In this document: positions 1 through 38,373 of the stretch, piece by piece
How the letters are laid out: every line of letters starts with the position of its first letter
How positions within the stretch are numbered: position 1 is the first letter of the stretch
From: Candidatus Rifleibacteriota bacterium
Lineage (GTDB): Bacteria > Muiribacteriota > Ozemobacteria > Ozemobacterales > Ozemobacteraceae
DNA length: 38,373 bases
Reading direction: 5' to 3'
Assembly: GCA_012520995.1 (NCBI GenBank)
Contig: JAAYNI010000077.1
Span: forward strand, 1 to 38,373
Translations under genes and position numbers: made by a program
The notes under the pieces: model-generated
What the model saw: only the letters and a program-made list of their open reading frames with translations
Database searches by the model: none
What the model was told of the DNA's origin: nothing

Positions 1-337
1 CTAGTTTTCAGTTATATAAACGCTTTTTATAATACTGTCCGAATTCATGGGAGCTGTGGTTACCTCTCACCTCAGCAATACGAACTTAAATATCAAAAAG
101 TAAGAAAATTTCAGCTTAAGGAGAATTCAGTGAATTTAACTTGTACTTTTTCTTGATCTATAAGCCGTAGCCACTATAGAAGCTTAAATTCTCTGTTCTT
201 TATTCTGCATTCCAGTCAGCACCCGCCATGTTCTATCTGCGCGCTGTCCATAAACCCCTGACCACTGAGCGAAGCGTTATAGGCATCTGTTATTCATCAA
301 TTAGAAAAATGATATTCTTGGATTATAAGGCAAAGCC
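1..337. other. Gene-free left edge
   Basis: I see no convincing coding region or structured RNA here. The stretch about 219-275 contains C-rich phrases (CACCCGCC, CTGTCCA, TGACCACTGAGCG) like those in other gaps of this window, so it is probably the same class of degenerate intergenic repeat. The right end leads into the toxin-antitoxin promoter. Confidence 0.5.
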
Positions 338-365
338 TTGACATATCTTTTATGATATGTATACT
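338..365 (+). promoter_or_regulatory. Sigma70 promoter of the toxin-antitoxin pair
   Basis: A consensus -35 TTGACA (338-343) is followed by a 16-base spacer and TATACT (360-365), close to the sigma70 consensus. It sits directly before the toxin gene and would start transcription near 372. That makes an ATG at 357 impossible on this transcript and leaves the ATG at 375 almost leaderless. Confidence 0.72.
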
Positions 366-376
366 AAATTTAGTAT
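341..376. promoter_or_regulatory. Two abutting palindromes, likely autoregulatory operators
   Basis: Two inverted repeats lie end to end over the core promoter. The first, 341-360, is ACATATC, six bases, GATATGT. The second, 361-376, is a perfect 16-base palindrome with half-sites ATACTAAA/TTTAGTAT. They cover the spacer, the -10 and the predicted start of transcription. Type II toxin-antitoxin operons are usually repressed by their own antitoxin at such sites, so these are the expected binding sites of the downstream XRE protein (inferred). Confidence 0.6.
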
Positions 377-656
377 GTGGAAAATTTATGAGCACAAAAA
401 TGTATTAAAGATACTTGAATCACTGCCTATAGAAATCCTTAAGAAATACGAAAAATGGAAAGACATTGTAGCTATTTCCGGCTCTATCGGCTTACAGCAG
501 ATTAAGGGTTTCAAAGATGAAGCTTTGTCAGGAGAATGGAAAGGGCATCGTTCATCTCGTCTGAGCATTAAATATCGCATTATTTACAAAATTGAAAATG
601 AGCAATGTTTTGTGAAAGTTGTGCAGCTGACAGCTCATGATTATCGGAGGAAATGA
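375..656 (+). CDS. RelE/HigB-superfamily toxin
   Basis: A 93-residue basic protein from ATG 375. The C-terminal half has the RelE-fold pattern: a GFKDEALSGEWKG turn, RSSRLS, then YRIIYKI and a terminal HDYRRK. In this superfamily such basic and aromatic residues support mRNA cleavage on the ribosome. The frame is also open from an ATG at 357, but that codon lies inside the promoter, so 375 is preferred even though it has no Shine-Dalgarno. The antitoxin starts one base after the stop, the toxin-first order of HigBA-type modules. The family call is from motif recognition; the exact subfamily (HigB, RelE or YoeB-like) is not resolved. It probably acts as an inducible growth inhibitor held in check by its partner. 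Confidence 0.78.
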   Translation: MWKIYEHKNVLKILESLPIEILKKYEKWKDIVAISGSIGLQQIKGFKDEALSGEWKGHRSSRLSIKYRIIYKIENEQCFVKVVQLTAHDYRRK

Positions 657-657
657 A

Positions 658-918
658 ATGAAAGACTATGTTGAGGCAAAAAAAAGGACAGAAGTAACCG
701 TTGGTGAATCTGTAAGAATAATTCGTGAGTTGCAGGAGTTAAGTCAAAACGACTTGTCTCGTCTTACCGGCATACCGCAATCAACCATTTCAGCTATTGA
801 GAATGATAAAATAAACTTAGGAGTTGAGAGAGCTAAAATACTGGCCAGAGCATTAAAATGCCATCCAGCGGTATTGGTCTTTCCAGGTTGGGATATTTCT
901 CAAAAAACAGCTGCATAG
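658..918 (+). CDS. XRE-family HTH antitoxin
   Basis: An 86-residue protein whose residues about 18-72 form a Cro/C1-type helix-turn-helix (RELQELSQNDLSRLTGIP, then STISAIEN). ATG 658 is chosen because GGAGG (646-650) lies seven bases upstream; an in-frame ATG at 637 has no such site. It is cotranscribed with the toxin, one base after its stop. The expected role is to neutralise the toxin by direct binding and to repress the shared promoter through the palindromes at 341-376. The short C-terminal tail may contact the toxin. Partnership is inferred from adjacency and family. Confidence 0.85.
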   Translation: MKDYVEAKKRTEVTVGESVRIIRELQELSQNDLSRLTGIPQSTISAIENDKINLGVERAKILARALKCHPAVLVFPGWDISQKTAA

Positions 919-940
919 CCTCATAGCTTGATGTCTTTTC

Positions 941-1010
941 TCGCCACTCGCTACTGGTTTCAGTTGCCTTCTCTGTCCACTACCCACCGCCCACTAATCC
1001 CTGTCCACTT
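941..1010. repeat. C-rich degenerate intergenic repeat
   Basis: The gap after the antitoxin is filled with short related phrases: TCGCCACTCGC, CTGTCCACTACCCACCGCCCAC and CTGTCCACTT. The same vocabulary returns near 239-271, 3583-3611, 18221-18249 and 30375-30406. No coding or hairpin function is evident. Confidence 0.5.
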
Positions 1011-1031
1011 TTTTAAGGTGTGTTCTGTGGT

Positions 1032-2042
1032 TTAAGAGTTTTTCGTGTTATTGGAGACGAGTTCGCCGAGGTGGTCCCAAGTGAGGGGGGTGCCAGGCTC
1101 AAGGTTTTCTGTGACCCTTCTGTTTAGAATCTGAGGCTGCAATTCAGGTGATATTCCTTTGGAGCCTACAAAAGCTGCGATAGAATCCTCGGTAATAGTT
1201 TCGCCAGCAGAGATTTTTCTGGTGGTTTTGAGACCGCGTCTGATTGCTTTTTGATTTTTAAGTTCAAAAGCAGTCGGTATCTTTTGGTCTGAACCTCTCA
1301 ATAAGGCTGAGAGGCGTACATTCTGAATAAAAGAAGCGAGGGAATCGATGTCTAAAATAGAGGCTCTTGGAGGCGGGTTATCTGCCGAGATCGCCTTTTC
1401 GATGACTTTGGCTCCAAGTGTCGCAGCACCTAAGGAGGCCAAATGTCCAGGGCAGTTGTCGGAAAAGCCGATTGGCAGCAAAAAAGCCTCGGAGAGAGAC
1501 TTCATCGCATTTAGATTGGCATCGTGAAATCGGGTGACGGGTGAGGCTGTACACTGCAGCAATGTTATGTCAGCTTCATTGCCTTTAAAGCTTCTCAAAG
1601 CTTCAAGGGCTGTTTCTATCTCGCCAGCGGTTGAAGCTCCTGTGGAGAGGAATACGGCCAAGCCGCTAGCAGCGGTTTGCTCTAAGAGAGGAATGTTGGT
1701 CATTTCGCCTGAAGCCAGTTTTATGGCTTTGCATCCGAGTTTTTGAGCATATTCAAGGCTGAACTTGCCAGCTATAACAGGCAATAAAGTTATTCCTGAT
1801 TGAATTGCACAGTCTGAAAGCTCTTTTGCATATTCAAAATCGTTGTCTGCAGGATGTGAATCAGGAAAGAAAGCCAGTTCGGATATGTGAAAAAGCGGAA
1901 AGGAAACCATGTCGGCTCCAGATTCGGCCGCTTTTTTTATGAGAGTCTTTGCAAGCAGAGGGTCGGTTTTGCTGCTTTTGTCGAGCTTTGCGATGACAAG
2001 AGGCGATTTTGAAAAGGAATTCAGAAAGGGGCTATTTTTCAT
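1032..2042 (-). CDS. NeuB-like sialic acid synthase homologue with SAF domain, metal ligands lost
   Basis: A 336-residue protein with the NeuB layout: a TIM-barrel part (about 10-245) and a C-terminal SAF/antifreeze-like domain (about 265-332, with RRGLKTTRKISAGETIT). NeuB enzymes condense phosphoenolpyruvate with an N-acetylated hexosamine to make nonulosonic acids, using a metal bound by two histidines in SDH and EKH motifs. Here those motifs read SDN (Asn196) and EKA (Ala217), and the usual GPDH turn is PPRA, so classical activity is doubtful. It overlaps coaD by 11 bases as the last gene of a three-gene minus-strand unit, with no other sialic acid genes nearby. It may be a divergent synthase or a non-catalytic sugar-binding relative. 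Confidence 0.75.
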   Translation of the reverse strand: MKNSPFLNSFSKSPLVIAKLDKSSKTDPLLAKTLIKKAAESGADMVSFPLFHISELAFFPDSHPADNDFEYAKELSDCAIQSGITLLPVIAGKFSLEYAQKLGCKAIKLASGEMTNIPLLEQTAASGLAVFLSTGASTAGEIETALEALRSFKGNEADITLLQCTASPVTRFHDANLNAMKSLSEAFLLPIGFSDNCPGHLASLGAATLGAKVIEKAISADNPPPRASILDIDSLASFIQNVRLSALLRGSDQKIPTAFELKNQKAIRRGLKTTRKISAGETITEDSIAAFVGSKGISPELQPQILNRRVTENLEPGTPLTWDHLGELVSNNTKNS

Positions 2043-2526
2043 TTTTGAGAGCCTCGAATTTCGATTCTACCTCTTCTTTTATTGATGGAGCGACCATATT
2101 GGAAATATCGCCGCCGTATTTTGCTACTTCTTTGACGATACTGGAACTCAAGAAAGAGTATGGAGGCGATGCCATGAGGAAGACAGTTTCAATTTTCGGT
2201 GAAAGAGTGTTATTGACAGTAAACATCTGCATTTCATATTCATAGTCAGAAACGGCTCTTAAGCCTCTAATGATGGCTGTAGCTCCAACCGTGGCACAGA
2301 AGTCGACTAAAAGGCCGTCAAAGTGTATGACTCTGACGTTTTCCAAGTGCTTGGCGACATCGCATATTTGCTGAACTCTTTCTTTCGGCGAGAAGAGGCA
2401 TTTTTTATAGGGATTTACGAGAACGCCGACTATTACGTGATCAAAGAGTTTGGCTGCACGCTTGAGTATATCTGCATGGCCTTTGGTAAATGGATCAAAG
2501 CTTCCAGGGTAAACGGCTACTCTCAT
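2032..2526 (-). CDS. coaD: Phosphopantetheine adenylyltransferase
   Basis: At 164 residues this is the normal CoaD length. It transfers AMP from ATP to 4'-phosphopantetheine, the penultimate step of coenzyme A synthesis, in the cytoplasm. The nucleotidyltransferase signature GSFDPFTKGH is at residues 8-17 (His17 of the T/HxGH motif), followed by IIRGLRAVSDYEYE and the ATP-binding YSFLSSSIVKE. Its ATG overlaps the maf stop by four bases and its 3' end overlaps the NeuB-like gene by 11, so the three are almost surely cotranscribed and translationally coupled. Nothing unusual is seen in the active site. Confidence 0.95.
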   Translation of the reverse strand: MRVAVYPGSFDPFTKGHADILKRAAKLFDHVIVGVLVNPYKKCLFSPKERVQQICDVAKHLENVRVIHFDGLLVDFCATVGATAIIRGLRAVSDYEYEMQMFTVNNTLSPKIETVFLMASPPYSFLSSSIVKEVAKYGGDISNMVAPSIKEEVESKFEALKNEK

Positions 2527-3143
2527 TTGTTGTAGACCTCCATATAATCGCCAAGGTCATATCCTGCTACTTTCATAAGTTTACCAAATGCTGCAACGGG
2601 GAAACCGACAACGTTGTAATAGCATCCGTCGAGTCTTTCTACGAACAGGGCGGCCAAGTCTTGGATTCCGTATGCGCCGGCTTTGTCATAAGGCTCGTCT
2701 GTATCCAAATATCTTTGAAGTTCTTTTTCTGAGAGAGTCTTGAAATAAACGTCAGTAATTTCGGTGTGAGAATAGGTTTTATTGTTTGCCTGATCTAGCA
2801 GAACTATGCCCGTAATGACTTGATGAGAGCGACTGGAGAGTGTTCTTAGCATAGCTTCGGCTTCGTCTCTGCTGTGAGGCTTGCCTAGGATTTTGCCGTC
2901 GCATAATACAATGGTGTCAGCTCCTATAAGCAGGGCATTTTCGATTTTCTTTTCCGGATTAGATGCCTTCAAATAAGCCAGTCTGACAGGCTGATCACTT
3001 GGGCGAAGTTTGTTTACATCTTTTGGATCTTCTTCATAGGTTGAGCCCAGAGCGTCAAATTTTATCTGCAGATGTTTGAGTATTTCACTTCTGCGGGGCG
3101 ATTTTGAGATTAAATAAAGCTTTGGCTGTGCATCGTTTTTCAT
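2523..3143 (-). CDS. maf: Maf-family nucleoside triphosphate pyrophosphatase
   Basis: A 206-residue Maf protein. The family hydrolyses non-canonical or modified NTPs (dTTP, UTP or 7-methyl-GTP depending on subgroup) to monophosphates and has been linked to septum formation. Visible signatures are SKSPRRSEIL (residues 13-22), the GADTIV motif with Asp76, and GKPHSRDEAEAMLRTLS. It is the first gene of the maf-coaD-NeuB-like unit. AAGGAG (3158-3163) lies a rather long 14 bases before the ATG, but an in-frame stop excludes an earlier start. Substrate specificity cannot be read from sequence here. Confidence 0.93.
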   Translation of the reverse strand: MKNDAQPKLYLISKSPRRSEILKHLQIKFDALGSTYEEDPKDVNKLRPSDQPVRLAYLKASNPEKKIENALLIGADTIVLCDGKILGKPHSRDEAEAMLRTLSSRSHQVITGIVLLDQANNKTYSHTEITDVYFKTLSEKELQRYLDTDEPYDKAGAYGIQDLAALFVERLDGCYYNVVGFPVAAFGKLMKVAGYDLGDYMEVYNK

Positions 3144-3178
3144 GGTTAACGTAAAATCTCCTTGAAATGTCTTGCAAG

Positions 3179-3207
3179 ATTATACATCAAAAGAACCTCT
3201 TAAAAAA
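3179..3207 (-). promoter_or_regulatory. Probable promoter of maf-coaD-NeuB-like unit
   Basis: On the minus strand a perfect TATAAT (3179-3184) lies 35 bases before the maf ATG, with a 17-base spacer to a poor T-only -35 (3202-3207). The -10 is convincing, the -35 is not. Confidence 0.45.
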
Positions 3208-3228
3208 GGAAGAGAAAAACTTCTTTTG

Positions 3229-3312
3229 AACCATGAAAGGCACGAAAATAACGAAAAAAAATTTAAAACTCTATTTAAAACACAGAACACACGGAATACA
3301 CAGAAAAAGGCT
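3229..3312. repeat. Degenerate ACGAA/ACACAG intergenic repeat
   Basis: Heptad-like repetition is visible: ACCATGAAAGGCACGAAAATA followed by ACACAGAACACACGG and AATACACAGAAAA. A related copy lies at 3469-3516 (ACCAAGAAACATC, GAGGCAGAAAGG, CCACAGAAAG), and a trace occurs at 30301-30320 (GTAGAAAGGCACAGAAAA). I recall similar CCACGAAGGACACGAAGG-type filler between genes in many unrelated bacteria. A 67-residue open frame crossing it is not a gene. Confidence 0.55.
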
Positions 3313-3422
3313 TTGGCAAAGAAAAATCTCGAAAAAGCATATTTGCTTTTCCTCACTCTCGGCTTAAGCCATTGATTTTACAAGTAAACTTGAAAATCTC
3401 TATCTTAGTCCGAGAGTCGAGC

Positions 3423-3456
3423 AAAATTGCATTCTATTAACATAGACTTGCAATTT
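3423..3456. repeat. Palindromic intergenic element, copy 1
   Basis: A 34-base element with arms AAAATTGCA and TGCAATTT-like around TTCTATTAACATAGA. It matches the element at 5648-5681 almost exactly, the two differing mainly in the right arm (CTT against ATA). This copy lies in the long gap between maf and cysE and could form a hairpin or cruciform. Confidence 0.65.
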
Positions 3457-3468
3457 GTGTCGATTTTT

Positions 3469-3516
3469 AACCAAGAAACATCATAGAGGCAGAAAGGTAA
3501 GAAGCCACAGAAAGAT
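3469..3516. repeat. Degenerate CCACAGAAAG-type intergenic repeat
   Basis: A second, weaker copy of the filler at 3229-3312, with ACCAAGAAACATCATAGAGG, CAGAAAGG and CCACAGAAAG. It is non-coding. Confidence 0.4.
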
Positions 3517-3582
3517 AAACTACGCATATTTATTAACATCTACAAGCAGTTATCAGTTTCAGTGATTGAGTTCGGAATTCAA

Positions 3583-3611
3583 CTCGTCACCCGCCACTCA
3601 CCGCTCGCCAC
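3583..3611. repeat. C-rich CTCGCCAC intergenic repeat
   Basis: CTCGTCACCCGCCACTCACC followed by GCTCGCCAC, the same vocabulary as 941-1010 and 30375-30406. Together with the elements at 3229, 3423 and 3469 it fills most of the 648-base gap 3144-3791, where I find no gene. Confidence 0.5.
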
Positions 3612-3742
3612 GGTACTTAGCAGCTGCCAACAATGATTTATTGTGGAGCAAGATGTCTTTTAAAAGGAAGTTCTAGCTGCAACGCAGCACTGGCCGCTTT
3701 GCGGAGTCTTTGAGATGACATTGGGAAAAAATATCTTGCCTG

Positions 3743-3768
3743 AAGGAAATAATCTCATATATTTCCTT
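3743..3768 (+). promoter_or_regulatory. Hairpin in the cysE leader
   Basis: A perfect nine-base stem (AAGGAAATA/TATTTCCTT) with an eight-base loop lies 23 bases before the cysE start. It could be a terminator of something upstream, a transcript-stabilising hairpin, or a regulatory element. It does not match a riboswitch or T-box that I know. Confidence 0.3.
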
Positions 3769-3791
3769 TTAAGATAAAATAGGAGCAAACA

Positions 3792-4733
3792 ATGAGCAAA
3801 AAGCGTTTGAATGACGTAGCACATAAAGTTGCAAAATCCATCTCCAAAGAGACTTCCAAAATACAGCATTTTGACCATAGTCCTTTACCTGACAAAAAGG
3901 TTGTCGCTGATATTATAGAAGATATTTTTGCTGTTTTGTACCCCGGCTATTTTGGTTCAAGAGACATATGTTTTGACTCTGTAGAGATAAGAATCAGTTA
4001 TACAGTGGCTTTGGTGTTTGACAAGCTTGCCAAGCAGATACGCAATGAACTGATTCACAGTTGCTGCGGAGCAAATAAAGAGTGCACTCACTGTGACGAT
4101 ACATCCGAAGAGATAGCTTTGCAGTTTCTTGAAGGCATACCTGCACTCAGGGAAGAACTTGATTACGACGTGGAAGCAGCATACAAGCATGATCCCGCTG
4201 CAACCAGTTTTGATGAAATTATATTCAGTTATCCTGGACTTCAGGCTATCACTGTGCACAGGGTTGCTCATTTCTTTTATAGCAGCGGATTGAGGCTGAT
4301 TCCGCGTATAATGTCCGAGTGGGCTCATTCCCAGACTGGAATTGACATACATCCGGGAGCAAAAATCGGGAAAGCTTTCTTTATAGATCACGGAACAGGT
4401 GTGGTTATAGGTGAAACCACTATTATTGGCGACTATGTTGCCATGTATCAAGGTGTGACTCTCGGCGCTTTGAACTTTCCTCACGATCAGAGCGGCAGAA
4501 TCATAAAGGGGCAAAGAAGACATCCCAGAATTGAAGATTCAGTGGTAATATATGCAGGAGCGACTATTTTAGGCGGCGAGACTGTAATAGGAGAGCATTC
4601 TGTTATTGGCGGTAACGTTTGGCTTGTAGAATCAGTTCCTGCTTATTCTAAGGTAATATTGACTGACAGCGGTCTCAAGATTCTGGAACGCAAGGGACCG
4701 AAGAAAGTTAAAAAGGTTAAGGATGATAACTGA
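3792..4733 (+). CDS. cysE: Serine O-acetyltransferase
   Basis: A 313-residue enzyme that acetylates serine with acetyl-CoA, the first committed step of cysteine synthesis. It has an alpha-helical N-terminal domain (about 1-165) and a left-handed beta-helix of hexapeptide repeats (about 182-290). Residues GIDIHPGA (His187), IDHGTGVVIGE (His200) and YQGVTLG carry the active site seen in this family. AGGAG at 3781-3785, six bases upstream, supports the ATG. The long N-terminal part resembles the EpsC/SrpH branch more than E. coli CysE. A C-rich insert at residues 90-101 (CCGANKECTHC) is unusual and might bind metal. It overlaps cysK by 11 bases, so the two enzymes are made together. Confidence 0.93.
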   Translation: MSKKRLNDVAHKVAKSISKETSKIQHFDHSPLPDKKVVADIIEDIFAVLYPGYFGSRDICFDSVEIRISYTVALVFDKLAKQIRNELIHSCCGANKECTHCDDTSEEIALQFLEGIPALREELDYDVEAAYKHDPAATSFDEIIFSYPGLQAITVHRVAHFFYSSGLRLIPRIMSEWAHSQTGIDIHPGAKIGKAFFIDHGTGVVIGETTIIGDYVAMYQGVTLGALNFPHDQSGRIIKGQRRHPRIEDSVVIYAGATILGGETVIGEHSVIGGNVWLVESVPAYSKVILTDSGLKILERKGPKKVKKVKDDN

Positions 4734-5625
4734 CAACATTATCAAGTCGATCGGAAATACGGCTTTAACTAAAATAATAACTGATGCCGGCGAGACATAT
4801 GTAAAGCTGGAAGGCGGAAATCCTGCCGGTTCAGTTAAAGACCGAGTCGCTGCTGAAATAATAGCCAGATATATAGCTGAAGGCAAAATTTCAGATAAAA
4901 CAGTTATAGTCGAGCCTACTAGCGGCAATACTGGTATAGGCTTGGCGATGGTTTGCGCTTTTCTCAAAATCAAGCTTTTAATAACCATGCCTGAAAATAT
5001 GAGCGAAGAGCGCAAAAAAATTATGAAGGCCTATGGGGCTGAATTACTTTTGTCTCCAGCGAATTTAGGCATGAAAGGCGCTATTGAACTTGCGGAAAGC
5101 ATTTTGGCTGATAATCCCGATGCTTTGCTGGCAGGGCAGTTTGTAAATCCGGCCAATTCGGAAGCTCACGAGAAAACAACCGGGCCGGAGTTCTTAAAGC
5201 AGTTATCTGGAGAACTTCCTGAGGCTTTTATTTTCGGAGTGGGTACAGGCGGTACTTTAACAGGTGTAGGTAGAGCTTTGCGCAAGCAGGGTGTGAAATC
5301 TAAGATTATCGCTGTTGAACCGGCTTCATCAGCTGTGCTTTCAGGAAAGCCGGCAGGAGCTCATGCTATACAGGGAATAGGAGCAGGTTTTGTACCGAAA
5401 ACTTTGGATGTTGGACTGATAGATGAAGTTATAACTATTTCTGACGAAGAAGCCAGAGACGCAACCAATCAACTTGCCAAAAAATATGGCGTATTTGTCG
5501 GCATTAGCAGCGGTTGTGCCTTTGCTGCTTGCCAAAAGTATCTGGAGTCAGGCAGGGGCAAAAAAGTAGCGACGCTTTTTCCGGATTCCGGTTTTAAATA
5601 TCTTTCAGAAAGCTTCTATGATTAA
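4723..5625 (+). CDS. cysK: Cysteine synthase (O-acetylserine sulfhydrylase)
   Basis: A 300-residue PLP enzyme of fold type II that converts O-acetylserine and sulfide to cysteine, using the product of the overlapping cysE. The PLP lysine is Lys39 in GSVKDR; the substrate loop PTSGNTG is at 65-71; the phosphate-binding GTGGT loop is near 175; and the C-terminal FPDSG motif is present. Length fits the CysK/CysM range. CysE and CysK commonly form a complex through the CysE C-terminus. The CysE tail here (KKVKDDN) does not end in the Ile that this complex needs, so assembly may differ. Translational coupling with cysE is likely from the 11-base overlap. Confidence 0.94.
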   Translation: MITDNIIKSIGNTALTKIITDAGETYVKLEGGNPAGSVKDRVAAEIIARYIAEGKISDKTVIVEPTSGNTGIGLAMVCAFLKIKLLITMPENMSEERKKIMKAYGAELLLSPANLGMKGAIELAESILADNPDALLAGQFVNPANSEAHEKTTGPEFLKQLSGELPEAFIFGVGTGGTLTGVGRALRKQGVKSKIIAVEPASSAVLSGKPAGAHAIQGIGAGFVPKTLDVGLIDEVITISDEEARDATNQLAKKYGVFVGISSGCAFAACQKYLESGRGKKVATLFPDSGFKYLSESFYD

Positions 5626-5647
5626 GTTTATAGAAATGAGACTTTTC

Positions 5648-5681
5648 AAAATTGCATTCTATTAACATAGAATAGCAATTT
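5648..5681. repeat. Palindromic intergenic element, copy 2
   Basis: Near-identical to 3423-3456. Arms AAATTGC and GCAATTT flank TTCTAT-TAAC-ATAGAA, giving a better hairpin than copy 1. It lies 23 bases after cysK and could serve as a weak terminator or a REP-like element. Confidence 0.65.
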
Positions 5682-5755
5682 TCCCGATCCTTGCTTTTGA
5701 TGATATTATATATAAATTTTAATGTTGTACAATGTTAGAACCTAATAGGATTTAT

Positions 5756-8239
5756 ATGACTGATAAACGAAAAAAACTTATCACGACATTATTTTTAATA
5801 TTTGGCTTTTGCGTGCTTCAAGTCAGCTTTTCTCCCAATATTTCTTTCCTTTCTCTATCAACACTTTATGCACAAGAAGAAGATTTTGACGAAGTTGAAG
5901 ACTTTGACGAAGTTTCGGATTTGGAAGAGCTTGAAGAGGTTGATGACGTTTTAGACGAGGAAGTTTCGGACGAGGAAGCCGAAGACTTGTTGTTTGAAGC
6001 TAAAGGATTGTTTGAAGGAAAATCCTATGACGCAGTAATTTCTCTTTTGAGAAGCAAAGAGGCAGTGGTCTTCAGAAACAGAGAGCTGACAGCTATTTAT
6101 TTGGAAGCTCATTTAGAAGCTTCAAAGCCGAATTGGGGAAAGATCAGGACTATTTCAGAAAAACTTTTGAGGCTTGATCGGAGAAGTTCGCTTGGAAATT
6201 ATGCAAAAGGCCTTGATTATTTAAACGGCAAAAAAAAGAGTGACTATGTAAATGCTTTGAAATATTTGAAACTAGCCAAGTCAGCCAAAAATCCTTATAA
6301 AAAAGCTTCTTCGGCTTATATTAAATGTTTGCTTGGAAAATATAAAACCTTGGTTGTCGGGCTTATAGCTTTAGCAGTTATATTTCCTTTGTCTATTCTG
6401 GATAAAAAGAAGAAAAAAAAGGCCAAAGAAGCTTCTGAGACAAATCTTTTTGCCCCATCTAGTAAAGTTCTTCCTAATGAAGAACCAAAAGAAACTGTAA
6501 AATCCTATTCTTCACCACTGGCAACAAAGCCCCAGGCATCTCAAGCTCCTGCACCTGTTTCTTTTGAAAAGCCTTCTGCTCAAGATATAAAAACGGCCGA
6601 ATCTCAAAAACCTGAAGAAATGATTTCGCCTTTTGCGTCTCAAACCTCTTCTGAATTGCCGGATGAAACTTCTGCAATGGAGACTGCGGAGCCTGAGGAA
6701 ATCTTTTCAGCTCATAGTTTTAATTCTTTGCAATCTGAATTGGAAGCATCTCCTGCAGATTCAGAGCAATCTCAATCATTTGAATCTTCGGATGATTTAG
6801 ATATTCTTTTAAATGATTCTATGAGCGCTTCCAGCGATTCACCTGATATTTCTCAGGCGGAGCCTGTGCAGAGCGATTTTTCTGATTCTTCGGATGATTC
6901 TTTTTTGTCAGAGTCTGTTAAAGAGGCAGATATTGCTGGGGAAATCTCTTCTGACGAATATGGAGAACCATTTTCTTACCAAGAACTTTCCTCTGACTCC
7001 GAAGACTTTGGAATTTCTGAAACTCAAGAGCAGATGCTTGAATCAGAGCTTCAGAGTTATGATGGTGAACAAGAGACTTTCGAAGTCGAAGATCTCTCTG
7101 AAGCATCGTATGAAGATCCGCTGACAACAACATTTGATGCGGCACCTGCATATGGGGAAGACCTCTCGCCACAACCTTCCTTCTCAGAATCGCCAGCTGT
7201 TCACCACAGACACCTTTCTCAAGATTCAGGCGCTTTTGACGAATTGGCTGATGAGAGTGCAGAAGGTCAGGCTACTGTAAGGAAAGTGATTAAAAGACTG
7301 ATAGTTAAGCGGGGCAATGAAACACCTGTAAGCTATTCGCCTGAAGAAATAGCTAAAATGGCTCAGTCTCCGGAAGACAAAGACCTCACGGAAGAAAGAG
7401 TAGACAAGGTTTGGAAAGAGCTGGAAGAAAAGGCGGTTCAGGGAAATATTCCTAAATATTATGCTGACGGCTCTGGAGCAGATAATGAAGACGCCCGTTT
7501 GCAAGATGAATATTATGCTGATAAATCATACCCTGTTGAAGATGTTAACAATATAACAGCCGATGTTGAGCTGGATATCTCAGATAAAGCCTTGGAAACG
7601 GATCTTCTTGCCAAACTTCGCATGCTGAATATAAGCGATGAAGAGTTGGAAAGCTTGTTGGCAGAGAAGAATAGGGCTCATATACCTGACTTGATCAACT
7701 ATCTTTCCACGAAACCTTTGCCTTCTAGGGTAGCTCTAATAGCGGAGGGTCTTGGAAGTTATCAGGATGCCTCGGCTATGGATGTTCTTACTTCTCTGCT
7801 GCATAATAAAAATCAAGAGATTGTAATAGCTGCAATCAAAGGCATGGAAAACACAGGTTTCCCGCGCGCAGTTCTGCCGCTTTCCGAGTTTTTGACCTCC
7901 GAAGAGCACGAAATCAGAAAAGCTGCTCAAGAAGCTGTAGCAGCTCTCGGACCAAAAAAGATTATATTTGGTTTGAAAGATCTGCCATCTATTCCTGATA
8001 AAAAAATCAAAGTCGCTTCTATTCATCTCCTTTCACGTATGAGGGGAAAGGCGGTCGAAAAGCTTTTAATTAAAATGTTGCAAGACCAAGAAGCAGAGGT
8101 AAGAAAGGCTGCGATTGAAGCTATGGCTTATCAAAAAAATACCGCTTATGCCGATGTTTTACGAGATTTTTACAGAAGCGCGGAAGACAGCGAAAAACAG
8201 CTTGTTAGAAAAGCTATAGTTTATATTCAGGAGAAATAA
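5756..8239 (+). CDS. Membrane-anchored HEAT-repeat protein with long acidic linker
   Basis: An 827-residue protein of unknown function. ATG 5756 is chosen because AGGA (5747-5750) lies five bases upstream; an in-frame ATG at 5732 lacks this. Visible parts: a signal peptide or anchor (about 5-38); a very acidic run after it (EEDFDEVEDFDEV); a helical TPR-like segment; a second membrane helix near 197-215 followed by a Lys cluster; a long disordered Ser/Asp/Glu linker (about 230-510); and C-terminal HEAT/PBS-lyase-type repeats (about 650-827). The Lys cluster suggests the linker and HEAT part are cytoplasmic. HEAT repeats usually bind proteins. It is a single-gene unit between cysK and the convergent SpoIIE-like pair. 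Confidence 0.7.
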   Translation: MTDKRKKLITTLFLIFGFCVLQVSFSPNISFLSLSTLYAQEEDFDEVEDFDEVSDLEELEEVDDVLDEEVSDEEAEDLLFEAKGLFEGKSYDAVISLLRSKEAVVFRNRELTAIYLEAHLEASKPNWGKIRTISEKLLRLDRRSSLGNYAKGLDYLNGKKKSDYVNALKYLKLAKSAKNPYKKASSAYIKCLLGKYKTLVVGLIALAVIFPLSILDKKKKKKAKEASETNLFAPSSKVLPNEEPKETVKSYSSPLATKPQASQAPAPVSFEKPSAQDIKTAESQKPEEMISPFASQTSSELPDETSAMETAEPEEIFSAHSFNSLQSELEASPADSEQSQSFESSDDLDILLNDSMSASSDSPDISQAEPVQSDFSDSSDDSFLSESVKEADIAGEISSDEYGEPFSYQELSSDSEDFGISETQEQMLESELQSYDGEQETFEVEDLSEASYEDPLTTTFDAAPAYGEDLSPQPSFSESPAVHHRHLSQDSGAFDELADESAEGQATVRKVIKRLIVKRGNETPVSYSPEEIAKMAQSPEDKDLTEERVDKVWKELEEKAVQGNIPKYYADGSGADNEDARLQDEYYADKSYPVEDVNNITADVELDISDKALETDLLAKLRMLNISDEELESLLAEKNRAHIPDLINYLSTKPLPSRVALIAEGLGSYQDASAMDVLTSLLHNKNQEIVIAAIKGMENTGFPRAVLPLSEFLTSEEHEIRKAAQEAVAALGPKKIIFGLKDLPSIPDKKIKVASIHLLSRMRGKAVEKLLIKMLQDQEAEVRKAAIEAMAYQKNTAYADVLRDFYRSAEDSEKQLVRKAIVYIQEK

Positions 8240-8331
8240 ACCACTGCTAGTGCTGCATTTTCATTAAAAGTTACCTATTTAATACCAAGCAGTCAGTAAT
8301 TTTTTCAAGCTTGATTGATGCAGCAGCCGCA

Positions 8332-11300
8332 CTATATAATGCTTTTAAGGACGGCTACGGTTATGTCCTCAGTATTAAAGCTGATGTCGCCTGCCTCAAC
8401 TAGTACGTCCTTTATTCTTTCAGCAGGATTGTCATAGTTGGAGGAGAGAGTCTCAGAGGCCAGCTGCATGAATTTTTCATGTCCTATTGAGTTATTGTCC
8501 ATGTCTTTTCTATCGACCGCTCCTTCAGAGTAGAATACGATAGTTCTGCTGACAAGATTGACTTTGTGTTTCTTGAAGACAGCTTTTGGATTAATGCCAA
8601 GCGGAGCTGAAGGCAAGCTGACAAAATGCTTTTCGTTTGCATGCAGCAGCAAAGACACAGGATAGGTGTAGCCTGCGTTTGCACAGTACATAGTGTCATT
8701 TATGGGATCCAAAATTCCTATAAGACAGGTGACCATGTGTCCCTTGCCGTGATATGGAATTATCAAGGAGTTTAACTTTTGCAATATGGTTTCAGGTTCT
8801 TCCGGAAAGTCTGGACACAGGAGCCTGAAAGCTGTTTTTAGCAATGTCATAAGATAAACAGCTGAGGAGTTATTTCCTGTGATCTTAGCCATGATAATTG
8901 CATAGTTTCCGTTTACCAGCGGCATAAAGTCCAAAAAGTCGCTTGGCAACAACTTTGTTGAGAAAGAGTCGTATACGATGTTATAGGTTCCGCAGCGAAG
9001 CTCTTTCTCGAATGGGTAGAGATATTTTTTTACCTCTCCGCGTAAATCTTTTGTTTCAAGGGCAGCAAGGGCTTCAGAAAAGGCATCTGTAATTTCGTCA
9101 AACTCGTTGTTGGAACGATTGTGAATCTTGACGGGTTCTGATTTTCCGTGAAAATTTTCTGTAAAATTCAAAAGTTCGTCAACTGGTTGAACTATTGTTT
9201 TCCAAGTAATTATGAGCAGTATTGAAGAAGCTATAATTAAGGTTGCAAAAAGAGCGGCTAATCTGATGCTTTTCTTTTTCACCATAGCTTTCATCTCGGA
9301 TAGTTTGGTAATTTTCAACAATAGATAATGTTTGAGAAAAGCTGGCTTGAGCACAGTTATCAATACTTCTTCGCCGTTCAGAGTCATGTGTTCACTGAAA
9401 GTATTCAGTTCGCTTTTGCTGCGTCTTAAAATAGAGTCGAAAGTTTCAAACTCAAAGAGAGTAGGCTTGTTTTCAGCATACTTGTAGTCAGATATAGCCC
9501 TGATGTCTTCAGGATGGTCAGAAGCAAGATCTGGTTCTGACAAGGTCATGTATATTCTATCTAAATAGTTATGTTCCAAAGCTAGCAAGGAATAAAAGAG
9601 CATGTAGGAATAGTGAGGCGTTCCGTCTTTGGCTACTATGACATTAGGGTAGACAAGGTAAGAAGCTTGAGGAGCGCTTATTTCAGTGAATTTTCCTATA
9701 TTAGTGCCTGCGGCATAGAAAGATGTTTGCATTGAGACTTCCAAGACGCCTTCCAAAAAAATACTGAAGTTGAATGAAGAATCTTGGACTGTGGGAATAT
9801 TGTTGGCTAAACAGTAGTTTTTGTAGAGGTTTTTTAGAACCAGCCTCGCAATTTCACCCATCACATTTCCTGTCGCTAGGTCTTCAGGACTTTCTTCATA
9901 GGGAATTTCTTCGCCTAAAGCTTTAATGAGGCGAGGTTCTACGCTTCCGCCACGTTTTTCCCAAGTTCGTAAAAGGTCTTGCAGTTCATACTTGCTTCTT
10001 CCTTTGTATCTGATAACTTCAGAGTTTCCCAAATTGGTTCTGAAAAGCAGTTTGCTTTCCTTATCTGCTACAAAGGCTGCCATCATTTGTCCTTTGGAGC
10101 GTTCTTCTGTAAGGAAGTTTTTTATCATCTCCAAATTGTCGCTGTTTTCATTGAAAAATTCACTTATTTTGCGATTTTCTATAATTTGTTCTTTGAGATA
10201 TCTCTGAAAACCGCTGTCTAATTCAGAAAGACGTTCAACGGCTTCTTCTTTGACTTGTCCTTCAAGAGAAAATTTAAATTCTTCCAAATATTGTATAGAG
10301 GCAAATATTAATATGGAAAGCGGCAATAGATAAGAATAGAACATAAGAGCCGCGAGCTTTTTACGCATGCTGGCTGCATTAGGCGGGAGCATCGTGAAGT
10401 AAGCTATTATCTTAAAAGTTGCAAAAGTGAAAAGCAGGTATAAGAAAAACGCTATTCCGATAGTTTTGAAGGCTACTTCCTCATGCGGAAATGTTGCCAA
10501 CAAGCTGGTTTCTGAATCCAGAAACCTGAGGCTGACAATGTTCTTGCCTAAGGTGAAAAAGCTCATAGTTGACATTGAGGCTTTAGAAATTATTTCCTCA
10601 GGTGTGAAGTCAGAGAGCAGATTAGGTAAAAGAATGCCGCCTTTTTCCCTGTGTTTTTGAGAGATATAACCGAAATTTTCCTCTTTGCCGTCTTTTATAA
10701 GTTCTTTTAAAATTCTATATGAAGGCAGGTTTTTTTTGTTTATAAAAATCATTATGCCTGCAATAGACTGCTCATCAAAGTTTTTGTCTACATTGATATA
10801 GCAGGAGGAAAAAACATCGGGAATGTTTGTGTCGCTTAGTGTTCCTAAGAATTTGGATATGTTTCTGCAGAGAACATCCGGGGTTGGAAAAACTTTGCCT
10901 AGTTTGTCGTAAATATCTTTATTCAGAGTATATTTAAAGTTGTTGTCTGTAGCCATTCTGTAAAACAGTTCATATACATCTTTGTTTTCGGAACTGTTCA
11001 TCAGTTGTCCTGCCGAGTTGAAAAGAAAAAGACTGAAAGCGCCTTTTCCGTATTGTTGGCCGAACTCTTTGGTTAGTTGCTCTGAAACCTTTTTGTTGGT
11101 TGCAGTCAAGCCTTTTATTTGAGCAAAGAAACCGTCAAAAATAGGTTGAAAATACAAATTGGGTCTTGCTTCATAAACAAGGCGGGAGAGGCTTTGATTG
11201 ATTTCTTCCTGAATCGCGGCATTTTTATATCGCTGTTCGCGCTGCACTACGGTAAAGGCTGCAAAAAAATAGATAAGGGTTGGCATGAGCCAAAAAACTA

Positions 11301-11349
11301 GCAGCAACAGAGCAAATTGGAGTTTTTTGTTTTTGGCGGCAATTTTCAT
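8332..11349 (-). CDS. SpoIIE/PP2C-like membrane protein 1, catalytic motifs eroded
   Basis: A 1005-residue sensor-like protein. It has an N-terminal membrane helix (about 11-33), an extracytoplasmic region, two helices (about 325-380), a second extracytoplasmic region, a helix at about 696-716, a HAMP-like linker (about 717-766) and a C-terminal SpoIIE-type PP2C domain (about 780-1005). Such proteins dephosphorylate anti-anti-sigma factors in partner-switching systems. The usual metal motif GDVSGHG reads AKITGNN (Lys822 in place of Asp), YTDG reads YSEG (Glu942) and the terminal DDIT reads EDIT (994-997), so phosphatase activity is uncertain. It follows the next, related gene with a four-base overlap. 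No anti-sigma or STAS protein is adjacent. Confidence 0.75.
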   Translation of the reverse strand: MKIAAKNKKLQFALLLLVFWLMPTLIYFFAAFTVVQREQRYKNAAIQEEINQSLSRLVYEARPNLYFQPIFDGFFAQIKGLTATNKKVSEQLTKEFGQQYGKGAFSLFLFNSAGQLMNSSENKDVYELFYRMATDNNFKYTLNKDIYDKLGKVFPTPDVLCRNISKFLGTLSDTNIPDVFSSCYINVDKNFDEQSIAGIMIFINKKNLPSYRILKELIKDGKEENFGYISQKHREKGGILLPNLLSDFTPEEIISKASMSTMSFFTLGKNIVSLRFLDSETSLLATFPHEEVAFKTIGIAFFLYLLFTFATFKIIAYFTMLPPNAASMRKKLAALMFYSYLLPLSILIFASIQYLEEFKFSLEGQVKEEAVERLSELDSGFQRYLKEQIIENRKISEFFNENSDNLEMIKNFLTEERSKGQMMAAFVADKESKLLFRTNLGNSEVIRYKGRSKYELQDLLRTWEKRGGSVEPRLIKALGEEIPYEESPEDLATGNVMGEIARLVLKNLYKNYCLANNIPTVQDSSFNFSIFLEGVLEVSMQTSFYAAGTNIGKFTEISAPQASYLVYPNVIVAKDGTPHYSYMLFYSLLALEHNYLDRIYMTLSEPDLASDHPEDIRAISDYKYAENKPTLFEFETFDSILRRSKSELNTFSEHMTLNGEEVLITVLKPAFLKHYLLLKITKLSEMKAMVKKKSIRLAALFATLIIASSILLIITWKTIVQPVDELLNFTENFHGKSEPVKIHNRSNNEFDEITDAFSEALAALETKDLRGEVKKYLYPFEKELRCGTYNIVYDSFSTKLLPSDFLDFMPLVNGNYAIIMAKITGNNSSAVYLMTLLKTAFRLLCPDFPEEPETILQKLNSLIIPYHGKGHMVTCLIGILDPINDTMYCANAGYTYPVSLLLHANEKHFVSLPSAPLGINPKAVFKKHKVNLVSRTIVFYSEGAVDRKDMDNNSIGHEKFMQLASETLSSNYDNPAERIKDVLVEAGDISFNTEDITVAVLKSII

Positions 11350-14243
11350 TTGGTTTCCTCTGTGTCCTCTGCTTTTGCTAATCGTTGCACAGATATTATG
11401 CTTGCTATTTCGCCATAGTAATTTATAGATGTTTTATTGGCGTTTTCATATATTTCAGCGGCAAGAGAAGTGTTTTTTCTGACAGCATCTCTCATAAAAG
11501 TGCAATAGTCCTTGTTTATAATATTTAAAAGCTTGGCTGGAGCTGTTTTTGAAACAATCAACAAAGCTTCATCTTTATCCAAAACAAAGGGGGTAGCGGT
11601 TTTAATCTTACTCTCGGGTCTTAGTTCGGTAAATTTGATTATAGAAGGTTCTTTGTCGGCACCTGCTAACATAAGTGTGGCATTTCCATAAAGAGATGCT
11701 GAAATTTTTTTACTCTCAAAATTAGTTGTTATGCACATGGCATCGCCTTGAAGAGGTTCGCGCAGGTTTATTCTGAAGTATTCTTCCAGCTGTCTTATTA
11801 TCACGTTGGGATCTGTGACATGCAATTCTTCTATGATCAGTTTTACAGCCATTCTAGCGGTAGATAACGTTATTAGGGCTCTGAGATTTTGTTCTTCTGT
11901 TTTCATAAAGAAAACCGCAACCGTGTCATCAATTTCTTCAGAAAAGTAATAAATTTCGTTTTCTTCCAGCGAAACTCCGAGTCTGCGGCCATCGAGTAAA
12001 AAGTCTTGTCTTATGGCGTATTTTTTAGGGATTAGGTTGTATTCAATGGAGTCGCCCAAGTCAAATTCTTTTATTTTTTTTACAATTTGTGATGAACCGC
12101 TCAAAATATCCAAGTCTTCTTTTGAATAGTTTTTGGTATCAGGCTCTTCAATGCTAAGTTCTCCACGATTAAGAGCTTTAATATATGAGTTTGTCTGTTC
12201 GGTAGGTTCTAAGAGCTTAAGAGTTGCAAAATATGAAACTATTGCAACAACAGTGAAGAAAAAGGATGAGAAAATTATGAATGTTAGGGGGTAGAGCCCA
12301 ATTTTTTTGTCTATTTCCTTCATTGGCATTGCAAGAAAAATGTTGTAGTTTTTCAGGTTATTGGCAGAAACTCCGGCTAAAAAAACTTTTTTGTTGTCAA
12401 TCGTTCCAATCGTAAATGCTGGAGCATTTTGCTCTTTCACTATATAATTTAACTGTCTTATATCTTCTCCGGAAACGGCTTCGTGTGATGGGAAAGAAAA
12501 CCTTGGCAATGTTTCCATCTTAGGAATAGCGTAAAAATCATAAGCGGAGTCCGTCTGCAGGAAGGCGGCTCTCTCTTTTATGTGAGCCAGTTCCAATCCT
12601 ATGGATGAGTGGACTGCTATGAGAGCTGAGTGAGCTACATTATTTTTGTCAGTAATAAAGTCAAAATAAAGAGCAGAAGCATAATCTTGTATGATGAGAT
12701 AGAACAATGTTCCTCTATTGAGAAGCAATTCTTCAGCGGGTGTGGAAAGGACATTTGCCAAAAGGGCTTCATATTGTCCGTAAGAAGATTGTCCTTCTCT
12801 AGAGGAGTTATATCTTGGAAATAATGTTCTGACTATTCCCTGGAGTATAATCATAAAACTGTATTCGACAATTTCTGATTCAGGCTTTGAGAACTTACGA
12901 ATAGGAGTTCCATTTATGTCCAATATCTCTATGATTTCAGCATTTCCATGTTTAACAGTGTTTTCTAGCTCAGCCGTAATTTCAGAGGCTTCCAAACCTT
13001 TTCCGGATAAATTTCTAATTGCATTATCATATTGCCTGACGAGAGCATTCTGGAAAAGCTCGAAAGACCTGTCTGTTTGTCCTAGAATTTCATTGGCTGT
13101 GGTCTTATAGTTGTAGACTATAGACTCTTTACGCTGCTCAAGGTAGAAAAGAGCTCCAGCATAAAGAGTAGCAAATCCGGCTAGGAGAACATAAAGCATG
13201 ATAGCCAATGCCTGATATTTTACAGAAAAAGATATTCTGCCTGGCGCCGAGATTGCTAAGATATATAATGCCAAAATAGCAGGGAGAAAGAGTATAAGAA
13301 GATCATAATATCTTTGGAGAATATCAGTGCGTGATGGCAGTTCTGAAAAAACAGCCAAACGTAAGCCCGCATCATTATCTTGGCGATGGATTAATGTTTT
13401 ATCGTAGATTCGGAAGCTCCTGAGATTCTCTTCCAAGAGCATCGCTGTTGCTGACTTTTTTAAACGCAGATCATCGGTAACGTGAGAAGATGTTAAATCA
13501 TTGGGATCTACCCAAGCGAACTTGTAATCTCTCATAGCTGATTTATCTGCGGCAAATTCCAATGCTTTTGTTGCTAGTTCTTTGTGAGGAATGTTGTTGG
13601 TATCCATCCAGACTAACAAATAAATTTTAGAGTAGGCTTGAGGGGCTTCCAGGTCGTTGGTGGAAGATTCATAAAGACCTCCAAATTTAGGCAAGCCCAA
13701 GATGCTGAAGTCCTGCATTGAATTGAGGTTTCTTAACAGTCCGATTGCTGCGGGGGAACTCCCAAGAAAGTTTCTTAGAACAGCCTGCTCGGTATTGGTA
13801 AAATCTCCTCTGTTAATTTGTTTGTTATTCAAGTGTTGTAGCAGAATTTTGGCGAATCTTTCAGATATTGCTATTTTGCTGCGATTGGCGCCTTTCCATA
13901 TGATTCTTTTGCCATCGGCATTGAAAAGGTAGAGATTTTCATTTGCTTTGCACTCTTCGCTTAATATCTCATGCAGGCTTTTTTCTTTAAAGGATTCGGC
14001 AATTTTTACAGCCAGATCATTGTAATAGTTGACCGGATCTGTCCTTCTGACGGCGTGAGAAAGAACTTCTTTCATTTCTTTTTTGCGGTCTTCTAGTATT
14101 TGGCTGTTGATATTGGCTTGAAAAAGCCACAGAAAATAGTTGCCTAATAGGAAAGGCACAATAAAAAATACGGCGAAAAAAAAGGTTGTTTTAAAAGCTG
14201 AATAAAAATGTTTCGGTTCTTTTTCGTTATTTGTTGTGCCCAT
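11346..14243 (-). CDS. SpoIIE-like membrane protein 2, strongly degenerate phosphatase domain
   Basis: A 965-residue paralogue of its downstream neighbour with the same plan: N-terminal helix (about 20-42), extracytoplasmic region, paired central helices (about 315-375), second extracytoplasmic region, a helix near 655-680, a HAMP-like linker and a C-terminal region where PP2C should be. That last part keeps the order of strands (DDTVAVFFMKT, ALITLSTARMAVKLIIEEL, DEALLIVSKTAP) but none of the acidic metal-binding motifs. It is probably a pseudophosphatase or a binding module. It is the first gene of a two-gene unit, divergent from the TPR gene at 14336. It may act with protein 1 as a heteromeric receptor (inferred). 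Confidence 0.65.
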   Translation of the reverse strand: MGTTNNEKEPKHFYSAFKTTFFFAVFFIVPFLLGNYFLWLFQANINSQILEDRKKEMKEVLSHAVRRTDPVNYYNDLAVKIAESFKEKSLHEILSEECKANENLYLFNADGKRIIWKGANRSKIAISERFAKILLQHLNNKQINRGDFTNTEQAVLRNFLGSSPAAIGLLRNLNSMQDFSILGLPKFGGLYESSTNDLEAPQAYSKIYLLVWMDTNNIPHKELATKALEFAADKSAMRDYKFAWVDPNDLTSSHVTDDLRLKKSATAMLLEENLRSFRIYDKTLIHRQDNDAGLRLAVFSELPSRTDILQRYYDLLILFLPAILALYILAISAPGRISFSVKYQALAIMLYVLLAGFATLYAGALFYLEQRKESIVYNYKTTANEILGQTDRSFELFQNALVRQYDNAIRNLSGKGLEASEITAELENTVKHGNAEIIEILDINGTPIRKFSKPESEIVEYSFMIILQGIVRTLFPRYNSSREGQSSYGQYEALLANVLSTPAEELLLNRGTLFYLIIQDYASALYFDFITDKNNVAHSALIAVHSSIGLELAHIKERAAFLQTDSAYDFYAIPKMETLPRFSFPSHEAVSGEDIRQLNYIVKEQNAPAFTIGTIDNKKVFLAGVSANNLKNYNIFLAMPMKEIDKKIGLYPLTFIIFSSFFFTVVAIVSYFATLKLLEPTEQTNSYIKALNRGELSIEEPDTKNYSKEDLDILSGSSQIVKKIKEFDLGDSIEYNLIPKKYAIRQDFLLDGRRLGVSLEENEIYYFSEEIDDTVAVFFMKTEEQNLRALITLSTARMAVKLIIEELHVTDPNVIIRQLEEYFRINLREPLQGDAMCITTNFESKKISASLYGNATLMLAGADKEPSIIKFTELRPESKIKTATPFVLDKDEALLIVSKTAPAKLLNIINKDYCTFMRDAVRKNTSLAAEIYENANKTSINYYGEIASIISVQRLAKAEDTEETK

Positions 14244-14335
14244 TGTCTTTACTCTAATTCAGGTGTTGCTTATATGCAAGCTAAAGAAAAGAGGTAATAG
14301 TAAAAGTATTTTAACCTTATTCCGATGCTTTGTGC

Positions 14336-15367
14336 ATGTATAAGACAAAAATATCGCAATTTATTATATTGTGTTTTCTTATTTTATTGCTTCCTGTTTC
14401 AGTGTCAGCAACTGATTCGGATCGAGCTATATCGCTGTATGAAGAAGGCTACTCTTGGTATAGAAAAGGAGATTATTTCAAATCTGAAGACTGCCTTTTG
14501 AAAGCCTTGGAAATAGAACCGAATCTTTGGAAAGCTCATTATTGGCTTGGAAAATTGTATCGGGAAATGGGTGAACTGGAAAATGCTCTTTTCCATTGGG
14601 AAGAAACAGAAAGAATGAATAAAACCTTGGCATATAGAAGGATAGCTCTGACTATAAAAGATAATGAGTATCCTGCAATGGCTCAAAAGCGCAAGACAGA
14701 AGACAGAGTCAGGAAAGCTCTGGATCATTTCAACAAGGCTATGCGCTTGATAGATGAAGGCCATTGGGAGGGTGGAGAAGAGGAGCTTTATTTAGCTGTA
14801 GAGACTTATCCTGCAAATCAGCTCTATTTAATCTCTCTTGCACGATTATTAATGGATCAGAATGAATGGCATGCCGGAATTAATTTTTACAGAAAGCTTT
14901 TGCTTGTCAGAAGTGTCAAATTTGAGTATTTTCTTGAAGCTTATGAGCAAATGAGAATACGTGAATGTCCTCATCTTATGGAACCTTATGTAAAGATGCA
15001 CAAACACAGATTTGCAGGCATAGAAGAGTTTGATGCCATTGAAGCTCTTTTCCAGCCGAAAGAAAAGAAGGTTACTTTTGAGCCTGAATTCATAGGCAGG
15101 GTGATTAAAAGAGTCGGAGACAAGGTTATAATTGACGCGGGATTATCAAAAGGCTTGAGCAAAAATGATGAACAGAAGACTATTTTAAAAGCCTTTAAAC
15201 CTGGCAAAATACTTATTCATCCGGAAAGCGGAGAGCCTTTGGGCAGGCTTGAGGGTGAAAAAATTGCGGACTTGCTGTTAACACGAGTTTCAGATAATAT
15301 GAGCGAAGCTTTGATAAAAGCGGAAAATGATTTCGGCGTAAAGGCAGGTGACTTGATTGAGTTCTAA
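14336..15367 (+). CDS. Secreted TPR protein with FlgT-C-like domain
   Basis: A 343-residue exported protein from ATG 14336, with a signal peptide (KISQFIILCFLILLLPVSVSA). TPR-like helices cover about 30-120 (AISLYEEGYSWYRKGDYFKS, AHYWLGKLYREMGELENAL) with further helical repeats to about 220. The C-terminal 100 residues (IGRVIKRVGDKVIIDAGLSKGL, then HPESGEPLGRLEGEKIADL) resemble the small beta domain seen in FlgT C-termini and other envelope proteins. An upstream in-frame TTG at 14330 is less likely. It overlaps smpB by 11 bases. Function is unknown; scaffolding in the cell envelope is plausible. Confidence 0.65.
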   Translation: MYKTKISQFIILCFLILLLPVSVSATDSDRAISLYEEGYSWYRKGDYFKSEDCLLKALEIEPNLWKAHYWLGKLYREMGELENALFHWEETERMNKTLAYRRIALTIKDNEYPAMAQKRKTEDRVRKALDHFNKAMRLIDEGHWEGGEEELYLAVETYPANQLYLISLARLLMDQNEWHAGINFYRKLLLVRSVKFEYFLEAYEQMRIRECPHLMEPYVKMHKHRFAGIEEFDAIEALFQPKEKKVTFEPEFIGRVIKRVGDKVIIDAGLSKGLSKNDEQKTILKAFKPGKILIHPESGEPLGRLEGEKIADLLLTRVSDNMSEALIKAENDFGVKAGDLIEF

Positions 15368-15833
15368 AAAAGCCTCCGATGAAGGAGTAAAGCTGATAGC
15401 GGCAAATAGAAAAGCTCACCATGACTATTTTATTGTGGAAAAGCTTGAGACAGGAATACAGCTTGCTGGCTCTGAACTGCGTCCTTGCAGGGAGAACAGA
15501 GTTAATCTGAAAGATGCCTATGTCGACATTGATAATGGCGAAATGTGGCTGATAGGTGTTCATATAGGGCTAAATCCCTTTTCCAATATTCAGAATCATG
15601 ACCCTGAAAGAAAACGAAAGCTTCTTGCGCATAGATACCAAATTGACAAGTTTGGCAAAAAATCTATGAACACGGGTATGACAGTGATTCCGCTGAGAAT
15701 GTATTTCAAGCAAGGCAAGGTTAAAGTCGAAATAGCTTTGGCCAAAGGCAAAACTACTTACGACAAACGAGACAGCATAGCTAAGAAAGACATGAAGCGC
15801 GATATGGACAGAGAGTTAAAGGCAAGATACTGA
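15357..15833 (+). CDS. smpB: SsrA-binding protein SmpB
   Basis: A 158-residue protein that binds tmRNA and delivers it to stalled ribosomes for trans-translation. The SmpB signature is clear: NRKAHHDYFI, LAGSELRPCRENRVNLKDAYV, HDPERKRKLLAH, the VEIALAKGKTTYDKRD stretch, and a basic C-terminal tail that enters the ribosomal mRNA channel. The only start that keeps the N-terminus is TTG 15357, with an AGGTG-like Shine-Dalgarno about seven bases upstream, inside the end of the TPR gene. The tmRNA gene is not seen in the window. It sits between envelope genes and overlaps the amidase-like gene by one base. Confidence 0.93.
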   Translation: MSSKKASDEGVKLIAANRKAHHDYFIVEKLETGIQLAGSELRPCRENRVNLKDAYVDIDNGEMWLIGVHIGLNPFSNIQNHDPERKRKLLAHRYQIDKFGKKSMNTGMTVIPLRMYFKQGKVKVEIALAKGKTTYDKRDSIAKKDMKRDMDRELKARY

Positions 15834-17476
15834 TGAAAGCTTTGTCGCGTTTGGCAATTTTGTTTGCCATGCTTTTAGTTACAGCATTTTCTTTTGCACA
15901 AAACACTTTTCTGAACGTTGAAGAATATGCGATCAGTAAAAACTTGTCTGTGCAGAAGTTTCCTTTTCAAAAAATGATAGTTGTCCGTTCAGGACTAAAT
16001 TCTTTGAGACTGATTGCTGGAGAAAAAACTGCTCTTTTTAACAATAAAGAACAGATAGCTTTGCCTGTAACTCCTATAGAAAAAAACGGGGTTTTGCTTT
16101 TATCTCAAAGTGTTTTGGATAATCTGTTTACTCATTTGACAACTGAACTTCAGAAAAAAACGGAAGGATTCGGTTTGATTAAACAGCCGCCTTCTCAGGC
16201 TTCGGTTTCAGGAAGGCAGTCTGCAAATACTGTAACCTCGAGTCCTCTTGATAAGCCTCAAAGTGGAGGAATCCAGCCTGTTGTGCCGGAAGCTCCAAAA
16301 ATTCAAGCCACTCTCATTTCTCTGACTCATATTTCAGATAAAAATTCCACTTCCGTTTTCTTTGATTTCAATGCTCCTGTTGTTTGTACAGAAGCATTTG
16401 AATTCCCGAAGTTTTATCTGAGAGTTACGGATTCTCTTAACTTGGTTCCCAATAATAGAACTGATCCTGCTGGCCCTCATATTCAGGATATGATGGTAAA
16501 CAGCGGCATAGATAATAAAGGGCTTATATTTACTTTCACTTTGCCTGAAAAAGCTCAAAAGCCGACTGTAGAGTATGTTCGGCAAAGAAACAGGGTCTTG
16601 CTTAAGTTTGCAAATAAACCTGAAAAACCTTCTTCGGAGTTTTTATCCGAATCGGAAGATGGTCCTCCAGAAGAACTTCTAAAAGAGGAAGAAAAACGAG
16701 CCAAGCAACGTGCTGCAGGTATTCCGGAGACTGAAGTTGCCGATGTTTCAAAAACAGTGGCGACTGAATCGGAAGGAAATCTTCTTGACAAGCCTATAGA
16801 CATAGAGCTCACTATTCCTTTGGAAAGCCTTCGAAAGCCAGAGTTTAGCGGCAGAAAAATCTTAATAGTTCCTATGCACGGAGGCAATCAAGCAGGCTAT
16901 GTACATCCAGGAAGACCGCCTGCCAAAGATATAAATCTGGCAGTTGCAACTAAGCTTGCTGATGTTCTGTTGAAAGCTTCCTTGTCAGGTGTTCTCTCTA
17001 GAACCAGTGATACAAGTATATTTAATACTCAAATAGTATCTTTTCTCAACAAGATGGGCACTGACTTGGTTGTGTTTATAGACTGCGGCGCATCAAGCAT
17101 GATTGATAAAGAAGGGATAGCCTGTATTTATTATACTCCTGAAGGTCAGAGTTTGAGTTCGTCAGCAAACTTGGCAAATCTGGAAACAGTCAGTAAAGAA
17201 TGGCTTAATAATGTCAGGCTTGACTTGTCAGAGTATCTCTGCAAGAAGATTGAAAACCGCATGTCTCAAGGTCTTAAAAGCACGGCAAGAGGGGTTAAAA
17301 AACTTCCCTTGAAAGACCTTGGCTTTATTACAGCTCCTGCTGTCTTCGTTGAGATCGGTATGCTTTCTCATGAAACTGAAGGCCGAAAATTAATGAGTGA
17401 AAAATATCAAGAGGCTGTAGCTCTTACCATAGCTAACGGCATAATAGATTTTCTGAACAGTATAGTTCTTAAGTAA
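15833..17476 (+). CDS. N-acetylmuramoyl-L-alanine amidase-like protein with altered zinc site
   Basis: A 547-residue exported protein: signal peptide (about 1-23), an N-terminal region, an AMIN-like beta domain (about 155-270), a charged linker and a C-terminal Amidase_3 fold (about 341-547). Amidase_3 enzymes cut the lactyl-amide bond of peptidoglycan with zinc held by His, Glu and His, plus a catalytic Glu. Here the first His is kept (MHGG, His349) and so is the late Glu (VEIG, Glu507), but the expected ligand Glu is Ala364 (PPAKDINL) and the second His aligns with Cys418 (FIDCGAS). It may be inactive, as with some regulatory amidase homologues, or may use a different site. GerMN follows 10 bases downstream. 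Confidence 0.72.
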   Translation: MKALSRLAILFAMLLVTAFSFAQNTFLNVEEYAISKNLSVQKFPFQKMIVVRSGLNSLRLIAGEKTALFNNKEQIALPVTPIEKNGVLLLSQSVLDNLFTHLTTELQKKTEGFGLIKQPPSQASVSGRQSANTVTSSPLDKPQSGGIQPVVPEAPKIQATLISLTHISDKNSTSVFFDFNAPVVCTEAFEFPKFYLRVTDSLNLVPNNRTDPAGPHIQDMMVNSGIDNKGLIFTFTLPEKAQKPTVEYVRQRNRVLLKFANKPEKPSSEFLSESEDGPPEELLKEEEKRAKQRAAGIPETEVADVSKTVATESEGNLLDKPIDIELTIPLESLRKPEFSGRKILIVPMHGGNQAGYVHPGRPPAKDINLAVATKLADVLLKASLSGVLSRTSDTSIFNTQIVSFLNKMGTDLVVFIDCGASSMIDKEGIACIYYTPEGQSLSSSANLANLETVSKEWLNNVRLDLSEYLCKKIENRMSQGLKSTARGVKKLPLKDLGFITAPAVFVEIGMLSHETEGRKLMSEKYQEAVALTIANGIIDFLNSIVLK

Positions 17477-17486
17477 GCGACAGAAT

Positions 17487-18110
17487 ATGAAAGCAAAAAA
17501 AACGTCTAAGTATAAAGAAGAAAAATTTTTATTCCTGCTAATGGGCTTTATTGTTTTCTTTTTGGTTTTGGCAGGAAAGTTAATTTATAACAGCAGCCTA
17601 AAGGAAAAAAAAGCTAAGTCTTTGAGCGGGCAGACCTTTGAAAAGCACGATCCTCAAAATCCCCTGATACCGCCTGAAGAAGCGGAACGCATAAAGGTCT
17701 ATTATGTCTTGCGCGGAACAGACGAATTGGTAGAAGAGGAGAAGATTATACGTAAAAGCGACTCTCTTCTTGCAAAGGGCAGAAAGCTGGCTCTTTTCTT
17801 AAAAGAGAAGCCGGAAACAGCAGCTCTATATTCTCCTTTGCCTCAAGACTTGGAACTGCGCTCAATATTTTTTTATAACAATGTTTTTATTTTGGATTTC
17901 AATGAAGCTTTCAAAAAAATCTTTGGCATGGGCGCTTCGGAAGAAGCGGCAGCAGTTTATGCTATCGTGAACTCGTTTTCTTCTCTTAAGGAGGGAACCG
18001 CTGTTAAATTTTTGGTGAACGGCTCAGAAATTTCCCAAGGGGAGGGTTTTCTTGATCTGAGTTTAAATCTAGAGAGTTTGCCAAGTTTAATTAAACGCAC
18101 TGGGCTTTAA
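17487..18110 (+). CDS. Membrane-anchored GerMN-domain protein
   Basis: A 207-residue protein with one N-terminal membrane helix (about 14-36) and a GerMN domain (about 68-200): IKVYYVL, FILDFNEAF, then AVYAIVNSFSSLKEGTAVKF and NGSE. GerMN domains occur in spore germination proteins and in envelope proteins of non-spore-formers, often near N-acetylmuramoyl-L-alanine amidases, as here, and probably bind cell-wall or protein partners. It lies 10 bases after the amidase-like gene and ends the TPR-smpB-amidase-GerMN unit. No spore gene is nearby, so a cell-wall role is more likely than germination. Confidence 0.8.
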   Translation: MKAKKTSKYKEEKFLFLLMGFIVFFLVLAGKLIYNSSLKEKKAKSLSGQTFEKHDPQNPLIPPEEAERIKVYYVLRGTDELVEEEKIIRKSDSLLAKGRKLALFLKEKPETAALYSPLPQDLELRSIFFYNNVFILDFNEAFKKIFGMGASEEAAAVYAIVNSFSSLKEGTAVKFLVNGSEISQGEGFLDLSLNLESLPSLIKRTGL

Positions 18111-18200
18111 AACTACAGGACGTGGGGCTGGGGAAGTAAAAACCAAATATCCTGAACAGAAACAACCGAAGAGAAGAGCTTTTCGAACATTTATTTCTGT

Positions 18201-18249
18201 TTCTGTACATTTTGCATTATTAAAAACTCGCTTCTCACTGACCACTGCC
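18201..18249. repeat. Degenerate intergenic repeat
   Basis: TTCTGTACATTTTGCATT, then AAAACTCGCTTCTCACTGACC and ACTGCC. It parallels 30351-30390 (TTCTACACTTTACATTTTT, then CTCGCCACTTGCC), so the same filler type occurs after both forward-strand gene runs. Confidence 0.35.
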
Positions 18250-18266
18250 TTAGAAGGTTGCATAAA

Positions 18267-18302
18267 AAAAAATAGCCTCTTTACAAAAAGAGGCTATTTT
18301 TT
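18267..18302. terminator. Strong bidirectional intrinsic terminator
   Basis: A perfect 16-base stem (arms AAAAAATAGCCTCTTT and its complement) closes on the loop ACAA, with A/T runs on both sides. It lies between the convergent GerMN unit and the pilin-like gene and can end transcription from both. Confidence 0.88.
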
Positions 18303-18317
18303 ATCTAAGCTAATTAA

Positions 18318-18686
18318 TTATTGGGTTGAAGAAAATGAGAAAGTGCTGCTTGCACAGGCGTGGATATTGCAACGTACAACCAAACCGGTTTCAGCGTCAG
18401 CACCTGTACCTGCTACCCATTGATATTCTCCGTTGCTTGGGCAATGGGGAATTTTGCCGCCTGACATGAATTCTGCCAAGTCAGTAACCTGCTGGGGTTC
18501 TCTTCCCTTGTTTAAGTTGTAGACTTCGGCTGTATGTGTCAGCTGAGTAGTGTTAAGATGGCATTTGTTTAGTCTTGCGCGATCCCTGGCAAGTTTGAAG
18601 CTGGGAACTGCCATGCCTGACAAAATGCCAATTATAGCGATAACTATCATTATTTCAACTAAGCTGAAAGCTTTTTTCTTTTTCAT
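18318..18686 (-). CDS. Type IV pilin-like protein
   Basis: A 122-residue protein with a class III signal: four Lys, then Ala-Phe at the expected prepilin peptidase site, then SLVEIMIVIAIIGILSG. Mature Glu5 (Glu11) is present; the residue before the cut is Ala rather than the usual Gly. The body has a CPSNGEYQW segment and a late C-x-H-x-C (CNIHAC), with Cys42, 82, 106 and 111 available for disulfides or metal. ATG 18686 is chosen by the N-terminal motif and a Shine-Dalgarno (AGAGG); longer forms start inside the promoter. It stands alone with its own promoter and terminator, as expected for a major pilin or pseudopilin whose assembly genes lie elsewhere. Confidence 0.88.
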   Translation of the reverse strand: MKKKKAFSLVEIMIVIAIIGILSGMAVPSFKLARDRARLNKCHLNTTQLTHTAEVYNLNKGREPQQVTDLAEFMSGGKIPHCPSNGEYQWVAGTGADAETGLVVRCNIHACASSTFSFSSTQ

Positions 18687-18702
18687 AAAAACCTCTACCT
18701 TA

Positions 18703-18731
18703 AATATACACTTTGTGCTAACTAATGACAA
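18703..18731 (-). promoter_or_regulatory. Sigma70 promoter of the pilin-like gene
   Basis: On the minus strand, TTGTCA (18726-18731), a 17-base spacer and TATATT (18703-18708). Transcription would start about 18696, giving a very short leader that begins at the Shine-Dalgarno. Confidence 0.65.
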
Positions 18732-19056
18732 GCTTATTTTGTCTATTTTTGTATTTTCTTTTCTATTTTGTCCTTTTTTTTGACTCATTTTTTTATTAGA
18801 AATCGGAAAGTTTTATTTTTGTTTTAAGTACTGTCAAAAGAGCAAAACAGAAAATTTAAAAAATATTGAGGATTCCCAAATCCTAATTAAAGTTTATTAA
18901 TCTGTTTTTCTCTAATTCTCTTGCAAAAGCCATATGCTTTGATGTAGGATTTTACTCGGACGACAAAAAAAGCTCCTGAAAGCTTTTTCTGTTGCAAAGG
19001 AATAGCCATTAGGGTATTATTTCATAAAAGAAATTATATAGGACAAGCAACAAGTA
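18732..19056. other. Divergent intergenic region with one hairpin
   Basis: No gene is seen between the pilin promoter and the propeller lipoprotein. It is AT-rich, with a terminator-like hairpin at 18967-18988 (AAAAAGCT, six-base loop, AGCTTTTT). The hairpin has no upstream gene to terminate, so it may be an orphan or a leader element of the next gene. Confidence 0.35.
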
Positions 19057-19986
19057 ATGAGATTTTTATATAGAATTCTCCTAGGTTTATGTATTTGTGT
19101 ATTAGCAGCCACACAGTTTGGTTGCACTGCACCTGCTTTTTATGATTTCTCTGCAGAACTTAAGACTTATGGCAAAAACCAGAGCCTATTAAGTCCTAAC
19201 GCAATAGAACCTTTGCCTGACGGTTCCTTTTTGGTTTCAGATCAGGGAAACAACAAAATACACAAGTATTCAAAAGATCATAAATATCTGACTTCTTTAG
19301 ATTGTGCAGGTTATAAGAAGCCTGAATTCAATGTGGCTAAAATATCAGATATAAGTTATGACTCTCTGTATAAATATCTGTATGTTTGTGACCAAAGCCA
19401 AAACAAAATTGTCGCATTTGATTTTGAAAAAAAAGAGCCTGTTTTTGTAATTACCGACCAGGTAAGACGTCCTGCGGCTTGTGTTGTGGGTCCTGACTCT
19501 AATCTGTTTGTTGCCTCCAGTAAGAGCCCTTATATAAATGTATATTACAAAGAAACATACCTTAAAACTCTTACGGGCACCAGTTTTGTATTCCCATCAG
19601 ATATGGCTTACAGTACTACTAACAGTTCTGCAATATATGTTTCAGATCTGGGAAGCAAATCAGTTAAGCAGATTTCTGTTTTAGATGGAGCCCTAATTAA
19701 AGAATATACTGATAAAGGCAGATATGGTGCCTTGCTAGGTCCTCAGGGAGTTTTTGTGGATTCCGTAGGGATTTATATAGTTGACTTAGGTGAAAATCCT
19801 GTTGTTCTTTTGAATCAGAAGGGAGAGCTGATTTCCAGAATAGGCGCATTTGGAAAAGAAACGGGAACTTATACCTATCCGGTGAAAATTATGAGCGACC
19901 TAACGCAAAACCAGGTTCATATAGTTGATTGCAGCCGGAATGCTCTATTGACCTATGATAAAAAAGCCGAGGCTGTAAAAAACTGA
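19057..19986 (+). CDS. Beta-propeller (NHL-like) lipoprotein
   Basis: A 309-residue protein with a lipoprotein signal (lipobox QFGC, Cys23) and repeated six-bladed-propeller motifs: NAIEPLPDGSFLVSDQGNNK, YKYLYVCDQSQNKIVAFD, AIYVSDLGSKSVKQ and QVHIVDCSRNALLTYD. NHL propellers usually bind proteins or peptides. It is probably lipid-anchored in the envelope by the lspA/lgt pathway present in this window. The ATG follows a GGACAAG sequence. It starts a forward run with mltG 78 bases later. The ligand is unknown. Confidence 0.75.
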   Translation: MRFLYRILLGLCICVLAATQFGCTAPAFYDFSAELKTYGKNQSLLSPNAIEPLPDGSFLVSDQGNNKIHKYSKDHKYLTSLDCAGYKKPEFNVAKISDISYDSLYKYLYVCDQSQNKIVAFDFEKKEPVFVITDQVRRPAACVVGPDSNLFVASSKSPYINVYYKETYLKTLTGTSFVFPSDMAYSTTNSSAIYVSDLGSKSVKQISVLDGALIKEYTDKGRYGALLGPQGVFVDSVGIYIVDLGENPVVLLNQKGELISRIGAFGKETGTYTYPVKIMSDLTQNQVHIVDCSRNALLTYDKKAEAVKN

Positions 19987-20064
19987 CAGCGGTATCTCTC
20001 AAGGCTGTTTTTGACTTGGAGAAGCTTTTATGCAACTATTACTAGAAGCTCAGTGCCAGGCGGC

Positions 20065-21078
20065 ATGAAAAAAGTATTTTTAGCTATCTTGCTTATAATC
20101 ACCGCTTTTACTGCCGGGATGCTGTATGCAGGAGTAAACTATTGTCTTGCCGCTTTTAGCCATACCAATGAAGGTAATCCGCAGAGAATAGTAGTTTCTC
20201 AAGGTGAAACTGTTAAAGATATTTCTTCTAAGCTTCAAACAGCCGGAATAATAAGAAATGCTGAACTGTTTCGCAGATATTTGGTATTTCTTGCTGTAGA
20301 TCACAAGTTGCACGCAGGTTATTTTGACTTTGACGGAAAAGAAGATCTTAACGCTACAGTTCACAAAATGCTGCATGGCCATACAGAAAACATTTCTGTA
20401 ACTATTCCTCCGGGCTTGACCTATGACAAAGTTGCGGAAATTTTAGATGCCAACAATATTTGTGATGCAGAAGCTTTTAAAGCTGTTGTTACAGAATCTT
20501 CTTTTTTGTTTTCTTTGGACTTTTTGGGAGAAAGAGCAACCAGCCCCGAAGGTATCCTTTTTCCGGAAACCTATTATTTTGAACCTTCTACACCGCCAGA
20601 AGTTGTGGCGGCTCGAATGAAAAATCTTACCGAACGATATGTTAACAGGCTTAAGGCAGAATTCCCGGACCACTCTTTGTCTCTATATCAAAGTTGTATA
20701 TTGGCTTCAATAGTAGAGAAGGAAGGTGCCGTAGTTGGCGAGTTTCCTAAGATAGCCTCTGTTTTTTTGAATCGTTTGAAAAAAAAGCAGAAGCTGGAGT
20801 CTTGTGCCACTGTGCTATATGCCTTGGGATACCATAAAAATGCCTTGTCCTATCAAGATCTAAAGACTGAATCTCCTTTTAATACTTATCTCCATGAGGG
20901 ACTGCCGCCAGCTCCTATTTCCAACTTCAGTTTTGATGCGTTAAAAGCGGTTTTTAACCCAGCTAATACAGATTACTATTATTTTGTGGCTGACGGCGAT
21001 GGAACTCACAGGTTTTCAAAGTCTATAGCTGAACATAACCGCAACAAGCAGATTTATAAGAAAACTTTGCAAAAATAA
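20065..21078 (+). CDS. mltG: Endolytic murein transglycosylase
   Basis: A 337-residue inner-membrane lytic transglycosylase that cleaves nascent glycan strands and sets chain length. ATG 20065 is preferred to an upstream in-frame TTG because the N-terminus then starts MKKVFLAILLIITAF, a proper membrane helix. The LysM-like part (QGETVKDISSKLQTAGI) is followed by the YceG domain with FPETYYF, the catalytic Glu in SIVEKEG (Glu218) and the C-terminal PAPISNF and YYYFVADGDGTHRFS motifs. It overlaps the binding-protein gene by one base. Confidence 0.94.
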   Translation: MKKVFLAILLIITAFTAGMLYAGVNYCLAAFSHTNEGNPQRIVVSQGETVKDISSKLQTAGIIRNAELFRRYLVFLAVDHKLHAGYFDFDGKEDLNATVHKMLHGHTENISVTIPPGLTYDKVAEILDANNICDAEAFKAVVTESSFLFSLDFLGERATSPEGILFPETYYFEPSTPPEVVAARMKNLTERYVNRLKAEFPDHSLSLYQSCILASIVEKEGAVVGEFPKIASVFLNRLKKKQKLESCATVLYALGYHKNALSYQDLKTESPFNTYLHEGLPPAPISNFSFDALKAVFNPANTDYYYFVADGDGTHRFSKSIAEHNRNKQIYKKTLQK

Positions 21079-21896
21079 TGAGAAAAATAAGCCTTTTAAT
21101 TTTTATAGCGATCTTTTGTTTTGTTTATATTCCTGATTTTTTGTGGGCAAAAGACCTTCGCATTGTTTCCTTGGTTCCTTCATCTACGGAAATCATATGT
21201 GCTCTTGGTTTGCGTGACAATCTAGTAGGAGTGACTACTTATTGCGATTATCCTCCTGAAGTGCTTAAAATAGACAAAATCGGCAATACGGCTCTGAACA
21301 CGGAAAAAATAATTTCTCTTAATCCAGATGTGCTTGTGGATACTAATTCAGCTCATGGCCGCTATGCGCCTTTTTTACAAAAGCTTGGTTATTCTTATAT
21401 AAATCTTAAAATCGATAATCTGCAAGAACTTCTCTCTGAAGCCAAAAGACTTTCGGATTTTCTAGGTAAGCCTGAAGCTTATTTGCCTTTCAAGGAAAAA
21501 TACGAAAAGGCTATAAACTCTCTAAGGTTCAGAATGGATAAAAAGCCTCGGATCTATATAGAAGTCTGGAATATTCCTTGGCAAACGGCAGGCGGAAATA
21601 CTTTTATCAATGATATTATTGAGAGAGCTGGGGGAGTGAATATTTTTAAAAAAATGAAAAATTATAAGAGTATAAATTTTGAAATGCTCATCTCAAGAGA
21701 TCCTGATATTGTTCTTTTGGCTTATCCGCAGGCAGACCCTAAGGAGTTTGCAGCCAGAGAGGGTTTTTCTGCATTAAAGGCTGTTCGTGCCGGACGAGTA
21801 TACAAGATGCCTTATGATCTCTTTGTGAGACCCTCGCCACGTAACTTGGAAGCAACTGCTCATCTGAATGCTTTGATTGAGAGGATATCTGAATGA
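21078..21896 (+). CDS. BtuF-like substrate-binding protein
   Basis: A 272-residue exported protein (signal peptide about 1-24) of the helical-backbone metal receptor family. BtuF/FhuD-type motifs are present: RIVSLVPSSTEIICALGL, VGVTTYCDYPPEV, SLNPDVLVDT, and a C-terminal DPDIVLLAYPQAD. Such proteins deliver cobalamin, haem or ferric chelates to an ABC transporter. No permease or ATPase gene is in the window, so the transporter is elsewhere or the protein works alone. It is coupled to mltG (one-base overlap) and to the propeller gene (four-base overlap). Cobalamin is a reasonable guess from YCDYPPE but is not proven. Confidence 0.82.
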   Translation: MRKISLLIFIAIFCFVYIPDFLWAKDLRIVSLVPSSTEIICALGLRDNLVGVTTYCDYPPEVLKIDKIGNTALNTEKIISLNPDVLVDTNSAHGRYAPFLQKLGYSYINLKIDNLQELLSEAKRLSDFLGKPEAYLPFKEKYEKAINSLRFRMDKKPRIYIEVWNIPWQTAGGNTFINDIIERAGGVNIFKKMKNYKSINFEMLISRDPDIVLLAYPQADPKEFAAREGFSALKAVRAGRVYKMPYDLFVRPSPRNLEATAHLNALIERISE

Positions 21897-23095
21897 AAAG
21901 ACAACTTCTTGCTTTTTGCAGCTTTGTTATTCTTTTGTTTGCAAGTCAAGTTTTTGCTCAGTCTTCCAATTCTCAAATGATGTGGGCTTCCATGGAGGTT
22001 GCTTCTGATACAGCAGTTTTTACTCTGAATTTGCCGGAAGCAGGTTGTTTGTCTGTATATAAAACTTATTCTTCCACAAAGAAAGAGCGCTTCTGGGGAC
22101 CTGTCTATATGCAAAAGGGGCGATTTCGTCTTAGAATTCCGCTTTCTCGTATAGCTGGCGGTCAAGGATATTTTGAATTGTTTAATCTTTCTCCTTATGC
22201 TGAGTTTGAAACTGGCTCTAGAGGCAATGGAGAACGCCAATTTGTTAATCCCTGCGGATTAGATTATGACAGAACAAAAAAAGAACTCTTGATTGCTGAT
22301 ACGGGTAATGACAGAATAGTAAGGTTATCCGAAGACGGCAGGTTTTTGAGCAAGCACGGCGGTTTTGGCATAATATTAGGCGAGCACTCCGAGGAGAGAG
22401 AGGAAACCCTTGATGCTCCTTATGATGTAGCGGCAGGGGGCTTTTCTAATTTTTATGTTTCAGATCAGAATAACGATCGTATATGTATCTTTGATACCTT
22501 TCGCAGCTATAAAGGCAATCTCTATCCGGAAAAAAAAGCTAGAAGAAGCCAGTTCAGCAGGCCATCCGGAATAACCGTTGACAGAGAAAATAACATCTGG
22601 ATTGTGGAAACAGGCAATGACAGACTTTTGAAAATTTCACCTTATGGGGACAAGATTTTTGAGCTGGGCGGTTTCGGCAGCGGCAGAAATCGTCTGAAAC
22701 GTCCAGAACAAGTGGCTATCTCTGATGATGGCAAGGTTTATGTGGCTGATACCGGAAACGGACGCATCGCTATTTTTGATAAGCTAGGTGCTTATATGTC
22801 TTCATTGAATGGTGATTTTAAAAATGTTTCGGCAGTTCATCCAGATGCTGACGGTCTTTTGTGGATTACAGATGCGACAGAGGATAAGCTGATATTGTGC
22901 ACTCCGGCAGGAGTAAAGCTTAGCGAATTTGTTTCCGCATCGGATGGTTCAACCTTTAGGGCTCCTAGGGATTTAGCTTCATCAGAAAAGGCTCTTTTCT
23001 TGTTGGATTCAGGGAATCACAGAATTGTTCATTTTAACAAAAACAAAGAATCAACCCGTGTCTCTTGGCAAGCTCCGGGCGATGTGGTAGAATAA
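21893..23095 (+). CDS. Secreted NHL-repeat beta-propeller protein
   Basis: A 400-residue exported protein with a signal peptide ending QVFAQ (about 1-23), an N-terminal beta region (about 30-105) and at least five NHL repeats from about 112: LLIADTGNDRIVRL, FYVSDQNNDRICIFD, IWIVETGNDRLLKISPYG, VYVADTGNGRIAIFD and LFLLDSGNHRIVHF. The repeats are much closer to the NHL consensus than those of the lipoprotein at 19057. The gene overlaps the binding-protein gene by four bases. Likely a periplasmic or surface interaction scaffold; no enzymatic motif is seen. Confidence 0.85.
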   Translation: MKRQLLAFCSFVILLFASQVFAQSSNSQMMWASMEVASDTAVFTLNLPEAGCLSVYKTYSSTKKERFWGPVYMQKGRFRLRIPLSRIAGGQGYFELFNLSPYAEFETGSRGNGERQFVNPCGLDYDRTKKELLIADTGNDRIVRLSEDGRFLSKHGGFGIILGEHSEEREETLDAPYDVAAGGFSNFYVSDQNNDRICIFDTFRSYKGNLYPEKKARRSQFSRPSGITVDRENNIWIVETGNDRLLKISPYGDKIFELGGFGSGRNRLKRPEQVAISDDGKVYVADTGNGRIAIFDKLGAYMSSLNGDFKNVSAVHPDADGLLWITDATEDKLILCTPAGVKLSEFVSASDGSTFRAPRDLASSEKALFLLDSGNHRIVHFNKNKESTRVSWQAPGDVVE

Positions 23096-23123
23096 AACAC
23101 CCAATATTTTCAGGAGATAGAAC

Positions 23124-24107
23124 TTGAACATCCGTACAGTAAAAACTTTGCTCTGTTCTGTAGCCTTGACAGTACTAATCTTCACATCCGGATGCAATAA
23201 AAACAACAGAAGAAGAGGACCTCAAGACAAAGCTGACAATGTAAAAGTTTCCGAGCAGATCAAAGCTATTCCCTTAGCTTATATTATCCCTCCTCATAAA
23301 AATGTTACTGGCAAAAAAATGTCAGAACTTCCCAAAAAGCTTCAAGATGATTATCTTTATGGCACTTTGGCAGGCGAATATGGCAACTATCGGCTTTGTG
23401 AAGAAACCCTTCAGAAAGTTTATCGCCAAGAGCCTAAGTCGACAGACACAATACATAACTTAGGGCTTGTCTACTTCAAACAAGGTAAAATTGATGATGC
23501 TATAAAGGCTTGGCGTCGCACTCTTGAGCTTGATCCTGGTTATTTTGAAGCCTATTACAATTTGGCGATCTTTATGCTTGATCTCGGACGAATTGATGAC
23601 GGAATAGCTTTGTTGAATGAATGCATAAAACATGAGCCTTTCCATGAAAAAGCCAGATTGGCTCTCGGATTCATCCACAAGTTAAGAAACCAGAATAAAG
23701 AAGCTATAATTCACTTCAAGGCTTTTGAGCACAAAGACAGAGGGAATATCAACGTTTTGATGGCTCTTGGCGAGCTTTATCTCTTGGAAGGCCTCTATGA
23801 CCTTTCATTACAGAAGTTTGAAGCAGCTTCACGAATAGATAAGAAAAACGGAAAGATCTTCTATCAGCTCGGAGCAGCTTATCACCGCAAAAATTTTCCT
23901 GATCTTGCTTTAGAAAACTATAAAAAAGCATCGGAACTAATGCCTAATTCCCCCGAACCTTATCTTAATATAGGAGATATCTATGAAAGTCAGGGCGAAT
24001 TTGCGTCAGCAATGGCTGCTTATGATACAGCTTTGGTTATAGATCCTACCAACACCTATGCTAGACGCAAGAGCGAAAAGGTGAAGCAGTCGCTGCTTAC
24101 TAACTGA
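23124..24107 (+). CDS. TPR-repeat lipoprotein
   Basis: A 327-residue lipoprotein (lipobox FTSGC, Cys24) with about six TPRs from residue 80: TIHNLGLVYFKQGKIDDAIK, AYYNLAIFMLDLGRIDDGIA, ILMALGELYLLEGLYDLS-like, IFYQLGAAYHRKNFPDLALE and PYLNIGDIYESQGEFASAM. TTG 23124 is used as start: AGGAG (23112-23116) is seven bases upstream, and the next ATG would remove the signal peptide. It starts 28 bases after the propeller gene. It is probably an outer-membrane-linked assembly scaffold, as for PilF/BamD-type TPR lipoproteins, but nothing ties it to one complex. Confidence 0.82.
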   Translation: MNIRTVKTLLCSVALTVLIFTSGCNKNNRRRGPQDKADNVKVSEQIKAIPLAYIIPPHKNVTGKKMSELPKKLQDDYLYGTLAGEYGNYRLCEETLQKVYRQEPKSTDTIHNLGLVYFKQGKIDDAIKAWRRTLELDPGYFEAYYNLAIFMLDLGRIDDGIALLNECIKHEPFHEKARLALGFIHKLRNQNKEAIIHFKAFEHKDRGNINVLMALGELYLLEGLYDLSLQKFEAASRIDKKNGKIFYQLGAAYHRKNFPDLALENYKKASELMPNSPEPYLNIGDIYESQGEFASAMAAYDTALVIDPTNTYARRKSEKVKQSLLTN

Positions 24108-24140
24108 TTTATTAAGAACCCTTTTGTTAATTTAACTGCC

Positions 24141-24359
24141 ATGACAAGAACACGTAAAGAGCTTTCTCCTGCTGCCAAGGCAAAAGTAATTCTTCTTGCT
24201 AACAGGCTAAAAGTTGCTCCTGAAGAGGTCATGGCTTTAACACAAACTCTCAATGATGAGTTCGCTGAGATTGTTGGGCGATCTCTTTCCGTTGATTGTG
24301 AGTTTTCCGGTAAAGATACAGATTTTATTTTTACCCTTCCAAAAAAAGACACAGCGTAA
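24141..24359 (+). CDS. Small hypothetical protein
   Basis: 72 residues, mostly helical at the N-terminus (AAKAKVILLANRLKVAPEEV), with a short beta-rich end (VDCEFSGKDTDFIFTLP). I do not recognise it. Reality as a gene is supported by the one-base overlap with the radical SAM gene and by sensible codon use. The frame lacks a clear Shine-Dalgarno. It has no membrane segment and is probably cytoplasmic. Confidence 0.55.
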   Translation: MTRTRKELSPAAKAKVILLANRLKVAPEEVMALTQTLNDEFAEIVGRSLSVDCEFSGKDTDFIFTLPKKDTA

Positions 24360-26065
24360 TGACAGATATCAGACAAAAAATTTCACACCAAGATTGGCTT
24401 TCTATTAATAAACCCGCTAGATATATGGGTGGAGAAGTAAATCAGGTTCCCTCGAAAGACAACCCAAAGGTTCGTATATGTATAGTTTTTCCAGATGTTT
24501 ATGAACTTGGCATGTCAAATTTAGCCGTCAAGATTTTCTATGAAATCTTAAATAAACGTCCAGAAATATATGCTGAGCGAGCATTTGCCCCATTTCCCGA
24601 CTTTTCTGAATTGCTTCAAAGAAAAGATTTGCCTCTATTTTCCCTTGAGACAGGCACACCTCTTAAGGACTTTGACGCTCTTTTTATAACTTTGCCTTAC
24701 GAGATGACTTTTACAAATATTTTGCACATACTTGATGTGAGCAAGATTCCTCTTCAATGGAAAGAACGTCAAACAGGGCCTCTGATAATATCAGGAGGGC
24801 CTTCTTCATCGAATCCTTTACCTCTTAGCCTTTTTATGGACGCAGTCTTTATAGGAGAAGGTGAGGAAGCCGTAATAGAAATGGCTGACCTTATAGCAGA
24901 AATGAAAGAGCAAAACATACAGGGCTCTGAGCGACGGCAAGCTTTAACAAAGATCGAAGGACTCTGGGTTCCAGAATTTCCGGCTCCAGTAAAACATAGG
25001 ATATACAAAGGTTTCGTTGATTCAGTTCCACCTTTGAATCCTGTTCTTCCTAATATTCAGGCAGTTCATGACCGTGCTACTATAGAGATATTCAGAGGCT
25101 GTACAGCTGGTTGCAGATTCTGTAATGCAGGTTTTTATTATAGACCCAAGCGCGAAAGAAAAGTTGAAGATGTCTTGGCCTATTCAAAAGCTCTTTTGGA
25201 AAATACGGGTGAAGACACTTTGGGGCTCTTATCTCTTTCGACTTCTGATTACAGACATCTTGAAAAGCTTATAAAAGGCTTGGACGATCTAAAGCTTTAT
25301 CCGGAACAGAGCATTTCTATTCCATCTTTGCGTATGAGCGATAATACTGTTACTTTGCTAAATGCCAGCAAAAATATACGCAAAGGCGGATTGACATTTG
25401 CACCTGAAGCAGGTACTCAGAGACTTCGCGACATAATAAACAAGAATGTCACTGAGGAAGATATAATACAGGTTATAACTTCCGCTTCGACTTCGACTTA
25501 TAAGAAAATTAAACTCTATTTTATGATGGGACTTCCATTTGAAACAGAAGAAGACTTGGAAGGTCTTGTAGATTTGGTTAATCGTTTGGAAGAAACTGTC
25601 AGGGCTATGAAGCCTCGTAAAACTATTTCTATCAGTCTTTCGGGTTTTGTTCCCAAGGCTTTTACGCCTTTCCAATGGGCAAGACAAGCAACCACCGAAG
25701 AGTTGATTGAAAAGCGTAAACTGGTTTGTGACGGTTTGAAACGATTTAATACACCGATTTCTTGGAGAGATGAAATAACCTGTTTGATCGAAGCTCTTTT
25801 TGCCAGAGGTGACGAGAAGATTTCTGAGCTTTTGCTAGTAGCTTATAAAAACGGTTGTTTCATGGATGGCTGGTATGAGTTTTTCAGTGCGGACAACTGG
25901 CTGAAATCAATAGAAGAAATGAATATAAACCTTAATGATTATCTTGGCGAAAAAAGCATAAATGCTCCTCTTCCTTGGGACTTTGTAGATTATGGCACTC
26001 CAAAAAGCTTTTTCCTTTCTGAATACCAGAAAGCTGCTAAAATAGCGGGAGTTGAATTGCAATGA
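24359..26065 (+). CDS. B12-binding-like radical SAM protein (TIGR03960 type)
   Basis: A 568-residue protein with an N-terminal B12-binding-like region (about 38-200: VRICIVFPDVYELGMSNLAV, IISGGPSS, FIGEGEEA) and a radical SAM core whose cluster cysteines are Cys248, Cys252 and Cys255 (FRGCTAGCRFC), followed by FAPEAGTQRLRDIINKN and YFMMGLPFETEEDL. The family is widespread and its reaction is unknown to me. It is characteristically followed, or fused, to the DUF2344/TIGR03936 domain, and lies near rng, as here. The pair overlaps by four bases, so they probably act together, perhaps in RNA or ribosome modification (inferred from context). Confidence 0.9.
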   Translation: MTDIRQKISHQDWLSINKPARYMGGEVNQVPSKDNPKVRICIVFPDVYELGMSNLAVKIFYEILNKRPEIYAERAFAPFPDFSELLQRKDLPLFSLETGTPLKDFDALFITLPYEMTFTNILHILDVSKIPLQWKERQTGPLIISGGPSSSNPLPLSLFMDAVFIGEGEEAVIEMADLIAEMKEQNIQGSERRQALTKIEGLWVPEFPAPVKHRIYKGFVDSVPPLNPVLPNIQAVHDRATIEIFRGCTAGCRFCNAGFYYRPKRERKVEDVLAYSKALLENTGEDTLGLLSLSTSDYRHLEKLIKGLDDLKLYPEQSISIPSLRMSDNTVTLLNASKNIRKGGLTFAPEAGTQRLRDIINKNVTEEDIIQVITSASTSTYKKIKLYFMMGLPFETEEDLEGLVDLVNRLEETVRAMKPRKTISISLSGFVPKAFTPFQWARQATTEELIEKRKLVCDGLKRFNTPISWRDEITCLIEALFARGDEKISELLLVAYKNGCFMDGWYEFFSADNWLKSIEEMNINLNDYLGEKSINAPLPWDFVDYGTPKSFFLSEYQKAAKIAGVELQ

Positions 26066-26721
26066 CTATGACTGCTCCTACAGAAAAGCTTCAGTGCAGG
26101 TTTGTTTATACGAGACTTGGTTATTCCAAATATCTTTCTCACCTAGACATGATTGGAGTGATAACTAAAGCTGTCAGAAGAGCCAGTTTGCCTTATGCTA
26201 TAACAGCTGGTATTACACCGCGAGCCGTGATATCTTTCGGTCCGCCTTTGCCGCTTGGACACGAAAGTCTTTGCGAGTTCTTTATTTTGGATTTGACAGA
26301 ATCGATTGATCCGGAAGAAGCGAAAGAACGTCTCTCTGAAGAACTCCCTGAAGGAGTTATTATCACGGAAGCCATTTTTCCTTATAGCAGAAGAAGACAA
26401 CCCAATAAGGGAGAAATGGTTGAATATGAATTGTTTTTTACTACAGAAAAGGCTTGTGAAATGGCACAAAATTTCTTGTGTCCGAACAGAGTCTTTGAAC
26501 TGGAATCCAAAGGAAAGCTTAAGGCTTATTCTATGGAAAAGGCCTTACAGAGCATTGCCAGAAACGACAGAGACGGTTTGTTTATACTAAAGGTGCAATT
26601 TTTTCAAAGCATACCTGACGCTCCTTCTGTCTCAAAAATTTCAACTGCTCTTGAAAGGCATTTACAAGAAGATGAAGAGTCCATATTTTTAATAAGGCGC
26701 CTCTCCATAACTTCGTTATGA
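26062..26721 (+). CDS. DUF2344 / TIGR03936 radical SAM partner protein
   Basis: A 219-residue cytoplasmic protein with the DUF2344 signature: RFVYTRLGYSKYLSHLDMIG, VRRASLPYAITAGITPRAVI and PPLPLGHESLCEFFILDL. In many bacteria it is fused to the C-terminus of the radical SAM protein encoded just before it; here the two are separate and overlap by four bases. Function is unknown. The next gene, rng, begins 13 bases after the stop. Confidence 0.9.
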   Translation: MTMTAPTEKLQCRFVYTRLGYSKYLSHLDMIGVITKAVRRASLPYAITAGITPRAVISFGPPLPLGHESLCEFFILDLTESIDPEEAKERLSEELPEGVIITEAIFPYSRRRQPNKGEMVEYELFFTTEKACEMAQNFLCPNRVFELESKGKLKAYSMEKALQSIARNDRDGLFILKVQFFQSIPDAPSVSKISTALERHLQEDEESIFLIRRLSITSL

Positions 26722-26734
26722 TGTGGAGATTATT

Positions 26735-28705
26735 TTGAAAAGACAAATTTTAATTAATATCGGAAAATATGAATCCAGAGCAGCTGTTCTGGAAAATGAC
26801 AAGCTCTGCGAACTTTATTATGAGATTCCCAACAGCGAAAAAATAGTTGGTTGTATTATTAAGGGTAAGGTTTCCAACATAGTTAAAGCCACTCAAAGCG
26901 CTTTTGTGGACATAGGAATTCATAAGGATGCTTATTTGACTCTGAATGGGGTCGAAAACTACAATAAAGATTCGGATGAACAGGACATTTTCAGAGATCC
27001 TATAGAAAATGTTCTAAAAGTTGGACAACAAATACTTTTGCAGGTTTTAAAGGAGCCTTCTGAAAGTAAAGGTCCCCGATCAACCATGATTCTTTCTTTC
27101 CCAGGACGATATCTTGTTTTTATGCCGCGAGTTAATCACATAGGCGTATCCAAAAAGATTACACAGGAAAAAGAGCGTGACAGGCTGCGAGAAATAGGGC
27201 AGAGATTAGTTCCCGAAGGTTCTGGGCTTGTTTTCAGAACAGTAGCTGAAGGCTTGGAAGAGCATGTTTTCCGTTCAGATCTTGATTTGCTTTTAAAAAT
27301 GTGGGAGAAAGTAGAGAAACGTAAAGATTCAGCTCCTCCCAGAACCATATTGCACAGAGATATTCCATTGCATCTCAAGATTGCCAGGGATTATATGACC
27401 GATGATGTGCAAGAGCTGATCATAGATAATAAAGAAGCCTACGATGAAATAATGAACGACTGTTCTTTCCTGTCTCCTATGCAAAGAGCTTCAATAGAAC
27501 TCTACAAAGATTCAATGCCCATATTTGATAAATATGGCATAGAAAAAGAAATAGAAATAGCCATGCAAACGAAAGTTTGGCTGAAATCCGGCGGTTATCT
27601 CTATATAGAAAAAACAGAAGCTATGTATTGTATTGACGTTAACTCTGGCAGATTCTCTGGCGGCAGCGACTTGGAAGAAACAGTATTCAGAGTCAATATG
27701 GAAGCCGCAGAAGAAATAGCCAGACAAGTTAGGCTTCGAAACATGTCTGGCATGATTATTGTCGACTTTATCGACATGGAGACAGCTTCTCATCGCTCTC
27801 AAGTTCTTAAAAAGCTGCGCGAAGGATTCAAGAACGACCACAATAAACCCAACGTTTGGGACTTCACTGAGCTTGGATTGGTGCAGATGACTCGTCGCCG
27901 AACAGCTTCAAGCATTGAAGAGACCAGAAAGGATACTTGCTCACACTGTGACGGCTCCGGCAAGGTCTTTTCCTATGTTACTGTAGCAAACATGCTTAGA
28001 ACACACCTTTTGGAAGAAGTTAAGAGGTTTGATGTTCCGCTATTTGAGATAACAGCGGATAAGCATGTTATAGACCTGATTCGCAAAGAAGAACGCCAAG
28101 ACGGAGCGACCTTGGAACAGACTCTTAATCGCAGAATTAATTTTGTGTCCTCAGAGAATATGCCTCGAGAATATTTTAGAATAGAACCGATTTTAAAAGA
28201 AACACCAGCTAAAGAAAAAGTTGAAAAAGCTGATAAGTCTCAGAGTGAAAATATAGAAGAGCCTACAGTTGAGAAACTTCAATCGCTTACAAAAACAGAG
28301 TCTGATAAAACTTCCAATAGAAATGAAAGAACTTATGACAGAGAGAATGCTTCTGGGAAGTCAATGAACTCCGAGAAAGAAAGAACTTCTCAGACTGCTT
28401 CAAGAGGCAATGGGAAGAGCAATTTTGCTTCACGAAACAACAAAAAACGAAATTATTTTAAACCCTCGGATAATCGAAAACCTGAGGAACGTCGAGATAA
28501 TTTCGCAGAGTTGTCTCCAGCTCCAGTTGCTGAAAACTTGGAGAAAGAATCACTTCAAAAAGATACTTCAAATGAGAAAAAACGCAAATTTCCCAAGCGC
28601 CGATATTATAATAAAAATGCTCGGCCTCATCAAAAAGATAATAATTTCACAAATAAATCCAATTTCGTAAATAAACGGAAATCAGGTAATCTGAAGAAAC
28701 AATGA
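26735..28705 (+). CDS. rng: Ribonuclease G/E
   Basis: A 656-residue single-strand endoribonuclease. TTG 26735 is chosen: GGAG lies six bases upstream and the N-terminus becomes MKRQILINIGKYESR, as in other RNase G proteins; GTG 26723 would add four odd residues. An S1 domain (about 36-120, with GKVSNIVKATQSAFVDIG) precedes the catalytic DNase-I-like part, with metal-binding Asp301 (CIDVNSG) and Asp344 (IVDFIDM) and the zinc-link CSHC (402-405). The last ~160 residues are a Lys/Arg/Asn-rich disordered tail, absent from E. coli RNase G and recalling the RNA-binding, degradosome-scaffold region of RNase E. It overlaps the next gene by four bases. Confidence 0.93.
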   Translation: MKRQILINIGKYESRAAVLENDKLCELYYEIPNSEKIVGCIIKGKVSNIVKATQSAFVDIGIHKDAYLTLNGVENYNKDSDEQDIFRDPIENVLKVGQQILLQVLKEPSESKGPRSTMILSFPGRYLVFMPRVNHIGVSKKITQEKERDRLREIGQRLVPEGSGLVFRTVAEGLEEHVFRSDLDLLLKMWEKVEKRKDSAPPRTILHRDIPLHLKIARDYMTDDVQELIIDNKEAYDEIMNDCSFLSPMQRASIELYKDSMPIFDKYGIEKEIEIAMQTKVWLKSGGYLYIEKTEAMYCIDVNSGRFSGGSDLEETVFRVNMEAAEEIARQVRLRNMSGMIIVDFIDMETASHRSQVLKKLREGFKNDHNKPNVWDFTELGLVQMTRRRTASSIEETRKDTCSHCDGSGKVFSYVTVANMLRTHLLEEVKRFDVPLFEITADKHVIDLIRKEERQDGATLEQTLNRRINFVSSENMPREYFRIEPILKETPAKEKVEKADKSQSENIEEPTVEKLQSLTKTESDKTSNRNERTYDRENASGKSMNSEKERTSQTASRGNGKSNFASRNNKKRNYFKPSDNRKPEERRDNFAELSPAPVAENLEKESLQKDTSNEKKRKFPKRRYYNKNARPHQKDNNFTNKSNFVNKRKSGNLKKQ

Positions 28706-29409
28706 AAAAAACAACCTCTTCATCGAGAACAGTCTTTTCCATTTTGCTTTTCTTTTTGATTTTGCCTTCAGCGCATCTGAGGGCTCAATTTAAACTGGAA
28801 CCGAAGCCTCTCACTGCTTATAGCTTTACTTTTTCCAGTTCATCAGCATCAAGCTTTGTTCATCAGGATTTCAAAGATTCTGATAAATTTCAGGCAGACA
28901 ATAAAACCTTTTTGATAGATGTGTTAGGTCGTGATGCTGACAAAATTCTTGTGCAAATTACTTCGGGCAATAAAATAATGCGCAGGCAGATCAAAACAAA
29001 TGGTGAGCTCTTGTCTTCGCCTGAGTTGAATCTTCCGCCTTTTCTTGTTTTTCCCGATGCTCCATTGAGAAAAGGCAAAACAATAGCTTTTCAGAAAAGT
29101 TTGGATAGCAAATTCGGAAAAATTCCTTCAACTTGGTATTTGACTCTCATAGAAGAGGACGTTAACTTAGCTAAAATGTCTTTCAGGGCTGTTTTGCCTG
29201 GCACAAATACTCAAACAATAAAAAAGACTTATCATGTAACAGGTGAAATAGCTTTTGATAAACAAGAGGGTATGCCTCAAAGAGTAGTTTGGAAGACAGC
29301 CTACAAAACTGAGTTTTATGTGAAAGAAATAGCGGTTGTCAGGCATTTTGCTACTCATACATTTCTTTCATCTCATGAGTTGACTATGACAGGAAAGATA
29401 AAACGCTGA
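28702..29409 (+). CDS. Exported protein of unknown function
   Basis: 235 residues with a signal peptide ending HLRAQ (about 1-29) and a mostly beta-rich body. I do not recognise a family. It shows alternating hydrophobic strands (FLIDVLGRDADKILVQITSG, STWYLTLIEEDVNLAKMSF, YHVTGEIAFDKQEGMPQRVV), compatible with a periplasmic beta-sandwich. Its ATG overlaps the rng stop by four bases and the next exported protein starts one base after its stop, so all three are cotranscribed. Confidence 0.7.
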   Translation: MKKTTSSSRTVFSILLFFLILPSAHLRAQFKLEPKPLTAYSFTFSSSSASSFVHQDFKDSDKFQADNKTFLIDVLGRDADKILVQITSGNKIMRRQIKTNGELLSSPELNLPPFLVFPDAPLRKGKTIAFQKSLDSKFGKIPSTWYLTLIEEDVNLAKMSFRAVLPGTNTQTIKKTYHVTGEIAFDKQEGMPQRVVWKTAYKTEFYVKEIAVVRHFATHTFLSSHELTMTGKIKR

Positions 29410-29410
29410 A

Positions 29411-30274
29411 ATGAACAAGAAAAATACAATTTGCCGTTTTTTGTTAATTTTGCTTCTTTGGGTTTTGTTACCATATCCTTTGAGAGCACAACAGCAGATC
29501 CCAGGTTTTTTGAATTGGCTTACAGAAAATGAAACATTGATTTTGAACTCGGTCAATTCAGATAAAGAGATACTAAAGGCCTTTTTCTCTTCTCCTTTCT
29601 CTATAATGCCCACAATGGAACTGGCGGAATCTTTTTCAGAACGAAAGTTTATCCAAAGAAACGCTAATATAAGAACAACTGTTATAAGGCTTTCATTAAT
29701 TAACTCGACTGCAGCAAGACTTAGTTCCCCAAATCTCTTACTCTCTTTGCAGAGAGCTATGCCGAACACTTGGATTTGCTTTTCTTTCAGATATGTAGGA
29801 CTTGTCTTTAAAATGCCTTTCCTGCCTGTTCTTAACGACCTTTTTTATACTGATGTAATTAAACTTAGCGGAGCGGATCCAGCTGGTGAAGCTACTATAC
29901 AGACAGCTGTTAAAACAGCTTTGCAGTCTTTGTCAGATCAGGAAAAGCGGCTTATGTGCAAATATTTTGAAATATATCATGCTCTTTATCCGCAAGAACG
30001 GGAAACCACCAGCTTGGCTTTCTTGATTCGTAATTCAACCTCTTCTAGTTTTGCCAGTAACGCTAACAGGGTTCTGCAATTTGTTCGCAGTGACAAAACT
30101 TCTCCTGTGCGGCAGGGAGGAGATGAAGCGGATGTTTTTGATGAGTTGCTCGGGCAGATAGGATTAGATGATGCAGCTCTTTCTCAGAAGGCAGAAGAGC
30201 AAATGATGGAACTTAGTCCAGAGGATAAAGCTCGCCAACAAGAATTGGATTCTCTCTTCGATATTTTTAACTGA
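29411..30274 (+). CDS. Exported helical protein of unknown function
   Basis: 287 residues with a signal peptide ending PLRAQ (about 1-26). The rest is largely alpha-helical, with an acidic, Gln-rich C-terminal tail (SPEDKARQQELDSLFDIF). No motif is recognised. It is the last gene of the run that starts at 24141 and is coupled to the preceding exported protein with a one-base gap, suggesting the two work together in the envelope. Confidence 0.68.
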   Translation: MNKKNTICRFLLILLLWVLLPYPLRAQQQIPGFLNWLTENETLILNSVNSDKEILKAFFSSPFSIMPTMELAESFSERKFIQRNANIRTTVIRLSLINSTAARLSSPNLLLSLQRAMPNTWICFSFRYVGLVFKMPFLPVLNDLFYTDVIKLSGADPAGEATIQTAVKTALQSLSDQEKRLMCKYFEIYHALYPQERETTSLAFLIRNSTSSSFASNANRVLQFVRSDKTSPVRQGGDEADVFDELLGQIGLDDAALSQKAEEQMMELSPEDKARQQELDSLFDIFN

Positions 30275-30287
30275 CATTATTATAACA

Positions 30288-30406
30288 GTGGATAGTGGGT
30301 CGTGGGTAGAAAGGCACAGAAAAGCTGAATATCTATTTTTACACTATACATTCTACACTTTACATTTTTTTCAACTCGCCACTTGCCACCCGCCACACAT
30401 CACTGC
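30288..30406. repeat. Degenerate intergenic repeats between convergent genes
   Basis: The gap holds GTGGATAGTGGGTCGTGGGT (reverse of the CCACTATCC type), GTAGAAAGGCACAGAAAA, TTCTACACTTTACATTTTT and CTCGCCACTTGCCACCCGCC. All belong to the vocabularies at 941, 3229 and 3583. I see no clear terminator. Confidence 0.5.
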
Positions 30407-30416
30407 ACGTAAGTGC

Positions 30417-31421
30417 TCATCGGTTATAGTATTCTTTAAGCCTGGGTGGCGAATTGGCTTTAAGTTTTTTTAGTGCTTTGTCTTCCAGTTGTCTGATTCT
30501 CTCTCTTGTAACGCCGACTATTCTGCCTATTTCTTCAAGAGATCTTGGAACTCCATCGTCAAGGCCAAAACGTAGTTTGATTAGCATTTGTTCGCGCTCG
30601 CTCAAAGTCTCCAAAACTCGATCTATTTGCTCTCTTAAAAGTGAGTCGACAACAGCTTCTTCTGGACTCTGAGTGACATCGTCGGGTATATAGTTTTCAA
30701 GTGTAGAATCGTCTTTTGCCCCGACAGTCGCTTCCATGGAAACAGGTTCTCTTGTTTGCTTGTAGACTTCTTCAATACGTGATACGGGCAAGTCTATAAG
30801 TTCTGAAAGTTCTTCGTTTGTTGGCTCTCGGCCATGTTCCTGAGTGAAAAGTCTTTTGTGTTTCTTGATTTTATTGACTATTTCCATTATGTGTACAGGA
30901 ATTCTTATGACTCTCGATTGCTCAGCTATAGCTCTTGTAATGGATTGTCTTATCCACCAAGTAGAGTAGGTTGAGAATTTGTACCCCATTGTGTAGTCGA
31001 ATTTTTCTATAGAGCGGAGGAGGCCAAGGTTTCCTTCTTGAATCAAATCAAGAAATAGCAATCCTCTGTTGGTATATTTTTTTGCTATGCTGACTACCAG
31101 GCGCAGATTGGCGGTCACTAAAGCGTCTCTGGCTTCTTGGTCGCCCTCAAGAATTCGTTTGGCAAAAGCCTTTTCTTGATCATGGGTAGCAAGATCCAGT
31201 TTTGAAAGCTGCTGCAAATAAAGTTTCACGGAATCGTCAAAAATAGACTCTTCCTTGCGCTTTTCGCGTTTATCTTGGTGATCTACGACATCATCATCCG
31301 AACTTTTGGGTTCATCGGAAGCTATTTTGATGTTTTCTATGATCTCAGATTTTTTGCGGTGCGATTTCTTTTTGTCTTGGGCAGCTTCTTTTATATTATT
31401 CGCCTTATCGCCGCTTGGCAT
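30417..31421 (-). CDS. rpoD: RNA polymerase sigma-70 family factor (RpoD/RpoS class)
   Basis: A 334-residue sigma factor that directs promoter recognition. A charged N-terminus (about 1-60) replaces region 1.1. Then come region 1.2 ([16 protein letters not shown]), region 2 with [23 protein letters not shown] and the -10-reading [19 protein letters not shown], region 3 ([13 protein letters not shown]) and region 4 with the -35-reading helix-turn-helix ([19 protein letters not shown]). The sequence is close to the primary sigma, but its short length and lack of region 1.1 leave open a group 2 factor. A GAGGAG site precedes the ATG. The ATG follows directly on the accA stop, so sigma is cotranscribed with accDA. 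Confidence 0.9.
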
Positions 31422-32390
31422 TTAAAACTCCTCGTTAACAGAAAACACGCCTATACGGCGAAATTTTTCATACCTCGACTTTATAAGATCATCGGCAGAA
31501 ATCTTTTTTAAGATAGGCAAACAAGAATCAATTTTCTTTTTTATTTCTTGTGCCGTTTCTTCATGGTTTCGGTGAGCTCCGCCGATTGGCTCTGGAAGTA
31601 TGTCGTCTATTATCCCCAGTTTCAGTAAGTCCTTTGCCTCAATCTTTAGAGCTTCTGCGGCTTCTCTCTGTTTTTTTGCGTCTTTCCATAGGATTGATGC
31701 ACAGCCTTCTGGAGAAATCACCGAGTAGGTTGAAAATTCAAACATGAAAATTCGATCGCCTACGCTTAAAGCTAATGCTCCGCCGCTGCCGCCTTCTCCT
31801 GTCACAAAACAAAGTATAGGAACTCTGAGAGAGGACATGAGAGCCAATGATTCTGCTATGGCGTTGCTTTGCCCGCGTTCTTCAGCGCCAACTCCGGGAA
31901 AAGCTCCAGGAGTGTCTATAAAGGTAACTATTGGAAGATTAAACTTTTCAGCCATCTTCATTATGCGCATTGCTTTTCTGTAGCCTTCAGGATGAGGCAT
32001 GCCAAAGTTTCTGAAAATGTTGTCTTCTGTGTCATGACCTTTTTGGTGACCAATAATAGCTAGCCTGTGTTCGCCTATTTGTCCAAATCCAGCTACAATT
32101 GCCGGATCATCGCTATAAAGACGATCTCCGTGTAGCTCGACAAATTCATTTCCGCACAATAATTGTATGTAATCAAGGGTCGAGGGGCGGTTAATATGTC
32201 TTGAAACCTTGACAACCTGCCAAGGTTTGAGGTTGCCGTAAATTTCTGTCTTGATTTGATCAAGCTTGCTTGCTATCGCTGAAATCTCCTTGGAAAGATC
32301 CACCTTGCTGGAAGCGGATACTTCTTCAAGCTCTTTAATTCGTTGTTCAAACTCGTTTATAGATTGTTCGAAGTCAAAATCAGCTGTCAT
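31422..32390 (-). CDS. accA: Acetyl-CoA carboxylase carboxyltransferase subunit alpha
   Basis: A 322-residue subunit, normal for AccA. With AccD it transfers CO2 from carboxybiotin to acetyl-CoA to make malonyl-CoA for fatty acid synthesis. Signatures: an N-terminal helical region (about 1-60), RPSTLDYIQLLC, ELHGDRLYSDDPAIVAGFG, GMPHPEGYRKAMR, FIDTPGAFPGVGAEERGQ, GEGGSGGALALSVGD and YSVISPEGCASILWKD. The gene overlaps accD by 11 bases, giving the equal synthesis a heterotetramer needs. Biotin carboxylase and BCCP genes are not in the window. Confidence 0.96.
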   Translation of the reverse strand: MTADFDFEQSINEFEQRIKELEEVSASSKVDLSKEISAIASKLDQIKTEIYGNLKPWQVVKVSRHINRPSTLDYIQLLCGNEFVELHGDRLYSDDPAIVAGFGQIGEHRLAIIGHQKGHDTEDNIFRNFGMPHPEGYRKAMRIMKMAEKFNLPIVTFIDTPGAFPGVGAEERGQSNAIAESLALMSSLRVPILCFVTGEGGSGGALALSVGDRIFMFEFSTYSVISPEGCASILWKDAKKQREAAEALKIEAKDLLKLGIIDDILPEPIGGAHRNHEETAQEIKKKIDSCLPILKKISADDLIKSRYEKFRRIGVFSVNEEF

Positions 32391-33222
32391 AGGCAGTATC
32401 TGGAGCGATTAAACGCAATATCCTTTCAAGAGTATTTTTCATTATGCTCCTGTGGACTACTATGTCGAGCATGCCGTGCTCTATCAGAAAATTAGAGCGC
32501 TGGAACCCTTCGGGCAGTTTTTGTCTTATTGTTTGTTCTATAACTCTTGGCCCGGCAAAGCCTATAAAGGCTCCAGGTTCACTTATGTTGATGTCGCCAA
32601 GAGATGCGAAGCTGGCTGAAACACCGCCAGCAGTAGGGTCTATTAAAATTGATATGAAGAGAACTCCGGCTTTGTACAGCTTGTCAATTACTGCGGAGGT
32701 TTTTGCCATTTGCATAAGAGAAATGATACCTTCCTGCATTCTGGCTCCGCCGCTAGTTGCTATAGAAATAAGCGGCCGGCCTTCTTCGAGAGCCATCTCG
32801 GCAATTGCAGTAAACTTTTCGCCAACTACAGAACCCATGCTGCCGCCCATAAATTCAAAATTCATTACGGATATAAAGACTCTCATTCCGCCAATAGTAG
32901 CTTTGCCTACTGTAATGGCTTCATTGGAGTCTGTTTTTTCTACAGCTTCTCTAATTCTGTCTCTATAGGGTTTTGAGTCAACAAAGTTGAGCGGGTCTTC
33001 TGAGACCAAATCGGGAAAAAGTTCAATAAATGAATTTTCATCCGTCAGCAAAGCTATGCGATCCCAGATAGGCATACGAAGATGACATGTGCACTTGGAG
33101 CAAATGTACATGTTCTTGGTCAGATCTTTTACCAATAATGTTTCGTCACAAGAAGGACATTTGCGCCAGAGATCTGAAGGTTTTTCTTTTCGTCTAAGTT
33201 TAAGTTTGTCAAGCCAACCCAT
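32380..33222 (-). CDS. accD: Acetyl-CoA carboxylase carboxyltransferase subunit beta
   Basis: A 280-residue subunit carrying the four-Cys zinc ribbon of bacterial AccD (Cys22, 25, 41 and 44), then the crotonase-like fold with NFEFMGGSMGSVVGEK, SGGARMQEGIISLMQMAKT and DPTAGGVSASFASLGD. The zinc ribbon binds nucleic acid in E. coli and can feed back on translation of the mRNA. ATG 33222 is taken as start; a TTG codon just before it is an alternative, with GGAG at a slightly better distance. First gene of accD-accA-sigma, preceded by a recognisable promoter. Confidence 0.95.
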   Translation of the reverse strand: MGWLDKLKLRRKEKPSDLWRKCPSCDETLLVKDLTKNMYICSKCTCHLRMPIWDRIALLTDENSFIELFPDLVSEDPLNFVDSKPYRDRIREAVEKTDSNEAITVGKATIGGMRVFISVMNFEFMGGSMGSVVGEKFTAIAEMALEEGRPLISIATSGGARMQEGIISLMQMAKTSAVIDKLYKAGVLFISILIDPTAGGVSASFASLGDINISEPGAFIGFAGPRVIEQTIRQKLPEGFQRSNFLIEHGMLDIVVHRSIMKNTLERILRLIAPDTAYDS

Positions 33223-33257
33223 CAATATAGGAACTCCAAAATTTCAGTTAAGATGAG

Positions 33258-33286
33258 AAAATAACAGATTTTAGAAATAATTTCAA
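33258..33286 (-). promoter_or_regulatory. Promoter of accD-accA-sigma unit
   Basis: On the minus strand, TTGAAA (33281-33286), a 17-base spacer and TATTTT (33258-33263), 36 bases before the accD ATG. Confidence 0.5.
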
Positions 33287-33348
33287 GTTTGCTTTATTTA
33301 GAGCTGCTTATCTGTTGATTTTCAAGCAAATAGTTTGTTCGTTTGTCT

Positions 33349-33387
33349 AAAAGGCTAAAAAGAAAAGCCTCCACATGGAGCGGAGGC
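33349..33387 (-). terminator. Intrinsic terminator of the cytochrome-like gene
   Basis: On the minus strand GCCTCC and GGAGGC (33367-33372 and 33382-33387) pair around a nine-base loop and are followed by TTTTCTTTTT. It ends the gene whose stop is at 33417. An alternative CCTCC pairing upstream gives the stem some slack. Confidence 0.7.
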
Positions 33388-33416
33388 GGAGGTTGCTATT
33401 CTGTTTAAAGTCAGTT

Positions 33417-34502
33417 TTATGTGTTTATGAAATATTTCTTAGAACTTGTTTTGAAGATAGCCTTGGTACCGACTGAGACAGGCTTGACACTAGCTTCCAT
33501 GTAGTATCTTTCGCCTTTTTTTAGTTGCGGAATACGCATGACATATTCCGAGATGGTTTTGCCATCGCTGTCCTCAATGTCTCTGACAATAACTACTGTT
33601 TTTTTATCTTTTTCATAGAAAGTAAGTGTGCCAAATGCGAATGCTTCCTGAGTTTCTAAGAAAATATGCAGGTTGTTGTTTCCTTGCGGCACCACTTCAA
33701 TTTTTTTGTAGAAGGGATCGCTCACAGGAGCTTCTTCCGGCGGTGTGTCGGGGTTTGTGGGCGTGGTGGGAATTGAGGTGGGTAATGGGAATTCTGTAGT
33801 GAAGCTTAGAATCCCCATTCCAATATCATCAGTGCTGGAAGTGTTGCCAGCTTGATCTCTGGCAACAATAGAATATCCGTAAGTGGTTCCAGGATGTAGT
33901 CCAGGTATATCTATTCTATGGCTTGTTTGATAAACATTGCTAGCCGGGAAATCCATTTTAAGGCCTTCCATAGTCCTTAAAGTAAGTTGGGTGACAGCAG
34001 GTTCATCTGTCATCCAGGTTATGGTTACACTGGTTGCGCTGGGATTAGGAGTCAGATTTCTTATCTTAGGCGGTTCTTTGTCTGCAAAACCGGGAAGGCC
34101 GTTTTCGCCGTGACAGAGATAGCAGAGCTTTTCATCTGAATAATTGTGATCGGGATTAAAACCAGAAGCATCGTGACAGCTCAAGCAGTCATTCTGTTGC
34201 CAGCCAGGATGAAAGTTGCTGAGCAAGGGAGCGTTGCCGTGTCCTGGAGGGTAAGCTCCGTCATCCGGCATAGTAACTATAGGAGAAGTTACAGCTCCTG
34301 GGGCGGTAGTATCGCCTGTTATTGGGCTACCGGAACCAGAACTGCCTTGAGAGCCATCGGTAATATTAGGACCGAAAGGACTCAGACAGTCCCCAGATGT
34401 GCAATCATTTGATGATGAACAGCCAGCAGTGAAGATTATTGCCGCGAATAGCAAGATCCACGGAAAAATAGTCTTCCTTTTAAGCTCGTTAAGCTTTTTC
34501 AT
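33417..34502 (-). CDS. Lipoprotein with two c-type haem motifs and FN3-like domain
   Basis: A 361-residue lipoprotein (lipobox FTAGC, Cys28). After a Gly/Ser/Thr/Pro-rich spacer (about 30-100) come two CxxCH haem-attachment motifs, CLSCH (106-110) and CYLCH (127-131), with extra His at 88, 98 and 119 as possible distal ligands. A fibronectin type III-like domain follows (about 144-238: SVTITWMTDEPAVTQ, HPGTTYGYSIVARDQAGN), then a Pro/Thr linker and a beta-rich end. It is probably a surface or outer-membrane electron-transfer or binding protein. It stands alone, with a good GGAGG site and its own promoter and terminator. No cytochrome maturation or oxidase genes are near. Confidence 0.8.
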   Translation of the reverse strand: MKKLNELKRKTIFPWILLFAAIIFTAGCSSSNDCTSGDCLSPFGPNITDGSQGSSGSGSPITGDTTAPGAVTSPIVTMPDDGAYPPGHGNAPLLSNFHPGWQQNDCLSCHDASGFNPDHNYSDEKLCYLCHGENGLPGFADKEPPKIRNLTPNPSATSVTITWMTDEPAVTQLTLRTMEGLKMDFPASNVYQTSHRIDIPGLHPGTTYGYSIVARDQAGNTSSTDDIGMGILSFTTEFPLPTSIPTTPTNPDTPPEEAPVSDPFYKKIEVVPQGNNNLHIFLETQEAFAFGTLTFYEKDKKTVVIVRDIEDSDGKTISEYVMRIPQLKKGERYYMEASVKPVSVGTKAIFKTSSKKYFINT

Positions 34503-34524
34503 TAATTTGCAACCTCCGAATTTC

Positions 34525-34554
34525 TTTATAAAGATACGTTTGAGTAATCGGCAA
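34525..34554 (-). promoter_or_regulatory. Promoter of the haem-motif lipoprotein
   Basis: On the minus strand, TTGCCG (34549-34554), an 18-base spacer and TATAAA (34525-34530). The GGAGG ribosome site is at 34513-34518. Confidence 0.45.
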
Positions 34555-34659
34555 AGAGGGTCTGTAAAATTAGAAAAAATATTTTTTTCCTTATGGTTTA
34601 AAAAAAGTAAAGCTTGGCCGAAAAGTCAGTAAATCCAAGCGAAGGTTCTAACATCGGAT

Positions 34660-35280
34660 ATGAAAACATTGAAAAATGCCTTTATATGGGCAAAAGATAT
34701 GCTGAAAGCAGCCTTTTACACGGTAGCCGTGTATCCTATTTATCTGCTTAAGAACATTGGTTATCATTTCAGGTCGCCATCAGTGTTGCTGTACGCTGTG
34801 ATTTTTTTCATTATTGACAGGGTTACCAAATATTTGGTTGTCTCTAATGCGCATCTTTTACCGAAACCTGTAATTGATAACTTTTTTACGCTGAGGTATG
34901 TAAGAAATCCAGGCGTAGCTTTCGGTTGGTTTCCGGAATGGAAACTTCCTCCCATTATAATGGCAATAAGCCTTGTAGCTATTATTGTTTATTACAGTCT
35001 TAAAGTTCCTGAAGAGGATAGAATGACCAGATGGGCTTTGGCTCTTCTAGTCGGGGGTGCTCTGGGAAATCTCTACGACAGACTGGTTTATGGATTCGTT
35101 GTAGACTTCCTTCTGTTCCATTTTGGTTCTTTCGATTTTCCTGTATTCAATTTTGCAGATATGATAATTGATCTGGGTGTATTCATACTATTCATAGATA
35201 TCTTTTTCCTGAGTCCGGAGCTTGATGAAGAAGATGAGAAAAAGCTCTCAAATGATGCTCCGGCTCCCTCTCTTTGCTGA
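34660..35280 (+). CDS. lspA: Lipoprotein signal peptidase II
   Basis: A 206-residue inner-membrane aspartyl protease that removes signal peptides from diacylglyceryl-modified prolipoproteins. Four membrane helices are visible, with the family motifs IDRVTK, RNPGVAFGWF, the catalytic GNLYDR (Asp140) and FNFADM (Asp167). An extra N-terminal segment of about 40 residues makes it longer than the usual ~165; an internal start is possible, but no better Shine-Dalgarno is seen. It sits 34 bases before lgt, the preceding enzyme of the same pathway. Its substrates would include the lipoproteins encoded at 19057, 23124 and 33417. Confidence 0.93.
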   Translation: MKTLKNAFIWAKDMLKAAFYTVAVYPIYLLKNIGYHFRSPSVLLYAVIFFIIDRVTKYLVVSNAHLLPKPVIDNFFTLRYVRNPGVAFGWFPEWKLPPIIMAISLVAIIVYYSLKVPEEDRMTRWALALLVGGALGNLYDRLVYGFVVDFLLFHFGSFDFPVFNFADMIIDLGVFILFIDIFFLSPELDEEDEKKLSNDAPAPSLC

Positions 35281-35314
35281 GAGCGTTTTGAGATAAGCGA
35301 GAGTCGCTGATTAA

Positions 35315-36070
35315 ATGCTGATAGAGTTGGAACTTCCTGTTTACAGCTATGGCATTTTGGTGGCTCTCGCTTTTATTTTAGGCCTTTATTTGTATCAGCT
35401 TTCATCTAAATATGAGAAAGAGCCTCTTCCGGGAGTTGTAAGTTTGCTTTTGCTGCTTTCTTGCAGTGGGATAGTTGGAGCAAGAATAGCTTATATATTA
35501 CTTTTTCCTTGGCAATTTTCCAGCTTGAAAGATTGCTTCGCAATTCATGAAGGCGGACTTGTGTTTTATGGCGGCTTTTTAGGAGCTTTGCTTGTCTCTT
35601 GGATTTATTGCAAGGCTAAAGGCTTTAGTTTTTCGGCTTTTGCTGACAATATAGTTCCATCTCTGGCTCTGGGGCATGCTATAGGAAGACTGGGATGTCT
35701 TATAAACTCTTGCTGTTATGGTAAACAGAGCAGCTTTTTGAAGATTTATAGAATCCCTGGCGATCCGGAAGGAATCTACCGCCATCCTACGCAACTTTAT
35801 TGCAGTCTTTTTTTACTCGGACTTTTTGGCTTTCTGAGGCATCTTCTCAAATCAGAAAAAATCAGAACTTCTCATGGTTTTACCGCTTCTATTTATTTGA
35901 TATTCTATTCTGTATTCAGATTCTTTATTGAGTTTTTGAGAGATGATGATAGAGGACAATTGAATCTTCCGTTTGATTTCTCTATAAGTCAGATAATCTC
36001 CGCTCTGTTGTTTGCAGCAGCTGCATTATGGTTACTGAGAGTTGTTCTTTCATTTTCCGAGAAAGAATGA
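35315..36070 (+). CDS. lgt: Prolipoprotein diacylglyceryl transferase
   Basis: A 251-residue polytopic inner-membrane enzyme that moves diacylglycerol from phosphatidylglycerol to the lipobox Cys, the first step of lipoprotein maturation. Signatures: YSYGILVALAF, GGLVFYGGFLGA, HAIGRLGCLINSCCYG (Arg125) and RHPTQLY, then FRFFIEFLRDDDRGQ. The last residue of the usual RHPTQLYE motif is Cys here. It forms a unit with lspA. A new promoter begins directly after its stop codon. Confidence 0.93.
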   Translation: MLIELELPVYSYGILVALAFILGLYLYQLSSKYEKEPLPGVVSLLLLLSCSGIVGARIAYILLFPWQFSSLKDCFAIHEGGLVFYGGFLGALLVSWIYCKAKGFSFSAFADNIVPSLALGHAIGRLGCLINSCCYGKQSSFLKIYRIPGDPEGIYRHPTQLYCSLFLLGLFGFLRHLLKSEKIRTSHGFTASIYLIFYSVFRFFIEFLRDDDRGQLNLPFDFSISQIISALLFAAAALWLLRVVLSFSEKE

Positions 36071-36098
36071 TTGCATGATAACCGGCTGTTATTATAAT
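36071..36098 (+). promoter_or_regulatory. Strong promoter of the protease-E2 unit
   Basis: TTGCAT (36071-36076), a 16-base spacer and a perfect TATAAT (36093-36098), starting one base after the lgt stop. Transcription would begin about 36105, just before the protease start, so this unit is separate from lspA-lgt. Confidence 0.68.
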
Positions 36099-36124
36099 CT
36101 GTTTAGAGAATATTGTTGCCTTTA

Positions 36125-37525
36125 ATGTTTGGCAAGATATCTAAAAATGTTGCCTTGCATGCAATGATTTTGCTTACTTTTGCTCTTGTAAGCTCATTTA
36201 TTGGTATGGCAGATCCTATTGTTTCAAGACGTTTTGGCAAAGCTTTTAAAGTAGGTTTGAGTGCATTGGGCTATGGTTTGCTTTGGGGGTTTTTTGGCGG
36301 AATGCTTGCAGGCGTGCTTTATTTAGCCATACAAACGGGACTTGTGCTTTCTTTTAGAGATTTTCTCACAAAGTATTTTCCTGAAAAAGGATATAACCTG
36401 TTTACAACTGTTTTTTTTATGGTTTGCCGTACACCCGCGTGGACCTTGTTAGGTGCAGGAGCAGGTTTAGTTCCAGGTTTTGCCTCTGGAACCAAGAAGA
36501 TTATGGCCAATGGCTTTATAGGCGGTATTTTAGGCGGAACAATTGGCGGAATGGTTTTTGACCCGATAGCTTTTACTGTGTATAGCCTTACAGGCAATAC
36601 CTCAGCTGGAATAAGCAGAGTTTTGGCTTTTTGCTCCTTGGGAGCAATGATTGGCGGCGGCGGTCTTTCCATTCTGGTAAGCTCCATTGCTATAACTATG
36701 ACTCGTAAGTTAAGGCGCAGCAGGCCATTAGCTTCTTTTTCATGTATGTTTCTTGGTGTCCTGATGCTTGTCTTCGGTGTTTTTTATACCCTATATTCTG
36801 ATATGCAGACCTCATCTCCGCGTGAAACTATGACTTTTGATAGGCAGAAGAATATGGATATGATAGAGAAAGCAGCCGACTTGATAAAAGAACCATTGAA
36901 AGCTAATCTGCTTATTCAAAGCGGTTATGGCTTAGGACAAGCTTTCGGTTCGGGAGTAGCAATTAAAAATAAAGATGGCAAAACATATATTTTGACAAAT
37001 CTTCATGTCTTGACTGGCTCGGCTTCGCCAGTGACACTTGACCAACTGAAAAAGAAAGTAAAAAATCTTAAGGTAACCTATTATGATTCCACAGTTGAGA
37101 AAGCCGAAGTGCTCTGGGTTGCTCCTTCGGGTATGGACGTGGCATTGATTGTGGCGAATACGCCTCTTGACTTCACAAGCTCCGCAACAATAGGAACCGT
37201 TGACAATGTAAAACTGGGAGAAAAAGTTTTTGCGATAGGGAATCCTATGGGCTTGGATTGGACATATACAGAAGGTGTTGTCTCCGGTTTTCGCAAAAAA
37301 AAGCTCTTATTAGGCGACGATGTCTCTGTGATTCAGATTCAAACACCTCTTAATCACGGCAATTCAGGCGGAGGACTTTATTCTGAAAAAGGTTTGTTGA
37401 TCGGTATTAATACTTGGATATATGAAAAGGCCGTAACTGAAGGTCTTAACTTTTCAATAGCAATTGATGAATTTGTAAAAGCTTTGTCAGATGAAATGAA
37501 AAATATTCTTTTTTCTGAAAAATAA
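36125..37525 (+). CDS. Membrane-anchored trypsin-like serine protease
   Basis: A 466-residue protein. The N-terminal half (about 10-225) has several membrane helices rich in Gly (LLWGFFGGMLAGVL, GFIGGILGGTIGGMV, LGAMIGGGGLSILV), a Gly-zipper-like region. The C-terminal half (about 255-466) is an S1/HtrA-type protease with a full triad: His294 (LTNLHVL), Asp338 (GMDVALIV) and Ser414 (HGNSGGGLY). There is no PDZ domain. Start choice is uncertain: ATG 36125 is used, while TTG codons at 36113 and 36116 sit nearer a weak AGAGA site. It lies 15 bases before the E2-like gene and shares its promoter, so it may process a protein in that pathway (inferred), but a general quality-control protease is equally possible. 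Confidence 0.82.
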   Translation: MFGKISKNVALHAMILLTFALVSSFIGMADPIVSRRFGKAFKVGLSALGYGLLWGFFGGMLAGVLYLAIQTGLVLSFRDFLTKYFPEKGYNLFTTVFFMVCRTPAWTLLGAGAGLVPGFASGTKKIMANGFIGGILGGTIGGMVFDPIAFTVYSLTGNTSAGISRVLAFCSLGAMIGGGGLSILVSSIAITMTRKLRRSRPLASFSCMFLGVLMLVFGVFYTLYSDMQTSSPRETMTFDRQKNMDMIEKAADLIKEPLKANLLIQSGYGLGQAFGSGVAIKNKDGKTYILTNLHVLTGSASPVTLDQLKKKVKNLKVTYYDSTVEKAEVLWVAPSGMDVALIVANTPLDFTSSATIGTVDNVKLGEKVFAIGNPMGLDWTYTEGVVSGFRKKKLLLGDDVSVIQIQTPLNHGNSGGGLYSEKGLLIGINTWIYEKAVTEGLNFSIAIDEFVKALSDEMKNILFSEK

Positions 37526-37540
37526 TGGAAGGTCTATGAA

Positions 37541-38302
37541 ATGAGTCTAAGGGATAGAAGATTGCTTGCGGATTATAAGAAAATGGTTGAAACTTTTTCT
37601 ACTGCTGGAAATATAAAGATCCAGTCTTATACGGGCGATCCTCCCGACAGATACATAATAGAATTTTTGGTTAAAAGTCCTGTTCTTTTGCCTAACGGAA
37701 CAGTTTCCTATAAAAACTCTCATACAGCAGAAGTCTATCTTACAAACACTTATCCTAGACAAGGGCCGCAGTGCAGAATGTTGTCGCCGGTTTTTCATCC
37801 TAATATAGCTCCACATGCCATATGTATAGGAGACCACTGAGCAGCGGGGGAGTCGCTTACACACCTAGTTATACGAATAGCAGAAATGCTAGCTTACCAA
37901 AGTTATAATTTAAAAAGTCCATTAAATGGTGAGGCGGCTCAGTGGGCAGAAAAAAACACATACATGTTTCCTTTGGATAAAACAGATTATAGTATGTATG
38001 CTGAAAAAGGTGATAAAATACTTACAGGAGAGGAGATAGCTTCGATCAATCTAGGAGAAACTGTTTCTTGTGCAAATTGCGGTGTACAGATCAGCGGTGA
38101 TGATATATTTGTTTGTTCAAGTGGTCACGCAGTTTGCAGAAATTGCGCATTTAGTTGTGTAACATGTGGCAAGGTTCTTTGCTTTAAATGTGTTGCATCT
38201 AAGTGTGCTATATGTAACTATTTTGTTTGTGCTAACTGTACATACAGTGATCCGGACCCCAAAAAGGTAACACATTTTCCGACAATATTTCCCCTTTCGT
38301 GA
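37541..38302 (+). pseudogene. E2 ubiquitin-conjugating-like + RING-like protein, interrupted by TGA and truncated by an IS
   Basis: One frame of 253 codons with a single internal TGA (37838-37840). Residues 1-150 are E2/UBC-like: GDPPDRYIIEF, a strand ending YPRQGPQCRM, then VFHPNIAPHAIC with the expected catalytic Cys95, as in the HPN...C motif of eukaryotic E2s. After the TGA the frame continues the fold (AAGESLTHLVIRIAEMLAYQ, SPLNGEAAQWAEKN). From about 178 a Cys/His-rich RING-like or treble-clef module follows (CANC, CSSGH, CRNC, CVTC, CFKC, CAIC, CANC). I recall bacterial relatives with Trp at the TGA position. A proper Shine-Dalgarno (AAGG, eight bases) precedes the ATG. Residues after Lys242 appear to be insertion-sequence DNA. 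Expected role if intact: conjugating a ubiquitin-like protein, with E2 and E3-like parts in one chain. Confidence 0.8.
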
Positions 38303-38373
38303 AGGAGAAAGGAAAATGTGTTATGGCATATAGTATTAAATTCAGGAAAAAAGTTCTTAATGAAATCTTCAAC
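38268..38373 (+). mobile_element. Left end of an IS630-like insertion sequence (partial)
   Basis: It begins at a TA (38268-38269), the target used by IS630/Tc1-mariner elements. The first 13 bases, TAACACATTTTCC, recur as a perfect inverted copy at 38311-38323. An inner pair CCTTTC/GAAAGG lies between them. The transposase frame starts on the inner copy. The right end is outside the window, so the boundary is inferred. Confidence 0.55.
38323..38373 (+). CDS. Transposase N-terminus, IS630-type helix-turn-helix (partial)
   Basis: Seventeen codons are visible (MAYSIKFRKKVLNEIFN). The MAYS-x-x-FRKKVL opening is typical of the N-terminal helix-turn-helix of IS630-family transposases. GAAGGAG/AAAGG sequences lie 10-15 bases upstream. 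The frame runs off the window. Family assignment rests on this short stretch only. Confidence 0.62.
   Translation, partial: MAYSIKFRKKVLNEIFN

Follow-up and report, generated by a model that had tools for sequence, protein, structure and literature searches.

Judged from homology, the operon content of relatives, an in-frame stop, the end of an insertion sequence, a gene fusion and the absence of partner genes from the assembly, the locus at the end of the window (the whole stretch of DNA that was analyzed, 38,373 nucleotides on contig C38) is in all likelihood what decay has left of a bacterial operon for ubiquitin-like conjugation, with its E2 gene interrupted and its partners gone. We suggest that the Ubl, E1 and JAB genes were lost from this genome, that a deletion joined the TM-FHA and RING-trypsin genes, that a stop arose in the E2 gene, and that an insertion sequence broke up its zinc array, the rest of which now lies on a different contig. 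The E2 gene is very probably dead in this genome, and the locus would no longer be functional. An earlier note had put the gene forward as the clearest candidate for an unusual system; a working or unusual system does not stand here, with the gene stopped and split by an insertion sequence and Ubl, E1 and JAB absent. The features that bear on this reading are collected in Table 1.

Table 1. Features of the interrupted E2 locus and of its continuation on contig C60 (window coordinates unless a contig is given)
Feature	Position	Strand	Basis
Membrane part of the TM-FHA protein, without the FHA domain	36113..36655	+	36-38% identity to L018 residues 113-284 and equivalents
Trypsin-like protease part of the RING-trypsin protein, without the RING end	36656..37525	+	53% identity to L018 residues 140-425
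UBC (E2-like) domain, readthrough-frame residues 1-150	37541..37990	+	PF00179, PDB E2 profile and fold matches, relatives
HPN motif (residues 86-88) and predicted catalytic Cys95 (37823-37825)	37796..37825	+	Invariance in relatives, UBE2C active-site alignment
In-frame TGA stop at residue 100, motif CIGDH(W)	37838..37840	+	Trp in relatives; TGA an ordinary stop
Cys-rich zinc array, 5' part (residues 177 to about 236), which the insertion interrupts	38069..38247	+	Invariant Cys/His
Left end of the insertion sequence (TGATCCGG...), reaching the contig end	38248..38373	+	Genome-wide copies with a shared edge
Remainder of the zinc array	G000:C60:128-310		Contig C60, beyond the other end of the insertion sequence

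The identity of the gene is supported by several lines of evidence. Read through its stop, the frame matches the UQ_con family (PF00179) in a Pfam profile search with E=4.2e-10 and 39.8 bits (cut-off 27), and the 99-residue piece alone falls narrowly under the family cut-off. It is the only UBC match in a search of the whole genome (2.84 Mb, 101 contigs). HPN (H86-P87-N88) and Cys95 are invariant in an alignment of 25 relatives, and a comparison of the family profile with the PDB places them on the active site of solved E2s, with UBE2C as the best match (E=5e-7). The protein is 44-61% identical overall to 12 full-length relatives and 55-65% identical to the E2s of Riflebacteria. AlphaFold models were compared with the PDB for the readthrough protein (mean pLDDT 73) and for L018, an intact relative (mean pLDDT 87); both match E2s there with E about 1e-5 and probability 1.0, at moderate TM-scores of about 0.5-0.65 by target length and with low confidence around the active-site loop. 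By these profile and fold matches, the window frame encodes a true bacterial relative of E2s, of the UBC family. The earlier note was therefore right about both the UBC-like domain and the HPN...Cys95 active site, and the HMM and structure searches with the readthrough product that it had proposed do find a UBC domain. Thioester formation with a ubiquitin-like protein would be the step predicted for such an E2.

The note had also described the two modules as joined in one frame; the gene is not one open frame, since a TGA interrupts it at residue 100 and the insertion sequence begins at 38248. The TGA splits the frame from 37541 into ORFs of 99 and 138 amino acids. Residue 100 is Trp in all 28 relatives found (motif CIGDHW), and UBE2C carries the same Trp in the alignment with the E2 family profile. 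Five further genomes of the class possess the E2 gene, in each case free of stops; it is absent from 18 of the 24 genomes searched. A separate second gene starting at 37886 was considered and rejected, as its start falls within the UBC domain.

If the TGA were read through as Trp or selenocysteine, a working, shortened E2-zinc protein could be made, and it is true that the frame is open on both sides of the codon and that the codon lies within the E2 active-site region. We nevertheless find this scarcely credible. No stop is commoner than TGA in the window, where it terminates 16 of the 30 genes counted, so that recoding offers no way out; recoding was rejected on this ground and because relatives have Trp at the position, and selenocysteine was rejected because they have Trp there and not Cys. 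The insertion sequence, moreover, cuts the zinc array regardless of how the codon is read. The decay that we favor looks recent, because 77 of the 78 positions up to residue 236 that are invariant in the 12 full-length relatives are unchanged here, the stop aside. For dN/dS, synonymous sites are saturated.

The second interruption is the left end of an insertion sequence. The last 125 bp of the window have ten matches in the genome, this one included, eight of them at 100% identity and most at contig ends. The edge TGATCCGG is common to all copies, whereas the sequence upstream of it differs in all ten flanks examined, so that the final 18 "residues" of the feature as first delimited (38248 to 38302) are insertion sequence and lie outside the gene. 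The 3' part that the gene lacks here is found at the beginning of contig C60, where it directly follows another repeated edge, ending ATATCA, which is the right end of the insertion sequence and recurs in the genome. Both gene halves are flanked by a matching CAG, suggestive of a target duplication of 3 bp, and the reading frame of the protein is consistent from one side to the other. From this we strongly infer that C38, the insertion sequence and C60 are adjacent. Beyond the gene end, C60 carries what is left of a gene for a zinc-ribbon membrane protein, truncated at its 5' end, followed by an intact DUF2752 gene, and the order protease, E2, zinc membrane protein, DUF2752 is thus kept across the two contigs, as in relatives. 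The insertion sequence, which is present in multiple copies and has TG...CA edges, accounts for many of the contig breaks in this assembly; its left end is found on C8, C18, C35, C38, C41, C83 and C101 and its right end on C60, C76, C80 and C93. An IS3-type transposase-like gene pair (ORFs of 299 and 93 amino acids, L057:3467-4725) lies near the E2 remainder on C60.

The tail cut by the insertion had been described as a Cys/His RING-like module. What stands of this is a conserved, Cys/His-rich, putatively zinc-binding tail: C177, C180, C192, H196, C199 and the subsequent Cys pairs are invariant in the 12 full-length relatives, the pairs follow one another at regular spacing over residues 177-236, and in relatives the array extends for about 60 residues further, with more CxxC and CxxH units. 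What does not stand is the RING itself. Pfam RING and Prok-RING models gave no match in the tail of the E2 protein, either in the window or in the intact relative L019, whereas neighboring operon proteins match Prok-RING_1 well in the same comparison. The tail looks like a tandem CxxC zinc array, and "RING-like" is for this reason a loose description. At this position, most planctomycetal homologues carry a short zinc ribbon or nothing. In a Sumerlaeota homologue (L030:6512-8128), the E2 and a few Cys pairs are followed by a long stretch of helical and membrane sequence where the zinc array would be.

The ORF that ends 15 bp upstream of the E2 gene bears a scar of its own. The ORF at 36113-37525 is an in-frame fusion, in which residues 1-181 are the membrane half of a TM-FHA protein and residues 182-470 the protease half of a RING-trypsin protein. 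The two are separate genes in the relatives compared, and the same fusion was not found among the loci compared. Lost from between the halves are the FHA domain, an entire RING gene and the RING-bearing end of the protease, and the fusion ORF is, by this comparison, best read as left by a deletion. It was correctly noted before that a membrane protease ORF lies directly upstream, and the operons of relatives do hold a membrane protease; here, however, it is a product of deletion and fusion. The note had suggested that it could be a processing or deconjugation partner; it is a serine protease of the trypsin/HtrA type, and in intact operons the JAB protein is the candidate for deconjugation. The protease gave PADLOC matches confined to its trypsin domain, and PADLOC models gave no match to the E2 itself, and so no link to a PADLOC defence system through it.

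The fused TM-trypsin ORF is possibly still expressed. One might propose that the locus has been repurposed, with the fused protein, and perhaps the 99-residue E2 fragment, serving another function. The fused ORF is fully open across its 470 codons, and its Trypsin_2 match (PF13365, E=8e-21) is intact over the full length, but no relative among the loci compared has the same fusion, and the closing helices of the UBC fold are missing from the E2 fragment. We consider repurposing unlikely. The open protease ORF does count, along with the conservation of the E2 at 77 of 78 positions, against decay as we propose it; this could mean that the damage is of recent date or that the fused protease remains in use.

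What an undamaged locus looks like can be seen in relatives from Riflebacteria, Planctomycetota and Sumerlaeota, which carry intact operons. The order in L019 is YukD-like Ubl (PF08817), ThiF E1, JAB, TM-FHA, Prok-RING_1, RING-trypsin, E2-zinc, DUF2752 and Prok-RING_1, with the Prok-RING_1 and RING-trypsin proteins being membrane proteins, and most of this operon is common to L020, L023, L028, L029, L030, L041 and L043. We regard the window E2 as the orthologue of the E2s of these operons. The link that the earlier note had drawn between such an E2 and Ubl, E1 and JAB genes is confirmed for the family, as the operons of relatives hold all three. The Ubl (L019:1628-1897 and its equivalents in L020, L023, L029, L030 and L043) has the motif PEITAG at or near its C-terminus, in some cases with a few extra residues beyond it, which makes it plausible that the glycine end is freed by the JAB protein.

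None of these partners was found in the window genome: searches of the assembly (96.4% complete) with the proteins of relatives returned no Ubl, E1 or JAB of this system. As positive controls, the same searches recovered Ubl and JAB from each of the five relatives that bear the E2, and E1 from four of them; in the exception, G018, the contig with the E2 breaks off within the JAB gene, so that its E1 is probably hidden in an assembly gap. Absence from the neighborhood alone would have been insufficient, because in two relatives (G006 and G013) Ubl, E1 and JAB sit on a contig other than that of the E2. The sole ThiF-type match in the genome (C27:138918) was rejected as the E1 of the system: it looks like TcdA, its closest NCBIfam model, although it scores below that model's curated cut-off, and the system E1 matched it over only about 90 residues. 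The search for E1-like, Ubl and JAB genes that had been proposed thus came out positive in relatives and negative here, and the expectation that the rest of the pathway lies to the right was not borne out, since the continuation on C60 consists of the 3' end of the gene, the remnant and DUF2752, and the partners are nowhere in the assembly.

It could be objected that the E2 gene is intact in the living cell, that the TGA arose from an error in sequencing or assembly, and that the other pathway genes lie in gaps. The E2 part is otherwise well conserved and the assembly is in 101 contigs; at 96.4% completeness, partner genes could indeed lie in gaps, which counts against decay, as do a possible sequencing error at the TGA and the fact that the link from C38 through the insertion sequence to C60 crosses contigs. 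An intact gene is very unlikely, however, given that the insertion sequence end at 38248 is exact and recurrent in the genome, with the remainder of the gene on its far side, that two operon genes joined in frame form a further, independent scar, and that three partner genes are all missing from an assembly that is 96% complete.

For the intact relatives, the domain families suggest a pathway, and the biochemical roles that we assign are to be read as deductions from family membership. The ThiF-type E1 would adenylate the YukD-like modifier ending in EITAG, which the E2 would then take as a thioester on Cys95. The zinc array of the E2 and/or the separate Prok-RING_1 membrane proteins could guide transfer to targets near the membrane, while the JAB protein would trim or remove the modifier, and the FHA and trypsin membrane proteins may sense or process. 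We tentatively propose that in these relatives the E2 with its own zinc array may serve as E2 and E3 in one for a YukD-like modifier at the membrane, working with the FHA and trypsin proteins, and that the window genome would represent a recent loss, with the fused TM-protease as a possible survivor.

By gene content, these operons bring Riflebacteria within the range of a known class of bacterial ubiquitin-like systems, and the window catches one genome in the course of losing such a pathway. The intact operons L018-L020, with their YukD-like modifier and conserved EITAG end, offer a better experimental start than the broken copy. In 2011, Burroughs, Iyer and Aravind (Mol BioSyst 7:2261, reference 6 of PMC11354881) reportedly described prokaryotic YukD-E1-E2-RING-JAB systems. 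The intact relatives share with them the YukD-like Ubl, ThiF-E1, UBC E2, JAB, Prok-RING_1 and a membrane peptidase; the window genome differs in having no Ubl, E1 or JAB, a stopped and split E2, and two membrane genes fused into one.

Bil (BilABCD) defence operons likewise hold Ubl, E1, E2 and JAB in one operon. The operons of relatives add FHA, RING and trypsin membrane proteins, and the window E2 is matched by no PADLOC model. BilB has been described with a CEHH motif (PMC11354881), and the same source mentions single E2 homologues in Riflebacteria; our literature search found no paper describing a YukD-E1-E2-JAB operon in this group. The bacterial operons of types 6a-6e of Iyer et al. 2006 (PMC1779556) also encode E2-like, E1-like and JAB proteins together, as the intact relatives do. 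In the parts of that paper that concern us, the E2s either form a fusion with E1, are without the classical His or are inactive, whereas the window E2 has the classical HPN and Cys, and those parts describe no E2 that has a zinc array at its C-terminus and trypsin and FHA genes as neighbors. With eukaryotic E2s (UBE2C, UBE2K, UBC13), the window family has in common the UBC fold, the HPN motif, the catalytic Cys and the Trp shortly after it; it is about 20% identical to them and carries a zinc array in the same chain.
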